NCBI RefSeq assembly: GCF_021497885.1
Contig: NZ_CP046523.1
Location: forward strand, 1,717,501-1,781,500
Direction: 5' to 3'
From: Streptococcus oralis
Lineage (GTDB): Bacteria > Bacillota > Bacilli > Lactobacillales > Streptococcaceae
DNA length: 64,000 bases
Below, in pieces: positions 1 through 64,000 of this stretch; position 1 is the stretch's first letter; each line of letters begins with the position of its first letter. The notes beneath the pieces were generated by a model. The model did no database searches. It was given only the letters and a program-made list of their open reading frames with translations, and had not been told where the DNA came from. The translations under genes were made by a program, and so were the position numbers.

Positions 1-932
1 GCCGAAAGGATACGGAGCCCTGAGTCAGCAGCGGTTGTAAATCCACCAACAAACATGGATAGGAGGTCTGACTTGACTTCCGGTTGAACCCCAAGAATAT
101 AACGTCCTTGATTCTCTTCTGGAGTCACCGTGACTTGTTTTTCGCTACCATTTTCAGAAATGGTCACATCCAAGGTCGGGGCGGTCTTGTCCTTGGTATC
201 TGCTTCCACAGCCTGGGTTAAGTCTTGCCAATTCTTAACCTCATGCGAGCCGACCTTGGTAATTTGAGCGGTCTCAGCTACACCCACCTTAGCCAATGCT
301 CCCTCTGGCATGACATGAAAGAGATTGGTTTGAGTATCTCTAACACCACCTTGTAAAAAGATCAAGATCCAAAAAACAACAACACCTAAGATAAAGTTAT
401 TCATAGGACCTGCAAAGTTGGTGATGAGCTTACCCCAGATAGAAGCATTTTGATACTGTACATCCAGAGGAGCGATGCGTACTTCGGTACCATCCGCCTC
501 AACAACTGTTGCATCATGATCCACAGCAAAGGTCTTTTCTTCTTCCAAGACCAAGCCTTTAATGAAGAGCTTGTCTTCGAAATCAAACTGGGTTACCTGC
601 ATAGGGAGAGCTGTTTGATCCAGTTTCTTCCCTGAGAGGTTGATCCGTTTGACCTTACCATCATCAGTAAGTGTTAAACTGACTGGGGTTCCTGTCTTGA
701 TTTCTGTCGCATCATCGCCCCAACCAGCCATACGAACGTAGCCACCTAGAGGGAGCATCCGAATGGTATAAGCAGTGCCATCCTTACCAATATGGGCAAA
801 AATCTTGGGCCCCATACCAATGGCAAATTCACGAACTAAAATGCCTGATTTCTTGGCAAAATAAAAATGTCCAAACTCATGCACCACCACAATAATCCCA
901 AAAACGAGGATAAAGGTTAGCAATCCAATCAT
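1..932 (-). CDS. rseP: RseP/Eep-type site-2 zinc metalloprotease (partial, C-terminus off the left edge)
   Basis: Membrane-embedded S2P protease that cleaves transmembrane segments of anti-sigma factors, signal peptides or pheromone precursors; the streptococcal/enterococcal member is often called Eep. I read an ATG at 932 giving [12 protein letters not shown], then [13 protein letters not shown] about residues 17-29, the HExxH zinc site in the first membrane helix. About 310 codons are present; the family is about 419 aa, so the C-terminal LDG motif and last helices are missing. The last visible residues ([11 protein letters not shown]) match the end of the PDZ/third-helix region as I remember it. 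It follows cdsA by 15 bp, so it is the third gene of uppS-cdsA-rseP. Confident on family. Confidence 0.93.
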
Positions 933-947
933 TCAATATTCCTTTCT

Positions 948-1751
948 TTAGAAGAGGCCAAACAAGTGCATGATAGGAAAGACAACTAGCATACTGTCAA
1001 AACGATCCAACACACCACCATGCCCCGGGATAAATTTTCCTGAATCCTTGACACCAAAATGGCGTTTCATAGCACTCTCAATCAAGTCACCAAACTGACC
1101 TGCCACACTGAAGAAGACGGCAAAGAGGCTCATTCTATAAATCCCATAAGGGAGAGCAACTGTGCTGTCTACTAGCATGAAGATTGCTGTTACCAGTACC
1201 GCACCTAGAATACCACCGATAAAGCCCTCAATACTCTTATTAGGAGAAACTCTTGGTGCCAACTTATGCTTGCCAAAATTCATCCCTATCAGGTAAGCCG
1301 CACTATCTGTCGCCCAAACGATAAAGAGGGCCAGAAGCACCTTGTCAAAACCTGCCACCCGAGCATCTAGTAAGGCATTAAAACCAAAACCAACATAAAA
1401 GCTCACAGCAATTGGAAAAGCAGCATCTTCAATCGTATAATTTTTACTGAAAACGGTCGTCCCCAGCATAATTGTAATCAAAACGCTGTAGGCAACCACA
1501 TTCCCATCAACAGGCAAAAAAGTTAGATAATTTTCTAAGGGGATTGTGAGGGCAAAGGTCGCAAAGAGGGTCAAGACGCCCTCGATAGTCATGGTATTTA
1601 GCCCTTTCATCTGCAAGAGTTCATGGACAGCCAGCATGGCTAACAAACCAATCCCTATCTGCAATAAGAGTCCCCCCACAAATAAGACTGGAAGGAAAAT
1701 AGCCAGGGCCAATCCAGCAAACAACGTTCTCTTTTGTAAATCTTGGGTCAT
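948..1751 (-). CDS. cdsA: Phosphatidate cytidylyltransferase CdsA
   Basis: Makes CDP-diacylglycerol from phosphatidic acid and CTP, the branch point to phosphatidylglycerol and cardiolipin. The protein is 267 aa and mostly hydrophobic, with about eight membrane segments. The C-terminal part carries the family signature: SAMKRHFGVKDSGK followed by PGHGGVLDRFDS, with the conserved K-D and H-G-G-x-x-D-R residues. It starts 8 bp after uppS, so the two are cotranscribed, and rseP follows. The same lipid pathway continues at cls near 54 kb. No anomalies seen. Confidence 0.96.
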   Translation of the reverse strand: MTQDLQKRTLFAGLALAIFLPVLFVGGLLLQIGIGLLAMLAVHELLQMKGLNTMTIEGVLTLFATFALTIPLENYLTFLPVDGNVVAYSVLITIMLGTTVFSKNYTIEDAAFPIAVSFYVGFGFNALLDARVAGFDKVLLALFIVWATDSAAYLIGMNFGKHKLAPRVSPNKSIEGFIGGILGAVLVTAIFMLVDSTVALPYGIYRMSLFAVFFSVAGQFGDLIESAMKRHFGVKDSGKFIPGHGGVLDRFDSMLVVFPIMHLFGLF

Positions 1752-1759
1752 ATCTTCTC

Positions 1760-2518
1760 CTAAACTCCTCCAAAACGGCGATTGCGACGATTATAGGCCG
1801 TAATAGCCTCCTTCAAAGATGCTTCATCAAAATCAGGCCACAAGGTATCCGTAAAGTAAAGCTCGCTATAGGCTGCTTGCCATGGCAAGAAATTACTCAA
1901 ACGCAACTCACCACTCGTACGGATGATCAAATCAGGATCTCGCAAATCCTTTGGCAGGCGTTGTGTGAAAAGATAATCCCCTATCATATCTTCTGTAATA
2001 TCACCAGGATTGATTTTGGCATCTAGAACTTCCTGAGCCAAGCTCTTAAAAGCCTGCGTAATTTCAGCACGACCGCCATAGTTAAGCGCAAAATTGAGAA
2101 TCAAGCCTGTATTGTTCTTGGTCAACTCCTCTGCTTTTTTCAAAGCTTCAAAAGTCGGCTTAGGTAGGCGATCTGTCTCCCCAATCATCTGAATCTTAAC
2201 ATTATTTGCATGCAATTCAGGGACGTAGTTATCATAAAACTCGACTGGCAAGTTCATGATAAACTTGACTTCTTGATCTGGGCGCGTCCAGTTTTCCGTT
2301 GAAAAGGCATAGACTGTGATGACCTTAACTCCCATCTTATTAGCTGCCTTGGTCACCTTTTGGAGGGCTTCCATCCCCGCCTTATGACCAAAAACCCGTG
2401 GTTGCATCCGTTTTTTAGCCCAGCGACCATTTCCATCCATGATGATGCCAATGTGAGCAGGAACCTGTGTTGGAACCTCAACTTCTACAGCTTTATCTTT
2501 CTTAAAAAATCCAAACAT
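1760..2518 (-). CDS. uppS: Undecaprenyl diphosphate synthase (UppS)
   Basis: Cis-prenyltransferase that builds the C55 lipid carrier for peptidoglycan, capsule and teichoic acid synthesis. The N-terminal HIGIIMDGNGRWAKKR holds the catalytic Asp of the family, and the C-terminal region DLIIRTSGELRLSNFL plus SELYFTDTLWPDF matches the diphosphate and subunit-contact motifs. I chose the ATG at 2518 (MFGFFKKDK, 252 aa), 9 nt after an AGGAAT ribosome site. A TTG six codons upstream would extend it but has no ribosome site. First gene of uppS-cdsA-rseP. Confidence 0.96.
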   Translation of the reverse strand: MFGFFKKDKAVEVEVPTQVPAHIGIIMDGNGRWAKKRMQPRVFGHKAGMEALQKVTKAANKMGVKVITVYAFSTENWTRPDQEVKFIMNLPVEFYDNYVPELHANNVKIQMIGETDRLPKPTFEALKKAEELTKNNTGLILNFALNYGGRAEITQAFKSLAQEVLDAKINPGDITEDMIGDYLFTQRLPKDLRDPDLIIRTSGELRLSNFLPWQAAYSELYFTDTLWPDFDEASLKEAITAYNRRNRRFGGV

Positions 2519-2550
2519 GATCTTATTCCTATTCAAAAATCTATCGTTTC

Positions 2551-2559
2551 ATTATACCA
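2551..2559 (-). promoter_or_regulatory. Extended -10 promoter of uppS-cdsA-rseP
   Basis: On the minus strand TGGTATAAT is an extended -10 about 33 nt before the uppS ATG. I see no good -35, which fits the TGn class common in streptococci. Confidence 0.6.
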
Positions 2560-2611
2560 TATTTCCCTCTATTCTTCTATTGCTAAGTTACTGCTCCTGC
2601 TTACAGATAGA

Positions 2612-2704
2612 CAAAAATAAGCCGCCTGATTGGGCGACTTTATTTTATAGGGAGATTATTATGAAAAAATTTTAGGAGTTTAAGTTAAGTTTTTCTTAAC
2701 TTAT
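2612..2704 (-). ncRNA. CiaR-dependent small RNA (csRNA), copy A
   Basis: Read on the minus strand, about 93 nt. The RNA starts near 2704 with the hairpin AAGUUAAG-AAAA-CUUAACUU. A single-stranded stretch follows that includes CAUAAUAAUCUCCCU, complementary to a ribosome site plus AUG, and then the terminator GUCGCC-CAAUCA-GGCGGC with a U tract. This is the published csRNA architecture of streptococci: a CiaRH-driven RNA that base-pairs with translation starts. The 5' hairpin differs from the other four copies here because the ACCUCC loop is absent. Exact ends are estimated. Confidence 0.85.
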
Positions 2705-2710
2705 GAGCTT

Positions 2711-2743
2711 AGTATACACCTCCTAGCTTAAATTTTTCTTAAG
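2711..2743 (-). promoter_or_regulatory. CiaR box and -10 of csRNA copy A
   Basis: On the minus strand CTTAAG-AAAAA-TTTAAG (2727-2743) is a perfect NTTAAG-N5-WTTAAG CiaR box. Ten bases later comes TATACT (2711-2716). Box, N10 and -10 is the established geometry of CiaR-activated promoters, where the box replaces the -35. Confidence 0.88.
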
Positions 2744-2936
2744 TTTTTTGAGAAATGAAAAATCTAAAATAAGATTGCCCACTTGAGTGTACGAAAAGTA
2801 CCTCAAATCATCTCAAATAGCCAATCTAAGTCTAAAACCTAGCTTTTTCTGAAAGTCATTTCAAGCTGACACCTTTTCCCATAGTTTATAGATTGAAACT
2901 TTGCCTCATAAGTTACTTTCGTAATGCACTTATCTA
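2744..2936. other. Intergenic stretch without recognised gene
   Basis: Between the CiaR box of csRNA A and the stop of the ABC ATPase gene. I see no ORF with a ribosome site and no clear terminator for the transporter operon. Confidence 0.5.
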
Positions 2937-3701
2937 TCAAATCATGTATTCTACACTATAGGTGGCATCTGATAAGATACGAGCTAGAAACTGCTTGGTT
3001 CGTTCTTCTTGTGGACGACTAAAGAAATCGTGGGGATTGTTCTCCTCTACGATACGGCCTCCATCCATAAAAATAACGTGGTTAGCGACATCTCTAGCAA
3101 ATCCCATTTCATGCGTGACGACCACCATGGTCACACCTTCTCCCGCTAACTGTTTCAGAACATCCAAAACATCTCCAACCAACTCAGGGTCTAGTGCCGA
3201 TGTTGGTTCATCTAGCAAAATGACCTCGGGCTTGACGGCAATGGCACGCGCAATTCCTATTCGTTGTTGTTGCCCTCCAGATAGTTGTGAAGGGTAGTAG
3301 TCCTTATAGGCCAGTAAACCAACTTTTTCTAAGGCAGATTCTGCACGTTTGAGCGCTTCTTCCTTGGGAACTCTACGAGCTATAATTAGGCCTTCTAGAA
3401 TATTTTCCAGAGCAGTTTTATTTGCAAAGAGATTGTAGTGTTGGAAAACAAAGGCTGTTTTTTGGCGAATTTCTAGAATGTCTTTCTTGCTTAATTTGGC
3501 TAAGTCATAGGTTTTTCCTGCCAAGGTCAAACGGCCACTATCAGCTTTTTCTAAGTGGTTGAGACAACGGAGAAAGGTCGTTTTCCCCGAACCTGATGGT
3601 CCTAAAATAACAACGACATCCCCTTGATTGACCTGGAGATTGACATCCTCCAAGACCTGCCTCTCTCCAAATGTTTTTGCGATATGTTCTACTTGTAACA
3701 T
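2937..3701 (-). CDS. Amino-acid type ABC transporter ATP-binding protein
   Basis: ATPase subunit of a polar amino acid (PAAT/GlnQ-like) importer, 254 aa. The motifs are complete: Walker [10 protein letters not shown] near residue 34, Q-loop FVFQHYNLF, signature LSGGQQQR, Walker [14 protein letters not shown] and switch [10 protein letters not shown]. It is the last gene of a seven-gene minus-strand operon: UroD-like, small peptide, UroD-like, binding protein, permease, permease, ATPase. Gaps are 3-32 bp. The imported substrate cannot be read from the ATPase; the neighbouring UroD-fold enzymes suggest a methylated or sulfur-containing compound (inference). Confidence 0.93.
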
Positions 3702-3710
3702 CTTGTCCTC

Positions 3711-4433
3711 CTATACAAAACGCGCGCTAGATGTTTTTGCTCTCTTTTCTTTTTTCACATAGCCTTTCTCCAGTAGGGAGAAGCCCCACTGAATCAAACC
3801 ACAGATCAAAATATACTGCAAAAAGATCACAAAATAAGACTCAAAATACTGGTAGCCGTAGGACGCTTCCACACGAGCAATAGCGGTGATATCCTTGATG
3901 GTCATGACAAAGACCAGGGAGGTCCCTTTGACGATATTGATCACCAGATTGGCCAAGTTAGGCAAGGCTGAGCGCAAGGCTTGAGGAAAAACAATCCTTA
4001 AATAGGCCTGAGTCGTAGTCAGTCCAATCGCATGCGCTGCCTCTAGCTGTCCCTTGTCCACCGTCAAGATAGCTGAACGCAAAATCTCCGATAAACTCCC
4101 GACTGTCATCAAACTATAAATGATAAAGGCATAGTAGAGAGGATCAAGTTTGAAAATATCAAAGTCGCTTCCTATGCTTTTGAAAAATTGATTCAGCAAA
4201 CTTGGAAACAAACTATAAAAGAAGAGAATCAATAAAATCGGAGGAGTCGCTCGGATAAAAGCCAGATAGACCAGAGAAAAACTCCTCACCCCTCGAATCT
4301 TGTGGATCTGCCCCAAGGCTAAAAATAGAGCCGGTAAAAAGCTTAAGACCATAGCCACAATCATGATAATCAAGGTGATTGGCACACCCTTCAAGGTCTC
4401 CAGAAAGGTCTTTACAATATAGTCTATATCCAT
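3711..4433 (-). CDS. Amino-acid type ABC transporter permease (second)
   Basis: HisM/GlnP-family inner-membrane permease, 240 aa, about five to six membrane helices. The loop EAAHAIGLTTTQAYLRIVFPQA is the EAA motif that contacts the ATPase. It starts 3 bp after the other permease, so the two likely form a heterodimer. The tail KKEKRAKTSS is basic and cytoplasmic. Part of the UroD-associated operon. Confidence 0.92.
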   Translation of the reverse strand: MDIDYIVKTFLETLKGVPITLIIMIVAMVLSFLPALFLALGQIHKIRGVRSFSLVYLAFIRATPPILLILFFYSLFPSLLNQFFKSIGSDFDIFKLDPLYYAFIIYSLMTVGSLSEILRSAILTVDKGQLEAAHAIGLTTTQAYLRIVFPQALRSALPNLANLVINIVKGTSLVFVMTIKDITAIARVEASYGYQYFESYFVIFLQYILICGLIQWGFSLLEKGYVKKEKRAKTSSARFV

Positions 4434-4436
4434 TTC

Positions 4437-5129
4437 TTACCCCCCTTTTGTTTCCAAAGACTTCTCAAGCAAACGACTCAAGCTAGAAATAACCAAGGCA
4501 ATCCCCCAGTAAAGAAGCGCAACTGCCGTATAGGTTTCCAGAGAGTAGTTCCCTAAATTGCGACTGATCAAGAGATTGCCTGCCCCCATAACATCAACGA
4601 AACCAATCGTATAAGCCAAAGCAGCATCCCGCATGAGATTGAGAATAGCAGTCGTTATGTTGGGAAGAGCAACTTGAAAAGCTTGGGGAAAAATGATTCT
4701 CCAAAAAGTCTGACTTGGAGTCAAACCAATACTAAGCCCGGCCTCTGTCTGTCCCTTTGGAATAGCTTGATAGCTCGCCTTGAAAACCTCTGCAACAATA
4801 GCGGCAAACAAGAGAATCATCGTCAGGAGAACAAAAATAGTTTTAGACCAGTTGTTGATATCTAAACCAAGCCACCATTTCAGAAATTCTGGCAAGCCAT
4901 AAAAGACTAGAAAAAGCAAGACAATCGGCGGTGTACAACGAAGGGTAAAGATATAGCCTTTGGAAATCGCTGCAAAACTCTTGTCTTCTCCTACTTGCGC
5001 CCAGGCCAAGAGACCTCCAAAAAGGGAACCAAGAAGAGTGGTAAAAAAGAGAATGGACAAGGTCATCGGAAGCGCCTGCCATAAGGTCGGCAAAAACTGA
5101 AAGACCTTGGAAAAATCATAAGAAACCAT
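4437..5129 (-). CDS. Amino-acid type ABC transporter permease (first)
   Basis: HisQ/GlnP-family permease of 230 aa, with the EAA-type loop TEAGLSIGLTPSQTFWRIIFPQA near residue 140 and about five membrane helices. Paired with the permease that follows by 3 bp and preceded by the substrate-binding gene. The two permeases are clearly different sequences, as in heteromeric PAAT systems. Confidence 0.92.
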   Translation of the reverse strand: MVSYDFSKVFQFLPTLWQALPMTLSILFFTTLLGSLFGGLLAWAQVGEDKSFAAISKGYIFTLRCTPPIVLLFLVFYGLPEFLKWWLGLDINNWSKTIFVLLTMILLFAAIVAEVFKASYQAIPKGQTEAGLSIGLTPSQTFWRIIFPQAFQVALPNITTAILNLMRDAALAYTIGFVDVMGAGNLLISRNLGNYSLETYTAVALLYWGIALVISSLSRLLEKSLETKGG

Positions 5130-5161
5130 ACAAAACCCTTTCTAGTCTTGAAATTTCTGGT

Positions 5162-6040
5162 CTAGTCTTTGTCTACATAACTAAAGACATCTTCTTTAAA
5201 GTATTGCTGAGATAGCTTAGCAAGCGTGCCATCTTCTTTCAACTCTTTGATTGCTTTTTCGTATTCTTTAGCAAATTTCTCACCCTTTTCATCACGGTGA
5301 ATCAAGGGATAAGTTGGAATGCCTTTATATGGGAACCAGCTGAGTTTATCCGCATATTGGTGGTAAGGGCCATCTTCTGCGGTAACTGCTTTTTCAAAGG
5401 ACAGTTTGATATCAAAGAAGGCGTCATAACGTCCTTCTAAGACCCAGGCATAGGCATCTGCCACTTTAAAAGATTCAGCTGCTGTTAGCTCAATCGGTGC
5501 ATCCTGATATTTTTCATTGTAGCTGGTGATGACATTCCATTGAGCATTCTGTGGAGAGATGGGAACCAATTTCCCTTTATTCTTATCGAAGTCATCAATG
5601 GTTTTGTATTTCTGTTCATCTTCTTTTCTGACAGTAAATCCGATAATGCTCGCTCCCACTGGTTCAGATGGAATGACAAACTTTTTAGCTCGTTCGTCTG
5701 TGTACCAAGCTCCCTTGGTTCCGATGTCATACTTACCTGATTCCAGACCAATCAAGAGGTCGTCATCACTGGTACCCGTATATTCAAATTGATAGTTTGC
5801 CAATTTCTCATCAACAGCCTTCAAAACAGCTACTTCATAACCATCCGATTCCCCTTTTTCATTGACAAAGTCATAAGGTACGTAGTTTTGTGTATGGGCA
5901 ACCTTCAAGGTTATGACTTCAGCAGACGAAGCCGTTTCTCCCTCCTTGGCTGGAACGCCAGCTAAACTTCTCCCGATAATCGTTGCCCCAATTACTGCAA
6001 CCACTGCTATACCACCGATAATCCATGCTTTTTTACTCAT
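5162..6040 (-). CDS. Amino-acid type ABC transporter substrate-binding protein, membrane-anchored
   Basis: Periplasmic-binding-protein-like II fold (SBP_bac_3), 292 aa. Recognisable pieces are LKVAHTQNYVPYDFVNEKGESDGYEVAVLKAV, then YDIGTKGAWYTDERAKK and the C-terminal EKAIKELKEDGTLAKLSQQYF. The N-terminus is a basic pair followed by one hydrophobic helix (WIIGGIAVVAVIGATIIG). There is no lipobox cysteine, unlike most Gram-positive binding proteins, so it is either a transmembrane anchor or cut after VPA. It lies 11 bp downstream of a UroD-like gene and upstream of its permeases. Substrate unknown. Confidence 0.9.
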   Translation of the reverse strand: MSKKAWIIGGIAVVAVIGATIIGRSLAGVPAKEGETASSAEVITLKVAHTQNYVPYDFVNEKGESDGYEVAVLKAVDEKLANYQFEYTGTSDDDLLIGLESGKYDIGTKGAWYTDERAKKFVIPSEPVGASIIGFTVRKEDEQKYKTIDDFDKNKGKLVPISPQNAQWNVITSYNEKYQDAPIELTAAESFKVADAYAWVLEGRYDAFFDIKLSFEKAVTAEDGPYHQYADKLSWFPYKGIPTYPLIHRDEKGEKFAKEYEKAIKELKEDGTLAKLSQQYFKEDVFSYVDKD

Positions 6041-6051
6041 CTTTTTCTCCT

Positions 6052-7050
6052 TTAGTTTTCAAGCGCTTCTCTCACCCACTGGATACGTTCAACTGCGATA
6101 TCACTTGGAATGGTACAATCTGCCCCAAGTACCAAGCCCTGTTCCCCAGCTTCTGCAACTAGTTTCTTTGCCTCAGCCTGAATGGCATCCTTGCTACCAG
6201 TATACAGCAAGCCCGTTTTGCCATTTTCGAACCCTCCAAGAACCGTACGCCCCTTGAAAATCTCACGACCTTCCTTGAGAGTGATTCCCTCTGGTCCTAC
6301 AGCCCAGTTAAAGACTTGGCCCGGATAGTCTGCAAAAAGGTGAATATCATTTCGTGCCCCCTCGTAGCCACAGATATGAAGAACAGTGACGCCACCAACA
6401 GCACTAGCCGCTTCCAGGACAGTTATCTCGCTAGGTGCAATGACGGCTTGATAAGCTGCTGCCGACACTCGTTGATCTTGGATACTTTGCACGCTGAGGT
6501 AGATTCCATCTGCACCAGCCTCTTTGATGACAGCTCGGCTAAGACTCGCAATATCCTCTGCAATCACATCCAACACCTTTTTAAGGGCTTCAGGATCTTC
6601 CACCAGAAAGTCTGCAATGAGGTCATCTCCACCAGACACTTCCCCAAGCAGCCACTTGAGATAGGTCACAGGAGCAAAAATATTGTAAATCGCAACAATA
6701 TCTTCTGTAAACTCTTGCTTGATTTTCTTAACCAAGTCCACCTGCTCTTTTATCCAAGCGTGATCTGGTCCGAGTGGTTGAATGGTCGCCAATTCTTGAA
6801 GTGATTTTCCTTTGGCAATCGCTGGATTTGGATAAGCAAAGTACCCATCACTCATGAGTTTGATAAAGTCCGGCTGAACTTCTCGGATAAAGCGCTTATG
6901 GCCCTCAATATTCTTCTCGATAATGACTGGATTTGAGAATCCGTGTAGCCATTCGTCTTCGGATGTGAAATGATGCCAAAAACCAACTGGCACACGATCA
7001 ACCTTTTCACCTCTAAATGCTTTTAAAACCCATTCTTTTTTTTCTGACAT
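6052..7050 (-). CDS. UroD-fold (uroporphyrinogen decarboxylase/MtaA-like) zinc protein, copy 1
   Basis: 332 aa TIM-barrel protein of the uroporphyrinogen decarboxylase superfamily. The N-terminal DRVPVGFWHHFTSE and the central DGIYLSVQSIQDQRVS are typical. It is unlikely to be a haem enzyme: streptococci lack haem synthesis, and it carries H225-x-C227 (VTVLHICGYE) and C312 (LVLGADCTIP). These match the His-x-Cys...Cys zinc site of MtaA/MtbA/CmuA methyltransferases, which activates a thiol. A methyl or alkyl transfer to a thiol is therefore the best guess. No corrinoid protein is visible nearby. Starts 2 bp after the 67-aa gene. Confidence 0.85.
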   Translation of the reverse strand: MSEKKEWVLKAFRGEKVDRVPVGFWHHFTSEDEWLHGFSNPVIIEKNIEGHKRFIREVQPDFIKLMSDGYFAYPNPAIAKGKSLQELATIQPLGPDHAWIKEQVDLVKKIKQEFTEDIVAIYNIFAPVTYLKWLLGEVSGGDDLIADFLVEDPEALKKVLDVIAEDIASLSRAVIKEAGADGIYLSVQSIQDQRVSAAAYQAVIAPSEITVLEAASAVGGVTVLHICGYEGARNDIHLFADYPGQVFNWAVGPEGITLKEGREIFKGRTVLGGFENGKTGLLYTGSKDAIQAEAKKLVAEAGEQGLVLGADCTIPSDIAVERIQWVREALEN

Positions 7051-7052
7051 TC

Positions 7053-7256
7053 TTATTCTCCATTTCTTACTTTTTCAACTAATAAACTGCTTGCGATATC
7101 ATTCGAGCGTAGAAAGGGGAGACTGGACTTGGAAAAATCCTGAACTCCACGACATCTCTCTCCATTTTTGCAGTGGCTATTTTTTACGACGCTTATGGCG
7201 ACCAAGGCCAGCAAAGCGACAACTGCAATGAAGATACCCCATCTTTTACTTTTCAT
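7053..7256 (-). CDS. Small membrane peptide of the UroD/ABC operon (67 aa)
   Basis: Unrecognised protein. It begins MKSKRWGIF followed by one hydrophobic helix (about residues 7-24), then a soluble tail with a cysteine pair (HCKNGERCRG) and no other motif. The ribosome site AGGAGG is directly upstream of the ATG at 7256, and the stop lies 2 bp before the next start, so translation is probably coupled. Its N-terminus resembles that of the binding protein in the same operon, so it may be an accessory anchor or a shortened relic of a second binding protein. Confidence 0.6.
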   Translation of the reverse strand: MKSKRWGIFIAVVALLALVAISVVKNSHCKNGERCRGVQDFSKSSLPFLRSNDIASSLLVEKVRNGE

Positions 7257-7267
7257 AGCTCCTCCTT

Positions 7268-8272
7268 TTAGAGAACAGCTGCCTGTCGAATCCAGTCCAG
7301 CCTCTCTAAGTCAAAGTCATCTGGAACAGTACAGTCAGCTCCCAGAAGAACACCTCTACTACCAGCTTCAGCCAGCAACCGCCTTGTTTCATTTTGCAAT
7401 TCCGCCTTGGAACCTTGATAAAGCAAGCTTTTCTTACCATTTTCGAATCCGCCTAAAACGGCCTTGCCTGGAAACAGCTCTTGACCCTGTGTCAAACTAA
7501 CATCCTCATGGTGAGTCGCCCAGTTGACCACTTGAGCTGGATAGTCCTTAAATATCGTCACATCATTGCTCGCACCTTCAAAACCACAGATATGAAGGAT
7601 ATTAGTCCCACCAACCTGATTAGCCGCCTTTAAAACTGCTATATTGCTTGGTTCGATATAGGTTTGGTAGAGTGCTGGTGTGATGCGCTCATCTTGAATT
7701 TCCTGGGTGCTGAGATAAATCCCGTCAACACCGCCTTGCTGGATGATTTTTTGAGTTAGGGAAGCAATATCTCCTGCAATCACATCTAGAATAGCTCTAA
7801 ATTGCTCAGGATTTTCAAGCAATAGATCGGCCACTTCCCTATCTCCTCGAGAAGTTTCTGTACGGAACCAGCGCTTGAGGTAGGAGATCGGCGAAAAGAT
7901 ATTGTAGAAAGAAGCAATCTCTTCGGTAAAGGTCTCTCGAATTGCTTGTACCACTTCCACCTGTTGCTGAATCCATGGGTGTCCCTCACCAATCGACTCA
8001 ATAGAAATCAGCTCCTGAATGCTTGCAATCTTAGGGCTATAGACATTACTTGGATAAAGGAAAAAACCGTCACTCATAATTTTGACAAAATCAGGACGAA
8101 TCCTTTCCACATAGTTGCGATGCCCATCAACACTCTTTTGAAAGATACGTGGATTATTTAATCCTTGCCCCTTTTCTTCGAGTGTTACAAAATGAAACCA
8201 AAATCCCACAGGAACTCTTTCCACTTCATCGCCTCGAATCGCTCTAAAGACTAAATCTCTTTTGCTTGCCAT
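7268..8272 (-). CDS. UroD-fold (uroporphyrinogen decarboxylase/MtaA-like) zinc protein, copy 2
   Basis: 334 aa paralogue of the UroD-fold protein encoded at 6052-7050, with the same landmarks: VERVPVGFWFHFVTLEE, DGIYLSTQEIQDERIT, TNILHICGFEGASND and GVLLGADCTVPDDF. The HxC...C zinc ligands are all kept. Start chosen at the ATG at 8272, preceded by GGAGAAAGGT; a GTG further upstream has no usable ribosome site. First gene of the operon. The two paralogues are diverged throughout, so they may act on different substrates or as a heterodimer (inference). Confidence 0.85.
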   Translation of the reverse strand: MASKRDLVFRAIRGDEVERVPVGFWFHFVTLEEKGQGLNNPRIFQKSVDGHRNYVERIRPDFVKIMSDGFFLYPSNVYSPKIASIQELISIESIGEGHPWIQQQVEVVQAIRETFTEEIASFYNIFSPISYLKRWFRTETSRGDREVADLLLENPEQFRAILDVIAGDIASLTQKIIQQGGVDGIYLSTQEIQDERITPALYQTYIEPSNIAVLKAANQVGGTNILHICGFEGASNDVTIFKDYPAQVVNWATHHEDVSLTQGQELFPGKAVLGGFENGKKSLLYQGSKAELQNETRRLLAEAGSRGVLLGADCTVPDDFDLERLDWIRQAAVL

Positions 8273-8638
8273 ACCTTTCTCCTTCCATTTGGATTGAAAC
8301 CATCTTACCACTCCTTTTCCCCTTTTCCCAATATATATTGACTATCAACTCGATTGGAAATTTTTATATCTATAAAGAAAAAAATCCCTGAAAAGCTTGA
8401 TGTTACTAGCCTTTCAAAGATTCACTTTATTTTCATCAATTTTCCAAAAAGAAGCTGATATAGATTTTCTATCAAGCCGATTGGATTTTTTATATCCATC
8501 TTCATTCCCAAATTAAGTACATAATTTTATCCTAATACCAAATTACTACTGAAAAATTTCTTTTCTCTCGATATTTCCTTGCACAAATCCCTTGAAAACG
8601 CTACAATATTAATAGACTATTATTAGGAGGATGGGATT
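8273..8638. other. Divergent regulatory region with two 30-bp direct repeats
   Basis: Between the UroD/ABC operon (minus) and the phosphatase (plus). Two near-identical repeats occur at about 8342-8372 and 8470-8496. Both read CTATCAA(c/g)(t/c)CGATTGGA followed by T-rich TTTTATATC, about 127 bp apart. On the minus strand each gives TATAAAAA and CCAATCG ahead of the operon. They look like operator sites. No gene is seen here. Confidence 0.5.
8579..8607 (+). promoter_or_regulatory. Promoter of the lipoprotein phosphatase gene
   Basis: TTGCAC (8579-8584), 17-bp spacer, TACAAT (8602-8607), about 30 nt before the ATG; ribosome site TAGGAGG. Confidence 0.65.
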
Positions 8639-9496
8639 ATGAAAATATCCAAAGTTACCATTACAATTGCTTCTACACTTACTTCCGTCATTTTACTGAC
8701 TGGCTGTGGCACAAATTCGGCAAATTCACAGACAACACAAAGTAGTACATCTGATAATCAGGTTACAATGACCTATGATCAGTTGCGTTCAAGAGAGAAC
8801 ACTATGTCAACTCTTTGGTATCAAAAAGCAGCTGAGACCAAAGCACTCTACCTACAAGGTTACAATGTCGCTACTGATCGTTTGAAAGAACTACTAAAAA
8901 CACAGACAGATAAACCCTACTCTATCGTTTTGGACTTGGACGAAACTGTATTAGACAATAGCCCTTATCAAGCGCAAAATGTCAAAGATGGAACAGCATT
9001 TACCCCAGAAAACTGGGATGTCTGGGTAAAAAAAGCCGCAGCCAAGGCTGTACCAGGTGCTAAAGACTTTCTCCAATTTGCAGACCAAAACGGTGTCCAA
9101 ATTTACTATGTATCTGACCGCACGATAGATCAGGTAGATGATACGATCAAAAACCTAGAAAATGAAGGAATTCCTGTACAAAGCCGCGATCATCTCATGT
9201 TCTTAGAAAAAGGCGTCAAATCTAAAGAAGGTCGTAGACAAGCAGTCCAAGAAAAAACCAACTTAGTCATGCTACTAGGAGACAATCTTGTGGACTTTGC
9301 AGAGTTTTCAAAGACCTCTGAAACTGAGCGCGACCAAAAATTAGAGGAATTACAAAAAGAGTTTGGTGAGAAATTCATCATTTTCCCTAACCCAATGTAC
9401 GGATCATGGGAAAGCACTGTTTACAATGGTAATAAATTGGATGCCAAGGGTCAAACTGAAGAGCGCCAAAAAAACTTACAAGGGTTTGATAAATAA
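8639..9496 (+). CDS. lppC: Lipoprotein acid phosphatase / 5'-nucleotidase, e(P4) family
   Basis: Surface lipoprotein of the HAD superfamily (class C acid phosphatase), 285 aa. The lipobox LLTGC ends at Cys23, followed by a Ser/Thr-rich linker. The catalytic DxDxT is D99-L-D101-E-T103 (IVLDLDETVLDN). Later HAD motifs are YYVSDRT and LVMLLGDNLVDF, and the end matches FPNPMYGSWE of the e(P4)/LppC family. It would release phosphate from nucleotides or other small esters outside the cell, for example for nucleoside or NAD salvage. Monocistronic, with its own promoter and terminator. Confidence 0.92.
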   Translation: MKISKVTITIASTLTSVILLTGCGTNSANSQTTQSSTSDNQVTMTYDQLRSRENTMSTLWYQKAAETKALYLQGYNVATDRLKELLKTQTDKPYSIVLDLDETVLDNSPYQAQNVKDGTAFTPENWDVWVKKAAAKAVPGAKDFLQFADQNGVQIYYVSDRTIDQVDDTIKNLENEGIPVQSRDHLMFLEKGVKSKEGRRQAVQEKTNLVMLLGDNLVDFAEFSKTSETERDQKLEELQKEFGEKFIIFPNPMYGSWESTVYNGNKLDAKGQTEERQKNLQGFDK

Positions 9497-9554
9497 ATAA
9501 GAGAGCTATCTACCAGTTTACACCAACCACAAGATATCGTATTTATGAGAATAT

Positions 9555-9591
9555 CAAAAAAGACGATTTCCAAGCGGAAATCGTCTTTTTT
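9555..9591 (+). terminator. Intrinsic terminator of the phosphatase gene
   Basis: GACGATTTC-CAAGCG-GAAATCGTC stem with T6 downstream and A6 upstream, so it can work in both directions (also toward the oxidoreductase gene). Confidence 0.85.
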
Positions 9592-9653
9592 ACTATTTTA
9601 TCTTGTACTTGGTATAAACCAGTATATATTCCACTAGATAGTATGCTCTCCCC

Positions 9654-9728
9654 CTTGTACCACTTCCACCTGTTGCTGAATCCATGGGTGTTCCTCACCA
9701 ATCGACTCAACTGATTGGATTTTTTTAT
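9654..9728 (+). pseudogene. Duplicated fragment of the UroD-like gene plus its upstream repeat
   Basis: Bases 9654-9710 repeat 7945-8001, inside UroD-like copy 2, with 56 of 57 identical in the same orientation. The next 17 bases (9712-9728) match the upstream repeat at 8478-8494 with one mismatch. The intervening stretch is missing, so this is a deleted duplicate. It abuts the 3' end of the oxidoreductase gene. Confidence 0.85.
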
Positions 9729-10777
9729 AACTCCTCTTTCATAGCAAAGTAAGCACGTATTTTGGGCGCCACTTGTGTGCCGAAGAGTTCAATAGCTCTC
9801 AAAACTTGATCATGAGGCATGGAACCAAGCGGTAGATGGAGCATGAAACGGTCCAAGCCTAAATCCTCAATCATGCGAATCAATTTTTCTGCCACCTGAT
9901 CTGGATTGCCCACAAACATGGCACCATTTGGTCCAACTTGCTCCAAATATTGCTCATAGGTCAACTCCTGCCAGTGCGGACGGTCTTTGGAAATTGCATC
10001 CACCACTTGCTTGGTCGGATGGAAATAATCTTTGACAGCCTGCTCGCCATCTTCAGCAATCCAGCCCCAAGAATGGGCTCCCACTTTCAGGTCTTTATCC
10101 GCATGACCGGCTTCGCTCCCAATCTCACGATAAGCTTGAATCAACTTTTTAAAATAACGCGGATTGCCACCGATAATAGCATAGACAATCGGCAACCCCG
10201 CCCGAGCAATCTTCACTGTTGACTCTACATGACCTCCTGTCGCCACCCACAATGGCAATTTGTCCTGAACTGGACGAGGATAGACTTCTTTTCCAGCAAT
10301 GCTTTGGGTCAATTGACCTTGCCAGTCTATCTTGGTCTTTTCATTGACTAACTGGAGCATGTCTAATTTCTCATCAAAGAGAGCTTCATAGTCTTTCAAG
10401 TCATAGCCAAACAGTGGGAAAGACTCGGTAAATGAACCACGCCCAGCCATAATCTCTGCCCGTCCATTTGACAAGGCATCGATGGTAGCATATTGTTGGA
10501 ACAAGCGAATCGGATCCATACTCGAGAGAATGCTGACTGCACTGGTCAAACGAATCTTCTTGGTATTGACTGCCCCAGCTGCAAGAACAATCTCTGGCGC
10601 CGATACCGCAAAGTCCTCCCGATGATGCTCCCCAATCCCGTACACATCCAAACCAACCTTATCAGCCAGCTCTATCTCTGCCACCAACTGACGAATGCGT
10701 TCATCATGACTGTAAATCTGTCCAGTCGCTTCTAGAGCTGTTGTTTCACCAAATGTTGAAATCCCTAATTCTACCAT
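9725..10777 (-). CDS. Luciferase-like (LLM class) flavin-dependent oxidoreductase
   Basis: 350 aa protein of the bacterial luciferase / F420-FMN monooxygenase superfamily with a TIM-barrel fold. Typical pieces are VELGISTFGE at the N-terminus, then DVYGIGEHHREDFAVSAPEIVLAAGA and RLTSAVSILSSMDPIRLFQQYAT, and the C-terminal AEKLIRMIEDLGLDRFMLHLPLG. It is likely FMN-dependent; the substrate is unknown. In the pneumococcal order I remember, a similar gene sits next to glmS. The stop lies at the edge of the duplicated fragment, so the end may have been reshaped. Confidence 0.88.
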   Translation of the reverse strand: MVELGISTFGETTALEATGQIYSHDERIRQLVAEIELADKVGLDVYGIGEHHREDFAVSAPEIVLAAGAVNTKKIRLTSAVSILSSMDPIRLFQQYATIDALSNGRAEIMAGRGSFTESFPLFGYDLKDYEALFDEKLDMLQLVNEKTKIDWQGQLTQSIAGKEVYPRPVQDKLPLWVATGGHVESTVKIARAGLPIVYAIIGGNPRYFKKLIQAYREIGSEAGHADKDLKVGAHSWGWIAEDGEQAVKDYFHPTKQVVDAISKDRPHWQELTYEQYLEQVGPNGAMFVGNPDQVAEKLIRMIEDLGLDRFMLHLPLGSMPHDQVLRAIELFGTQVAPKIRAYFAMKEEL

Positions 10778-10856
10778 CCTGTTTCCTCGCTATCTCTTTT
10801 AGTTTTAGGATATTTTATCACTAATTAGTTTTATTTTCAATGAATTTGCTCATTAG

Positions 10857-10881
10857 AAAAAAGCCTAGATCAACTAGACTT
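10857..10881 (-). terminator. Terminator of glmS
   Basis: On the minus strand AGTCTAG-TTGAT-CTAGGCT (one G-U pair) followed by T6. Confidence 0.7.
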
Positions 10882-10888
10882 TCTTAGC

Positions 10889-12697
10889 TTATTCCACAGT
10901 TACTGACTTAGCAAGGTTACGTGGTTTGTCCACATCAAGGCCACGGTGTAAGGTTGCAAAGTAAGCGACTAGTTGTGTCGGTACGACCATTGAGATTGGT
11001 GAAAGGTAAGGGTGTACGGTCGTAAGGACGATATCATCTGTCTCTTTAGCAACATTTTCCTCTGCGATAGTGAGAACCTTGGCACCACGGGCTGCGACCT
11101 CTTGGATATTTCCACGAGTGTGGTTAGCAAGGACTGGATCTGACAAGAGGGCCAAGACAGGCGTTCCTTCTTCAATCAAGGCAATGGTTCCATGCTTGAG
11201 TTCTCCTGCCGCAAAGCCTTCACACTGGATGTAAGAAATCTCTTTGAGTTTGAGACTTGCTTCCATGGCTACGTAGTAATCTTGACCACGTCCAATGTAA
11301 AAAGCGTTGCGAGTTGTTTCAAGAAGCTCTCGAACCTTGGCATCAATGTTTTCTTTCTCAGAAAGAGTTGATTCGATAGACTGAGCTACGATTGACAACT
11401 CATGAACCAGGTCAAAGGCTTGCGCTTTGGCATTGCCGTTTGCTTCTCCAACTGCTTTTGCAAGGAAGGCAAGGGCTGCGATTTGCGCCGTATAGGCCTT
11501 TGTTGATGCTACGGCAATTTCAGGACCCGCGTGAAGAAGCATGGTATGGTTGGCTTCACGTGAAAGAGTTGAACCTGGCACGTTTGTCACTGTCAAACTC
11601 GGAATTCCCATTTCATTAGCCTTAACCAAAACCTGACGGCTGTCAGCTGTTTCACCAGACTGGCTGATAAAGATGAAGAGCGGTTTCTTGCTGAGAAGTG
11701 GCATACCGTAGCCCCACTCAGATGAGATTCCAAGTTCTACTGGTGTACCTGTCAATTCTTCCAACATCTTCTTAGAAGCAAATCCTGCGTGGTACGATGT
11801 TCCAGCTGCAAGGATGTAGATGCGGTCTGCATCTTGAACAGCCTTGATGATAGCAGGGTCAACCACTACTTGACCCGCCTCATCTGTGTAGGCTTGGATG
11901 AGTTTACGCATAACCGTTGGTTGCTCATCAATTTCCTTGAGCATGTAGTAAGGATAAGTCCCCTTACCGATATCTGACAAGTCGAGCTCAGCAGTATAGC
12001 TAGCACGCTCACGGCTGTTACCATCATAGTCTTGAACTTCGACGCTATCAGCCTTGACGATTACCAACTCTTGGTCATGAATTTCCATGTATTGGTTGGT
12101 CTCACGAATCATGGCCATAGCATCAGAGCAGACCATGTTATAGCCTTCTCCAAGACCAATCAAAAGTGGCGATTTGTTCTTAGCGACATAGATGACTTCA
12201 GGATCTTGTGAATCAATCAATGCAAAGGCATAAGACCCACGGATGATGTGAAGGGCTTTTTTGAAGGCTTCAAGAACTGAGAGACCTTCTTCTTCTGCAA
12301 ATTTCCCAATCAAGTGAACAGCGATTTCCGTATCGGTTTGCCCCTTGAAGTGGTGACCTGCAAGGTATTCTTCCTTGATTTCAAGGTAGTTTTCAATCAC
12401 TCCATTGTGCACCAAGACAAAACGTCCTGTCTCAGAGCGGTGTGGGTGAGCATTGTCTTCCGTTGGTTTCCCGTGAGTCGCCCAACGCGTATGTCCGATA
12501 CCAGTCGTTCCCTCAACACCAGCTGTCTTGGCAGACAATTCTGCGATACGACCGACAGCCTTAACTAGATGATTTTCAGCACCACCTAGGACAAAAATCC
12601 CCGCAGAATCATAGCCACGGTATTCGAGCTTTTCAAGCCCTTGAATCAAAATATCAGTTGCATTTGTGTTTCCAACAACACCAACAATTCCACACAT
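10889..12697 (-). CDS. glmS: Glutamine-fructose-6-phosphate aminotransferase (isomerizing)
   Basis: Makes glucosamine-6-phosphate from fructose-6-phosphate and glutamine, the entry to peptidoglycan amino sugars. At 602 aa it has the usual length. It begins [10 protein letters not shown], where Cys2 becomes the N-terminal catalytic residue of the glutaminase domain. Two SIS sugar-binding domains follow ([23 protein letters not shown]), and it ends in the conserved KSVTVE. The reading frame is open 34 codons further upstream, but Cys2 fixes this start. The nearest AAGGAG lies about 27 nt before the ATG, with a CACAG-CTGGT-CTGTG hairpin between. Two NagR-like sites flank the promoter. Confidence 0.97.
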
Positions 12698-12734
12698 AGT
12701 ATATACGACACAGACCAGCTGTGCTTTCTCCTTA

Positions 12735-12754
12735 AATTGGTATAGTCTGATTTC
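12735..12754 (-). promoter_or_regulatory. NagR-like (GntR/HutC) operator, proximal
   Basis: AAATTGGTATAGTC on the plus strand, between the glmS transcription start and the ribosome site. It resembles the dre sites bound by NagR, which controls glmS and nagAB in S. mutans. Inferred from similarity to the second copy and to that motif. Confidence 0.6.
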
Positions 12755-12778
12755 CCTTTTACAGAACCAGCAAAGACA

Positions 12779-12807
12779 GTATATACTTGTTTTTCTCACT
12801 TGTCAAG
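12779..12807 (-). promoter_or_regulatory. Promoter of glmS
   Basis: On the minus strand TTGACA (12802-12807), 17-bp spacer, TATACT (12779-12784), a near-consensus sigma-A promoter placed between the two NagR-like sites. Confidence 0.8.
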
Positions 12808-12813
12808 TATAAA

Positions 12814-12833
12814 AATTGGTATAGTTTTTTAAA
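12814..12833 (-). promoter_or_regulatory. NagR-like (GntR/HutC) operator, distal
   Basis: AAATTGGTATAGTT, repeating the first 13 bases of the proximal site about 79 bp away and ending 7 bp upstream of the glmS -35. Confidence 0.55.
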
Positions 12834-12864
12834 ATACCATCAGAGCAAGATTTCACTTGAGAAC

Positions 12865-12893
12865 TGACAAGTAGGATTCGATTACTTATAATA
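12865..12893 (+). promoter_or_regulatory. Promoter of the EamA gene
   Basis: CTGACA (12865-12870), 17-bp spacer, TATAAT (12888-12893); the GAGGAGG ribosome site follows closely. Confidence 0.7.
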
Positions 12894-12912
12894 GAGAGAG
12901 GAGGTAGTTACC

Positions 12913-13326
12913 ATGTGGTTTTTCTTCGCACTTTTATCTGCTGTCTTTGCAGCCTTAACTTCTATTTTAGCCAAGATTGGGATTGAGGGAGTTCCGTCCA
13001 ACCTAGCAACAGCCATTCGTACGGTCGTCGTCATCCTTATGGCTTGGGCCATGGTTTTCTTGACCAATAGTCAGACTGAGATTGTCGACATAAGTAGAAA
13101 AAGTTGGCTCTTTCTCATCCTGTCTGGTTTGGCAACAGGTGCCTCCTGGCTCTGCTACTACAAGGCCTTGCAGATGGGCAATGCGACTGAGGTATCTGCT
13201 GTCGATAAGTTTAGTCTCGTCATTACACTCGTTTTAGCCTTTTTCTTTCTACAAGATGTCCTGACGTTTAAAACAATCATTGGATGTATACTGATTACGA
13301 TTGGAACCTTGGTGATGATTTTGTAA
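12913..13326 (+). CDS. Single-domain EamA/DMT family membrane protein
   Basis: 137 aa, about five hydrophobic helices, one EamA domain. Typical features are the N-terminal ALLSAVFAALTSILAKIG, the YYKALQMGNATEVSAVDKFS segment and the C-terminal ITIGTLVMIL. Most drug/metabolite transporters have two such domains, so this one probably works as a dimer, as small SMR-like members do. Substrate unknown. It has its own promoter and terminator and is divergent from glmS. Confidence 0.85.
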   Translation: MWFFFALLSAVFAALTSILAKIGIEGVPSNLATAIRTVVVILMAWAMVFLTNSQTEIVDISRKSWLFLILSGLATGASWLCYYKALQMGNATEVSAVDKFSLVITLVLAFFFLQDVLTFKTIIGCILITIGTLVMIL

Positions 13327-13352
13327 TCCTCTCCCCCCTCCCTATATGACCT

Positions 13353-13386
13353 CCCCAAAAAAGTTAGATAGTTTTGGGGTGTTTTG
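13353..13386 (+). terminator. Terminator of the EamA gene
   Basis: CCCCAAAA ... TTTTGGGG stem (13353-13379), then TGTTTTG. Confidence 0.7.
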
Positions 13387-13433
13387 TTACGTCTAAATTT
13401 ATAAGTAGAGGAAATCAGCTTCAAGCGTCTAGC

Positions 13434-13463
13434 AAAAAGGAGAGAACCAAATTGGTTCCCTCC
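13434..13463 (-). terminator. Terminator of the Gtf3-like gene
   Basis: On the minus strand GGAGGGAACCAA / TTGGTTCTCTCC stem with a short loop, followed by T5. Confidence 0.75.
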
Positions 13464-13588
13464 AAGATGTGGTTTTTCATCATCCCACTACACAGTTGAC
13501 AAAAAACTAATTATCTCAGATAGCTAACTTCGACTTGAAATTTTGCCTTTCTAAATCTGAATGTGGTAAACCGATGACTGACTTTTGA

Positions 13589-14593
13589 CTAATCTAAGAG
13601 CATCATGGAATCAATAAACAATTTCTTTGTGAAATAACCATTTTTAATTAAGTAAGCTGTATATTTTGCTCTTGTGACCATTTGATCATACTCTTCTTCC
13701 GTACATTCCTGAACTACACGACTAGCTTCTTCCAAACTGGACACGACAAAGCCCAAACCTTTCTCACGGATATAGTCCACATTAGAAAGATAGTCTGGCA
13801 CAACCACAGGAATACCCGCAGCCAGATAAGTTGTTAACTTATAAGAAACATTTTCTTTGTAGTAGTCACGCTCTTGCGCAGGATTTTCGGAATTTCCCCA
13901 TACTAGGCCAAAACCTCCTCCTTTAGACAACTCCAACAATAATTCCTGCTGAGTTCGCCAACCTTCAAGATGGACTTTGGAATAATCTACTCCCTCTGCT
14001 CTCGTAGCGTAAACGTGCAGGGGTGTACTTTGTTTCCAGTCAACGATATGTGGAAAACGAGATGGGTCTCCTGAGAAGATTAATTTTTTCTCAAACTTTG
14101 GAGTATAGAGTTCCAAACCATGGGGAAGATCCCAGAGTGTTTGAACAACGTAGTTCTTGACGGTTAATCCTTCTGAAACGAGTTTCTGGTACATTTGTTC
14201 GGATGGTACTACCACCACATCACACTTGTTATACATATCAATGTGGGCCTTCATAAGATAATAATTGCTCTCAAACATTAGTGGCTGAACATCATGGATA
14301 AACATCACCATTTTTACATGAGAAAGCTTTAACTTTTCTATCAAGTGATTGTCCCATTCAACACTATTCCATGAAGGAGATTGGAAAAAAACGACATCTC
14401 CATAAGATACCCCCGCGACAATTCCATCCATTCGCGAGTTCAGTTCTTCCCACGGTTCATGGCTTGCATCATAAAAATATATCCCCAGTTCGTTAACTCC
14501 AAAGTCTCGAACAATTTTCATGACATTGTTCTGCGCCATCAAGGCAACACTCGTTGATGCTTGCCCAAATAAATTTGTGAAATGTACTTTCAT
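13589..14593 (-). CDS. Gtf3-like sugar transferase (serine-rich-repeat adhesin glycosylation family)
   Basis: 334 aa GT-B type glycosyltransferase. It resembles Gtf3 (Nss) of the Fap1/SRR-adhesin system: MKVHFTNLFGQ start, ELGIYFYDA, GDVVFFQSPSW, KMVMFIHDVQPLMFESNYYLM, then the C-terminal donor-binding part NVSYKLTTYLAAGIPVVVPDYLSNVDYI. In known systems Gtf3 adds glucose to GlcNAc on the adhesin as the second sugar. Here no accessory Sec genes, SRR adhesin or gtf1/2 lie nearby, so it is an orphan and its acceptor may be a different glycan. Single gene with its own terminator. Confidence 0.8.
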   Translation of the reverse strand: MKVHFTNLFGQASTSVALMAQNNVMKIVRDFGVNELGIYFYDASHEPWEELNSRMDGIVAGVSYGDVVFFQSPSWNSVEWDNHLIEKLKLSHVKMVMFIHDVQPLMFESNYYLMKAHIDMYNKCDVVVVPSEQMYQKLVSEGLTVKNYVVQTLWDLPHGLELYTPKFEKKLIFSGDPSRFPHIVDWKQSTPLHVYATRAEGVDYSKVHLEGWRTQQELLLELSKGGGFGLVWGNSENPAQERDYYKENVSYKLTTYLAAGIPVVVPDYLSNVDYIREKGLGFVVSSLEEASRVVQECTEEEYDQMVTRAKYTAYLIKNGYFTKKLFIDSMMLLD

Positions 14594-14927
14594 TGTTTTC
14601 TAAATCCTCGTCTCAGTAATTTCTCTAAACATTGTATCATAATTTACGACTTTTCAAAAGCGTTTACATGCCAATTTTCAAGCTCAAGTTAGTTACTTGG
14701 GATAATTCCCCCGGGAGTCTTGTCTTCCAAGAACAATAAGGATAGCCTTAATAAACGTTTTTCTCACTCAATCTCACAAATTCGGTATCTTTGTTAGCTA
14801 TGATAGATTGAATGAGTTGTTCCTGTTGAGTATATAATTTTTTGCATCTTTAGATTTCTCTGCTCATCTTGTGATGACTACAAGCTCACATATAGAATTC
14901 TTATGCGATCAAGTCACTAACTTCTTT
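14594..14927. other. Intergenic stretch, no convincing gene
   Basis: 334 bp. One 30-odd codon open stretch on the minus strand (roughly 14750-14850) reads like a protein tail but has no start or ribosome site; it may be a relic. Nothing else recognised. Confidence 0.4.
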
Positions 14928-15500
14928 TCAAAGATTCGAGAAAGTGAGATTTTTCCATTTTTCTTGCCAATGTTTCTTGGACAAGCGTTCTTGAAAGAGC
15001 TTCATTCGGTCTTCATTATCTAAGAAGTGAGGAGTCGGGTGAACTTGAAAGTTCAAAATATCCTCTAAACCATAGGGGGCAAAGAGCTCTAAAGTGGAAT
15101 CTTCATTCAAGCGTAGGCCTACCGCTGTACATCGTTCTGGATACTTACTCATAGCATCACGAGAACTCGTGTAAGGCGCTGTGTGGGGACTGTGCAGATG
15201 CATATAGACCTGATTTTTCAACTCCCACTGATACTGAGGGAAATCTTCTCTCAGCTTGCTCTCTAGGGATACTGTTTCCTCATAAGAAATATCTGGATCA
15301 AAGAAAATCACATCCACGTCCGTTTCATGATCAAAAGGGGATTTGTCTGACAAGAGATTCCAGATGAAATTTCTAACCGAACCCGCTGCCAACCACGAGT
15401 CTTTCAGAGCAAGGTTTCGGATGATGGTTAAAATGGCCATCATATCTGGATTTTCTCTGAAAGCCTCTAGAATTTCGTGCTCATTTTTCACTGTATTCAT
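14928..15500 (-). CDS. Nucleotidyltransferase-like protein (COG3575/DUF925 type)
   Basis: 190 aa cytoplasmic protein. [13 protein letters not shown] followed by [13 protein letters not shown] resembles the Gly-Ser and Asp-x-Asp metal-binding motif of the nucleotidyltransferase fold. The rest ([34 protein letters not shown]) matches the uncharacterised COG3575 family. Its start overlaps the ruvB end by 20 bp, so it is translated from the same mRNA. No biochemical role is known to me. Confidence 0.8.
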
Positions 15501-16479
15501 AACCTAAATGCTCATATGCCTTAGCTGTGGCGACTCGTCCAGATCGTGTCCGCATGATAAAACCTTTTTGGATCAAGTAGGGCTCGTACATGTCTTCGAC
15601 TGTTTCGCGCTCCTCGGCAATATTAACAGAGAGAGTTCCGAGCCCGACAGGACCACCACCGTACATCTCAATCATGGTCCGAAGGATTTTTTGGTCCACA
15701 TAATCCAAACCTTCATGGTCAACATCTAGCATGGTCAAGGCCTTATCCGTAATCACATCATCAATCAAGCCATCACCCATAATCTGTGCAAAGTCGCGCA
15801 CGCGCTTAAGGAGACGATTGGCGATACGAGGAGTTCCACGACTGCGTAAGGCCAACTCCGAAGCTGCCTCATGAGTGATTTCCATCTCAAAAATATCTGC
15901 CGTCCGTTCAACAATTTCCGTCAAGTCAGCATGGGCATAGTATTCCATATGACCTGTAATCCCAAAACGTGCCCGCAGAGGATTTGAAAGCATCCCCGCA
16001 CGGGTCGTTGCACCAATCAAGGTAAAAGGTGGCAAGTCTAAATGGACACTGCGACTGCCCTCACCAACCCCAATCATGATGTCAATGTAAAAGTCCTCCA
16101 TAGCACTATAAAGCACCTCTTCCACCGACATGGGCAGGCGATGAATCTCGTCTATAAAGAGGACGTCTCCAGGCTCCAAATCATTCAAAATCGCTACCAG
16201 ATCACCCGCTTTTTCAATAACGGGACCTGACGTTTGTTTGAGATTGACTCCTAGTTCATTGGCAATGACAAAGGCCATGGTCGTTTTCCCAAGTCCTGGA
16301 GGGCCAAACAAAAGAACATGGTCCAGCGCTTCATCCCGCATTTTGGCAGCTTCGATAAAGATTTGCAGCTGATCCTTGACCTTATCCTGACCGATATATT
16401 CACGTAAATACTGAGGACGGAGCGTACGTTCTACTAACTCCTCATCCCCCATTATCTCATTGTCTAAAATTCTACTCAT
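15481..16479 (-). CDS. ruvB: Holliday junction branch migration helicase RuvB
   Basis: AAA+ motor of the RuvAB complex that migrates Holliday junctions in recombination and repair. 332 aa with Walker [13 protein letters not shown], Walker [12 protein letters not shown], sensor 1 LIGATTRAG and the arginine finger region LRARFG, then the C-terminal winged helix [19 protein letters not shown]. The annotated ATG is preceded by TATAAT only 6 nt away, so the transcript may be leaderless. The alternative ATG nine codons in has no ribosome site. csRNA copy B ends just upstream. Overlaps the nucleotidyltransferase-like gene. Confidence 0.97.
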
Positions 16480-16485
16480 GCCTCT

Positions 16486-16491
16486 ATTATA
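16486..16491 (-). promoter_or_regulatory. -10 of ruvB (candidate leaderless promoter)
   Basis: On the minus strand TATAAT followed by AGAGGC and the ruvB ATG; TTGTTT lies 17 bp upstream. Predicted +1 coincides with the start codon. The -35 is at the tail of the csRNA B terminator. Confidence 0.55.
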
Positions 16492-16510
16492 TCAAAAATC
16501 CAAGCCACAA

Positions 16511-16711
16511 ACAAAAACTCCACCTGATTGGGTGGAGTTAAGGGAGATTATTATGAAAAAGAAAAGTTTAGGATTTCATTAAATAAAGGGTACTCAATGA
16601 AAATCGAAATCAGACTAGGCAGATAGACGCAAGCATAACTATAGTTAGCTAAGTCGACTCTAACGAAGTATGGTGAGATTTTCAAAAAGTATTAGGAGGT
16701 CTTTATCTAAT
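16511..16711 (-). ncRNA. CiaR-dependent small RNA (csRNA), copy B, enlarged by a BOX-like insertion
   Basis: Starts near 16711 and ends at the ACUCCACC-CAAUCA-GGUGGAGU terminator near 16511, about 201 nt against about 95 in the normal copies. The 5' arm AUUAGAUAAAG and the 3' arm CUUUAUUUAAU are intact, as is the anti-ribosome-site stretch CAUAAUAAUCUCCC. The loop after ACCUCCUAA holds a 103-nt insert (16589-16691). It lies between the flavoprotein operon and ruvB on the same strand. Whether the longer RNA is stable or active is unknown. Confidence 0.8.
16589..16691. repeat. BOX-like repeat (boxA-boxC ends) inside csRNA B
   Basis: 103 bp starting GGTACTCAATGAAAATCG, with the other end reading TACTTTTTGAAAATC in inverse orientation. 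The ends match the boxC and boxA termini of the BOX elements of S. pneumoniae and relatives. The interior is strongly diverged and boxB appears absent. The uninterrupted csRNA copies C and E show the empty site AAAG-TTAGG. Confidence 0.8.
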
Positions 16712-16717
16712 GACTAT

Positions 16718-16750
16718 ATGATACACGAGGAGACTTAAAATTACCTTAAT
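16718..16750 (-). promoter_or_regulatory. CiaR box and -10 of csRNA copy B
   Basis: On the minus strand ATTAAG-GTAAT-TTTAAG (16734-16750), N10, TATCAT (16718-16723). Perfect box-to-minus-ten geometry. Confidence 0.9.
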
Positions 16751-16765
16751 TTTTAAAATCAATCA

Positions 16766-19177
16766 CTAACAATTTTCTTTAACAGCTGTTTGACCTGCAA
16801 TACGTCCAAAAGTAAAGATATCCGTAAGCGAATTTCCTCCTAGACGGTTACCTGCATGGAGTCCACCTGCGACTTCTCCGGCAGCATACAAACCAGGAAT
16901 AATTTGACCGTTTTCATTCAAAACGTGTGTTGAAGTATCAATCTTGAGTCCACCCATTGTATGGTGAACGGCTGGTTTTCTCGGTGTTGCGTAAAATGGT
17001 GCAACCTCACACTTGAGATCAAAACTACCTTTATTAAATTCAGGGTCAAAGCCTGCATCAACATAGGAATTGTAATTCTTAATCGTTTCCACTAGAACTT
17101 GTGGGGCCATACCAATCTGAACCGCTAACTCTTCTATCGTATCTGCACGATAGAGAGTGCCTGCTTTGACTTGGGCATCGATTTTTTCTTGGCTAGTATT
17201 GTAGGCAGTTTCCTTGATACGTTCATCTGCGATTAGATAGAACAAGCCTCCATTATCAATCGCTGCTTGAGATAGCTTGTCTCGGCTACCGTACTCATCT
17301 ACAAAGCGCTTCCCTTCAGTATTTACCATGATGAAGTTAGCTGGAGGAACTTGAAGTCCTGAGAAGAGGGCACCTGTTACTGGATCGGATACTGGCATCA
17401 TTTGACTAAAGCCCATACCCACTAGATCTGCACCTACACTTTGCCCTAAAAGAATACCATCTCCTGTTACAGCTGGTGTATTAGATGTGGCAATATCATC
17501 TGCAATTTCAGTCCAGTAGGTATTGTATTTTTGTAGCATCTTTGTATTGGCACCAAATCCTCCAGAAGCTAGAACAACGGCATCTGCATTGACAATGATG
17601 GTTTGACCGTTTCGACCTTCTGCTCTGACACCCTTGACAGCCCCGTCTTTTACAAGCAATTCTTTAACTGGAGAATCTGTCAAAATCTTGCCACCATTTT
17701 CTAGAACATATTTTTGTAGGACGGATATAAAGGCATACCCCATTGGTTGAACCGGCTTATGACCACGACGCCAAAGGGCTCCAACTGGCATTGTCACTTC
17801 ACTACGAACAAATTCAACACCGATGTCTTCCAACCAACGAACAGACTCTAGGGCCCGTTCGGTTAAAACAGAAACCAAATCGTATTGCCCATGAATTTCA
17901 TTTCCTTGTAAATCTTTTCGTTTCCCACCGATATAGGTTTGGATACGATAGAGCAAGGTAGAATCGAACAAATAGCTCGGATCCTGCAAATACTGTTCAA
18001 CCTCAACTTTCAAGGCTCTAAAGTCCTCTAAATATTCTGGATCAATCGTTGATTCATCTGTCGTAATCAATTCTTGAAGCGTATGAGCCTCACCTGGATG
18101 AGCTGAGAAGGTTCCTTGCCATGCTGGATCTGGTGCATTCATTGGACCACCTGCACGAACAGTATTTCCTCCAATTGCAGGAAATTTCTCAACAACAATT
18201 GGCTTCTTACCAGCTTGTAAGACTGCAGCCGCTGCAGCTAATCCAGCTCCTCCGCCTCCGACGATGACAACGTCTGCCTGATAGGTTTTATCTTCTTTAT
18301 CTAGGGCAGATGGCGCTTTTGAACGCTTCCGTAAAACATCTGGATTTGCACCGGCTTGTTTGACTGCACGCGCAACTCCATCTAAAACACCATTTGAAGT
18401 CACAGAAGCTCCTGACACCGCATCAACATTTAAGGTTTGTCCCTCAATGATTTCTGCTGGAATACGGGTAAAGACGACATCTGCGATTCCTGAAGATTCT
18501 CCAGAAGAATCGATTTCAATTTTTTCAATACGGTCCTCAGAAACCGTTACATCCATCGGTAATTTACCATTATGGCCTTCAGTTGTAACATGGTAAGTCC
18601 CCGGTTCAAAGCGAACTTCTTCAGGAAGATTTAGTTGGTTTGCAACGGATACAAAGCGAAGGAAGCGATAAAAACAACTATCTAGGAAATCAACGGTTCG
18701 CTCATCAATCAAATCTCCATTGTCATCAAACGCTCGATGCGCTCGACCAAGTAAAAACTCACTACCTGGCATAACTGTTGCATTTACCCCAGGAGCATCC
18801 AAAATCTGACGAAGATGAAGTTGGGCACGTGAAGAACCTTGAATATCGTAAGAAGCTCCGACAATCATTGTCGGCTTTCCGTCTAGTGGATGAATGTTAA
18901 AAGACAACCACTCGAGCAAGCTATTCAAACTTGATGGAATCGTATGATTGTGCTCGGGTGTCGAGATAATGACACCATCAGCTTCTGAAATAGCTTGATT
19001 AAACTTCTGAATAATAGGTGTGTCTGTTTGATTATCTGTTTCATTGAACATTGGTACATCTGTTATTTCTAAAATCTCAATATCCGCTTTCTGAGCAAAA
19101 TGTCTTCTCATAAATTGCAACAGGTTGCGATTATAGGATTTTTTTGCATTAGTCCCAACAATAGCTACTAATTTCAT
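16766..19177 (-). CDS. Three-domain flavoprotein: NADPH-FMN reductase + FMN-binding + fumarate-reductase-type FAD domain
   Basis: 803 aa, apparently cytosolic (no signal peptide). Residues 1-185 are an NADPH-dependent FMN reductase ([41 protein letters not shown]). Residues 190-285 are an FMN_bind domain with [12 protein letters not shown], where the Thr could carry covalent FMN. From 300 on there is a flavocytochrome-c/fumarate reductase FAD domain ([16 protein letters not shown], ending [20 protein letters not shown]). It probably passes NAD(P)H electrons to an enoate such as fumarate, urocanate or a cinnamate-like acid; the substrate is unknown. Cotranscribed with the 202-aa reductase 25 bp upstream. 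Confidence 0.88.
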
Positions 19178-19202
19178 GGATTGTTCTCCTTTCTTGAAAT
19201 AC

Positions 19203-19811
19203 CTATGCTTTCAACCATTCTTCCCAGATGAATGATTTTTTTCGATTTGTATCTTCAGGTTTTACTAAAGCTTTTGTTAGTTCAACAAAATTTTGAAATT
19301 CTGAAAAATGTTCTTCCAGTTCTGCAACCTTTTCTGGATTGTTCAAATGACACTCATCATCTAGGACTTGCTCAGAATGACCTAGAAAGAACTCTGTACC
19401 AGGCATAACTCTCGCTTTAAGCTCCGGCGCATCTAAAATCTGACGTAAATGTGCCTGCGCTCTAGATGTTCCTAGCAAACCGAGAGAAGCACCTACAATC
19501 ATCGTTGGTTTATTGATTAAGGCACGACTGGTATAAGCAATCCACTCTAAAGCAGAGGCCAAAGGTGCTGGTATCGTGTGGTCGTACTCAGGTGTTGAAA
19601 TAATCACACCATCTGCGGCAAGAACTTTTTCTGAAAAAGCTTGAACTTCAGCTGGCGCTTGCTTGTCCTCAGGTTCGTTAAATGCTGGCAATTGTTTGAT
19701 TTCCAATACCTCAATGTCGGCTTTATCCGAAAAGTGCTTTTGCATAAATTTCAAGAGTTTCCGATTGGTTGAGCGATCCGAATTGGTTCCAACGATAGCA
19801 ACTAGTTTCAT
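19203..19811 (-). CDS. NADPH-dependent FMN reductase family protein
   Basis: 202 aa flavodoxin-fold reductase. [38 protein letters not shown] and [20 protein letters not shown] are the FMN-binding motifs. It is a close paralogue of the N-terminal domain of the 803-aa protein downstream, with the same motifs at the same spacing. It likely supplies reduced flavin or electrons to that enzyme. First gene of the two-gene operon; ribosome site AAAGGGG. Confidence 0.88.
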
Positions 19812-19845
19812 CTTGGTACCCCTTTCATTTATTTAATCTACTTTC

Positions 19846-19873
19846 ATTATACTACTTTAGAAAATCTTGTAAA
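19846..19873 (-). promoter_or_regulatory. Promoter of the flavin reductase / flavoprotein operon
   Basis: On the minus strand TTTACA, 16-bp spacer, TATAAT (19846-19851). The inverted repeat GTACT-TT-AGTAC at about 19913-19924, between the two divergent promoters, could be a regulator site. Confidence 0.55.
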
Positions 19874-19963
19874 TCCTTGATAATAAAGACCGTGTTATTC
19901 TATCAGATTATCGTACTTTAGTACAAGTTCGTGAAAAAATTAACAAAATATCTTCATAAACTA

Positions 19964-19992
19964 TTGACCGGCTTCCTTAACTATGATATAGT
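19964..19992 (+). promoter_or_regulatory. Promoter of the MFS transporter gene
   Basis: TTGACC (19964-19969), 17-bp spacer, TATAGT (19987-19992). Confidence 0.65.
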
Positions 19993-20029
19993 CTTGGTGA
20001 AAAAATATACATTTAAGGAGGATGTTTTT

Positions 20030-21229
20030 ATGAAAGAGACATTCAATCGTTGGAGGATTTTAGTCGCGTCTACAGCCATTCTTCTTTGCACAGGTGCCGT
20101 CTATTCCTTTTCTGTTTTTGCCGGACCACTTAGCAGTTCAACAGGCTGGTCCATGTCTGATATTATGTTAGCATTTGCTATCAACTCTGCAATCGGCCCT
20201 ATCCCCATGATTCTAGGAGGTTATTTAGTTGACAAAGGTTATGTAAAATGGACCATCGCCCTCGGCGCTCTCCTATTTGCTAGCGGATTTTACTTAACCG
20301 GCTATGCCAATTCACCAGCCATGCTTTATTTGACCTATGGATTAATGGCCGGGCTTGGTCAAGGTTTTGCCTATTCAGGTGCCCTCTCCAATTCACTTCG
20401 CCTCTTCCCTGATAAACGTGGCTTAGCCTCTGGAATTCTGACAGGTGGCATGGGATTTGCTGCAGTCATCGCTTCTCCAGTCGCGAGCAATCTCATTCAA
20501 CAACAAGATGCCTTCTTTGCTTTTCGTACCATTGGGCTAGTCTATATTGTTGTTATCATCTGTGCAATTTTCTTTATCAAGGCGGCTCCAAGCGGCTACC
20601 AACCAGCAGGCTGGAAAGCTCCTATCCCAACCAAGCAAGGAGCTACTAATAAAAACTGGAAACAAATGCTACAAAGTCCTCTGTTTTACATTATCATTAG
20701 CATGTTCTTTGTCGGCGCCTTTTCTGGTTTGATGATTGCCTCTCAAGCATCACCAATCGGTCAATCAATGTTTGGACTCTCTGCAGGCACTGCAGCTCTC
20801 TATGTCTCTCTTTATTCAATCGCAAACTCTAGTGGTCGTTTTATCTGGGGATCACTTTCTGATAAAATTGGCCGTTCAAAGACCTTATTAATTATCTACT
20901 CTGTCATTGTCCTAGCTTTATTTTCCCTAACTATCGTCCCTGGTCAATTCGGGTTTACCTTAGGAATTATAGGACTTGGTATCTGCTTTGGTGGTGTTAT
21001 GGGGGTCTTCCCATCTATCGTCATGGAAAATTACGGTCCTGCAAATCAAGGGGGCAACTACGGTATCGTCTTCACTGGATATTCTTTAGCAGCATTTTTC
21101 GCTCCCAAAGTCGCTGTTCAAATAGCAATGGCTAATAATGGAAATTATAGTGTAGCTTTTTATGTTGCTATTGCTTTGGCCTTCATTGGACTTATGCTTA
21201 CTATTTTTTATATGAAAAAGAAAGCTTAA
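20030..21229 (+). CDS. MFS transporter, oxalate:formate antiporter-like (OFA) family
   Basis: 399 aa with about twelve membrane helices. OFA-like features are RWRILVASTAILLCTGAVYSFSVFAGPL at the N-terminus, GLGQGFAYSGALSNSLRLFPDKRGLASGI, and GRFIWGSLSDKIGR in the central loop. I took the ATG at 20030, after an AAGGAGG site with ideal spacing; a GTG 33 codons earlier is open but lies before the promoter. Divergent from the flavoprotein operon, so it probably imports the electron-acceptor acid or exports its product (inference). Followed by a terminator. Confidence 0.88.
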   Translation: MKETFNRWRILVASTAILLCTGAVYSFSVFAGPLSSSTGWSMSDIMLAFAINSAIGPIPMILGGYLVDKGYVKWTIALGALLFASGFYLTGYANSPAMLYLTYGLMAGLGQGFAYSGALSNSLRLFPDKRGLASGILTGGMGFAAVIASPVASNLIQQQDAFFAFRTIGLVYIVVIICAIFFIKAAPSGYQPAGWKAPIPTKQGATNKNWKQMLQSPLFYIIISMFFVGAFSGLMIASQASPIGQSMFGLSAGTAALYVSLYSIANSSGRFIWGSLSDKIGRSKTLLIIYSVIVLALFSLTIVPGQFGFTLGIIGLGICFGGVMGVFPSIVMENYGPANQGGNYGIVFTGYSLAAFFAPKVAVQIAMANNGNYSVAFYVAIALAFIGLMLTIFYMKKKA

Positions 21230-21237
21230 AGCCCGAA

Positions 21238-21263
21238 AACTTCCTAGATAAGGAAGTTTTTTT
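21238..21263 (+). terminator. Terminator of the MFS gene
   Basis: AACTTCCT-AGATA-AGGAAGTT stem with T7. Confidence 0.85.
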
Positions 21264-21271
21264 GGTATAAT
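21263..21271 (+). promoter_or_regulatory. Extended -10 promoter of the AraC regulator
   Basis: TGGTATAAT immediately after the MFS terminator T tract; no -35 needed for this class. Confidence 0.6.
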
Positions 21272-21304
21272 AAACGTAGTAATAGTATATTGGGAGGATT
21301 TACC

Positions 21305-22174
21305 ATGGCAGACCGTTCACGTTTCTTGCGAGATAACCCATCTGACTTCCCATATGATTTTGAAAGACAAATCCTATCCAAGCAATCTTCTAATACAATT
21401 TATCATTGGCATCCTGAATTCGAGATAATCTATGTCAAAAAAGGAACTGCTACCTTCTATATCAACTCTGAGCGCTTTGAAAGTCATGAAGGTGATATTT
21501 TCCTAATTCAGCCAACGTCTCCTCACGCTATCTACCCTATTGAAAATCAAGAACAAATTTCAACAGTTTTTCGTATCCATTTAGATTTCCTAGGTAGAAG
21601 TCAAATTGACAGTTTTAGCCAACGCTATATCCAACCCCTCCACTCTGGTCACTTTTGCCTTACTCCTCAAATATCACCAGGCGATAAGGCCTATGATCAA
21701 ATTCAATCCTGCCTTCTTTCCCTCTTTTCTATCCTTGAAGAAAAAGGCATATACTACGATCTACTCATAAAATCTAAACTATACGAATTGCTTCATCTTC
21801 TCTTTAAGTATAGATACGTCAATCGACACTATACAGATGATACCTACCAAAAACTAAAAGAAGTGATTTGCTACCTTGAACAGCACTACTCCGAACCCAT
21901 TCATATTGAGCAACTAGCTACAACATTTGGATATAGTAAAAATCACTTTATGAGTATTTTCAAGCAACATACTGGAGCCAGTTGTATGGACTACCTGCTC
22001 CAGTTACGTCTTGAAAAATCCTGTGAGAAACTCGTCCAAACCAACTTCAGTATTCAAGAAATTGCAAGCCAAGTCGGTTTCACCAACCTTTCAAACTTCA
22101 ACCGTCAATTTAAGCAGCACTATCACTTAACACCTAGACAGTATCGAAATCAACAACTTAAAAAGAAAACATGA
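21305..22174 (+). CDS. AraC/XylS family transcriptional regulator
   Basis: 289 aa. The N-terminal half is a cupin-like ligand domain (HWHPEFEIIYVKKGTATFYINSERFESHEGDIFLIQPTSPHAI). The C-terminal 100 residues hold the two AraC helix-turn-helix motifs: IEQLATTFGYSKNHFMSIFKQHTG and SIQEIASQVGFTNLSNFNRQFKQHYHLTPRQYR. Start is the ATG at 21305, 7 nt after GGGAGG. By position it is the likely regulator of the MFS and flavoprotein genes, responding to the transported acid (inference). Confidence 0.92.
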   Translation: MADRSRFLRDNPSDFPYDFERQILSKQSSNTIYHWHPEFEIIYVKKGTATFYINSERFESHEGDIFLIQPTSPHAIYPIENQEQISTVFRIHLDFLGRSQIDSFSQRYIQPLHSGHFCLTPQISPGDKAYDQIQSCLLSLFSILEEKGIYYDLLIKSKLYELLHLLFKYRYVNRHYTDDTYQKLKEVICYLEQHYSEPIHIEQLATTFGYSKNHFMSIFKQHTGASCMDYLLQLRLEKSCEKLVQTNFSIQEIASQVGFTNLSNFNRQFKQHYHLTPRQYRNQQLKKKT

Positions 22175-22180
22175 TTCTTT

Positions 22181-22208
22181 CTCCTTAGTCTTTTCTAAGG
22201 AGTTTTTT
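22181..22208 (+). terminator. Terminator of the AraC regulator
   Basis: CTCCTTAG-TCTTTT-CTAAGGAG stem with T6. Confidence 0.9.
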
Positions 22209-22212
22209 CAAA

Positions 22213-22311
22213 CAAAAAAGCCACCTGATTGGGTGGCCTGTTTAGGGAGATTATTATGAAAAAGAAAGGATTAGGATCTCATTAAATAAAGTTAGGAGGT
22301 CTTTATCTAAT
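22213..22311 (-). ncRNA. CiaR-dependent small RNA (csRNA), copy C
   Basis: About 99 nt on the minus strand. The 5' hairpin AUUAGAUAAAG / CUUUAUUUAAU presents ACCUCCUAA in its loop. The linker contains CAUAAUAAUCUCCCU, complementary to AGGGAG-N5-AUG starts. The terminator is GGCCACC-CAAUCA-GGUGGC with U6. It has the full published csRNA layout and is the intact form of the family here. Confidence 0.9.
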
Positions 22312-22317
22312 GACTAT

Positions 22318-22350
22318 ATGATACACGAGGAGACTTAAAATTACCTTAAC
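22318..22350 (-). promoter_or_regulatory. CiaR box and -10 of csRNA copy C
   Basis: On the minus strand GTTAAG-GTAAT-TTTAAG (22334-22350), N10, TATCAT (22318-22323). Confidence 0.9.
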
Positions 22351-22414
22351 TTTTTTCTGATTTATCATTTTTTTAGAAAAATTTTTTCCAAATGAAATTT
22401 CCTTTCTCAAGTCA

Positions 22415-22615
22415 CAAAAAAGCCACCTGATTGGGTGACTTCTTTAGGAGATTATGATGAAAAAGAAAAGTTTGGGATTTCATTAAATAAAGGGTACTCA
22501 ATGAAAATCGAAATCAGACTAGGCAGATAGACGCAAGCATAACTATAGTTAGCTAAGTCGACTCTAACGAAGGTTGATGAGATTTTCGAAGAGTATTAGG
22601 AGGTCTTTATTTAAT
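22415..22615 (-). ncRNA. CiaR-dependent small RNA (csRNA), copy D, enlarged by a BOX-like insertion
   Basis: Starts near 22615 and ends at the GUCACC-CAAUCA-GGUGGC terminator near 22415, about 201 nt. Arms AUUAAAUAAAG / CUUUAUUUAAU are intact, and the anti-start stretch reads CAUCAUAAUCUCCU (one base changed from the other copies). A 103-nt BOX-like insert (22493-22595) sits in the 5' hairpin loop at the same point as in copy B. It is in tandem with copy C, about 100 bp away, and upstream of no gene on its own strand until copy C. Confidence 0.8.
22493..22595. repeat. BOX-like repeat (boxA-boxC ends) inside csRNA D
   Basis: 103 bp, the same length as the insert in copy B and identical to it for the first 80 bases; the boxA-type end (GATTTTCGAAGAGTA) differs. 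This end is closer to the classical BOX terminus than in copy B. Confidence 0.82.
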
Positions 22616-22621
22616 AACTAT

Positions 22622-22654
22622 ATGATACAAGAGGAGACTTAAACTTTACTTAAG
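22622..22654 (-). promoter_or_regulatory. CiaR box and -10 of csRNA copy D
   Basis: On the minus strand CTTAAG-TAAAG-TTTAAG (22638-22654), N10, TATCAT (22622-22627), ending 14 bp from the stop of the GNAT gene. Confidence 0.9.
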
Positions 22655-22668
22655 AAAAAATGATTTTT

Positions 22669-23085
22669 TTATCTTTTTCGATCCACCCAAATCATGCCTG
22701 TACAATCATAAGTAGATAAGGTTTCAAATCCCAGAGAACGATAGAATCCCAAGGTTTTTTCTGTCTGTTCGGTCACTAGTTGGACTTGATAGGCATCTTT
22801 GAAGTCACCTAAAGCCTCTTTCATCAAGTCGCTACCAATCCCTTGGCGCTGATAGCTAGGCAAAACGATCAAATCCTGGACAAAAATCGATGAGAAACCA
22901 TCTCCGACCAAACGGACCAAGCCCACCACGGCATCGCCATCATGTGCCAGATAAATCGCTAATGAATGAGACAAGGCCTTCTCCAACATCTGAGGTTGAT
23001 GTGTATAATTTGTCCATCCAACTGCATGATAGAGATGCGAAACATCCTCTAGCTTGACGATTTCTTGCCTTCTAATAGTAATCAT
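22669..23085 (-). CDS. GNAT family N-acetyltransferase
   Basis: 138 aa, a single acetyltransferase domain. The acetyl-CoA motif A is LIVLPSYQRQGIGSDLMKEAL and motif B is TEKTLGFYRSLGFETLS. Substrate unknown. 11 bp downstream of another GNAT gene, so probably cotranscribed. The csRNA D promoter begins just past its stop. Confidence 0.9.
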   Translation of the reverse strand: MITIRRQEIVKLEDVSHLYHAVGWTNYTHQPQMLEKALSHSLAIYLAHDGDAVVGLVRLVGDGFSSIFVQDLIVLPSYQRQGIGSDLMKEALGDFKDAYQVQLVTEQTEKTLGFYRSLGFETLSTYDCTGMIWVDRKR

Positions 23086-23096
23086 CTCAATACCTC

Positions 23097-23792
23097 TCAG
23101 AATTCTCTCAAGCTCTTGTGCTGCCGTCCATCTTTATAAAAGTTTTCAGGAGACAGCCATGCTTCCAAACGGGATTTGACTTGAGGCCAGTCCTTATCAA
23201 TCATAGCGAGCCAATCCGTATCCCTCGTGCGCCCCTTATAAACGACTGCCTGACGGAAGGTTCCTTCATAGACAAAGCCCAAACGTTCCGCAGCTCGTCT
23301 GGATGGAAAATTTAGAGCATCGCATTTCCACTCATAGCGACGATAGTTAAGCTCCTCAAAAACATAGCGTGCCAAGAGATACTGAGCTTCTGTTCCTATC
23401 CTCGTCCCCTTAAGAGCAGGAGAAAAAGTGACGGCACCCACTTCTATTACTCGGTTATTCTGGTCAATACGCATGAGAGAAAAAGTTCCCAAAGCCTTAC
23501 AAGTTGTCTTATCTATAATCACGTAGTAAAAACGGTCCTTACGAGCTAACATCTGATTTAAGACGGTAACCAGTTCCTCCATATCTGCCACTGGTTCCTG
23601 AAAGAGGTAGGTCCACATCTCCCGAGGAGTATCTGGACCATAAACAGCTAATAAATCCTCCGCATGCTTTCCCACCGAAAGAGCCTCTATCCGAGCGTAG
23701 CGCCCTTCTAAGAAATCAATGGAAGGCAATTCACCTGGTGTATAACCTTCCATTGACTCACCAATCATCTGACCATACTCATTTACTGGCAT
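23097..23792 (-). CDS. GNAT family acetyltransferase, RimJ/RimL-like
   Basis: 231 aa. VGAVTFSPALKGTRIGTEAQYLLARYVFEELNYRRYEWKCDALNFPSRRAAERLGFVYEGTFRQAVVYKGRTRDTDW is the layout of RimL-type (Acetyltransf_3) enzymes, which often acetylate N-termini or small amines. First gene of the GNAT pair; ribosome site AAGGAGAAA. Actual substrate unknown. Confidence 0.9.
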   Translation of the reverse strand: MPVNEYGQMIGESMEGYTPGELPSIDFLEGRYARIEALSVGKHAEDLLAVYGPDTPREMWTYLFQEPVADMEELVTVLNQMLARKDRFYYVIIDKTTCKALGTFSLMRIDQNNRVIEVGAVTFSPALKGTRIGTEAQYLLARYVFEELNYRRYEWKCDALNFPSRRAAERLGFVYEGTFRQAVVYKGRTRDTDWLAMIDKDWPQVKSRLEAWLSPENFYKDGRQHKSLREF

Positions 23793-23885
23793 CGTTTTTC
23801 TCCTTGTTTTACGCTGAAAATACTATATCCTAAATTGCTCTATATGGAAACTAGCACTCTCCTCAAACCTCATCCACTCACTGCA

Positions 23886-24305
23886 TTAGTGATTCGTTTT
23901 CTTTCTTTTATCTTCTAAGGCTTGATTAATCCGTTGGGTGAGCTTGTGAGTTTGCCAGATCTGGTACAACCATATCAGTCCATAAATCAACAAGAAAAAG
24001 AACCAAAGCAAGGGACTCAACAATGCTGAACCCCAGCCAAAGAATAGGTAGGTCAATACTAAAATAGTAGCTGTCGCTAATAAATGAACTCCTACACGCA
24101 TACTATAAGCAAGAAACTCTAGCCTTTCAAGGATTAAAGTCAATACCCCCATAATTCCACTCATCAAAAACAAAGCTAGAATATTTTTTGTCGTTGGTGC
24201 GGGATAGGTAATACCTGAATAAAACTGAGCCAATAACACCAAACTCAAATAAACAAAGGAGGCCGTCCGCATTCCCGATACAAAATAAGCAATCAATCGC
24301 TTCAT
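23886..24305 (-). CDS. DUF3021 family membrane protein, partner of the LytTR regulator
   Basis: 139 aa with four predicted membrane helices and a charged C-terminal tail (LTQRINQALEDKRKKTNH). It starts 9 bp after the LytTR gene. DUF3021 proteins are regularly paired with a stand-alone LytTR regulator; by analogy with HdrM/BrsM of S. mutans, the membrane partner may hold the regulator inactive. That role is inference here. Confidence 0.8.
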   Translation of the reverse strand: MKRLIAYFVSGMRTASFVYLSLVLLAQFYSGITYPAPTTKNILALFLMSGIMGVLTLILERLEFLAYSMRVGVHLLATATILVLTYLFFGWGSALLSPLLWFFFLLIYGLIWLYQIWQTHKLTQRINQALEDKRKKTNH

Positions 24306-24314
24306 GATTTTCTC

Positions 24315-24770
24315 CTATAAACCTAGATAATCCATTAAGGACTTAACGTATTTCCGACTCACACTCGATTTGATACCCCGAGTCATCTTAGCCATCATGT
24401 TCCCTGAAAAGCTATCCGATAATGACTCTAAATGGTCAATGTTTATAATTGAATGACGCGATATCTGTATAAAGTTACGCCGATTAATTCGATTCTGAAA
24501 GTTTGTCAATGTTTCCTTAGTTTTATAAATCCCGTCTACCGTATAAATGGTCAACAAATTCTTATCGATATCTGCTAGAATAAGATCCTCAATTTTCACC
24601 ATAACCAGATGATCATCCGTTCGAATAGGAATGACCACCTGATTGGTCGTTGAAAATTGTTCTAAATACTCCATGACCTCTCTTGCTTGGTCAGTTAACT
24701 GAGCTGCCTGAATTAAAATGTGTGGGTCTTTTTCTGAAAACTCTGTCTTCATTTCAAAACGAATCTTCAT
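24315..24770 (-). CDS. LytTR-domain DNA-binding regulator
   Basis: 151 aa without a receiver domain. The C-terminal 100 residues are LytTR: VKIEDLILADIDKNLLTIYTVDGIYKTKETLTNFQNRINRRNFIQISRHSIINIDHLESL, then KMTRGIKSSVSRKYVKSL. Located between an ABC exporter permease gene (18 bp) and the DUF3021 gene (9 bp), all in one operon. It likely autoregulates the operon, as in LytTR regulatory systems. I could not find its paired recognition repeats with confidence. Confidence 0.88.
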   Translation of the reverse strand: MKIRFEMKTEFSEKDPHILIQAAQLTDQAREVMEYLEQFSTTNQVVIPIRTDDHLVMVKIEDLILADIDKNLLTIYTVDGIYKTKETLTNFQNRINRRNFIQISRHSIINIDHLESLSDSFSGNMMAKMTRGIKSSVSRKYVKSLMDYLGL

Positions 24771-24788
24771 TTTCTCTCCAATACATCT

Positions 24789-25631
24789 TTATTTTCTCTT
24801 GCTAGACACTTTAACAAATAAAAGCCAAAGAAGAATAGCGACGAGACTGATAATAACCACTATAAAGTATGTTTCTCCCTTTGTCAATAGTTCTTGCCAG
24901 TTGATTTGGATTCCCATTTTTTCTTGAAATTCCTGTAACAGACTGTTATTTCCTGAAAATGCGATCTCTAACCGCTCTTTCATCAAGACTTGTCGATAGA
25001 GAGAAGCAATATAAGTTGCAGGGGTACATTTCATGAAAAGCTGTGCAGAATCAGGTAATACTCCAATAGGGATATAAGTTCCTACTAAAAATCCAGAAGC
25101 AGTTCCCACTATAGTTGCCAGTTTACCAAGGCTATCTACAGATTGAAAACGGTAAATCAAGAGAACATTTACCAAACTTGAAAGTAGACTGCTTAATAAC
25201 ATAATCAAAGCGATTTCCGGTAAATGACTGATAACTGGACTTTCTTTAAAATAAAGGCTCATAACAGCAAACATAAACACCTGCATGACAAAAGAAATGA
25301 CAATACTACTGATTAGATAGGACGCCTGTAAGCCCCAGTTACCTAAATCTGTCAAGAAGAGATCTTGATCCACTTGATTTTCGCGGTCCTGAACCATTTG
25401 TTTAAGAGCTGTAAAACTGGTTGTCATCCCAGTCACAGCCAAGGTCCCACCCATCAGCCAGTTATTTAAAAGGTTCGTACTATTAGGGAGTTGGGACCAA
25501 GAATCCGTCAAATTCTTCTGCAAAAAAATGATATAAAGGAGGAAGGAAATCAATGCCCCCAATAATGAGAAAAATACTCCCGAACGATTACGAAAATATA
25601 AGATAAAATTCCGTTTCAATAAAGCTATCAT
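24789..25631 (-). CDS. ABC transporter permease (ABC-2 type)
   Basis: 280 aa, six hydrophobic helices typical of ABC2_membrane exporters. It has an N-terminal cytosolic stub (LLKRNFILYFRNRSGVFFSLLG) and an extracellular loop before the last helix. Start overlaps the ATPase stop by one base (TAATG), so translation is coupled. It would export a peptide, lipid or drug; the LytTR/DUF3021 pair suggests antimicrobial peptide defence or bacteriocin immunity (inference). Confidence 0.88.
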   Translation of the reverse strand: MIALLKRNFILYFRNRSGVFFSLLGALISFLLYIIFLQKNLTDSWSQLPNSTNLLNNWLMGGTLAVTGMTTSFTALKQMVQDRENQVDQDLFLTDLGNWGLQASYLISSIVISFVMQVFMFAVMSLYFKESPVISHLPEIALIMLLSSLLSSLVNVLLIYRFQSVDSLGKLATIVGTASGFLVGTYIPIGVLPDSAQLFMKCTPATYIASLYRQVLMKERLEIAFSGNNSLLQEFQEKMGIQINWQELLTKGETYFIVVIISLVAILLWLLFVKVSSKRK

Positions 25632-26497
25632 TAGCGAACCTCTCTTCCTGTAAGTGCAATAAAGGCATCATCCATAGTACCCGAACGAAACTCAAAAAAA
25701 TCAATTTCTTCTCGAACTTTTGCCAAATATTCAATGGCTTCCTGTGACGTCCTTGGATAAAAAAGATATTCCATCTCATTTTCTTCCTCGACTGTCATTC
25801 CAGTCTGTAGCAATTTTTCTAGATCCTTCATTTCCTTAAAACGAATTTTTAGGATATTAGATGCATACTGACTTTTAATAGCAATCGCAGAACCTTGCGC
25901 AATCACTTTCCCATGATCAACGATATAGATCTGATCCGCTTCATCTGCTTCATCCAGATAATGAGTCGTTAAGATAATAGTCATCCCTTCATCCTTTTGT
26001 AGTCGATACAGTAGATCCCAGATGGATTTGCGAGTTTGAATATCAAGACCTGTCGTTGGTTCATCCAAGAAAAGAATATCTGGTCGCGAAAGAAGAGCAC
26101 GCGCAATATCAACCCGACGTTTTTGCCCACCTGACAAGGTTCCATAGAGTTGTTTCTGGAAAGCAGTCAAACCCAGTTGATGGATCAAATCATCCACACG
26201 ACTTGCCGCAATCTCCTTATACTGTTGAGCACGAATCGTGAGATTTTCCCTAACCGTCAACATCTCATCCAGTACACTAGCTTGAAAAACCACTCCGATT
26301 TTCGTATTTGGCGCATATCGAATCTGACCTTGTGTCGGATTTTTCAAACCGATTAACATGGAAATAGTGGTTGATTTCCCTGCACCATTGGGTCCCAAAA
26401 TAGCATTGAAACTTCCTTTTTCAAACTCTAACTGAATATCATCGACAGCCATGTGATTGCCGTACCGTTTAGTCAAATGTTTAGCTTGTAAAATCAT
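25631..26497 (-). CDS. ABC transporter ATP-binding protein (exporter type)
   Basis: 288 aa, CcmA/DRA-like ATPase. Walker A ILGPNGAGKSTT, Q-loop VVFQASVLDEM, signature LSGGQKRRVDIARAL, Walker B ILFLDEPTTGLD, then a C-terminal extension (about residues 220-288) seen in drug and lantibiotic ABC-2 systems. First gene of the four-gene operon; ribosome site GAGGAGG. Confidence 0.92.
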   Translation of the reverse strand: MILQAKHLTKRYGNHMAVDDIQLEFEKGSFNAILGPNGAGKSTTISMLIGLKNPTQGQIRYAPNTKIGVVFQASVLDEMLTVRENLTIRAQQYKEIAASRVDDLIHQLGLTAFQKQLYGTLSGGQKRRVDIARALLSRPDILFLDEPTTGLDIQTRKSIWDLLYRLQKDEGMTIILTTHYLDEADEADQIYIVDHGKVIAQGSAIAIKSQYASNILKIRFKEMKDLEKLLQTGMTVEEENEMEYLFYPRTSQEAIEYLAKVREEIDFFEFRSGTMDDAFIALTGREVR

Positions 26498-26931
26498 ATT
26501 TTTTCCTCCTCTTTACCACACTAGTTTAACAAAAAGAATGAAAGAAAAATCGACTTTTGAGATAAGCAGTTAAAATGAAAGGCCAAGTGGTAAAATAATG
26601 GGGGTTAAATTAAAGTAGAGCAGGCTCGTTTTTCTCCTATCGAATCACTAGAGGAAGTTTAAAACCACTTACAACCATACATTATATTTTTAAACATGCG
26701 CTATAAAAGAGGCATTTTATAGCATCCGGCAGAAAAATCCAGGAGTCAATAGTATTGTTCTCGCTAAACCAAACAATAAAAAATGAATCAGAAATCATGG
26801 CACACACTCCCTTCTAGTAAAATGAAAATGCTGAATGGGGTAGGATTGAATTTGAAGCAAGTATGGTCCTGAATTTGAAACTGCCATTAACGATAAGTCT
26901 ATCTATTAGGAAAGAAATCTTCAATACAAGC
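26498..26931. other. Intergenic stretch with a small unproven ORF and a palindrome
   Basis: It holds the promoter side of the ABC/LytTR operon and the yjdF terminator. In between, a 38-codon minus-strand ORF (26682-26798, MISDSFFIVW...) has a GGGAG site 8 nt upstream of its ATG. It contains the perfect palindrome GCTATAAAA-N6-TTTTATAGC. It could be a small peptide gene or a repeat remnant; I do not recognise it. Confidence 0.35.
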
Positions 26932-26964
26932 AAAAACAGCTCTTGTTATCCAAGAAGAGCTGTT
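26932..26964 (-). terminator. Terminator of yjdF
   Basis: On the minus strand AACAGCTCTT ... AAGAGCTGTT with T tract. Confidence 0.85.
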
Positions 26965-26987
26965 CTATTTTATGAAAGAGAGAGTCA

Positions 26988-27401
26988 CTAGTGCCCCTTG
27001 TGCTTCTCTCTACATTTTTGCTGTTTGCGTTCAAATTTCTCTTGCTTGAGCAATTGCTTTTGGAGACTGGACTGTTGTTTTGAATGCTTTTTTCGTTCCT
27101 CATACTGCAACTGTAAAAGCTCTTGTGACTTAGAAGAAACTTTCTGCTTCACCTGTTTCTTTACAGCTCGCTGCAGACGCTTCGGATTCTTAATCTTCAC
27201 ATGCTGTTTGACTGTTGCCTCTGGACTAAAAGATAACCGAACAAACTGAGTCTGTAAAAGTTTCAAAATTTCATCCTCTTTTGGTTCCTGACCAAATGTC
27301 ACTCGACAAACTTGATAAGTTCCCTCATACTCTTGTTCAAACAATCCATGCCAAAATCCATCTTCAAAATAAACTGTCAAGCCAATTGAAACGATTTCCA
27401 C
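26988..27401 (-). CDS. yjdF: YjdF family protein (DUF2992)
   Basis: 137 aa. The N-terminal VSIGLTVYFEDGFWHGLFEQEYEGTYQVCRVTFGQEPKEDEIL and the long basic, Lys/Gln/Arg-rich coiled-coil tail are diagnostic of YjdF. Biochemical function is unknown. In Bacillus the gene is controlled by the yjdF riboswitch, which senses aza-aromatic compounds, suggesting a role against such toxins. The start is GTG at 27401 with an AAGGAGG site. Single gene with its own promoter, leader and terminator. Confidence 0.88.
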   Translation of the reverse strand: MEIVSIGLTVYFEDGFWHGLFEQEYEGTYQVCRVTFGQEPKEDEILKLLQTQFVRLSFSPEATVKQHVKIKNPKRLQRAVKKQVKQKVSSKSQELLQLQYEERKKHSKQQSSLQKQLLKQEKFERKQQKCREKHKGH

Positions 27402-27411
27402 GACAGCACCT

Positions 27412-27511
27412 CCTTAAATCTATCCCTAAGAATGGACAACCAAGGAGGAAGGTTACTGATAGGCTTGCCTACGTCTGGACTACCAACCAGAACTGTGTTT
27501 TTATCTTAGTT
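27412..27511 (-). ncRNA. Candidate yjdF riboswitch (aza-aromatic sensing leader)
   Basis: The 100-nt leader of yjdF is rich in conserved-looking structure. It contains AGUCCAGACGUAGGC, AAGCCUAUCAGUAACC, then UUCCUCCUUGGUUG, and runs into the AAGGAGG ribosome site. A UUCCUCC stretch inside the leader could pair with that site, fitting translational control. Assignment rests on the gene it precedes and on remembered motif fragments, not on a covariance search. Confidence 0.7.
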
Positions 27512-27517
27512 GGGACT

Positions 27518-27526
27518 ATTATAGCA
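27518..27526 (-). promoter_or_regulatory. Extended -10 promoter of yjdF
   Basis: On the minus strand TGCTATAAT; +1 near 27511. Its upstream side overlaps the leuS terminator. Confidence 0.7.
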
Positions 27527-27536
27527 TAATCCAATT

Positions 27537-27568
27537 TAAAAATCCTCCAGATTCTACTCTGAAGGATT
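27537..27568 (-). terminator. Terminator of leuS
   Basis: On the minus strand AATCCTTCAGA ... TCTGGAGGATT stem, then T5. Confidence 0.85.
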
Positions 27569-27574
27569 CCTATC

Positions 27575-30076
27575 TTATTTCACAACGATATTAACCAATT
27601 TATTAGGTACTGCAATCACCTTCACGATTTCCTTGCCATCAATCTCCACTTTGACTTTTTCGTCAGCCAGAGCAATTTCTTGCAATTCTTCACGTGATAG
27701 GTCTTTAGCGACCATCAATTTGGCACGGACTTTTCCTTTGATTTGGATGACGATTTCGATTTCGTCTTCAACCAATTTGCTTTCGTCCCAAATTGGCCAA
27801 GCTACATAAGAGATGGACTCACCTGTTGCAGCAACTGTTTGCCAGAGTTCTTCTGCCAAATGAGGTGCAAATGGGGCAATCAATTGGATAAAGCCTTTGG
27901 CATAGTCCACATAGAGTTTGTCTACCTTATTAGCAGCGTTGACAAAGACCATAAGTTGGGCAATGGCTGTATTGAATTTCATAGATTCGATTTGCTCAGT
28001 GACAGCTTTGACTGTTTCATTGTAGACCTTGTCAAGAGCGCCATTGTTTTCCGCAACAATTTCTTTACTTGTAATCAAACGGTAAACACGGTCGAGGAAC
28101 TTACGACTTCCTTCCAGACCTTCTTCTGACCAAGCAATCGAAGCATCGAGTGGTCCCATGAACATTTCATAAACACGAAGGGTATCAGCACCATATTGTT
28201 CCACCACATCGTCTGGGTTGACAACGTTCTTGAGCGATTTAGACATCTTAGCTGGCGCTTGCTCCAACTCTTCTCCTGTTTCCACATGGAAGAAAGAACC
28301 GTCACGTTTTTCAACCTTATCAGTCGCTACAAGAGCTCCACGGTGGTCACGGTAGCTTGTTCCCAAAATCATTCCTTGGTTAAAGAGTTTTTGGAATGGT
28401 TCCTTAGTCGGAACAACACCGAGGTCATAGAGGAATTTGTGCCAGAAACGAGCATAAAGCAAGTGAAGAACGGCATGCTCTGCCCCACCCACATAGATAT
28501 CTACTGGCAACCATTGTTTGAGGAGATCCTCGTCAGCCAATTTCTCAGTATTGTGTGGGTCAATATAACGGAGGTAGTACCAGCTTGAACCAGCCCATTG
28601 TGGCATAGTGTTTGTTTCACGACGGCCTTTGACACCATCTTCACGCGTCACTTCAAGCCAGTCGGTCAAGTTAGCCAATGGGCTTTCCCCAGTACCAGAA
28701 GGACGGATATCCTTGGTGACTGGCAAGACAAGTGGCAATTCATTTTCAGGGACAGCTGTTGAAGTTCCATCTTCCCAATGAATGATTGGAATTGGCTCAC
28801 CCCAGTAACGTTGACGGCTAAAGAGCCAATCGCGGAGACGGTAGGTAACCTTCTCTTGACCACAACCTTTTTCTTCCAACCAAGCCACAATCTTAGCAAT
28901 AGCGTCTTCTTTGTTCAGTCCATCAAGGAAGTCTGAATTGACATGAAGTCCATCTTCTGTGTAAGCAGCCTCTTCAACGTTTCCACCTTCCAGCACCTCT
29001 ACAATTGGAAGGTCAAATTGTTTAGCAAATTCCCAGTCACGTTGGTCGTGGGCAGGAACAGCCATTACCGCACCTGTCCCATAGCTAGCAAGAACATAGT
29101 CTGCGATCCAGATTGGAATTTCCTTGCCATTGACAGGGTTGATGGCATAAGCACCAGTCCATACACCAGTTTTTTCTTTGGCAAGGTCGGTACGAGCCAA
29201 GTCAGACTTGAGACTAGCTTGGTGTTTGTAGTCTGCAACTGCATCAGCTTGCTCTGGGCTTGTGATGGCGTCAACCAAGTCATGCTCAGGAGCCAAGACT
29301 GTGAAGGTCGCACCAAAAAGCGTGTCCGGACGGGTAGTAAAGACGGTAAATTCCTTATCAGTCCCTTTCACTTTGAAAGTTACATTGGCACCAGTGGATT
29401 TTCCAATCCAGTTGCGTTGCATATCCTTGATAGACTCTGGCCAATCCAACTCATCCAAGTCGTTAAGCAAGCGCTCTGCATAGGCCGTAATTTTGAGCAT
29501 CCATTGACGCATCGGTTTGCGGACAACGGGATAGCCCCCACGTTCAGAAGTTCCGTCAGGAAGGACTTCTTCGTTAGCAATGGCTGTTCCTAGTTCCTCA
29601 ACCCAGTTTACTGGTACTTCAGCTTCATAGGCCAAGCCTTTTTCGTAAAGCTTGGTGAAGATCCACTGCGTCCACTTGTAGTAGTTTGGATCTGTTGTGT
29701 TGACTTCACGATCCCAGTCGTAAGAGAAGCCAAGCGCATTGATTTGACGTTTGAAGTTGGCAATGTTTTCCGCTGTGAATTCTGCTGGGTCATTCCCCGT
29801 ATCCATAGCGTACTGCTCAGCTGGCAAACCAAAAGCATCCCATCCCATTGGGTGAAGGACATTGTAGCCTTGCGCACGTTTGTAACGGCTGAGGATATCG
29901 GTTGCTGTATAACCTTCTGGGTGTCCTACATGCAATCCAGCTCCTGAAGGATATGGGAACATATCGAGAGCATAAAACTTCGGTTTTGATGCATCTGTTC
30001 CTGTCTTAAATGTATGATGTTCTGCCCAGTAGCCCTGCCACTTAGGTTCAATTTCTTTATGATTGTAAAAACTCAT
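27575..30076 (-). CDS. leuS: Leucyl-tRNA synthetase
   Basis: Class I aminoacyl-tRNA synthetase charging tRNA-Leu; 833 aa, the bacterial length. HIGH motif is H49-V-G-H52 in [16 protein letters not shown]. The CP1 editing domain lies about 220-410, including the threonine-rich [19 protein letters not shown] appears as [19 protein letters not shown], and the anticodon-binding helix bundle is C-terminal. I see no T-box in the short leader. Single gene with an extended -10 promoter. Confidence 0.98.
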
Positions 30077-30104
30077 GGTCTCTCTCCAATTTTGTGATGT
30101 TACT

Positions 30105-30113
30105 ATTATACCA
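30105..30113 (-). promoter_or_regulatory. Extended -10 promoter of leuS
   Basis: On the minus strand TGGTATAAT, 28 nt before the ATG. Confidence 0.65.
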
Positions 30114-30201
30114 TTTTTGAGGGAATTTGAAAGACGAGAAATGTTCTTTTAGACTTGGATAACAAGAAATACTGAGTCGCAAATCCACCTTATTTAACAG
30201 G

Positions 30202-30229
30202 AAAAAAATTAGCTCCCACTTGGAGCTAA
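30202..30229 (-). terminator. Terminator of the histidine phosphatase gene
   Basis: On the minus strand TTAGCTCC-AAGTG-GGAGCTAA followed by T7. Confidence 0.9.
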
Positions 30230-30235
30230 CTTCTA

Positions 30236-30928
30236 TCAATTTTTTATTTCTGCCATCTTCTCACGTCCGAGCTCTCGATAGCTACGGTCACCAACAACTT
30301 CTACGCTAAACTGACCGTCCTCATATTCAAGAATCGTCACGCTACCATTATCCAGACCATGCGGATGCATGCCATTGATCAGATAAACAATGGTACCAAT
30401 CGTCATTCCATGGCTCACAACGAGGGCATTACCCCCACCTTGTTCTTCCATTTCTTTAGCAATCGCTTCAAAGCCTTCCTTGATTCGACCACTGAGTTTT
30501 TCCCAACCTTCAGCCCAGCCTGCAGTATCAACCTCTACCAAACCTTCTGCTAGTTCTGCATAGGACAACTGATGAACATGGTCTACATTGAAAATTCTCG
30601 GAATCAATCCCATAAAGAGGTCCCCATCATAGGCCCCATCAAAACTACCAAAGCACCACTCTCTGATGCGCTTGTCCATGCGGTAAGGGATTTTCCCCTG
30701 TAGTCCAAGTTCTTCTAGGATAATTCCCATGGTTTGAATAGTGCGACCTGAATCACTGGAATAAGCGCGGTCAAACTGCAAGCCAGACTCTCTCAAGCCA
30801 ATTCCCAGTTCATGGATTCCCAACTCACCTTCTGCAGTCAGAGGTGTATCACTCCATCCTTGAGCACGTCCAATCGTGTTAAACATGGTTTTTCCATGAC
30901 GGACCAAGTACAATCTTACTTTAGACAT
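30236..30928 (-). CDS. Histidine phosphatase family protein (phosphoglycerate mutase-like)
   Basis: 230 aa. The catalytic LVRHGKTMFN is at residues 8-17, with DTPLTAEG, YSSDSGRTIQT and the second histidine in ALVVSHGMTIG. It has branched-chain phosphatase architecture and could act on sugar phosphates, folate intermediates or other small phosphates; a glycolytic mutase role is unlikely given the sequence type. Monocistronic, with csRNA E directly upstream on the same strand. Confidence 0.9.
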   Translation of the reverse strand: MSKVRLYLVRHGKTMFNTIGRAQGWSDTPLTAEGELGIHELGIGLRESGLQFDRAYSSDSGRTIQTMGIILEELGLQGKIPYRMDKRIREWCFGSFDGAYDGDLFMGLIPRIFNVDHVHQLSYAELAEGLVEVDTAGWAEGWEKLSGRIKEGFEAIAKEMEEQGGGNALVVSHGMTIGTIVYLINGMHPHGLDNGSVTILEYEDGQFSVEVVGDRSYRELGREKMAEIKN

Positions 30929-30950
30929 TTTCTATCCTCCATTTTCTTCT

Positions 30951-30959
30951 ATTATATCA
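30951..30959 (-). promoter_or_regulatory. Extended -10 promoter of the histidine phosphatase gene
   Basis: On the minus strand TGATATAAT about 23 nt before the ATG. Confidence 0.65.
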
Positions 30960-31016
30960 TGGATCAAAGAAATATTTGGCTTTCAAAAGCAAAGCTCCTT
31001 CTCCTAATTTTGCCAC

Positions 31017-31109
31017 AAGAAAAGCTACCCTCATGGTAGCTTCCCTAGGAGATTATTATGAAAAAGTTTAGGATTTCTATTAAATAAAGTTAGGAGGTCT
31101 TTATTTAAT
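31017..31109 (-). ncRNA. CiaR-dependent small RNA (csRNA), copy E
   Basis: About 93 nt. Perfect 5' hairpin AUUAAAUAAAG-ACCUCCUAA-CUUUAUUUAAU, linker with CAUAAUAAUCUCCUAGG, and terminator AAGCUACC-AUGAG-GGUAGCUU with a U tract. The terminator stem differs from the other copies (CUACC instead of CCACC), so it is an independent member. It lies between the PFL/DUF711 gene and the phosphatase. Confidence 0.9.
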
Positions 31110-31115
31110 GATTAT

Positions 31116-31148
31116 AGTATACACAGTCATCCTTAAACTCAACTTAAA
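31116..31148 (-). promoter_or_regulatory. CiaR box and -10 of csRNA copy E
   Basis: On the minus strand TTTAAG-TTGAG-TTTAAG (31132-31148), N10, TATACT (31116-31121). Confidence 0.92.
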
Positions 31149-31164
31149 TCCTCTCGCTTTTTTA

Positions 31165-32502
31165 TTAATTTTTAAAACTATGGATTGGAGCTGGGATTTG
31201 CCCACCGCGAGAGATGAAATCAACAGACGAAGCCCCGTTGACCTTCATAACTGGAGCTGTCCCTAGCAAACCACCAAACTCAATCATATCGCCTTCTTTG
31301 CCCTTTGGAATAATACGGACAGCCGTTGTTTTCATGTTAATAACACCGATTGCCGCCTCATCCGCAATCATAGCTGCAATGGTTTCAGCAGGCGTATCTT
31401 CCGGAATGGCAATCATATCCAACCCAACAGAACAGATAGCCGTCATGGCCTCTAGTTTCTCTAAATTTAGAGAGCCATCTTGCACCGCAGCAATCATCCC
31501 CTCATCTTCAGAAACGGGGATAAAAGCACCTGACAAGCCACCGACTTGGTTACAAGCCATCACTCCGCCCTTCTTAACTTGGTCATTCAAAAGAGCGAGG
31601 GCAGCCGTCGTCCCATGCGTACCAACTGTTTCTAGGCCCATTTCCTCAAGGACACGAGCCACAGAATCGCCAACTGCAGGAGTAGGTGCCAAACTTAGGT
31701 CGACAATTCCAAAATCAACACCCAGTCTCTCGCTGGCCATCTGACCAACTAATTGACCGATACGAGTAATCTTGAAGGCCGTTTTCTTGACTGTTTCCGC
31801 TACCACATCAAAGCTCTGTCCACGAACTTTTTCCAAGGCACGCTTGACCACACCAGGACCCGAAACCCCGACATTGATGATAACATCTGCTTCGCCAACA
31901 CCATGAAAGGCCCCTGCCATAAAAGGATTGTCCTCAACAGCATTAGCAAATACGACTAATTTGGCCGCACCCATATCTGATAGCGCAGCTGTTTCCTTGA
32001 TGATACGTCCCATATCAGCGACCGCAGTCATGTTGATACCTGACTTGGTCGAGCCGATATTGACGGACGAACAAACCTTGTCTGTCTCAGCTAGAGCGCG
32101 TGGGATAGAATTGATGAGAATTTCATCTCCTTTTTGGTAGCCTTTTTGTACCAAAGCTGAGAATCCACCAATAAAGTCAACACCGATCTCCTTAGCAGCC
32201 CTATCAAGAGCCTTTGCCAAAACAACATAGTCTGTCGCATCAGTCGCAGCACCAATTAAAGAAATCGGTGTCACCGATACCCGTTTATTAACAATAGGAA
32301 TCCCTAGTTCCGCAGCAATTTCATCTCCTACAGCCACTAAATTTGCAGCTTTAGTGGTAATTTTTTGGTAAATCTTTTCAGCAGCACGTTCGATGTCTGG
32401 ATCAGTACAGTCCAAAAGGGAAATCCCCATGGTGATGGTTCTGATATCGAAGTTCTGCTCCTCGATCATGGCAATGGTTTCTGTAACTTGTCTAATATCC
32501 AT
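31165..32502 (-). CDS. PFL family protein (DUF711/UPF0210)
   Basis: 445 aa, conserved across Firmicutes. Recognisable stretches are [54 protein letters not shown] and DCFG-like [20 protein letters not shown]. Distantly related to pyruvate formate-lyase folds by name, but no glycyl radical motif is visible. Start is the ATG at 32502, 5 nt after AGGAGG; the GTG two codons earlier overlaps that site. Coupled to an ACT-domain gene 9 bp upstream, a pairing typical of this family, suggesting control by an amino acid. Confidence 0.9.
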
Positions 32503-32511
32503 AGCCACCTC

Positions 32512-32778
32512 CTAGATATTATACATAGCGTCAAAAATCGCCGCACTCTGAATATTGATTTTGACATTCAAGGTCTGACCGAAAGTTTCAAACTCATTTC
32601 GCAAATAAGTGAAATCTTGTTTTTCGTCACTAGAAACGACCGCCATCATGGTAAAGTATTCATCCAACACCGTCTGAGAAATATCGTCAATATTCAAACC
32701 CAACTCTGCAATCTTAGTAGACACGCCTGCAACGATCCCAGCCTTGTCCTTACCAACTACTGTAATAATAGCCTTCAT
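32512..32778 (-). CDS. ACT domain protein (UPF0237)
   Basis: 88 aa, a single ACT domain of the GcvR type (MKAIITVVGKDKAGIVAGVSTKIAELGLNIDDISQTVLDEYF). Such domains bind amino acids and act as sensors or regulatory subunits. Its gene precedes that of the PFL/DUF711 protein in a two-gene operon. The ligand is not known. Confidence 0.92.
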   Translation of the reverse strand: MKAIITVVGKDKAGIVAGVSTKIAELGLNIDDISQTVLDEYFTMMAVVSSDEKQDFTYLRNEFETFGQTLNVKINIQSAAIFDAMYNI

Positions 32779-32864
32779 TCTTATACCCCATTTCTACGAT
32801 TTTTAGAAAACCTGAACGTTTTTGATTTTCTTTTTTCCTAGTATAGCATATTTCCATAGAAAAT

Positions 32865-32925
32865 ACTAAAAAACGCCTGCTTACGAAGTTGTTCTTAAGA
32901 AAAAAACAATTTCGTAAACAAGCGT
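32865..32925 (-). terminator. Terminator of the ribosomal protein operon
   Basis: Long imperfect stem on the minus strand, GCTTGTTTACGAA / TTCGTAAGCAGGC, followed by a T6 tract. It stops transcription after rplQ and the L17 downstream element. Confidence 0.85.
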
Positions 32926-32935
32926 CTACCCTATC

Positions 32936-33028
32936 AAATGATGATGAGTGTTCCCGCTAGGACCGAAGTCCCAGCGGTAGACCAGAGCTAGACTAAGAGC
33001 ACAAGACTCCATCATCATAACACTCAAC
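32936..33028 (-). ncRNA. L17 downstream element (L17DE) in the rplQ 3' UTR
   Basis: L17DE is a conserved RNA described downstream of rplQ in Lactobacillales. Here the minus strand shows CCGCT-G-GGAC-UUCG-GUCC-U-AGCGG, a very stable hairpin with a UUCG tetraloop, flanked by GAGTGTT-ATGATGAT on one side and AACACTC-ATCATCAT on the other. The flanks can pair in two alternative registers or as a pseudoknot. It begins about 14 nt after the rplQ stop. Identified by position and structure. Confidence 0.8.
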
Positions 33029-33041
33029 AAAATTGATGATT

Positions 33042-33428
33042 TTATACTAATTCGATGATCGCCATTGGCGCAGCATCACCACGACGTGGTTCAGTTTTAA
33101 GGATACGAGTGTATCCGCCGTTACGTTCAGCATAACGAGGTGCGATTTCTGAGAACAATTTTTGAAGTGCTGTAGTAGAAGTGTACTTATCAGTTGCTTC
33201 ATCATAGTTTTCAGATGCGATTTCATTACGTACGAAAGCAGCTGCTTGACGACGTGCATGCAAATCACCACGTTTACCTAGAGTAATCATTTTTTCAACA
33301 GTTTTACGGATTTCTTTAGCACGAGCTTCAGTTGTCACGATTGATTCGTTGATCAAAAGGTCAGTTGTCAAATCGCGAAGCATTGCTTTACGTTGTGAGC
33401 TAGTGCGTCCTAGTTTACGGTAAGCCAT
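33042..33428 (-). CDS. rplQ: 50S ribosomal protein L17
   Basis: 128 aa; [30 protein letters not shown] and the C-terminal [21 protein letters not shown] are invariant L17 sequence. It sits near the peptide exit tunnel. Last gene of the alpha operon, 11 bp after rpoA, followed by L17DE and the operon terminator. Confidence 0.98.
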
Positions 33429-33439
33429 GTATTCCTCCT

Positions 33440-34375
33440 TTATTTATCTTTTAATCCAAGACCCAAGTCAATGAGTTTGAGTTTCACTTCTTCCAAACTC
33501 TTGCGTCCAAGATTTCGTACTTTCATCATCTCTGCTTCAGATTTTTCTGTCAAATCATGCACAGTATTGATACCGGCACGTTTCAAACAATTGTATGAAC
33601 GCACAGACAAGTCCAGTTCCTCAATCGTCCGATCCAAAATACGATCGTCAGATTCAGTATCAGCTTCTTTCATCACTTCAGTTGACTTAGCAATCTCAGT
33701 AAGATTTGTAAACAAATCAAGATGTTCTGTCAAGATACGTGCTGAAAGCCCTAAAGCATCTTCAGGAATAATTGTTCCATTAGTCAAGATTTCAAGGGTT
33801 AATTTGTCAAATCCATCATTGCTACCTACACGAGCAGGCTCTACTTGATAGTTGACTTTTGTAACTGGTGTATAAATAGAATCTACAGCAAGTGTTCCAA
33901 CTGGTGCATTATCTTTTTTGTTTTCATCAGCAGGTACATATCCACGACCACTGTTAACAGTCATTGTCGCTTTTAGAGAAGAACCTTCACCGATTGTAAA
34001 GAGATAATGATCTGGATTTACAATTTCAATATCACTGTCAGTCAAAATATCTCCAGCTGTAATTTCAGCAGGACCTTCAACGTCAAGTTCAATGATTTTT
34101 TCGTCTTCAACGTATGATTTCACTGCAATCCCTTTAATGTTCAGAATGATTTGCATCACGTCTTCACGAACACCTGGAACTGTGTCGAACTCATGCAAGA
34201 CACCTTCAATGTTGATAGATGTCACTGCTGCTCCCGGTAGAGAAGCTAGTAGTACACGACGAAGAGAGTTACCAAGAGTTGTACCGTAGCCACGTTCAAG
34301 TGGTTCGATTACAAACTTGCCATAATCTTTATTTTCATCAATTTTTGTTATATTTGGTTTTTCAAACTCAATCAT
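33440..34375 (-). CDS. rpoA: DNA-directed RNA polymerase subunit alpha
   Basis: 311 aa. The N-terminal dimerisation domain ([28 protein letters not shown]) is joined by a linker to the C-terminal domain ([49 protein letters not shown]), which contacts UP elements and activators. Between rpsK and rplQ as in other Firmicutes. Confidence 0.99.
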
Positions 34376-34417
34376 TTAGTTACTCCCTCTTAAACGAAAA
34401 GCAGTGTAATGCGATGA

Positions 34418-34801
34418 TTATACACGGCGACGTTTTGGAGGACGAGCACCATTGTGTGGCACTGGAGTCACATCACGAATTGCTGTTACTTCAAGACCAG
34501 CGGCAGCAAGCGCACGAATAGCTGACTCACGACCAGAACCTGGACCTTTTACAGTAACTTCAACTGATTTAAGACCGTGTTCTTGTGCAGATTTAGCAGC
34601 AGCTTCAGAAGCCATTTGAGCAGCGAATGGTGTAGATTTACGAGAACCTTTGAAACCAAGAGCACCAGCTGATGACCAAGCAATTGCATTACCATGCACA
34701 TCAGTAATCATAACAATAGTGTTATTAAATGTAGCGTGAATATGAGCAATACCAGATTCGATATTCTTTTTCACACGACGTTTACGTGTTGGTTTAGCCA
34801 A
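34418..34801 (-). CDS. rpsK: 30S ribosomal protein S11
   Basis: 127 aa; [46 protein letters not shown] and the C-terminal [18 protein letters not shown] are S11 hallmarks. Part of the 30S platform. 17 bp after rpsM. Confidence 0.98.
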
Positions 34802-34818
34802 GACTTTTACCTCCTATA

Positions 34819-35184
34819 TTATTTTTTCTTACCAGCAATCGCAACAGCTTTACCTTTACGAGTGCGAGCGTTGTTTTTAGTGTTTTGTCCACGGACAGGA
34901 AGTCCACGACGGTGACGAATACCACGGTAAGAACCGATTTCCATCAAACGTTTGATGTTCAAGTTTACTTCACGACGAAGGTCACCTTCAACTTTGATTG
35001 CATCCACTTCACGACGGATAGCATCTTCTTGATCTGATGTAAGGTCACGTACACGAACATCTTCTGAGATTCCAGCAGCAGCCAAAATTTTCTTAGATGT
35101 TGCAAGTCCGATACCATAAACGTAAGTCAATGAGATTACTACGCGTTTGTCATTTGGAATGTCAACTCCAGCAATACGAGCCAT
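34819..35184 (-). CDS. rpsM: 30S ribosomal protein S13
   Basis: 121 aa; [26 protein letters not shown] with the C-terminal [22 protein letters not shown]. Located in the 30S head, contacting L5 and the P-site tRNA. Follows rpmJ by 17 bp. Confidence 0.98.
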
Positions 35185-35201
35185 GTTTTCTCCTTTCTAT
35201 C

Positions 35202-35318
35202 TTATCCTTGACGTTGTTTGTGTTTTGGATTTGCTGGGCAAATTACCATAACACGACCATTACGACGAATTACTTTACAGTATTCGCAAATTGGTTTGAC
35301 CGATGGTCTTACTTTCAT
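35202..35318 (-). CDS. rpmJ: 50S ribosomal protein L36
   Basis: 38 aa, a small gene between infA and rpsM. It starts [19 protein letters not shown] and ends NPKHKQRQG. The cysteines CEYC and a later C, with a His, form the zinc-binding ribbon, so this is the zinc-containing (C+) form. ATG at 35318 with a GGAGG site. Confidence 0.97.
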
Positions 35319-35342
35319 TTCTTATCCCTCCAAGTTTTTCGA

Positions 35343-35561
35343 TTATTTAAAGCGGTAAGTGATACGTCCACGTGTCAAGTCATATGGACTCATCTCGACA
35401 GTAACACGATCTCCCGCTAAAATACGAATATAGTTTTTACGAATTTTACCAGAAACTGTTGCTAAAATCTGATGTCCATTTTCAAGTTCAACCGTAAACA
35501 TTGCGTTAGGCATTGTATCAACTACTTTGCCTTCAACTTCAATCACATCGTCTTTTGCCAC
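35343..35561 (-). CDS. infA: Translation initiation factor IF-1
   Basis: 72 aa OB-fold protein that binds the ribosomal A site during initiation. Start is a GTG at 35561 ([22 protein letters not shown]) with GGAGG 9 nt upstream; a longer reading frame upstream is not needed. Ends [12 protein letters not shown]. First gene behind the internal promoter of the alpha operon. Confidence 0.97.
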
Positions 35562-35634
35562 GCAAAAGCACCTCCATAAATTTCGATTTGATGCCTCTAG
35601 ACACAGAGACAACAATTATAAGTCAGACTATCTC

Positions 35635-35663
35635 AGTATAACATTTGTAGCGATTTTTTGCAA
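35635..35663 (-). promoter_or_regulatory. Promoter upstream of infA (alpha operon)
   Basis: On the minus strand TTGCAA (35658-35663), 17-bp spacer, TATACT (35635-35640), just after the adk stop. A second TATAAT lies at 35615-35620. It lets infA-rpmJ-rpsM-rpsK-rpoA-rplQ be transcribed apart from the spc genes. Confidence 0.7.
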
Positions 35664-35677
35664 GTGTGAAAAACGCT

Positions 35678-36316
35678 TTATTTCAAATTTGTCAATACTT
35701 TTTCGATGTCTTTGAACACATCATTGATATCTTGATTTCCTTCAATATCGTGAACCAAACCTTTGGCACGGTAGTGAGCAATGATTGGTTCACCTTGGGC
35801 GATATTCACATCCAAGCGACGTTTCACTGTCTCAGGTTTATCATCTTCACGTTGGTAGTAATCTTCTTCTTTGTAGTCAACTGGTGGGTTGAAAACTTTG
35901 TGGAAGGTTTCACCTGTTTCGCGGTGGATGATACGGCCACTCAAACGTTCCAAGAGACAGTCTGGATTCACTTCAATGTTGATCACACCTTCCAATTCAA
36001 TACCAAGTTCAGCCAATGTTTTATCCAAGGCATGAGCTTGTTCAATCGTACGTGGGTAACCATCTAACAAGAAACCTGTTTCTTTGATATCATCCTGTGA
36101 CAGGCGTTCTTTAACAATACCATTTGTAACTTCATCTGGAACCAACTCACCTTTGTCGATGTATGACTTTGCAAGTAGACCCATTTCAGTTTGATTTGCC
36201 ATAGCAGCACGGAACATATCTCCAGTTGAAATGTGTGCCACGTGGAATTGTTCCACAATTTTAGCTGCTTGCGTTCCCTTACCTGCTCCAGGTAAGCCCA
36301 TAATCAAAAGATTCAT
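35678..36316 (-). CDS. adk: Adenylate kinase
   Basis: 212 aa. P-loop [17 protein letters not shown]-binding [10 protein letters not shown] and [12 protein letters not shown], then a LID domain without the four zinc cysteines ([20 protein letters not shown]). Interconverts ATP + AMP and 2 ADP. Downstream of secY with a 146-bp gap containing hairpins. Confidence 0.98.
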
Positions 36317-36462
36317 GATCTGATCTCCTTATTTTGTATTTAAATAGAAGCAAAAAGCTAGTTTCAACTCCTATTTAAAAACAAAATAGAAGAGGGGAGA
36401 CGAAAGTCTCTCTTATAGGTAGACCTTCATACTCCACTCTCTAAGCAAAAGTAGTCTTGCTT
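36317..36462 (-). other. secY-adk intercistronic region with terminator-like hairpin
   Basis: On the minus strand AGAGAGAC-TTTC-GTCTC followed by CTATTTTGTTTTT, terminator-like, possibly reducing read-through from secY into adk. The infA promoter lies beyond adk. Confidence 0.45.
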
Positions 36463-37773
36463 TTATTCTGTTTTGTCCATGAAACCAACATACTTACGTT
36501 TCAATAGGTAACCTTCTAGCTGTTTGATTCCTTCGATACCTGTCGAAATAATGATCAAAAGACTAGTTCCCCCAAAAGCAACCGCTTCTGAGAGCCCAAA
36601 GACATCTTTTGCTACAATCGGCAAGATTGAAATCACACCAAGGAAAAGGGAACCGACGGTTGCAAGGCGACGAAGAAGTTTTGACATAAACTCTTCCGTT
36701 CCTTTACCTGGACGGACACCATGGATATAGGCTCCGCTCTTTTGCAAGTTTTCTGCTGCTTTCTCTGGATTGATCTGTACAAATGTATAGAAGAATGTAA
36801 AGAGAATAATCAGCAGTGCATACATGGCAACACCTGTTGGAGATGTTGTAGATAACATTTCCTGTGCTGTACGTACCCAAGCCCAATCATGACCTGTAGC
36901 GCTGACAAACTGAAGAATAGCCGCAGGTGCTGCTGTAATGGAACTTGCAAAGATAACTGGGATAACACCAGCAGGATTGACCTTCAAAGGAAGGTAAGAA
37001 CTGGATGGAGCACCTTGAGCAACTTTTGTATATTGGATCGGAATTTTATATTCTGCCTGTTGTACATATGTTGTAAAGTAAACAATCAACAAGACAGCGA
37101 TAATGAGAATAACGACAAATATAATAGATGACGTCAACCGATCACTTGGAATATTGACAAAATAGTCCACGTAGATGCCATGAATCATCTCTGGAATTGA
37201 AGCCACAATCCCTGCAAAGATAATCATAGACACCCCGTTACCATATCCCTTATCAGTGATTTGCTCCCCTAGCCAAGTAACAATCATAGTACCTGCAGTC
37301 AGGATAATACCAATCGTAACAAAGACTTGAGGGGTTAGATCTGTCGTTAATAATTTTGCACCAGATAGAGTATTAAAACCAGCAGTGATTCCGATTGATT
37401 GCACAAACGCAAGTACAAGCGCAATATAACGAGTCGCTTGGTTTATCTTTCTCCGTCCTACTTCCCCCTGCTTGCCCCACTCTACAAACTTTGGAACAAT
37501 ATCCATTTGTAGCAATTGAACAACGATGGAAGCTGTGATATACGGACTCACACCGAGTGCAAAAACCGAGAAGTTCTTCATGGCATTCCCTGAAACTAAA
37601 CTAAGCATGTTCAAGAAGGATAATCCACTCAAAGCTTCCAGACTTTTTGCGTTCACACCTGGTACAGTAATACTAGTCCCGATACGGAAGACAAGTATGA
37701 TAAAAATCGTAAAGAGAATTTTTGATCGTACTTTCTTAACCTTGAGGGCCTCTTTTAATAATTTAAAAAACAT
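36463..37773 (-). CDS. secY: Preprotein translocase subunit SecY
   Basis: 436 aa, ten membrane helices, the channel of the Sec translocon. It starts MFFKLLKEALKVKKVRSKI; the conserved plug and helix regions FRIGTSITVPGVN, SLLLIIISTGIEGIKQLEGYLLKRKY and the C-terminal FMDKTE are present. This is SecY1 of the spc operon, not SecY2 of the accessory system. 11 bp after rplO. Confidence 0.98.
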   Translation of the reverse strand: MFFKLLKEALKVKKVRSKILFTIFIILVFRIGTSITVPGVNAKSLEALSGLSFLNMLSLVSGNAMKNFSVFALGVSPYITASIVVQLLQMDIVPKFVEWGKQGEVGRRKINQATRYIALVLAFVQSIGITAGFNTLSGAKLLTTDLTPQVFVTIGIILTAGTMIVTWLGEQITDKGYGNGVSMIIFAGIVASIPEMIHGIYVDYFVNIPSDRLTSSIIFVVILIIAVLLIVYFTTYVQQAEYKIPIQYTKVAQGAPSSSYLPLKVNPAGVIPVIFASSITAAPAAILQFVSATGHDWAWVRTAQEMLSTTSPTGVAMYALLIILFTFFYTFVQINPEKAAENLQKSGAYIHGVRPGKGTEEFMSKLLRRLATVGSLFLGVISILPIVAKDVFGLSEAVAFGGTSLLIIISTGIEGIKQLEGYLLKRKYVGFMDKTE

Positions 37774-37784
37774 AGGTCACCTCT

Positions 37785-38225
37785 CTAGATGACTTCTACT
37801 GAACCACCTTTAGCAGTGATAGCTTCTTCAGCTGTTTTAGAGAATTTAGCTGCTTTCACAGTCAACTTCTTAGTCAACTCACCGTTACCAAGAATCTTAA
37901 CGCCTGATTTTTCAGCCTTTACAATTCCTGCTTCGATAAGAACAACTGGAGTAACTTCAGTACCATCTTCAAAAACGTTCAATTGATCAAGATTTACAAT
38001 TGCGTATTCTTTAGCGTTGATGTTAGTGAATCCACGTTTTGGAAGACGACGGAACAATGGAGTTTGTCCACCTTCAAAACCAAGGCGAACTCCGCCACCG
38101 CTACGAGCTTTTTGACCTTTTTGACCGCGACCAGATGTTTTACCGTTACCTGATGAAGTACCACGACCAACACGGTTACGTACTTTACGAGAACCTTCTG
38201 CAGGTTTCAATTCATGAAGTTTCAT
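37785..38225 (-). CDS. rplO: 50S ribosomal protein L15
   Basis: 146 aa; [44 protein letters not shown] is the extended basic N-terminal tail of L15. A 145-bp structured gap separates it from rpmD. Confidence 0.98.
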
Positions 38226-38370
38226 TATTATTTTCTCCTCTTTTGTAAAATGCTAGCGCCGATAAGAGAGAAAAGGTTGTCTCCCTTATCAACTCGCCTA
38301 TACATTCGTCATCTTAGATGACTATACCTAGTTTTAGGGGATGAGTATTGCCACATCCCCTAAAAATTCA
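38226..38370 (-). other. rpmD-rplO intercistronic hairpins
   Basis: Three hairpins on the minus strand: TTTTAGGGGATG ... CATCCCCTAAAA, GTCATC-TAA-GATGAC, and GATAAG-N18-CTTATC. The first has no U tract, so it is not a plain terminator. Possibly mRNA processing or autoregulation. Confidence 0.45.
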
Positions 38371-38553
38371 TTAGTTTACTTCTTCAACTGTTACCAAGTG
38401 AGATACTGCAGTGATCATACCACGAATAGCAGCGTTGTCTTCTTTGATAACAGAGCTGTTCAATTTGCCAAGTCCAAGTGCTACAACAGTTTTACGTTGT
38501 GATGGAATGCGTCCGATTGGAGACTTAGTCAAAGTAATTTTAATTTGAGCCAT
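38371..38553 (-). CDS. rpmD: 50S ribosomal protein L30
   Basis: 60 aa ([35 protein letters not shown]). Start chosen at the ATG at 38553, with AAGGGG upstream; the longer frame overlaps rpsE coding sequence. It follows rpsE in the spc order. Confidence 0.97.
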
Positions 38554-38566
38554 TTTATCCCCTTTC

Positions 38567-39061
38567 TTATGCCAAATCAGAAACTGAGATACCACGAAGG
38601 GCAGCAACTTCTTCAGCGCGTTTCAATTGTTTCAAACCTTCAACAGTTGCGCGAACAATGTTGATTGGAGTGTTAGAACCAAGTGATTTAGATGTAATAT
38701 CTGCCACACCTGCCAATTCCACAACGGCACGAACTGCACCACCAGCGGCAACTCCAGAACCTTCTACAGCAGGTTTCAACAATACTTTAGCTCCACCGAA
38801 TTCTGAAAGAACTTCGTGTGGGATTGTTGTTCCAACCATAGGAACTTCAATCAAGTTTTTCTTAGCATCTTCCACTGCTTTGCGGATTGCTTCTGGAACT
38901 TCTTGAGCTTTACCAGTACCAAATCCTACGCGACCGTTGTGGTCACCAACAACAACAAGAGCTGCGAAACGAAGACGACGTCCACCTTTAACAACTTTTG
39001 TAACACGGTTGACAGCAACTACGCGTTCTTCTAATTCAACTGCATTGTCTTTAAATGCCAT
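38567..39061 (-). CDS. rpsE: 30S ribosomal protein S5
   Basis: 164 aa; [44 protein letters not shown] is the double-stranded RNA-binding and fidelity region of S5, followed by the C-terminal domain with [12 protein letters not shown]. 17 bp after rplR. Confidence 0.98.
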
Positions 39062-39078
39062 TTTCTAGTGTCCTCCTA

Positions 39079-39435
39079 TTAGAATTTCAATCCGTTTTCA
39101 CGAGCTGCATCAGCCAAAGCTTTCACACGTCCGTGATATAGATATCCACCGCGGTCGAACACCACTTCTGAAATACCTTTAGCGTTTGCACGTTCTGCAA
39201 CGAGTTTACCGACAGTAACGGCTTGTTCAGTTTTAGTTCCTTTTGAAACTTCTTTGTCAAGAGTTGAAGCACTTGCGAGCGTTACACCCGCTACGTCATC
39301 AATCACTTGAGCGTAGATGCCTGTATTAGAACGGAATACGTTCAAACGTGGGCGATCAGCAGTTCCAGAGAGTTTTCCGCGAACGCGACGGTGGCGTTTT
39401 TGGCGGAGTTTGTTTTTATCTGGTTTAGAAATCAC
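39079..39435 (-). CDS. rplR: 50S ribosomal protein L18
   Basis: 118 aa starting at a GTG (39435; [24 protein letters not shown]) and ending [11 protein letters not shown]. It binds 5S rRNA with L5 and L25. An upstream ATG in frame lacks a good ribosome site and lies beyond GAGGTG, so I prefer the GTG. Confidence 0.95.
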
Positions 39436-39518
39436 AGTTTTCACCTCTTTAGTTTTAAATCGTGTGCTATGCACTAAGTTGGAAAATAGGTTGGTGGTTA
39501 AAAATCAACCACTCAACA

Positions 39519-40055
39519 TTATTTACCTGTTTTACCTTCTTTACGGCGAACGAATTCACCAACGTAACGGATACCTTTACCTTTATATGGTTCTGGTGAA
39601 CGAAGGCTACGTACGTAAGCAGCTGTTTGACCAACTACTTCTTTTGAAATTCCGCTAACAACGATTGTTGTTGGGTTTGGAAGTTCAAAAGTAATTCCTT
39701 CTGGAGCTTCAACTTCGTCTGGATGAGATTTACCAACAGCCAAAACAAGTTTAGATCCTTGAAGTTGTGCACGGTAACCAACCCCACGCATTTCAAGTTC
39801 TTTCTTGAATCCTTCTGATACACCAACAACCATGTTGTTCAAAAGGGCACGAGTAGTTCCGTGGATTGTTTTCATTTCTTTTGAATCGTTTGGACGGTGA
39901 AGAGTTACTTCAGTACCTTCCACACGAATTTCAATATCTTTTGAGAACTCACGAGTAAGTTCTCCTTTAGGTCCTTTTACAGTTACAACGTTGTCATTGT
40001 TAGTGATTTCAACACCAGCAGGCAACACGATAACTTTATTACCAATACGTGACAT
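39519..40055 (-). CDS. rplF: 50S ribosomal protein L6
   Basis: 178 aa with two L6 repeats; [17 protein letters not shown] and the C-terminal [27 protein letters not shown]. Located near the factor-binding centre. Preceded by an unusually long, structured gap after rpsH. Confidence 0.98.
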
Positions 40056-40242
40056 GTTTATTTTCTCCTGTTAAATTGTCAGGCCAGAATGGCCAGTTTT
40101 CACGGGGTTAAATCGATTTCTCGATTTAAAGGAATATTTAGGTTTCGATTTCAAAGTGAATCTAGGCATCGTCTCGCAGGCATAACTTTGGGTTAGGCAA
40201 GAGACGATAACGAAGAGTCACAAAGAAATTGGGAGCTAAATA
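40056..40242 (-). other. rpsH-rplF intercistronic structured region
   Basis: 187 bp without a gene. On the minus strand ATCGTCTC ... GAGACGAT (8-bp stem) and TTAAATCG-AGAAAT-CGATTTAA (8-bp stem) are followed by a GGCC-ATTCT-GGCC repeat shortly before the rplF ribosome site. Candidate regulatory RNA. Confidence 0.5.
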
Positions 40243-40641
40243 TTACCAAACGTAAGCGATAACTTCTCCACCAACGTTCTTTTGGCGAGCTTCTTTATCA
40301 GTAAGCAAACCTTCAGAAGTTGAAAGGATAGCAATTCCAAGTCCGTTAAGAACTTTTGGAAGATCTTCACGTTTTTTGTAGACACGAAGCCCTGGTTTAG
40401 AAACACGTTTCAAGTTAGTGATAACTTTTTCACCGTTTGGTCCGTATTTAAGGAATACACGGATGATGCCTTGTTTGTCATCTTCGATGATTTCTACGTT
40501 CTTAACAAAACCTTCGCGTTTAAGGATTTCAGCAATCCCTTTTTTGATGTTTGATGCAGGTACTTCAAGTACTTCGTGTTTCGCTTGGTTAGCGTTACGA
40601 ATACGAGTTAGGAAGTCTGCGATTGGGTCAGTCATAACCAT
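40243..40641 (-). CDS. rpsH: 30S ribosomal protein S8
   Basis: 132 aa; [40 protein letters not shown] and the C-terminal [32 protein letters not shown]8 binds 16S rRNA helix 21 and in E. coli represses the spc operon. Long structured gaps lie on both sides here. Confidence 0.98.
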
Positions 40642-40855
40642 TTTGTTTTTCTCCTCTTACTAGTAGTTTGCAAGTTGCACTTGCTAGTTAATGATTGAGC
40701 TGGGCTCAGATAGTATTGACACATTCAAATGAGAGAACTCTTATTTGAACACGAGCTACAACCTGTGCAAAAAAAGATAAATTTGTTTTGGAGCATCGCT
40801 CCTTCTCCAATTTTCCTATTTTTGCTGTGGTTGTTACGCTCTTTGTATCATGATA
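40642..40855 (-). other. rpsN-rpsH intercistronic structured region
   Basis: 214 bp, the longest gap of the ribosomal cluster. Minus-strand hairpins GGAGC-GAT-GCTCC and GCAAGT-GCA-ACTTGC. No ORF with a ribosome site was found. Confidence 0.45.
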
Positions 40856-41041
40856 TTACCAAGATGCTTTTGTTACACCAGGAATTTGTCCTTTGTAAGC
40901 TAATTCACGGAAGCAAACACGGCAAAGTTTAAATTTGCGGTAAACTGAATGTGGACGACCACATTTTTCACAACGAGTATAAGCTTGAGTAGAGAACTTC
41001 GCTGGACGTTTGTTCTTAGCAATCATTGATTTTTTAGCCAT
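40856..41041 (-). CDS. rpsN: 30S ribosomal protein S14, zinc-binding type
   Basis: 61 aa short form (type Z) with [23 protein letters not shown], the CxxC...CxxC zinc site. The longer zinc-free paralogue used under zinc limitation is not in this window. 17 bp after rplE. Confidence 0.97.
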
Positions 41042-41058
41042 TAGATTTACCTCCTATA

Positions 41059-41601
41059 TTATTTTGCAAAAGGCATTCCAAGGCCTGTAAGCAATGCACG
41101 TGACTCTTCGTCAGTGTTAGCAGTTGTTACGATAACGATGTCAAGACCACGAGTTTTGTCAACGTCATCAAAGTTGATTTCTGGGAAGATCAATTGTTCT
41201 TTCACACCAAGTGTGTAGTTTCCACGTCCATCAAATGATTTTGTTGGAACACCGTGGAAGTCACGTACACGTGGAAGTGAAACTGAAACCAATTTGTCCA
41301 AGAATTCGTACATACGTTCACCACGAAGGGTAACTTTTGCACCGATCGCTACACCTTCACGAAGACGGAAGCCGGCGATTGATTTTTTAGCTTTAGTGAT
41401 AAGTGGTTTTTGACCTGAGATGAGTGCCAATTCTTCAGCAGCTTTTTCAAGGCTTTTAGCGTTTGATACAGCTTCACCAACACCCATGTTCAAAACGATC
41501 TTATCTACTTTAGGCACAGCCATCACTGATGAGTAGTTAAATTGTTCTGTCAAAGCAGGAACTACTTCATTAAGATATTTTTCTTTTAAACGATTTGCCA
41601 T
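41059..41601 (-). CDS. rplE: 50S ribosomal protein L5
   Basis: 180 aa; [44 protein letters not shown] and [22 protein letters not shown]. Binds 5S rRNA and bridges to S13. Confidence 0.98.
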
Positions 41602-41624
41602 TATACTTCTCCTTTCCTTCGTGA

Positions 41625-41930
41625 TTAATCAAGCACTTCGCCTGATTTTTTGTTGTAGCGAACTTTCTTACCGTCTACAAATTTGTAACCAACACGACCA
41701 GCTACACCATTTTTATCCAATACTTGAACATTTGATACGTGGATAGCTGCTTCTTTCTCGATGATACCACCTTGAGGAAGCTCGTTAGTTGGACGTTGGT
41801 GTTTCTTAACGATGTTAACACCTTCAACGATAACTTTGTTTACTTTTGGAAGGGCAGTAAGGACAACAGCTTCTGTTCCCTTATCTTTACCAGCGATTAC
41901 GCGAACTTTGTCGCCTTTTTTTACAAACAT
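41625..41930 (-). CDS. rplX: 50S ribosomal protein L24
   Basis: 101 aa; [44 protein letters not shown] is the KOW motif of L24, an early assembly protein. A 77-bp gap before it holds CCCTAGC-TTCAA-GCTAGGG. Confidence 0.98.
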
Positions 41931-42007
41931 TAGGTTTCTCCTTGATTTTTCTTACGCCCACAAGGGCACCCTAGCTTGAAGCTAGGGGACTAGTTTGTTT
42001 CTAAAAA

Positions 42008-42376
42008 TTAAAGTACTTCTGGAGCAAGTGACACAATCTTCATGAAGCCACCTTCACGCAATTCACGTGCAACTGGGCCAAAGATACGTGTTCCGCGAGG
42101 AGTTTTGTCTTCACGGATGATAACTGCTGCGTTTTCGTCAAACTTGATGTATGAACCATCAGCACGACGAGCACCTGATTTAGTACGAACGATAACAGCT
42201 TTTACAACGTCACCTTTTTTAACCGCACCACCAGGAGTAGCTTGTTTTACAGATGCCACAATGACATCACCGATGTTCGCAAATTTACGTTTAGAACCAC
42301 CAAGAACTTTGATAGTCAAGATTTCGCGTGCACCGCTGTTGTCTGCGACTTTCAAACGAGTTTCTGTTTGAATCAT
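42008..42376 (-). CDS. rplN: 50S ribosomal protein L14
   Basis: 122 aa; [44 protein letters not shown]. It contacts 16S rRNA at a subunit bridge. Between rpsQ and rplX. Confidence 0.98.
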
Positions 42377-42401
42377 TTCAGTTTTCTCCTTTCAGGCTTG
42401 A

Positions 42402-42662
42402 TTAGATGATGACCGCTTCTTCAACAACTTCTACAAGACGGAAACGTTTTGTAGCTGAAAGCGGACGAGTTTCCATGATACGTACGATATCGCCTTCTTT
42501 GGCAACATTGTTTTCATCATGTGCTTTGTATTTTTTAGAGTAGTTAATACGTTTACCATAGACTGGGTGGTTACGTTTTGTTTCAACTACAACTGTGATT
42601 GTCTTGTCCATTTTGTCAGATACAACACGTCCAACAAGAACTTTACGATTATTGCGTTCCAT
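42402..42662 (-). CDS. rpsQ: 30S ribosomal protein S17
   Basis: 86 aa OB-fold protein; [44 protein letters not shown]. Primary 16S rRNA binder. Confidence 0.98.
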
Positions 42663-42686
42663 TGAAATTTCTCCTTCCCTAGTCTA

Positions 42687-42893
42687 TTATTTCGCTTCAG
42701 ATTGAACTGTTTTGATACGAGCGATTTGTTTTTTAACTTCTTTCAAGCGAGCTGTTTGTTCCAATTGACCAGTAGCAGCTTGGAAACGAAGTTCAAACAA
42801 TTCTTTTTTCAATTCGTTTTCGCGCTTCGCGAGTTCTTCTTGAGAAAGACCACGAAGTTCTTTAACAAATTCTTTTACTTCATTAAGTTTCAT
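42687..42893 (-). CDS. rpmC: 50S ribosomal protein L29
   Basis: 68 aa, two-helix protein; [46 protein letters not shown]. Near the exit tunnel, docking trigger factor with L23. Confidence 0.97.
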
Positions 42894-42902
42894 GCCTTCT
42901 CC

Positions 42903-43316
42903 TTATTCTGCTTCACGTTTTACGAATTTACATTTAACTGGCAATTTGTGGCTAGCAAGACGAAGCGCTTCGCGAGCGATCTCTTCAGATACACCAGCAA
43001 CTTCAAACATCACTTTACCACGTTTAACTGGTGCTACCCAACCTTCAGGTGCCCCTTTACCAGATCCCATACGCACACCGATAGCTTTAGCAGTGTATGA
43101 TTTGTGTGGGAAGATTTTAATCCAAACTTTACCACCACGTTTCATGTAACGAGTCATGGCGATACGAGCAGCTTCGATTTGGCGGTTAGTGATCCAGTGG
43201 CTAGTTGTAGCTTGAAGACCGTATTCACCGAAAGCTACTTCTTTTCCACCTTTTGCTTCACCGCGCATTTTTCCACGGAATTCACGACGGTGTTTAACAC
43301 GTTTAGGTACTAACAT
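42903..43316 (-). CDS. rplP: 50S ribosomal protein L16
   Basis: 137 aa; [70 protein letters not shown]. Helps position tRNA in the A site. 3 bp after rpsC. Confidence 0.98.
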
Positions 43317-43319
43317 TGG

Positions 43320-43973
43320 TTATTTACCTCCTTTAGTGTTTTTACGAGCTGGAAGAACTTCACCACGGTAGATCCATACTTTAACACCAAGTTTACCGTA
43401 TGTAGTATCTGCTTCTTCCCAAGCGTAATCGATATCTGCACGAAGTGTGTGAAGTGGAACAGTTCCTTCAGAGTATCCTTCAGCACGGGCGATATCTGCA
43501 CCGTTCAAACGACCTGATACTTGAGTTTTGATTCCTTTAGCTCCAGCACGCATTGCACGTTGGATTGCTTGTTTTTGTGCACGACGGAAAGCAACACGTT
43601 GCTCCAATTGACGAGCAATTCCTTCACCTACAAGATGAGCATCCAAATCAGGTTGTTTGATTTCGATGATGTTGATGTGTACTTGTTTTCCAGTCAATTT
43701 GTTAAGTTTTGCACGGAGTGCATCAACGTTAGCACCACCTTTACCGATAACCATACCTGGTTTAGCAGTGTGAAGTGAAACGTTAACTTTGTTTACTGCG
43801 CGTTCGATTTCGATAGTTGAAACTGCTGCGTCAGCAAGTTCTTTTTGAACGAATTTACGGATTGCAAGATCTTCATGAAGGTAATCCGCGTATTCTTTTT
43901 CAGCATACCATTTGGCATCCCAATCACGGATGATGCCGACACGCATACCAATTGGATGTACTTTTTGACCCAC
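43320..43973 (-). CDS. rpsC: 30S ribosomal protein S3
   Basis: 217 aa; [26 protein letters not shown], a KH domain ([30 protein letters not shown]) and the C-terminal domain ending in a basic tail. Lines the mRNA entry channel. Confidence 0.98.
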
Positions 43974-43985
43974 GATTTTACCTCC

Positions 43986-44330
43986 TTATTTTTCTGCAAC
44001 AGCTACAGTGATGTGAGCTGTACGTTTGTTGATTGGTGAAGCTGAACCTTTCGCACGTGGACGGAAACGTTTCATAGTTGGTCCTTCGTTTGCGAATGCT
44101 TCAGATACTACCAAGTTAGCTTTGTCCAAACCAAAGTTGTTTTCAGCGTTAGCTACAGCTGAATTCAAAACTTTCAAGATGATTTCAGCAGCTTTGTTTG
44201 GTGTGAATGTCAAGATTGCAATAGCATCGGCTACGCTTTTACCACGGATGTTGTCAAGAACAAGACGTGATTTACGAGGTGAAACACGTACTGTACGAGC
44301 CATTGCTTTAGCTGAAGTAATTTCTGCCAT
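43986..44330 (-). CDS. rplV: 50S ribosomal protein L22
   Basis: 114 aa; [46 protein letters not shown] and the exit-tunnel loop region [20 protein letters not shown], where macrolide-resistance mutations occur. The loop shows no obvious change. Confidence 0.98.
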
Positions 44331-44341
44331 TTATGTTCTCC

Positions 44342-44623
44342 TTATTTTCTACGTGTTTTCTTGTCGTCTGCAGCATGACCTTTGTAAGTACGAGTTGGTG
44401 CAAATTCACCAAGTTTGTGACCTACCATGTCTTCTTGGATGTAAACAGGTACGTGTTTACGTCCGTCATAAACTGCAATAGTGTAACCAATGAAACTTGG
44501 GAAGATCGTTGAACGACGTGACCAAGTTTTGATAACTTTTTTCTTTTCGTCGTTAGCTTGAGCTTCAACTTTTTTCATCAAATGCTCATCGACGAAAGGT
44601 CCTTTTTTAAGACTGCGTCCCAT
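44342..44623 (-). CDS. rpsS: 30S ribosomal protein S19
   Basis: 93 aa from the ATG at 44623 ([22 protein letters not shown]) with AAGGAG upstream; the longer frame is non-coding leader. It ends in the basic tail DDKKTRRK. A 103-bp hairpin-bearing gap separates it from rplB. Confidence 0.97.
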
Positions 44624-44726
44624 TTTTATGTTTTCTCCTTTAAATATTGTACCACAGCGGCTTGCGCTCACATGGAGCGCTACCGAGCTGGCGGATTTCC
44701 TAGTTGCTTAAGCGACTAGTTTACTA
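44624..44726 (-). other. rplB-rpsS intercistronic hairpins
   Basis: On the minus strand CTAGT-CGCTTAAGCA-ACTAG and GCGCTC-CATGT-GAGCGC. TGGTACAAT just before the rpsS ribosome site could act as a weak extended -10. Confidence 0.4.
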
Positions 44727-45560
44727 TTATTTCTCGTTGCGACGACGAACGATAAGTTTGTCAGATTTCGCTTTCTTGTTACGAGTTTTAAGACCAAGAG
44801 CAGGTTTGCCCCATGGAGTAGATGGTGCTTTACGACCAACTGGTGCTTTACCTTCACCACCACCGTGTGGGTGATCGTTAGGGTTCATTACAGAACCACG
44901 AACTGTTGGGCGGATACCTTTCCAACGGCTACGTCCCGCTTTACCAAGGTTCACAAGTCCATGTTGTTCGTTTCCGACAACACCAACTGTAGCACGACAA
45001 GTTCCAAGAATCATACGAACTTCGCCAGATTGAAGACGAACAAGAACGTATTTACCTTCTTGACCTAATACTTGAGCAGAAGCTCCAGCTGCACGGACCA
45101 ATTCTCCACCACGACCTGGTTTCAACTCGATGTTGTGGATCAAAGTACCAACTGGGATGTTTGCAAGTGGAAGAGCGTTTCCGACTTTGATATCTGCTTC
45201 AGGACCTGAAACGATACGTTGACCAACTTCAAGACCTTTTGGAGCGATGATGTATGCTTTCACACCGTCAGTGTAGTGTACAAGAGCGATGTTTGCAGAA
45301 CGGTTTGGATCGTACTCGATTGTTTTAACAACTGCTTCAACGTTGTCTTTGTTACGTTTGAAGTCAACCAAACGGTAGAAACGTTTGTGTCCACCACCTT
45401 GGTGACGAACAGTGATACGACCGTTGTTGTTACGACCAGCCTTGTTCTTCAAAGCAACAAGCAATGATTTTTCAGGAGTGCTTGTTGTGATTTCAGCGAA
45501 ATCCAAAGAAGTCATATTACGGCGACCGTTTGTTGTTGGTTTATAAACACGAATTCCCAC
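44727..45560 (-). CDS. rplB: 50S ribosomal protein L2
   Basis: 277 aa; [25 protein letters not shown], the RNA-binding OB and SH3-like domains, and the conserved [32 protein letters not shown] near the peptidyl transferase centre. Confidence 0.98.
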
Positions 45561-45577
45561 GATATTTCCTCCTTAGA

Positions 45578-45874
45578 TTATTCAGCTTCAGCAGCAAACA
45601 ACTCGATTGCTTTTGAATCAGCTGTAAGAGTGATGATAGCTTTTTTAGTTTTGTTAGTAAAACCAGTGTAACGTCCAACACGCTTAGCTTTAGGTTTTAC
45701 GTTGATTGTGTTAACATTTGCAACTTTAACACCTTCGAAAGCAGCTTCAACAGCTTGCTTGATCAAAAGTTTGTGTGCACGAGTGTCAACTTCAAATACA
45801 TATTTACCTGCTTCAAGTTGAGCCATTGAGCTTTCAGTGATGACAGGTTTTTTGATAACATCATACAAATTCAT
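45578..45874 (-). CDS. rplW: 50S ribosomal protein L23
   Basis: 98 aa; [46 protein letters not shown]. Dock for trigger factor and SRP at the tunnel exit. Shares one base with the rplD stop. Confidence 0.98.
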
Positions 45875-46497
45875 TATGCAAGAACCTCCTCGATTTTAGA
45901 GATAGCTGCTTGTGTGACAAGAAGTTTGTCGCTATTTGCGATGTCAAGAACACTTGCAGTTGTAGCAGTTGCAACTTTCACATTTGGAAGGTTACGAGCT
46001 GAAAGAGCTGCGAATTCATTTCCTTCTTCAAGGATAACAAGAACTTTAGAATCGATGCTCAATGCTGCAAGAACTTTTGCAAATTCAGCAGTTTTTGGAG
46101 CTGTAAATGAAAGAGCGTCTACAGCTACGAATTTGTTTTCAGCAACTTTTTCAGAGTAAACTGATTTAAGAGCTAGGCGACGAACTTTTTGTGGAAGTTT
46201 GTAGCCGTATGAACGTGGAGTTGGCCCGAAGACAACACCACCACCACGCCATTGTGGTGAGCGGATAGAACCTTGACGAGCACGTCCAGTTCCTTTTTGA
46301 CGCCATGGTTTGCGTCCACCACCTGATACTGCAGAGCGGTTTTTAACAGCGTGTGTTCCTTGACGAAGGCTTGCGCGTTGACTGATGATCACATCAAACA
46401 CAACTGATTCATTTGGTTCGATACCAAATACTGCATCGTTAAGAACAACTTGGCCAGCTTCTTTACCAGTTTGGTCAAATAATGTTACGTTTGCCAT
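45874..46497 (-). CDS. rplD: 50S ribosomal protein L4
   Basis: 207 aa; the tunnel loop [34 protein letters not shown] is intact, with the macrolide-contact GTG motif unchanged. In E. coli L4 represses the S10 operon; whether it does so here is unknown. Confidence 0.98.
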
Positions 46498-46521
46498 TGT
46501 GACTGATTTCCCCTTTCTTTA

Positions 46522-47148
46522 TTATTTACCAGCTTTAACTGCTGATTTGATAGTGATAAGAGATTTCTTAGCACCTGGTACGTTACCTTTGATAAGGATA
46601 ACGTTCTTTTCTGGAACAACTTGTACAACTTCAAGGTTTTGAATTGTTACGCGGTCGCCACCCATACGTCCTGCAAGGTTTTTACCTTTGAATACGCGGT
46701 TAGGTGCAACAGGTCCCATAGAACCTGGACGACGGTGGTAACGAGAACCGTGAGCCATTGGTCCACGTGATTGTCCGTGGCGTTTGATAACACCTTGGAA
46801 ACCTTTACCTTTAGAAGTACCAGTTACGTCAACAACGTCTCCAGCTGCGAATGTTTCAACTGTGATTTCAGCACCAACTTCCAAGCCTTCAACGTTTTTG
46901 AATTCACGAATGAAGCGCTTAGGAGCCGTGTTAGCTTTCGCTACATGTCCTTTAGCAGGTTTGTTGCTCAATACTTCGCGTTTGTCATCGAAACCAACTT
47001 GGATAGCGTTGTATCCGTCTGTTTCAACAGTTTTAACTTGAAGAACAACGTTTGGAGTTGCTTCAATAACTGTTACAGGGATCAATTCGCCAGCTTCAGT
47101 GAAGATTTGAGTCATTCCCACTTTTTTCCCTAAGATTCCTTTTGTCAT
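46522..47148 (-). CDS. rplC: 50S ribosomal protein L3
   Basis: 208 aa; [30 protein letters not shown] and [37 protein letters not shown], reaching the peptidyl transferase centre. 82 bp after rpsJ. Confidence 0.98.
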
Positions 47149-47230
47149 GAGAAAATAGTTCCTTTTCTATATTTTTTATTCAAAAAGTTTTTAACGAGCG
47201 TTTTTCATGCTCAAGGTATCAAGCTTTAGA

Positions 47231-47539
47231 TTAAAGTTTGATTTCTACGTTTACACCACTTGGAAGATCCAATTTCATCAAAGCATCAACTGTTTTTTGA
47301 GTTGGGTTAACGATATCGATCAAACGTTTGTGTGTACGCATTTCAAATTGTTCGCGAGAGTCTTTGTATTTGTGAGTCGCACGAATGATTGTGTAGAGGC
47401 TACGTTCAGTCGGAAGTGGGATTGGACCCGCAACTTGTGCACCTGTACGAGTAGCTGATTCTACGATTTTTGCAGCCGCTGTGTCAAGCGTACGGTGTTC
47501 GTAAGCTTTCAAACGGATACGGATTTTTTTGTTTGCCAT
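47231..47539 (-). CDS. rpsJ: 30S ribosomal protein S10
   Basis: 102 aa; [46 protein letters not shown], a ribosomal protein that is also NusE in antitermination. First gene of the S10-spc-alpha cluster, preceded by a promoter and a structured leader of about 130 nt. Confidence 0.98.
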
Positions 47540-47668
47540 CTTTTTCTCCTTTTCGTCTATTTAAGATAATAGGCTAGCTCCACAAGAAAACCGACGCGCG
47601 TTGCGTGGCAATGCAACCGAGCGTGTCGCAACCTCTTGCATCAAAGCTAAGGCTGTAATTTACAGCAC
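47540..47668 (-). promoter_or_regulatory. Structured 5' leader of the S10 operon
   Basis: About 129 nt between promoter and rpsJ. On the minus strand GCTGTAAATTACAGC forms a hairpin, and a second longer stem is made by GACACGC ... GCGCGTC around GGTTGC / GCAACGC. No ORF seen. Could be an autoregulatory leader; no known class recognised. Confidence 0.5.
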
Positions 47669-47674
47669 CATAAT

Positions 47675-47703
47675 AGAATAACACAAAGCCCCTGCGATTG
47701 CAA
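47675..47703 (-). promoter_or_regulatory. Promoter of the S10 ribosomal operon
   Basis: On the minus strand TTGCAA (47698-47703), 17-bp spacer, TATTCT (47675-47680). It has the same TTGCAA -35 as the infA promoter. Confidence 0.7.
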
Positions 47704-47804
47704 GGGATTTGTTAGGTTTTTTTCGTTTTTTTAGGATGAAACTGTTTTCCTATTTCAGCTTCCTATAACTTCTGATTTACGATCTTAAAATTTATTCTTT
47801 TCTT

Positions 47805-48431
47805 CTATATAATATGAGTCATTTTGACCTTGAATTTACTTTCTGATTGATCCACTAAGATATCTGCTTTAGACTCGGTTTCTCTATAGTAATGCAGATA
47901 CTGCTCCCGTCTCATCTGATGGCTAGCTAACACAAAGGAAGCATCTCGATTTCTCATTGTCGTATCCCGAGCTAGACGTCTCTCTAATTCTGTTTCTTCG
48001 TCCGTGTAGAAGCAGATGGTTTTGTCAAAGAGTTCCTTTGGTAGAAAACCCACAGACATCCCTTCGACAATCAGAATTGGTTTGGCTCCTGACAAGACCT
48101 CACTAGCCTTCCAAGGCTCTTCAATTGTCAAGACATCCATACCCGCCTGCAAGGCGAGAATATCTCTCTGCAAACTTGCCAATTCATGTGCCACTGAGAG
48201 ACAAGCTGTCACCTTTTGATCTGTCGCTTGCTTTGGTACTACCAGATGACGGTTTGAAGTAATGTAAGGATCAGTTTCTAATAAGTTTACCTTTGCAGAA
48301 TCTAGGGCTTGGTACAAGTCTTGGGCAAAGGTAGACTTACCTGATGCCCCATGACCGTAAATCCCCAGTGTGTTGACTTTCCCCGATTCTATCTCTAAAA
48401 CCAGACTGTTTATGAACTCTCTTTTATTCAT
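47805..48431 (-). CDS. P-loop nucleoside/uridine kinase-like protein
   Basis: 208 aa. Walker A YGHGASGKSTFAQDLYQALD, then a uridine-kinase-like fold with LVEGMSVGFLPKELFDKTICFYTDEETELERRLARDTTMRNRD. Substrate not established; uridine kinase-like or phosphoribulokinase-like by motif. ATG overlaps the nrdG stop (ATGA), so it is translationally coupled to the nrd operon. Confidence 0.85.
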   Translation of the reverse strand: MNKREFINSLVLEIESGKVNTLGIYGHGASGKSTFAQDLYQALDSAKVNLLETDPYITSNRHLVVPKQATDQKVTACLSVAHELASLQRDILALQAGMDVLTIEEPWKASEVLSGAKPILIVEGMSVGFLPKELFDKTICFYTDEETELERRLARDTTMRNRDASFVLASHQMRREQYLHYYRETESKADILVDQSESKFKVKMTHII

Positions 48432-49024
48432 TCTCTCTTCACCTGCTCATAGCTTTCTTTTCCGTCATTGAGCTTATCCCAAATCACTACTTGCCCACTT
48501 TTGAGAGATTTTTGCACATCGATAATTCGTTGATTAGAGGAACCGCGGAACTGGAGCATGAGATTGCGCTTGCTTTTGTCATAACGTCCATCGACAAGGA
48601 TGTCAATCAGAGACAAGAGTTCCAGTTTATCTGGAGTCTCCAGCATCATTTCTTCCCAAGTGTAGCCCGTCCATGACCAGATATCCTTGTCTGGTAATTC
48701 CTTTCGAATGCGCTTAACGAGTGGCAAGAGAATCCCCGTATTGAGAAAAGGCTCCCCTCCCAGCAAAGTCAATCCTTGAACATAGGGCTGGGCAAGGTCT
48801 GCCATGATTTGTTCTTCTAACTCTGCTGTATAAGGAATGCCTGCATTGAAAGACCAGGTCGCCACATTATAACACCCCTCACAGTGAAACATGCAACCTG
48901 CGACATAAAGAGAATTGCGCACGCCTTCTCCATCGACAAAGTTAAAGGCCTTGTAGTCAATGATTCTCCCTTTACTAAGCTCCTCGCTTTTCCATTCACC
49001 TGGTTTTGGTGTATTCCATGTCAT
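48428..49024 (-). CDS. nrdG: Anaerobic ribonucleoside-triphosphate reductase activating protein
   Basis: 198 aa radical SAM enzyme that installs the glycyl radical on NrdD. The cluster motif is CMFHCEGCYN (CxxxCxxC), then LTLLGGEPFLN and the S-adenosylmethionine-binding segment. 4 bp after the acetyltransferase gene; same operon as nrdD. Confidence 0.97.
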   Translation of the reverse strand: MTWNTPKPGEWKSEELSKGRIIDYKAFNFVDGEGVRNSLYVAGCMFHCEGCYNVATWSFNAGIPYTAELEEQIMADLAQPYVQGLTLLGGEPFLNTGILLPLVKRIRKELPDKDIWSWTGYTWEEMMLETPDKLELLSLIDILVDGRYDKSKRNLMLQFRGSSNQRIIDVQKSLKSGQVVIWDKLNDGKESYEQVKRE

Positions 49025-49028
49025 CCTT

Positions 49029-49529
49029 CTACTCCAACTCTATCCAATAGCGCTCCGTTCCGTTTCGAACATCCTCAAACACCCCACCATTTGCCACAAT
49101 CACCGCCCTACTAGCAGGATTTTCCGTACTACAGGTCACAAGCGCTTTTTTGATGTTCTTTTCCTTGGCAACTTGCAGACCTTGTCTGAGTGCTTCTTTG
49201 GCATAACCTTTGCCTCTTTCAGTGGGGCGGATGGAATAGCCGATATGGCCAGCATGATTCAGTAAACCCTCATTCAGTCTCAATCGCAGATTCAAAAATC
49301 CTAGAGCACGACCTACATCATCAAATGATACAAATTGAATAGAAGGAACACGATTTTCAGGCAAGTTTATTCCCATCTCTTTTTGCATATTTATTTCCAA
49401 CCACTCTTCATACACAAAGTTCTCTGTATCCCAGAAACCACCATCATGAGGTGACTGTACTTGTTCAAACTCCGCAATCATCTCTAAAACTGTTTCTTTA
49501 TCTGCCAATGTTGGTCTGCGTAGTATCAT
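49029..49529 (-). CDS. GNAT family N-acetyltransferase (nrd operon)
   Basis: 166 aa from the ATG at 49529 (MILRRPTLADKETVLEMIAEFEQVQSPHDGG) with GGAGG 5 nt upstream; the TTG four codons earlier overlaps that site. Motif A is LNHAGHIGYSIRPTERGKGYAKEALRQGL. The gene lies between a small gene and nrdG, a placement I recall from pneumococcus. Substrate unknown. Confidence 0.9.
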   Translation of the reverse strand: MILRRPTLADKETVLEMIAEFEQVQSPHDGGFWDTENFVYEEWLEINMQKEMGINLPENRVPSIQFVSFDDVGRALGFLNLRLRLNEGLLNHAGHIGYSIRPTERGKGYAKEALRQGLQVAKEKNIKKALVTCSTENPASRAVIVANGGVFEDVRNGTERYWIELE

Positions 49530-49572
49530 TTTTACCTCCAATTAAGAGAAAAGCGAGAGGCAACTCTCACTT

Positions 49573-49713
49573 TTATTTTTTCTTGTTCTTGTTTAAAAAC
49601 TGTTCTCTGAGGTTGAGCAAGCGTTCTTTTTTACCTATTCCACCTTTCGAGTGTTTCTCGTGATAACGGGTCACTTGTGCGCGTCCCTTATCGTCTAATT
49701 GGTATTTCCCCAT
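49573..49713 (-). CDS. Small conserved basic protein of the nrd operon (46 aa)
   Basis: Reading frame MGKYQLDDKGRAQVTRYHEK through KERLLNLREQFLNKNKKK; strongly basic, no membrane helix. The ribosome site AAGGA precedes the ATG, 11 bp after nrdD. I recall an equivalent small gene between nrdD and the acetyltransferase in pneumococcus. Function unknown. Confidence 0.75.
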   Translation of the reverse strand: MGKYQLDDKGRAQVTRYHEKHSKGGIGKKERLLNLREQFLNKNKKK

Positions 49714-49724
49714 TGCGTTTCCTT

Positions 49725-51932
49725 CTAATTTGTTACTTCATGTCCAGCTGTTTTGATAGTAGAGCCATTCATGTGTTTGACACGCGCAGCGATTTCCTTG
49801 TGGCGTCCGTTAACCATCGGACGCGCTTGAGGATTTCCCAGATAACCACACGTACGTTTGACCACATCTACTGTTTTAGGGTCGCTATTGCCACAGTTGG
49901 GACAAGCAAAGCCTCTTTCAGTTGGTTCAAAATCCCCTTCAAAGTCACACTTGTAACAGCGATCGATCGGAGTATTGGTCCCTAGATAACCGACACGGTC
50001 ATAGGCATAGTCCCAGACGGCTTCCAAGGCTTTAGGATTTTGCTGAAGAACTGGATACTCACAATAATGGATGAAACCACCTGACGCACCTGCTTCTGGA
50101 TAAACTTTTTCAAAATCCAGTTTTTCAAACGGTGTTGGATTTTTACGGACATCATAGTGGAAAGAGTTGGTGTAGTATTCCTTGTCTGTAATATCAGGAA
50201 TAGGGCCAAACTTCTCTGTATCCAAGCGACAAAAGCGGTCTGTCAGACTTTCAGACGGTGTGGAGTAGATAGAGAAATGGTAACCATATTGGTCAGACCA
50301 CTCTTCTACACGACGCTTCATGTCACGGATAATCTCAAGCGTGAACTCCTTGGCTTCAGGATTTTTTTCCCAGTTATTGCCAAAGAAGACAGTAGCCACT
50401 TCGTACAAACCAATGTAGCCCAGCGAAACTGTCGCACGGCGATTCTTAAAGAGTTGATCTACACTTTCTTCTTTTCCGAGACGGCGACCGAAGGCTCCGT
50501 ACTGATAGAGGATAGGGGCATTCGCTGGTGTTGCTTCCTTGGTTCTTTCCACACGGTAAACAAGAGCATCTTCTGCGATGTTCATACGCTCGTTGAAGAT
50601 TTCCCAGAACTTATTCATGTCACCCTCAGACTCGAGGGCGATACGAGGCAGATTGACTGTCACAACACCTAGATTCATACGGCCTGAATTGACCTCGACG
50701 CCATTCTCATCCTTCCATCCTTGAAGGAAAGAACGGCAACCCATAGGAACCTTGAAAGAACCTGTCAGCTCGACAATCTTATCATAGGACAAGACATCTG
50801 GGTACATCCGCTTGGTTGCACACTCAAGAGCCAACTGTTTGATGTCGTAGTTAGGTGAACCTTCCTCTAAGTTGAGTCCTCTTTTCAGCGTAAAGATGAG
50901 TTTAGGGAAGATGGCTGTACGATGTTCTGAACCAAGACCCTTGATACGAATGGTCAAGATAGCTTTTTGAATTTCACGCTCAAAACGACTAGTTCCTAGA
51001 CCAAAACCTAGTGAAGTAAAAGGTGTTTGTCCATTTGAAGTGAAGAGAGTGTTGATTTCATACTCAAGAGATTGCATGGCATCGTAGATATCTTTCTGCG
51101 TTTTCTTCCATGCGTAATCTTCCCGTTTTTCAGGCAACACCCATTCTTCTGCATCCTTGAGGTGTTTTTGGTAATTCTTCTCTGCATACGGAGCCAAGAC
51201 TTCATCGATACGGTCAGCTGAACAGCCCCCGTACTGGCTAGAAGCGACGTTGGCGATGATTTGTGAAATCTGAGCTGTCGCAGTCTGGATAGACTTGGGA
51301 CTCTCTACCTCTGCATTTCCAATCTTAAAACCATTTTCTAGCATGCCTCTAAAATCAATCAAACAGCAGTTGGTCATCGGTGTGTAGGGGCTATAGTCTA
51401 GGTCATGATAGTGGATATCCCCCTTTTGGTGAGCATTGGCTACGTGCTTAGGAAGCATTTGCAGTCCGATTGATTTCCCAACAATCCCTGCTGTCAAATC
51501 ACGCTGGGTGTTAAAGACATCGCTGTCTTTATTGGCATTTTCATTGACAACCGCCTGATCTTTATTGAGAAGTTTATGAATGCTAAAGTTGATATCTGTC
51601 GCTTTTGAGCGCTCAAAATCCCTTTGTGTCCGATAAGTGATATACTCCTCAGCCAGCGCATATTCTTTGGCTTCAAGGAGTTCATGCTCTACGATATTCT
51701 GAATCTCGTAAATCTTGACACCTTGAGGGAAACGACTGTGAATTTCCGCAACAATACGCTCAAGCAGTCCATTTAGACGTTTTTCGACCAAGGGTGTCAC
51801 ATCCATGACTTTGTCGGCCGCCTTGTGGAGAGCCTTGTCAATCTTGTCTACATCAAACACTACACGTCTACCATCTCGTTTTTCAACGAACAAAGTGGGA
51901 ACGGTTGCAAGGTTTTCTTCTAATACAATCAT
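49725..51932 (-). CDS. nrdD: Anaerobic ribonucleoside-triphosphate reductase
   Basis: 735 aa class III reductase. The N-terminal ATP-cone (VEKRDGRRVVFDVDKIDKALHKA) gives allosteric control. The catalytic barrel includes NCCLIDFRGMLENGFKIG and SQYGGCSADRIDE. The C-terminus has the zinc finger CYKCDFEG...CPNCG and the glycyl radical loop RTCGYLGNPQARPMVNGRHKE. Start is the ATG at 51932 with AAAGAG at good spacing; an ATG two codons earlier is possible. Preceded by two NrdR boxes. Confidence 0.97.
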   Translation of the reverse strand: MIVLEENLATVPTLFVEKRDGRRVVFDVDKIDKALHKAADKVMDVTPLVEKRLNGLLERIVAEIHSRFPQGVKIYEIQNIVEHELLEAKEYALAEEYITYRTQRDFERSKATDINFSIHKLLNKDQAVVNENANKDSDVFNTQRDLTAGIVGKSIGLQMLPKHVANAHQKGDIHYHDLDYSPYTPMTNCCLIDFRGMLENGFKIGNAEVESPKSIQTATAQISQIIANVASSQYGGCSADRIDEVLAPYAEKNYQKHLKDAEEWVLPEKREDYAWKKTQKDIYDAMQSLEYEINTLFTSNGQTPFTSLGFGLGTSRFEREIQKAILTIRIKGLGSEHRTAIFPKLIFTLKRGLNLEEGSPNYDIKQLALECATKRMYPDVLSYDKIVELTGSFKVPMGCRSFLQGWKDENGVEVNSGRMNLGVVTVNLPRIALESEGDMNKFWEIFNERMNIAEDALVYRVERTKEATPANAPILYQYGAFGRRLGKEESVDQLFKNRRATVSLGYIGLYEVATVFFGNNWEKNPEAKEFTLEIIRDMKRRVEEWSDQYGYHFSIYSTPSESLTDRFCRLDTEKFGPIPDITDKEYYTNSFHYDVRKNPTPFEKLDFEKVYPEAGASGGFIHYCEYPVLQQNPKALEAVWDYAYDRVGYLGTNTPIDRCYKCDFEGDFEPTERGFACPNCGNSDPKTVDVVKRTCGYLGNPQARPMVNGRHKEIAARVKHMNGSTIKTAGHEVTN

Positions 51933-51967
51933 ATCCATGCTCTTTTCTATTTTTCTTCTTAAGTGAT

Positions 51968-51995
51968 ATTATACCACTCTAAAAAGAAAAATCAA
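51968..51995 (-). promoter_or_regulatory. Promoter of the nrdD operon
   Basis: On the minus strand TTGATT, 16-bp spacer ending TGG, TATAAT (51968-51973). The -35 lies inside the proximal NrdR box. Confidence 0.75.
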
Positions 51996-52005
51996 TATCT
52001 TGTGT
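51990..52005. promoter_or_regulatory. NrdR box, proximal
   Basis: AATCAATATCTTGTGT matches the core of the NrdR consensus acaCwATATaTwGtgt and overlaps the -35 of nrdD, so binding would block RNA polymerase when dATP is high. Confidence 0.75.
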
Positions 52006-52030
52006 TAAAAATTCTAAAATTTTTAAAAAT

Positions 52031-52046
52031 ACACAAGATATTGATT
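52031..52046. promoter_or_regulatory. NrdR box, distal
   Basis: ACACAAGATATTGATT, the exact inverse of the proximal box, centre-to-centre 41 bp (about four helical turns). Confidence 0.75.
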
Positions 52047-52048
52047 TG

Positions 52049-53605
52049 TTATTTAGATTTATAAAGCTTGAATTCCTTACTATCCGTCTGAACAAGCTCG
52101 TATTTTTCACTAAGTAGGCTCTCTACATCCGACCACAAGGCAACCTTTTGATTGACCAAAATCATCTTCGGTTGATTTTCTTTCAAGTCATTGACTAGTT
52201 TCGTTTTATTCTCGTCGCTTGCAGTATAGAGTGTTGGTGTTACTAGAGAGCTTGGCGCCAAACGTTCACTTGCGCGGTAGAAATCTGGCCGATTATCCCA
52301 AGCATAGACACGATCCTCAGAACTCGTTTGCTGTTTGACCAAGCTAGCAAGCTGCTCACGTTCCTGATAAGTACTTGGATGCGAAATATAGCGACTCAAA
52401 ACAGGTAGGAAAAGTAAATAGACTATCGCAACTAATGGTAGATAGAAATTTCCCTTGAGGTAGCGACCAAAGAGTGATGAAGAGCGGACTCTTCGTCTAC
52501 TACGACTGATACGATCAGGGCTTCCTTCTTTGATGTTGGTTAACAATAACAATGTCAGAAAGGGCAAAATCGCTGCCAAACGTGAGCCATGCAAAGGTTC
52601 CTTTGAAAGAATTAACAAAGAAAGAGTTACTAATAATCCTAAAATAGCGCCTATTGAGACAGCAGATTGTTTAGCTGACTTGATCTGAAACAATCCTGAA
52701 AAGATCAATGTCAGAATCCCAACACCGATGGATAGCAAACCATAGAAAGCAGCATTCTCCATAAGATTGTCATTTGAAAATAGACTAAGCGTATCTATTG
52801 GATACAAAGTATGGCTAATCGCATCACCAAAAGTTCCTGTTAATACAGTATAATAGCCAATTGGATAAAAAATGATAGAAAATCCTAGAGCTGATGCGAA
52901 AAATTGATACAAACCATGAGCAAATTTACGCTTGGCAATATTAAATCCAAACAAACTTAAGGCAAGTGTAGCTGCAAACAAGGCTGTGGGAATAGGTGAT
53001 AGGAAGAAAGCTAATGCTAAACTCATCCCAACTCGCAAGAAACCTTTATCGTTACTTGGATCATCCAGATAGTCAGCCACTAGGCTAAAACTATAAAATA
53101 GAAAAGGTAAGACCACAGCCACTGCATAGCTACCAGCAAATCCCAGACTGCCCACAAGCAGATAGAAAACCAACAAAAGCTGTCTAGCTTGCTCTCCCTT
53201 ACCTGTCAAGGTATCTGCGGATTTAAATAGAAAAACACCAGCTCCGAACAAGGCCAACCACTCCACCAAAGCAAAAAGAATACTCCCTTGAGAGAGATAG
53301 ATTAGTACGTAATAAAGCAGTCCATTTGAACCATAATAATCCGTGTAAATCTGCCCACTCTGATGTAGCGCCCAACCAGTATAAAGATCTTGCATCTGTT
53401 GGGGGCTCACCAAACCAAAGATCAGAGGCAACATTACAGAAACAGCTGTAGCAGCCAGACTCCAAATTGCCACACTAAAAAACGGAAGTGGAGTTCGTTT
53501 CCTCTTACCTCGCTCCAGTCCAAATTCAGACTCTTGATCCAGCCGTTCCCGATACTGGTATCGAGATCCTTCTAGCTGTTCGTCTTTTTCCCCATATATG
53601 TTCAT
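52049..53605 (-). CDS. Polytopic membrane protein, possible glycosyltransferase-like (competence unit)
   Basis: 518 aa with about ten to twelve hydrophobic helices after a charged 40-residue N-terminus, and a soluble C-terminal part of about 100 residues (SSEDRVYAWDNRPDFYRASERL). The layout (GWALHQSGQIYTDYYGSNGLLYYVLIYL in the first loop) is reminiscent of PMT/ArnT-type lipid-linked glycosyltransferases, but I see no diagnostic catalytic motif. Ribosome site AGGAG. It follows a small ORF with a cin-box upstream. The same position in pneumococcus, as I remember it, has a competence-induced locus. Confidence 0.8.
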   Translation of the reverse strand: MNIYGEKDEQLEGSRYQYRERLDQESEFGLERGKRKRTPLPFFSVAIWSLAATAVSVMLPLIFGLVSPQQMQDLYTGWALHQSGQIYTDYYGSNGLLYYVLIYLSQGSILFALVEWLALFGAGVFLFKSADTLTGKGEQARQLLLVFYLLVGSLGFAGSYAVAVVLPFLFYSFSLVADYLDDPSNDKGFLRVGMSLALAFFLSPIPTALFAATLALSLFGFNIAKRKFAHGLYQFFASALGFSIIFYPIGYYTVLTGTFGDAISHTLYPIDTLSLFSNDNLMENAAFYGLLSIGVGILTLIFSGLFQIKSAKQSAVSIGAILGLLVTLSLLILSKEPLHGSRLAAILPFLTLLLLTNIKEGSPDRISRSRRRVRSSSLFGRYLKGNFYLPLVAIVYLLFLPVLSRYISHPSTYQEREQLASLVKQQTSSEDRVYAWDNRPDFYRASERLAPSSLVTPTLYTASDENKTKLVNDLKENQPKMILVNQKVALWSDVESLLSEKYELVQTDSKEFKLYKSK

Positions 53606-53641
53606 TCAATTTCTCCTAGTAAGTTTATCTGTTTTAGTATA

Positions 53642-53785
53642 TCAAAATCTTACAGGAATGTCAGCTAGGGATTGATATTTCCTTAACTTCTTATCTAGCT
53701 CAGCATAGCGTTCAATCTCTCGAAAACGGTGTAAACTGCTTGTTTGAAACTCTAGGATAAAATCATAGTCTTCTTGATTTAGCAT
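53642..53785 (-). CDS. Small protein behind a ComX (cin-box) promoter
   Basis: 47 aa from the ATG at 53785 (MLNQEDYDFILEFQTSSLHR) ending SLADIPVRF. An ATG two codons earlier touches the AGGAGG site and cannot be used. Charged, one helix predicted, no known domain. Just upstream is the cin-box at 53805-53812. By position it corresponds to the late competence gene ccs4 of S. pneumoniae (as I recall, between cls and the nrdD region). Function unknown. Confidence 0.72.
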   Translation of the reverse strand: MLNQEDYDFILEFQTSSLHRFREIERYAELDKKLRKYQSLADIPVRF

Positions 53786-53804
53786 TTTCATCCTCCTGCT
53801 TATC

Positions 53805-53812
53805 TATTCGCA
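53805..53812 (-). promoter_or_regulatory. Cin-box (ComX/SigX promoter)
   Basis: On the minus strand TGCGAATA, one base from the TACGAATA consensus, with a T-rich stretch upstream and the ribosome site 7 nt downstream. Late competence genes use this in place of a -10. Confidence 0.7.
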
Positions 53813-53821
53813 AAAAGACAA

Positions 53822-53850
53822 AAATAAGATCCAGCCTTGAGCTAGATCTT
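53822..53850 (-). terminator. Terminator of cls
   Basis: On the minus strand AAGATCTAGC-TCAA-GGCTGGATCTT followed by ATTTTTG. Confidence 0.8.
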
Positions 53851-53860
53851 GTTTGTATAG

Positions 53861-55393
53861 TTAGAGCATAGGCGCAAACAACTGGACAATTTCCTTGATC
53901 AGGCTTTGATACCAGCTTGTTTTGATGGTGTGGGGATAAATTTCTTGAGAAACTTTAAAAATCTCTTCGAAGTCCCTTTCAATATCGATGATAGACTGCG
54001 TTTTATAAAGCAAGACGGCATTTTCATAGTGGTGGAGCAAACTACGATAGTCAAAATTGATGGTTCCCACAGTAGCCACCTCTCCATCGACAAGCATTTG
54101 CTTGCTATGAAGAAATCCGGGACTGTACTCGTAAATGCGAACTCCCGCAGATAGCAAGTCTGGATAGGCTCCTCGAGTAACCAATTGGATAATCTCCTTA
54201 TCTGGGATACACGGCGTAACAATTCGCACATCTACCCCTCTCAATGCTGCATTTTTGATACTCTCGGTTAGATCATAGTCAGCGATCAGATAGGGAGTCG
54301 TGATGTAGACGTAATCTGTAGCTTGATTGATAAGATTTTGGTAGACCGTTTTTCCTACCTGAGCTCGGTAGATGGGTTTTGGTCCACTACTGTAAGGGAT
54401 ACAAAGCCCCATCCCATCTCTAGGTTGATTTTCGAGATGGTATTGGTCAAAGTCACTAATTTCCCCACGGTTGATATACCAAGTGGATAAAAAGAGTCTG
54501 GTAAAAGCCTTAACAGCCGGTCCATCTAGGCGAATACCGCTATCCTTCCAATAGCCAAAACGTTCGATATGGTTGATATACTCATCTGCCAGATTGACAC
54601 CACCTGTATAGGCAATTTGACCATCGATAATCATGATTTTACGGTGATCACGGTTGTTATAAGCAACGGTCAAACGTGGAATCACCTTATTAAATTTGTG
54701 GGCTTCAATCCCTCGGCCACGAAGCTGGATGGTGTAATCTCCAGGCAAGGTTGCCATACAACCAATATCATCATAGAGAAGCTTCACTTCTACTCCTTGA
54801 GCCGCCTTTTCTTCCAAAATCTCCAAAATACTATTCCACATCAACCCTTCTTCGATGATATAGTATTCGAGAAAGATAAACTTCTCCGCTTTTTTGAGAT
54901 CCTCTAGCATCTGATGCCACATGCTTTCCCCTGAAGGGAAGAAATGGGTATCTGTTCGATTATAGACATCCGCATTCGTGTCCATGCTGAGGAGAGATTT
55001 GATGACGCCGTAAGCCGACTTATCCTCTTCCTTTAACTCCAAACGGAGGGCTCTGCTATTGTCCTCTCGGTCAACCATTGATTGGAGCTGCTTTAGTTGC
55101 TTCATTTCTCTTTTAGATAAACGGCGTTCTCCAAACATGATATAGAGCAAGGGGCCAAATACTGGCACAAAGGCTACTAACAGCCATGTTACCTTACTCT
55201 CAGGATTCATAGACCGATTGACAATCGATACAATGGTCGCTAAGCTTACTAAAATGACAAGGATAATCCAGAGAATCGGGGCCATCTGCCCTAGATAGAG
55301 AAATAAACCAAAGACGAGAAACAACTCTGTCAACATGATGGTAATACTAAAACCATATTTGGACATGAGTAGCTGCAATTTTCTAGCTGTCAT
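53861..55393 (-). CDS. cls: Cardiolipin synthase
   Basis: 510 aa phospholipase D superfamily enzyme joining two phosphatidylglycerols. Two N-terminal membrane helices, a short PLDc_N segment (SKVTWLLVAFVPVFGPLLYIMFG), then HKD motifs H-R-K-IMII-D-G and H-S-K-QMLV-D-G. It works downstream of CdsA. Monocistronic. Confidence 0.96.
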   Translation of the reverse strand: MTARKLQLLMSKYGFSITIMLTELFLVFGLFLYLGQMAPILWIILVILVSLATIVSIVNRSMNPESKVTWLLVAFVPVFGPLLYIMFGERRLSKREMKQLKQLQSMVDREDNSRALRLELKEEDKSAYGVIKSLLSMDTNADVYNRTDTHFFPSGESMWHQMLEDLKKAEKFIFLEYYIIEEGLMWNSILEILEEKAAQGVEVKLLYDDIGCMATLPGDYTIQLRGRGIEAHKFNKVIPRLTVAYNNRDHRKIMIIDGQIAYTGGVNLADEYINHIERFGYWKDSGIRLDGPAVKAFTRLFLSTWYINRGEISDFDQYHLENQPRDGMGLCIPYSSGPKPIYRAQVGKTVYQNLINQATDYVYITTPYLIADYDLTESIKNAALRGVDVRIVTPCIPDKEIIQLVTRGAYPDLLSAGVRIYEYSPGFLHSKQMLVDGEVATVGTINFDYRSLLHHYENAVLLYKTQSIIDIERDFEEIFKVSQEIYPHTIKTSWYQSLIKEIVQLFAPML

Positions 55394-55524
55394 ACATTCC
55401 TTTCCTTTTCTAACATTCTCCTTAACTGCTTGATAAACTACTGTTTCTACTAGTATACCTCAGTTCAGGGGTAGATGGCAACCTTTTACCTTTTTATATT
55501 TTTAACTAAGATATTAAGAGACTT

Positions 55525-55552
55525 AAAAAGAACTACCAAAATGATAGTTCTT
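55525..55552 (-). terminator. Terminator of the alcohol dehydrogenase gene
   Basis: On the minus strand AAGAACTA ... TAGTTCTT with T5. Confidence 0.85.
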
Positions 55553-55586
55553 TCCAGCATTATTTAGCTTCTTTTCACTTTATGAA

Positions 55587-56738
55587 TTAGAAGAGTTCTT
55601 TGTAGAGAGCTATAGTTTCTTCCAAGGTTGGCATAAATGGATTGCCCGGCGCACATGCATCAATCAAAGCATTCTTAGAAAGGTAGTCAAAGTCAAAGTC
55701 TTTTTCTTGGATACCGAGTTCAGTTAGTTTCTTCGGAATACCTACTGTTTCAGACAGTTTTTCAATTTCAGCAATAGCATAGTCAGCACATTCTTGGTCT
55801 GTTTTCCCTTCCACATGGAGTCCCAAAGCCTTGGCTACATTGCGGAAAGCTTCTGGTACACGTTTGGCATTTTCACGTTCTACAACAGGGAGAAGCATGG
55901 CACAGCAGACACCATGCGGTAAATTATATACTGCACCGAGTTGGTGAGCCATAGAGTGAACGTAGCCCAAACCAGCATTGTTAAAGCTCATACCACCGAG
56001 GAAGATGGCATTGACCATAGCCTCACGCGCTTCGATATCTTGTCCATTAGCTACAGCACGAGGAAGGTACTCCTTGATGAGCTCAATAGCTCCGATAGAG
56101 AGTTTCTTGGTCACATTATAAGCACCTGGTGTTACCAAGGCTTCGACAGCATGGGTAAGAGCATCCATACCTGTCGCTGCTGTCAATCCTTTCGGTTTTG
56201 AAAGCATGAGTTCTGGATCATTGACAGAGATAAGGGCGAGGCTGTTCTTATCAACCATTACCATCTTGACCTTGCGTTCTTCGTCAGTAATGACATAGTT
56301 AATGGTGATTTCTGCTGAAGTTCCAGCTGTTGTATTGATAGCAACCACTGGCAACCCTTTTTCAGCAGACTTGTGGAGACCCTCATAGTCTTGAGGTTTT
56401 CCACCATTTGTAGCAATGATAGAGATACAACTAGCCGCATCCTGTGGAGATCCTCCCCCAAGACTGATGATGAAGTCACATCCATGCTCTTTCAGGGCAG
56501 CCACTCCGTCTCTGACGTTCTTGCAAGTCGGATTTGGCTCAACATCGCTAAAGATCACATATTCGATCCCCTCAGCATCTAGTGGTTTTAGGACCTTAGG
56601 TAAAATATCACTGCCTTCGATGAACTTATCTGTCACCAAAAGGGCCTTCTTATACCCCAGTTCCTTGATATACGGACCTACTTCATTTACAACACCTTTA
56701 CCGATAAGGTTAACTGATGGAACGTAAAATGTAGCCAT
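55587..56738 (-). CDS. Iron-containing alcohol dehydrogenase
   Basis: 383 aa, type III (FucO/AdhB-like) dehydrogenase. NAD-binding GGGSPQDAAS, and the metal ligands in GMDALTHAVEALV (Asp and His) and GYVHSMAHQLGAVYNLPHGVCCAML (His and His). It probably reduces acetaldehyde or lactaldehyde with NADH in fermentation. A catabolite-responsive element upstream fits fermentative control. Single gene. Confidence 0.93.
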   Translation of the reverse strand: MATFYVPSVNLIGKGVVNEVGPYIKELGYKKALLVTDKFIEGSDILPKVLKPLDAEGIEYVIFSDVEPNPTCKNVRDGVAALKEHGCDFIISLGGGSPQDAASCISIIATNGGKPQDYEGLHKSAEKGLPVVAINTTAGTSAEITINYVITDEERKVKMVMVDKNSLALISVNDPELMLSKPKGLTAATGMDALTHAVEALVTPGAYNVTKKLSIGAIELIKEYLPRAVANGQDIEAREAMVNAIFLGGMSFNNAGLGYVHSMAHQLGAVYNLPHGVCCAMLLPVVERENAKRVPEAFRNVAKALGLHVEGKTDQECADYAIAEIEKLSETVGIPKKLTELGIQEKDFDFDYLSKNALIDACAPGNPFMPTLEETIALYKELF

Positions 56739-56783
56739 ATGCTTTTCCTCCTGCGTCTTTGCGCTATTTGATTATTTACTATA

Positions 56784-56812
56784 AGTATACGACCTTATAA
56801 GAAGTTTTACAA
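56784..56812 (-). promoter_or_regulatory. Promoter of the alcohol dehydrogenase gene
   Basis: On the minus strand TTGTAA (56807-56812), 17-bp spacer, TATACT (56784-56789). Confidence 0.7.
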
Positions 56813-56816
56813 ATAT

Positions 56817-56831
56817 TTGTAAGCGCTTTAA
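56817..56831. promoter_or_regulatory. Catabolite-responsive element (cre), CcpA site
   Basis: TTGTAAGCGCTTTAA, close to WTGNAANCGNWNNCW, located just upstream of the -35 of the dehydrogenase. A site upstream of -35 is compatible with activation by CcpA. Confidence 0.65.
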
Positions 56832-56870
56832 GTAAAAAGTTAGTAAAGAACAGCCAGCCACTTTTTCAAG

Positions 56871-56913
56871 AAAAAAAGCTCCAAAAAGATAGCTTTCATC
56901 TCATTGGAACTTT
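56871..56913 (-). terminator. Terminator of the small lipoprotein gene
   Basis: On the minus strand AAAGTTCCAA ... TTGGAGCTTT, then T5. Confidence 0.7.
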
Positions 56914-56923
56914 TACTTAATCA

Positions 56924-57367
56924 TTATTGCTTAGTTAATACCACTCGGTCAGATGCCTCTCGGTCCATATCGTCGATAATCAATTGATTACCATTAACTG
57001 CGTAAATCTTGACATCATCACCGATAATAACACGTTGATTTTCTGGTTCAAAGCTGACTTGCTTGATTTCCTTATCTCCATCTGGCTCGACCTCAGTCCA
57101 TATACCAGTTTTACCTGTTACAACAAGAGTGATTTGGTCATTCTCATCTTTTCCAGTATAGGTACCATCGATGTTCGTAGGTTGAGCTACAGTAGTGTCC
57201 TGACTTGAGGACGTTTGTGGTTGACTAGCACTTGTAGCAGCACTAGAAGATGATTCTTGTTGAGAAGATGATTGCTGAGTAGGGGCTTGTGCCTTAGGTC
57301 CACAAGCTGCTAAAAGACTAAGAATTGCTAGGGAAGCAATAGAAAGTGTGAATGTTTTCGTTTTCAT
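56924..57367 (-). CDS. Secreted lipoprotein, unknown function (147 aa)
   Basis: Signal peptide with lipobox LLAAC (Cys22), then a low-complexity Gln/Ser/Thr linker (about residues 28-68). A small C-terminal beta-rich domain follows (NIDGTYTGKDENDQITLVVTGKTGIWTEVEPDGDKE ... VYAVNGNQLIIDDMDREASDRVVLTKQ). A similar lipoprotein lies between folC and cls in pneumococcus as I recall. No function assigned. Confidence 0.85.
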   Translation of the reverse strand: MKTKTFTLSIASLAILSLLAACGPKAQAPTQQSSSQQESSSSAATSASQPQTSSSQDTTVAQPTNIDGTYTGKDENDQITLVVTGKTGIWTEVEPDGDKEIKQVSFEPENQRVIIGDDVKIYAVNGNQLIIDDMDREASDRVVLTKQ

Positions 57368-57457
57368 AGCGATTTCCTTTCTTTTGTGCCAATGTTTTGC
57401 TGGAATCGTTTCCAGATATACCTCCTAGCTACAGTATAGCAACTTAAACCTAGAAGG

Positions 57458-58708
57458 TCAACTAATCTCATCGCTCCTTAACAAACTCGCTTGCACTTCC
57501 GAGATAAAGTAGAGGGAGCCCGTCACGAAAAGCAAGTCCTGGTCATTGGCCTTATCTTCAAATTCTCTGATAAAGTCCCCATAGGAGGGAATCAAATCAT
57601 AACCCGCCACATCCTTTTCATCCAGAGAGCCTTGGTGGTCAAAGCCTGTTACCTTAAGTTCCACCTGAGGCAACTGCTCCGTTAGATAGCCTAGCATCCC
57701 CTGATAATTCTTACGTTTAAGGGCGCCAAAAAGGATTTGAACTTGGAAGCCTTGCTGGATTTTTTCCTGAATAAACTCGACCAGACGGGTTAAGGCTGGA
57801 AGATTGTGAGCTCCATCTAGGTAGATTTGCGGACGAATCCGTTCCAATCGACCCGCCCAATGTGTTTCTTTCAAGGCCTGTCTGGTAAGCTCTTCTTCGA
57901 CCCTTTCCTCTCTTGACGCCATAAATAGAAGAAAGGTTTGTAAAGCCAAGGCGGCATTTTCTTGCTGATAAGCACCTTCCAAACCGATTTCAAGCTGGGA
58001 AAAGCTTGCTAGGCTGCTTGAGAAATTTCCAGTTTTCAAAGCGAAGTCTTGCCCAGCTTGATAAAGGTCTACGTCCAACTCTTTTGCTCTTTTTTGACAA
58101 ACAAACTCCGCTTCTGGAGCAAGCTTGGCAATGACCGCCTTCTTGCCAGACTTGAAAATACCAGCTTTCTGCTCTGCTATTTCCTCCAGACTATCGCCCA
58201 AGGTCTCCTGATGATCTAACCCAATGGAAGTAATAACTGCGATCTCTCCTGTTACAACATTAGTCGTGTCAAGCAGACCACCAATCCCCACTTCTAGCAG
58301 GACTAGGTCAACTCTTTGCTCTTTAAAATAGATCAAAGCAATCAAGGTCAACAACTCAAAAAAAGACAATTGGTCATGTGTTTCTAAAAGAGTCTTTTCC
58401 ATCTCTTTGACTTGGCTAGCTATACGGATAAAGTCTTCATCTGCGATGGGTTGTCCATTGATACAGATTCGATCATGGATACTGATGATATGAGGAGAAG
58501 TAAAAGTACCAACTTTTTTACCATGAGCAACAAACAACTCCCTCATAAAGGCAATAGTTGACCCCTTACCGTTAGTCCCTGTTACGTGGATAATAGGATA
58601 AGTCCTCTCAGGATTCCCCAGCAAATCCACTGCTTGCTGCATTCGTCCAAGTCCAGATCTAAAATTTAAACCAATTCGACTATGAAGCCATTCTTCTACT
58701 TCAAACAT
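57458..58708 (-). CDS. folC: Bifunctional folylpolyglutamate / dihydrofolate synthase
   Basis: 416 aa Mur-ligase-like enzyme that adds glutamates to folate. P-loop IIHVTGTNGKGSTIAFM, the LLEVGIGGLLDTTNVV segment, ITSIGLDHQETLGDSLEEIAEQKAGIFK (Mg and Lys ligands), and the C-terminal domain with LDGAHNLPALTRL. No other folate genes nearby, so it is a lone copy. Confidence 0.95.
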   Translation of the reverse strand: MFEVEEWLHSRIGLNFRSGLGRMQQAVDLLGNPERTYPIIHVTGTNGKGSTIAFMRELFVAHGKKVGTFTSPHIISIHDRICINGQPIADEDFIRIASQVKEMEKTLLETHDQLSFFELLTLIALIYFKEQRVDLVLLEVGIGGLLDTTNVVTGEIAVITSIGLDHQETLGDSLEEIAEQKAGIFKSGKKAVIAKLAPEAEFVCQKRAKELDVDLYQAGQDFALKTGNFSSSLASFSQLEIGLEGAYQQENAALALQTFLLFMASREERVEEELTRQALKETHWAGRLERIRPQIYLDGAHNLPALTRLVEFIQEKIQQGFQVQILFGALKRKNYQGMLGYLTEQLPQVELKVTGFDHQGSLDEKDVAGYDLIPSYGDFIREFEDKANDQDLLFVTGSLYFISEVQASLLRSDEIS

Positions 58709-58894
58709 ACATGTCTCCTTAACAAAAGTCCAATCAACTACCGCATCAAAGTATGATTACAAATAAAAAGCGAGGTTGGAACTAAAATCCCGACCTCTTA
58801 CCTGGTTAGCTAATCACTAGCTACTATGAATTTCAACGTGGGCTAAAAACGTCCACCGGATATTCCAACTCTTCCAATTTCTAGGAGTTGGGCT
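58709..58894. other. Intergenic region with terminator and a 22-bp direct repeat
   Basis: TGGGCTAAAAACGTCC(a/c)CCGGA occurs at 58839-58860 and again at 58889-58910, 50 bp apart. Between them CCAACTC ... GAGTTGG forms a hairpin. A second terminator lies at 58763-58797. No gene seen. Confidence 0.6.
58763..58797 (-). terminator. Second terminator downstream of the DUF1292 gene
   Basis: On the minus strand GAGGTCGG ... CCAACCTC followed by GCTTTTTATT. Confidence 0.8.
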
Positions 58895-58917
58895 AAAAAC
58901 GTCCCCCGGACGTTTTT
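58895..58917 (-). terminator. Terminator overlapping the stop codon of the DUF1292 gene
   Basis: AAAAACGTCC-GGG-GGACGTTTTT; the stem includes two bases of the stop codon. Partly a copy of the upstream direct repeat. Confidence 0.75.
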
Positions 58918-59221
58918 ACTCCTCCATAAAGCTGTTGAAGACTTCTTCAATCATGTTCCATTCGTCTTCTGAGTCTTCTGGGATTGGTTGCAATTCGCCT
59001 TCTGTTCCGTCTTCATTTTCGATGAATGAGTAAGCTTGGATTTCAACTTCACCGTTCTCGTCTTCTTCTGCGTTAACTGGCACTAGAAGAACATAGTTTT
59101 TACCAAATTCTTCTTTTCCGTCGATGGTCAAAAGAATTTCAAACAAGGTTTCATTTCCTTGCTCATCTACTAGTGTAATCAATTCACGTTCTTCGTGGTC
59201 ATGGTTGTGATCGTGTGACAT
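58916..59221 (-). CDS. DUF1292 (UPF0473) family protein
   Basis: 101 aa, very acidic. [33 protein letters not shown] and FNSFMEE. The histidine-rich N-terminus could bind metal but may be incidental. Third gene of the conserved ireB-ruvX-DUF1292 operon; function unknown. Confidence 0.9.
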
Positions 59222-59236
59222 AGTTTCTCCTCTGTC

Positions 59237-59656
59237 TTAAAATTTTCTATCTAAATAATTTTGCAAAATTAGCTGAGCAGCCAACTTATCGATAACTTTC
59301 TTGCGCTTATTGCGACTGATATCTGCTTGTTCAATCAACATACGCTCCGCAGCGACCGTCGTCAGACGCTCATCTTGATAGTCTACTGGTAAACCAAAAA
59401 GTTCCTCTAATTTTGCTCCATAGGCTTGACTAGCTTCTACTCGCGGACCGCTGGTATTGTTCATGTTTTTAGGCAGACCTACTACAAAGCGTTCCACCTT
59501 ATAGCTGTCAACCAATTCCTTGATACGGTCAAAGCCAAACTGACCCTGATCCTCATTGATTTGGATGATTTCAAGTCCTTGAGCAGTGAATCCTAGTGGG
59601 TCGCTAATGGCCACGCCTACCGTTTTTGAACCGACGTCCAATCCCATAATTCTCAT
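59237..59656 (-). CDS. ruvX: Putative pre-16S rRNA nuclease / Holliday junction resolvase-like YqgF
   Basis: 139 aa RNase-H-like fold; [31 protein letters not shown] with the catalytic Asp, [21 protein letters not shown] and [14 protein letters not shown]. In E. coli YqgF processes the 16S rRNA 5' end. Follows ireB by 3 bp. Confidence 0.94.
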
Positions 59657-59659
59657 AGA

Positions 59660-59926
59660 TTATAGATCGACTCCTTGTCCTTTAAGGTAGTAGCGCACCA
59701 ATTCTTCAACAATTTCATCACGCTCATACTTACGGATTTGATTTCGTGCATTGTTGTAACGAGGAACGTAGGCAGGGTCTCCACTCAATACATAACCGAC
59801 GATTTGATTTATCGGATTATAACCCTTTTCATTCAGAGAAGCATAGACATCTGTCAACGTTTCACTGATTTCCTTCTTGTTGGAATCATCCAATTTAAAA
59901 CGTACAGTTTCTTCAGTAAATCCCAT
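59660..59926 (-). CDS. IreB family regulatory phosphoprotein (UPF0297)
   Basis: 88 aa; [66 protein letters not shown]. In Enterococcus IreB is phosphorylated by the kinase IreK and represses cephalosporin resistance. The threonine pair near the N-terminus (residues 4-8) matches the phosphorylated region. First gene of the operon. Confidence 0.93.
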
Positions 59927-59956
59927 TCTAACACCCTCTTTCCTTAGAATAGTACT

Positions 59957-59985
59957 ATTATAGCATATTTCCTTACGTTCTACAA
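59957..59985 (-). promoter_or_regulatory. Promoter of the ireB-ruvX-DUF1292 operon
   Basis: On the minus strand TTGTAG, 17-bp spacer ending TGC, TATAAT (59957-59962). Confidence 0.75.
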
Positions 59986-60013
59986 TTAAGTCAATCCATT
60001 TATTTGGATTTTC

Positions 60014-60583
60014 TTACTGTTCTGTCGCACCATTTGCCACTCTGTCTGCGATATATTGGCTTGGTTCATTTTTCAAAAGAGTCTCTAAGCCAAGATTTTT
60101 CAAATAATCTGTCTGTGACGCCTTTTTGACATCCAAGACTTGTAAATCATAGGTCGTTGTGGTCTGGATTTCAGTCTCACTGAGCAGTTTGGTTTCAAGT
60201 GTAAAACCTGCCAATTTGCGCGCTTCCTGAAGCATTTCATCCTTTTCTTCTGCTTCTAAAAGAGCTTTTTGAGTTTCTTCAAGACCGTGGTCAGCGATAA
60301 AGGATTTCAATTCCTCACTTAAGGGCCGTATCTGCCGAATAACCAATTTTAGAAATTGTTTCCCTTTATAGGTAATGGTTTGCGTTTGCTTGACGCCATC
60401 TCCTGACTCAGGGAAAATCAAAGTCTTGGTCACAACCGTATTCTTTTCCGCATTTTCCAAAACGGGCAGAGTAGACTGGAGCGTTTCGGATTCATGTTTT
60501 GAACTGGATGTCGTTTCCTTCTTTTGGCCACATCCTGCAAGTAGCAGGAGGAGAGTAGCTGCGCCAATTACTATCTTTTTCAT
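60014..60583 (-). CDS. DUF1307/YehR-like lipoprotein
   Basis: 189 aa. Signal peptide with lipobox LLAGC (Cys18), a Ser/Lys linker, then the DUF1307 domain (TQTITYKGKQFLKLVIRQIRPLSEELKSFIADHGLEETQKALLEAEE). Function unknown. Similarly placed next to ireB in pneumococcus as I recall. 63 bp after spx. Confidence 0.85.
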   Translation of the reverse strand: MKKIVIGAATLLLLLAGCGQKKETTSSSKHESETLQSTLPVLENAEKNTVVTKTLIFPESGDGVKQTQTITYKGKQFLKLVIRQIRPLSEELKSFIADHGLEETQKALLEAEEKDEMLQEARKLAGFTLETKLLSETEIQTTTTYDLQVLDVKKASQTDYLKNLGLETLLKNEPSQYIADRVANGATEQ

Positions 60584-60604
60584 AATTCCTCACATAATTT
60601 TTTG

Positions 60605-60642
60605 ATAAAAAATGAACAAGGCTAGGAGATACCCCAGCCTCG
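60605..60642 (-). terminator. Terminator of spx
   Basis: On the minus strand AGGCTGGG-TATCT-CCTAGCCT followed by TGTTCATTTTTT. Confidence 0.75.
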
Positions 60643-60646
60643 ATGT

Positions 60647-61045
60647 TTATAGAGCTGCACGCAAACGTGCTTCTGCATTTTCTACATTACGGACAGAGCG
60701 TGGTAAAAAGGCACGGATATCATCTTCTTTGTAACCGACCTGCAAACGCTTCTCGTCAACTAGAATAGGACTTTTTAAGATCCGTGGTGTTTCCATGATT
60801 AAGTTGAGTACTTCATTGACACTCAAATCTTCGATGTCAACTCCTAAAGCTTTCGCATAGCGGTTTTTTGACGATACAATGCTAGCAATTCCATTATCTG
60901 TCTTTGTCAGAATATCAAGTAGTTCTTCTCTCGTAATCCCTTCTTTACCAAGGTTTTGTTCTTTATAACTTAACTGGTGTGCGTTGAGCCAAGTCTTCGC
61001 TTTCTTACAGCTTGTGCAACTGGAGACGGTATAAATCTTAATCAT
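60647..61045 (-). CDS. spx: Spx/ArsC family transcriptional regulator
   Basis: 132 aa. The redox switch C10-T-S-C13 (VSSCTSCKKAKTW) and the RPxx-type C-terminal region TPRILKSPILVDEKRLQVGYKEDDIRAFLPRSVR identify Spx, which binds the RNA polymerase alpha C-terminal domain under oxidative stress. Streptococci have two to four Spx paralogues; this looks like an SpxA. An extended -10 precedes it. Confidence 0.94.
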   Translation of the reverse strand: MIKIYTVSSCTSCKKAKTWLNAHQLSYKEQNLGKEGITREELLDILTKTDNGIASIVSSKNRYAKALGVDIEDLSVNEVLNLIMETPRILKSPILVDEKRLQVGYKEDDIRAFLPRSVRNVENAEARLRAAL

Positions 61046-61086
61046 GTGCCTACCCCTTTCGCTACATGTTACTATCAGTTTAGTCT

Positions 61087-61095
61087 ATTATACCA
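61087..61095 (-). promoter_or_regulatory. Extended -10 promoter of spx
   Basis: On the minus strand TGGTATAAT about 40 nt before the ATG. Confidence 0.65.
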
Positions 61096-61179
61096 TAAAA
61101 AACATCCGACTTGCGACCTATTTTTAAAAAAATTTAACTTTTTTAGCGATTTTCGTACTTTTTTCTTGACAAAATCAAT

Positions 61180-63840
61180 TTATAGCCAACTTTTAAATTT
61201 TTTGATATAGATTCGTTTCACTACTGTAACACTGATCATATAGAAAACGATGATCAAAAGCAAAAAGAGGAAATAAATTGGTTCCAAAGGGGTTAAATGA
61301 AGCAGGCTAGCAATTGAAGAGTAGGGAAGGAAGGTCACAAAACTAGCTGCTAGCAAGGTTGTACCAAGAACAAACCATGATGGACGACTTTGTAAGAAAG
61401 GAAGTTTTGCTGAACGAAGCATATGGATAACCATGGTTTGGGACCACATGGATTCAATGAACCAACCTGTCTGGAACAAAATGATAAAGGCCGTTGCAGA
61501 CTCTGCTCCGTGAACATAGGCATGACCTGTCGCCATTGGGACAATGACAAAATAGAGCAAGATAAAGGTCAAAATATCAAAGGCAGAAGAAATCGGACCC
61601 ATCCAAATCATAAAGCGAGTAATGGACTTGGCTTCCCACTTATGAGGATGTTTCAAAAAGTCTTCATCCACATTATCAAATGGCAAGGCAATGCAAGAAA
61701 GGTCGTAGACGAGGTTTAACACAATCAAGTGAATCGGAGCCATAGGAAGGAAAGGTAAAAAGATACCAGACACTAAAAGTGAAAAAATGTTCCCGAAATT
61801 GGAGCTAACTGTCATCTTGATATATTTGGTCATGTTAGCATAGACTTTGCGTCCTTCAACCAGCCCTTTTTCAAGCACCATCAAATCCTTATCTAGCAAA
61901 ATGACATCAGCCGTTTCTTTGGCAATATCTACTGCTGTATCAACAGAAATCCCCACATCTGCTACTTTCATAGAAGGGGCATCATTGATCCCATCTCCCA
62001 TATAGCCGACACAATGTCCATTCGATTTGATTTGTAAAATGATTCGTGCTTTTTGATCAGGAGAGAGTTTGGCAAAGACAGTCACCTTCTCAACTGCTTG
62101 GGCCAACTCTTCGTCCGTCATGGCTTCGATATCAGAACCCAACAAGATTTGATCAACGTCTAAACCAACTTTTTCGCAAACTGCTTGGGTTACCTTCTCA
62201 TTGTCTCCCGTCAAGATCTTTGTTTGAACACCGTGTTCTAACAAAGCTTGGATAGCAGGTGCTGCTGATGGTTTTGGTGGATCTAGAAAGGCAAGATATC
62301 CTGTTAGAATCATCTCTTTTTCATCTTCAACTGAGTAAGCGAAACCTTCTTTTAGGCCTGTTTTATAAGCGACTCCCAAGACTCGCAATCCCTGTTGATT
62401 GAGTTGGTCCACTTCTTTTAAGATTTCCACTCGGATATCATCCGTCAGAGGACTAATCTGACCTTGATATTCCACATGGGTTGAAATCGCAAGCATTTCC
62501 TCTAGGGCGCCCTTGGTTACCAAACTAACAACTTCGTTCTCATCCTTGACGATGACACTCATCCGTCTACGCTCAAAGTCAAAGGGCAATTCATCTATTT
62601 TTTGGAATCTAGTATCCAAATTTTGTAGAATAGCGTGTTCTTTAGCTTCTTTTTCAGTTCTACTGATAATGGCACGGTCCATCAAGTTTTTCAATCCCGT
62701 TTGAAAATAGGAATTGAGATAGGCACGTCTCAACACAGACAAATCCAAATCTCCATGTATATCCAAAGGATATTCAAGGACAATTTCGTCTTGGGTAAGG
62801 GTTCCCGTTTTATCCGTGCATAGAATATCAATAGCACCTAGATCTTGTATGGCATTGAGTTTTTTGATGACGACTTTTTCCTTGGCCATGATAATGGAGC
62901 CTTTTGCTAGACTGGCCGTGATGATCATAGGAAGCATCTCAGGTGTGAGCCCGACACCCACACTCAAGGCAAATACACCAGCTTCTAACCAATCTCCATC
63001 TGTCAAGCCATTGGAGAGAAACACGATGGGAACCATGACTAACATCAAACGGATTAAGAGCCAAGAGATGCTGTTCATCTCCCGCTCAAAAGAGGTCGGT
63101 TCGTCATAGGTATTGAGGGTCTGCTCGATTTCTCCCATCATGGTGTCATCACCGACTGCTAGAATCAAAGTCTTAGCACTTCCTGATATCACATTGGTTC
63201 CCATAAAGGCGAGCGCTTCTGCTTCTAGTAGACTATCAAAGTTTAACTGACTCATTTTTGACAAGGCTAGTTTCTCAACCGAGTCACTTTCACCTGTCAA
63301 ACCAGACTGTTGGACAAAGAAATCACGTGATTCAATTAAAATGAGGTCTGCTGGAATCATGTCCCCAGCACTTAATTTGACTATATCTCCAACGACCAAA
63401 TCTTCAATTGCGACCTCTAAACTCTGGTCTTCGCGAATAACTGTGGCTGTGTTCACAATCATTTTTGATAGATTGGTCGCAGCCTTGTCACTCCGCAGTT
63501 CTTGGACAAAGCGTATGCCACCAGAGATTAGAACGAGAACAACGATGATGATAGAAGTCGTCGGATCTTCTTGTCCAGGCTTCGCCAACCAGACATTGGT
63601 CACCATGGAAATCATAGCGATGACAAGAAGGATGATTGTAAATGGATTGATAATAGATTCGTAAATCTTTTTGAGGATACTGTCTTCTTGACCCTTGGTG
63701 ATGGTGTTTTCGCCATATAGGTCACGATTTTTTCCCACCTGCTCCTCAGTCAAGCCTGTTAGACTTGTCTTATAAAAAGATAGAGTTTCGTTTAAAGGTG
63801 TGTGAATAGCTGTTGCTAATCTTTCTTTTGTAGTTTTCAT
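61180..63840 (-). CDS. mgtA: Magnesium-translocating P-type ATPase (MgtA)
   Basis: 886 aa P3B ATPase that imports Mg2+ using ATP. Landmarks: cytosolic N-terminus, actuator LTGES at 181-185, the P3B helix GVGLTPEMLPMIIT (295-308) with its conserved proline, the phosphorylation site D343 in CTDKTGTLTQ, GDGINDAPSMK, and a C-terminal six-helix domain. It starts 54 nt after a short upstream ORF whose RNA can pair with the region before the mgtA start. The ribosome site AGGAGAAACC and the ATG lie inside a predicted hairpin. I do not recall this gene in typical S. pneumoniae. Confidence 0.94.
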   Translation of the reverse strand: MKTTKERLATAIHTPLNETLSFYKTSLTGLTEEQVGKNRDLYGENTITKGQEDSILKKIYESIINPFTIILLVIAMISMVTNVWLAKPGQEDPTTSIIIVVLVLISGGIRFVQELRSDKAATNLSKMIVNTATVIREDQSLEVAIEDLVVGDIVKLSAGDMIPADLILIESRDFFVQQSGLTGESDSVEKLALSKMSQLNFDSLLEAEALAFMGTNVISGSAKTLILAVGDDTMMGEIEQTLNTYDEPTSFEREMNSISWLLIRLMLVMVPIVFLSNGLTDGDWLEAGVFALSVGVGLTPEMLPMIITASLAKGSIIMAKEKVVIKKLNAIQDLGAIDILCTDKTGTLTQDEIVLEYPLDIHGDLDLSVLRRAYLNSYFQTGLKNLMDRAIISRTEKEAKEHAILQNLDTRFQKIDELPFDFERRRMSVIVKDENEVVSLVTKGALEEMLAISTHVEYQGQISPLTDDIRVEILKEVDQLNQQGLRVLGVAYKTGLKEGFAYSVEDEKEMILTGYLAFLDPPKPSAAPAIQALLEHGVQTKILTGDNEKVTQAVCEKVGLDVDQILLGSDIEAMTDEELAQAVEKVTVFAKLSPDQKARIILQIKSNGHCVGYMGDGINDAPSMKVADVGISVDTAVDIAKETADVILLDKDLMVLEKGLVEGRKVYANMTKYIKMTVSSNFGNIFSLLVSGIFLPFLPMAPIHLIVLNLVYDLSCIALPFDNVDEDFLKHPHKWEAKSITRFMIWMGPISSAFDILTFILLYFVIVPMATGHAYVHGAESATAFIILFQTGWFIESMWSQTMVIHMLRSAKLPFLQSRPSWFVLGTTLLAASFVTFLPYSSIASLLHLTPLEPIYFLFLLLIIVFYMISVTVVKRIYIKKFKSWL

Positions 63841-63966
63841 TGGTTTCTCCTATCTGGTATGAATGATGTGTTTCATACACAGAGACCAATCACTTTATAA
63901 GGGCAGAACGACACAAATCAGCGATTGGCTGTGTATGTGCGGTTCTGGATGATCGTCAATTTGCAT
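63838..63966 (-). promoter_or_regulatory. mgtA leader with two alternative RNA structures
   Basis: OFF form: ATTGGT (63890-63885) pairs with ACCAAT (63844-63839, including the AT of the start codon) and CTC (63884-63882) with GAG (63849-63847). Inside lies GTATGAA-N8-TTCATAC. ON form: the upstream-ORF segment CATACACAGCCAATC (63937-63923) pairs over 15 bp, with one 3-nt bulge, with GATTGG-TCT-CTGTGTATG (63891-63874). That uses up both left arms of the OFF form. The two forms exclude each other. Confidence 0.65.
63895..63966 (-). CDS. mgtA leader peptide (23 aa, MgtL-like upstream ORF)
   Basis: Starts MQIDDHPEPH and ends SLICVVLPL; 24 codons with stop. AAAGGAG lies 7 nt before the ATG, one of the best ribosome sites in the window, so it is very likely translated. 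The early Asp-Asp-His-Pro-Glu-Pro run resembles the acidic/proline stretch of enterobacterial MgtL, which makes ribosomes fall off when Mg2+ is low. The distal codons overlap the 15-bp pairing segment of the leader. No similarity known to me; regulatory role is inference. Confidence 0.65.
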   Translation of the reverse strand: MQIDDHPEPHIHSQSLICVVLPL

Positions 63967-64000
63967 CGTTTGTCTCCTTTCCTTGTTCTAAAACAGTAGA

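Follow-up and report, generated by a model that had tools for sequence, protein, structure and literature searches.

A candidate translational attenuator of mgtA in Streptococcus oralis and related bacteria, based on ribosome progress over an acidic leader peptide

The mgtA gene of Streptococcus oralis, encoding a Mg2+ transporter, is preceded by a short leader ORF with a strong ribosome site. We propose that this leader is a Mg2+-responsive translational attenuator of mgtA that reads the progress of ribosomes on an acidic leader peptide, and we put the probability of this reading at about 0.7. The window analyzed was a stretch of 64,000 nucleotides (contig NZ_CP046523.1, positions 1,717,501 to 1,781,500); the features located in it are listed in Table 1. 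An initial annotation of the window had named the downstream gene mgtA, and a profile search bore this out, with 1080 bits for its product against TIGR01524 (cut-off 611). The 23-codon ORF beginning MQIDDHPEP and its excellent ribosome site were likewise found as described; the two Asp residues are codons 4-5 and the Glu is codon 8.

Table 1. Features of the mgtA leader region (window coordinates).
Feature	Position	Strand	Remark
mgtA, P-type Mg2+ ATPase, 886 aa	61180..63840	-	TIGR01524 and PRK15122 exceed curated cut-offs
Segment f, mgtA ribosome-binding site and start codon, sequestered by e	63838..63860	-	
Segment e, 3' of the stop codon, pairs with c or f	63874..63893	-	
Leader ORF, 23 codons and TAA stop, MQIDDHPEPHIHSQSLICVVLPL	63895..63966	-	ORF conserved in streptococci
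Segment d, leader codons 16-20, pairs with a	63907..63919	-	
Segment c, leader codons 10-16, pairs with e (anti-sequester)	63921..63937	-	
Codons 4-9, DDHPEP, proposed ribosome-destabilizing stretch	63940..63957	-	Residues kept, synonymous sites vary
Segment a, leader initiation region, pairs with d (13 bp)	63958..63970	-	
Shine-Dalgarno AAAGGAG of the leader ORF	63974..63980	-	Seen in streptococcal leader alignment A1

The acidic start of the leader is conserved in streptococci. Of 284 streptococcal genomes, 130 contain a 17-base pattern for DDHPEP, always as a single copy, and all 130 sites lie 79-459 nt upstream of mgtA (distances by hand subtraction, with the mgtA start extrapolated for two partial mgtA matches, G069 and G245). 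The reversed control pattern gave 10 matches in total. An MgtA protein search returned 162 of the 284 genomes at an E-value of 1e-100 or better, some of these matches being other P-type ATPases. From 134 streptococcal and related loci, taken from overlapping collections, 132 upstream regions were extracted; a looser leader pattern matched 125 of them and yielded 70 unique sequences. Among the seven unmatched regions, one is masked (L009), five carry divergent leaders (L075, L076, L079, L081, L082) and one is probably too short (L109). Third positions vary across the six DDHPEP codons of the 70 unique leaders, and the only replacements are Tyr for His (5) and Thr for Pro (1).

The leader peptide matched no family among the NCBIfam leader-peptide profiles at E-values up to 10, the query being very short. 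A functional small protein as the leader product was set aside, since the peptide past the acidic start varies between genera. It is also disfavored by the little synonymous variation at codons 13-17 of streptococcal leaders, which fits an RNA constraint.

Three pairings connect five segments of the leader RNA, in the order a < c < d < e < f. The first, a:d, covers the start of the leader itself and crosses c:e. The mgtA start is left free by c:e and covered by e:f. A 15-bp complementarity between 63937-63923 and 63891-63874, reported in the initial annotation, was recovered and extends to 63921 and 63893. At full length (17 bp), a 3-nt bulge separates runs of 9 and 8 Watson-Crick or G-U pairs. 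The competing pairing at the mgtA start was also confirmed, with AUUGGU (63890-63885) facing ACCAAU (63844-63839). Computation supports the earlier idea that two mutually exclusive pairings switch the mgtA start according to where the ribosome stands, also in divergent lineages, although that idea lacked the third pairing, a:d. Thermodynamic folding of the 63838-63966 RNA gave -33.9 kcal/mol (z = -3.27), a value as low as which was reached by 1 of 200 dinucleotide shuffles; the RNAfold model cannot represent the a:d/c:e pseudoknot.

Covariation was evaluated on alignment A1 of 43 streptococcal leaders, in which cells changed on both sides count sequences and not events. In the 10-pair version of c:e, 92% of cells were paired versus 12-46% in slid versions; none of 500 column shuffles reached the covariation score, 2 cells had changed on both sides, and the outermost pair is possible in no more than 16 of the 43 rows. 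The 17-pair version was 91% paired and had 15 cells changed on both sides (maximum of 8 when slid). For a:d, 97% of cells were paired versus 29-51% when slid, and again none of 500 shuffles reached the score. The 14 cells with changes on both sides do not decide the matter by themselves, as slides of +1 and +2 give 14 and 19.

The a:d relation recurs with unrelated sequence, as GGGUGAUCAU/AUGAUCACCC in L149, GUGUUCAGC/GCUGAACAC in L153, GGAAAAUGCCA/UGGCAUUUUCC in L151 and AACAAAUGGAUGA/UUAUCUAUUUGUU in L174. When the a:d duplex was compared with 500 shuffles of each of 70 leaders (16 of them related DDHPEP-type streptococci), it ranked within 1% in 42 and within 5% in 51. The signal was missing at the 5% level in the other 19 (L069, L072, L080, L138, L145, L158, L165, L171, L176, L180, L185, L186, L188, L193, L253, L254, L255, L258, L266). 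The leaders from outside Streptococcus, here and below in the test with preset codon windows and the scan over all codons, were hand-picked with the acidic start in view and are not a blind sample.

The effect of ribosome position was modeled by folding only the RNA ahead of the ribosome (edge +16 from the P-site codon) and computing the energy needed to open mgtA from -13 to +3. At the window locus, this energy was 5.9 kcal/mol with the ribosome at codons 1-2, 3.4 at codon 3 and 2.9 at codon 4; it was about 2 kcal/mol at codons 5-8, about 6 from codon 9 and lower again near the stop. The mgtA start is hence computed to be open with the ribosome at codons 3-8 and closed at codons 1-2 and from codon 9. 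The amplitude, defined as codons 11-17 minus codons 4-6, was matched at this locus by 3 of 300 shuffles and, in a second run, by 2 of 1000. Among 26 leaders (16 being related DDHPEP-type streptococci), 21 had an amplitude that no more than 1% of shuffles equalled. The effect was weak in L046 (9/300), not significant in L047 and L058 (17/300 each) and unseen in L142 (73/300) and L145 (95/300). Over nine settings of footprint and region, the late positions were harder to open than the early ones in 25-26 of the 26 leaders, and the RNA without a ribosome was harder to open than the early positions in 24-25. For the window locus, this last difference is small: the values without a ribosome and at early positions were 3.2 vs. 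2.3 kcal/mol, and 3.2 vs. 3.3 in one setting.

Leaders of altered layout retain the rise. In seven unique leaders, from 10 loci, about 105-150 nt are inserted precisely between arms e and f, and the energy nevertheless goes up between codons 7 and 9. One more leader, a rearranged one found in L029 and L121, lacks the e/f arms and rises from 4.4 to 7.2; both observations are without shuffle control. For 18 leaders of other genera analyzed with preset codon windows, 8 were at or below 3 of 60 shuffles and 10 were not. In a post hoc scan over all codons, a flip of at least 2 kcal/mol was present in 32 of 40 leaders, at differing codons. That scan showed a flip in a leader before MgtC (L254) and none in leaders before MgtE (L258, L261, L264). 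The position of the acidic codons correlated with the flip codon (Spearman 0.48, p = 0.006; 32 non-independent leaders kept of 40). With one chosen leader per genus (n = 18), four definitions gave 0.33-0.46 (p = 0.03-0.10). That the flip codon tends to follow the acidic codons is suggestive only.

To cover a wider range, 60 mgtA upstream regions were fetched, of which 57 from 29 genera were used; three streptococcal ones with 45% identical ATPases were left out. A blind pick took the ATG ORF that had the strongest Shine-Dalgarno match at a length of 12-50 codons, and a start was called acidic with at least two Asp/Glu in codons 2-8. An ORF was obtained in 41 regions and none in 16. Acidic starts were found in 33 of the 41 ORFs, spread over 19 of the 29 genera (streptococcal 9/9, others 24/32). 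Shuffling gave 876 ORFs from 5700 shuffled regions, 93 of them acidic (Fisher's test, p = 2.6e-23 under the incorrect assumption of independent loci). In a genomic control, 34 of 176 ORFs were acidic at a Shine-Dalgarno match of at least 5 and 23 of 55 at a match of at least 6. As this control was contaminated by leader-bearing M-box loci, and an earlier one lacking known leaders was small (3/12 acidic), the shuffles are the control relied on. Examples of acidic starts are MPEPDSK in Granulicatella, MPNADSEP in Abiotrophia, and MDDSSQ and MDDSSS in other genera. Outside the class, three of nine mgtA upstream regions (L228, L230, L235) also contained an acidic ORF preceded by a ribosome site. 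Between genera, the acidic start recurs before Mg2+ transporter genes, but the remaining peptide does not.

Beyond the window, the same mgtA leader contains an M-box Mg2+ riboswitch (RF00380), located 37-188 bases past the window end (88.1 bits, gathering 44, E = 1.6e-19). It is the sole M-box found in the genome. The Rfam search of the window end by itself returned nothing relevant because the M-box sits past that end. A promoter-like TTGACT-17-TATACT precedes the M-box, and a hairpin with a T-run follows it (AAUCCUGCCAU-UUU-AUGGCAGGAUU), which is terminator-like by eye and absent from the list of the scan. The window edge hid the promoter-like site, the M-box and the terminator-like hairpin alike. 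The leader ORF and the switch lie after the aptamer and are not part of it, which would make the leader a second layer after the M-box, in series. The earlier view of the leader as the Mg2+ switch of mgtA keeps its conserved leader core, but it missed the M-box and, with it, the place of the leader as a second layer.

M-boxes were found in 15 of 20 upstream regions scanned (absent in L146, L147, L156, L162 and L194), in 17 of 20 loci of a second set (13/13 streptococcal, 4/7 from other classes) and in 78 of 108 genomes across the order Lactobacillales. L160, L184 and L187 have an M-box, and no acidic leader could be picked in them. In eight loci of the sanguinis/cristatus type, about 790 nt separate the M-box from the leader, which still adjoins mgtA; a text-motif search missed the M-box in several of these loci, and Rfam located it further upstream. 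Two of the eight were inspected, and a GST-like gene (L056) or a similar ORF (L049) stands between M-box and leader. The leader therefore travels with mgtA and not with the M-box. Of 31 further M-boxes, eight precede LytR or FtsW genes, none of them with an acidic ATG leader. Acidic leaders followed 12 of the remaining 23 in a loose by-eye class (Fisher's test, p = 0.012); when two acids were strictly required within codons 2-8, the figure was 7 of 23, which is not significantly different from 0 of 8 (p = 0.15).

These results suggest the following mechanism. Without a ribosome on the leader, the mgtA start is usually closed or half-closed in the computed state. At low Mg2+, ribosomes would stall or fall off at Asp-Asp-His-Pro-Glu-Pro, as expected from the intrinsic ribosome destabilization described in PMC9718836 and PMC11282234. 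Such early loss or stalling would block a:d and let c:e form, and MgtA would be made. With ample Mg2+, the ORF would be finished and c:e melted, after which e:f and then a:d would shut the two starts. Upstream, the M-box presumably makes transcription depend on Mg2+, which would place two Mg2+ sensors in series. Because the start is harder to open without a ribosome than with an early one in 24-25 of the 26 leaders, the model predicts that loss of leader translation should lower mgtA expression and not raise it.

Other accounts of the same region have to be weighed. The M-box alone may control mgtA by Mg2+, with a leader ORF that is conserved but passive or of minor effect, e.g., in basal tuning by coupling. 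The M-box match is strong, twice the gathering score, the element is frequent in both sets of 20 loci, and three loci carry it where no acidic leader could be picked. However, the leader stays beside mgtA in the eight sanguinis/cristatus-type loci with a distant M-box, and this account leaves the covariation and the ribosome-position effect unexplained; we consider it distinctly unlikely. It is unlikely, too, that the leader responds not to Mg2+ itself but to ribosomes arrested early for another reason (a drug, low ATP, scarce charged tRNA, or stress from polyamines or pH). Here the recurrence of the acidic start before Mg2+ transporter genes, and not of the rest of the peptide, argues for Mg2+. 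The lack of acidic leaders at the FtsW/LytR M-boxes points the same way but is a weak point, given the loose and strict counts above. On the other hand, the RNA logic asks no more than that a ribosome halts or leaves at codons 3-8 and the flip is blind to the cause, and the Salmonella leaders mgtM and mgtP are reported to answer ATP and charged tRNA-Pro (PMC8092293).

Leader translation could also switch mgtA on, if ribosomes that finish the ORF melt e:f and re-initiate. Some lineages have 9-25 nt between the leader stop and mgtA, and there finishing ribosomes might open the mgtA start or couple to it, and ribosome positions near the stop reopen this start in many leaders. In oralis/mitis-type leaders, however, the distance is 52-54 nt, and such coupling gives no role to the acidic codons or to the conserved c:e pairing, which makes it very unlikely. 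The preferred reading remains attenuation by ribosome progress on the acidic leader.

A wider reading, which we offer tentatively and at slightly under even odds, is that ribosome integrity is a general and probably old Mg2+ sensor in Bacillota. Self-closing acidic leaders behind M-boxes, before mgtA across Lactobacillales and other classes and at least once before mgtC, would then add a second, translational Mg2+ check, with acidic start and topology conserved and sequence not. If true, Mg2+ sensing through destabilized ribosomes is not an enterobacterial speciality and exists in a Gram-positive, Rho-free form in tandem with a riboswitch. The leaders would also offer a large natural set of varied peptides and RNAs for testing ribosome destabilization by acidic nascent chains.

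The initial annotation had likened the leader to the enterobacterial MgtL. The acidic, proline-rich leader ORF before mgtA fits that comparison: MgtL is likewise an mgtA leader peptide with such a start (EPDP), and completion of its ORF represses (PMC11282234). However, MgtL is reported to act via a Rho-dependent terminator, whereas the streptococcal switch sits on the mgtA ribosome site, and no Rho above the family cut-off was found in the genome (best profile matches 39.8 and 21.1 bits vs. 509). As MgtL needs Rho, the leader matches Salmonella mgtQ better. In Mycobacterium tuberculosis, an M-box is followed by a conserved small ORF, rv1805A, as in streptococci (PMC12810186); unlike in the streptococcal leader, the M-box is described as controlling the ORF and Rho as ending transcription. 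The words MgtL and leader peptide are absent from the main text of that paper.

Among the sources compared, Salmonella mgtQ/mgtB (PMC8092293) is the closest known system, and its control is translational. Its acidic codons, Asp2 and Glu5, are reported to free the mgtB ribosome site via stem 2:3, as opposed to 1:2 + 3:4. Both leaders have a strong Shine-Dalgarno sequence, a short ORF, acidic residues near the start and alternative stems that hide or free the start of a Mg2+ transporter gene, the stems being computed only in our case. An mgtQ start-codon mutant is low; low output without leader translation, shown there, is predicted for the streptococcal leader. The two differ in length (8 codons for mgtQ, 23 in S. 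oralis) and in place, mgtQ lying between mgtC and mgtB and the streptococcal leader being a 5' leader behind an M-box, though intergenic in the sanguinis group. Moreover, the streptococcal a:d crosses c:e and, unlike the mgtQ stems, shares no strand with it. On the best reading, the streptococcal leader would work like mgtQ, a likeness of logic and not a shown kinship. Among the matches listed from the open-licence PMC literature (titles and abstract openings), none concerned an acidic mgtA leader of streptococci or other Gram-positive bacteria. Judged by that literature, the kind of control is known, a translation-aborting leader as in mgtQ, and the Gram-positive variant appears to be new.

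The leader in the window differs by a 1-base insertion close to the mgtA ribosome site, an extra C relative to those rows of the alignment of 43 streptococcal leaders that retain this stretch. Segments e and f, whose pairing is predicted to hide the mgtA start, are separated in the upstream regions of other genomes by a recurring element of ~105-150 nt, inserted exactly between the two arms (L025, L028, L035, L036, L038, L045, L124 and also L125, L128, L132). Both arms are retained in the leaders with this insert, which we take to resemble a RUP-type miniature element.

In a locus labelled S. vestibularis (L069), the leader ORF stops after 18 codons. The signal for a:d, the pairing that hides the leader start, was lost (matched by 131/500 shuffles), although the flip, the predicted open-to-closed change of the mgtA start as the ribosome advances, was kept (2/300 shuffles).

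In other classes of the phylum, three loci carry an acidic ORF with a ribosome site between the M-box (the RF00380 Mg2+ riboswitch) and mgtA. The a:d duplex was matched by 0/500 shuffles in L230 and 16/500 in L235; L228 gave no a:d signal (171/500). In eight loci of the sanguinis/cristatus type (L049, L050, L056, L062, L064, L066, L067, L071), ~790 nt lie between the M-box and the mgtA leader. Two of these were looked into, revealing an intervening GST-like gene in L056 and a similar ORF in L049.

Two tandem M-boxes precede mgtA in L160; an acidic leader ORF was sought in this upstream region and none was picked.

Coordinates of leader and riboswitch features
Feature	Locus	Position	Strand	Reading
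Stretch with extra C	Window	63860-63850	minus	CATACCAG
First M-box	L160	172-344		
Second M-box	L160	507-685		

M-boxes were also found before LytR-CpsA-Psr and FtsW/RodA genes (L237, L238, L240, L241, L244, L245, L247, L248), an arrangement that may link cell-wall genes to Mg2+ sensing. The order in L246 and L250 is M-box, acidic leader ORF and GNAT acetyltransferase gene.

Immediately before mgtA, L162, L169, L172, L175 and L179 carry a short ORF with a ribosome site, in frame with mgtA in L172 and L175. The predicted peptides are hydrophobic, possibly membrane-spanning, and may resemble small proteins of the MgtS/MgtR type.
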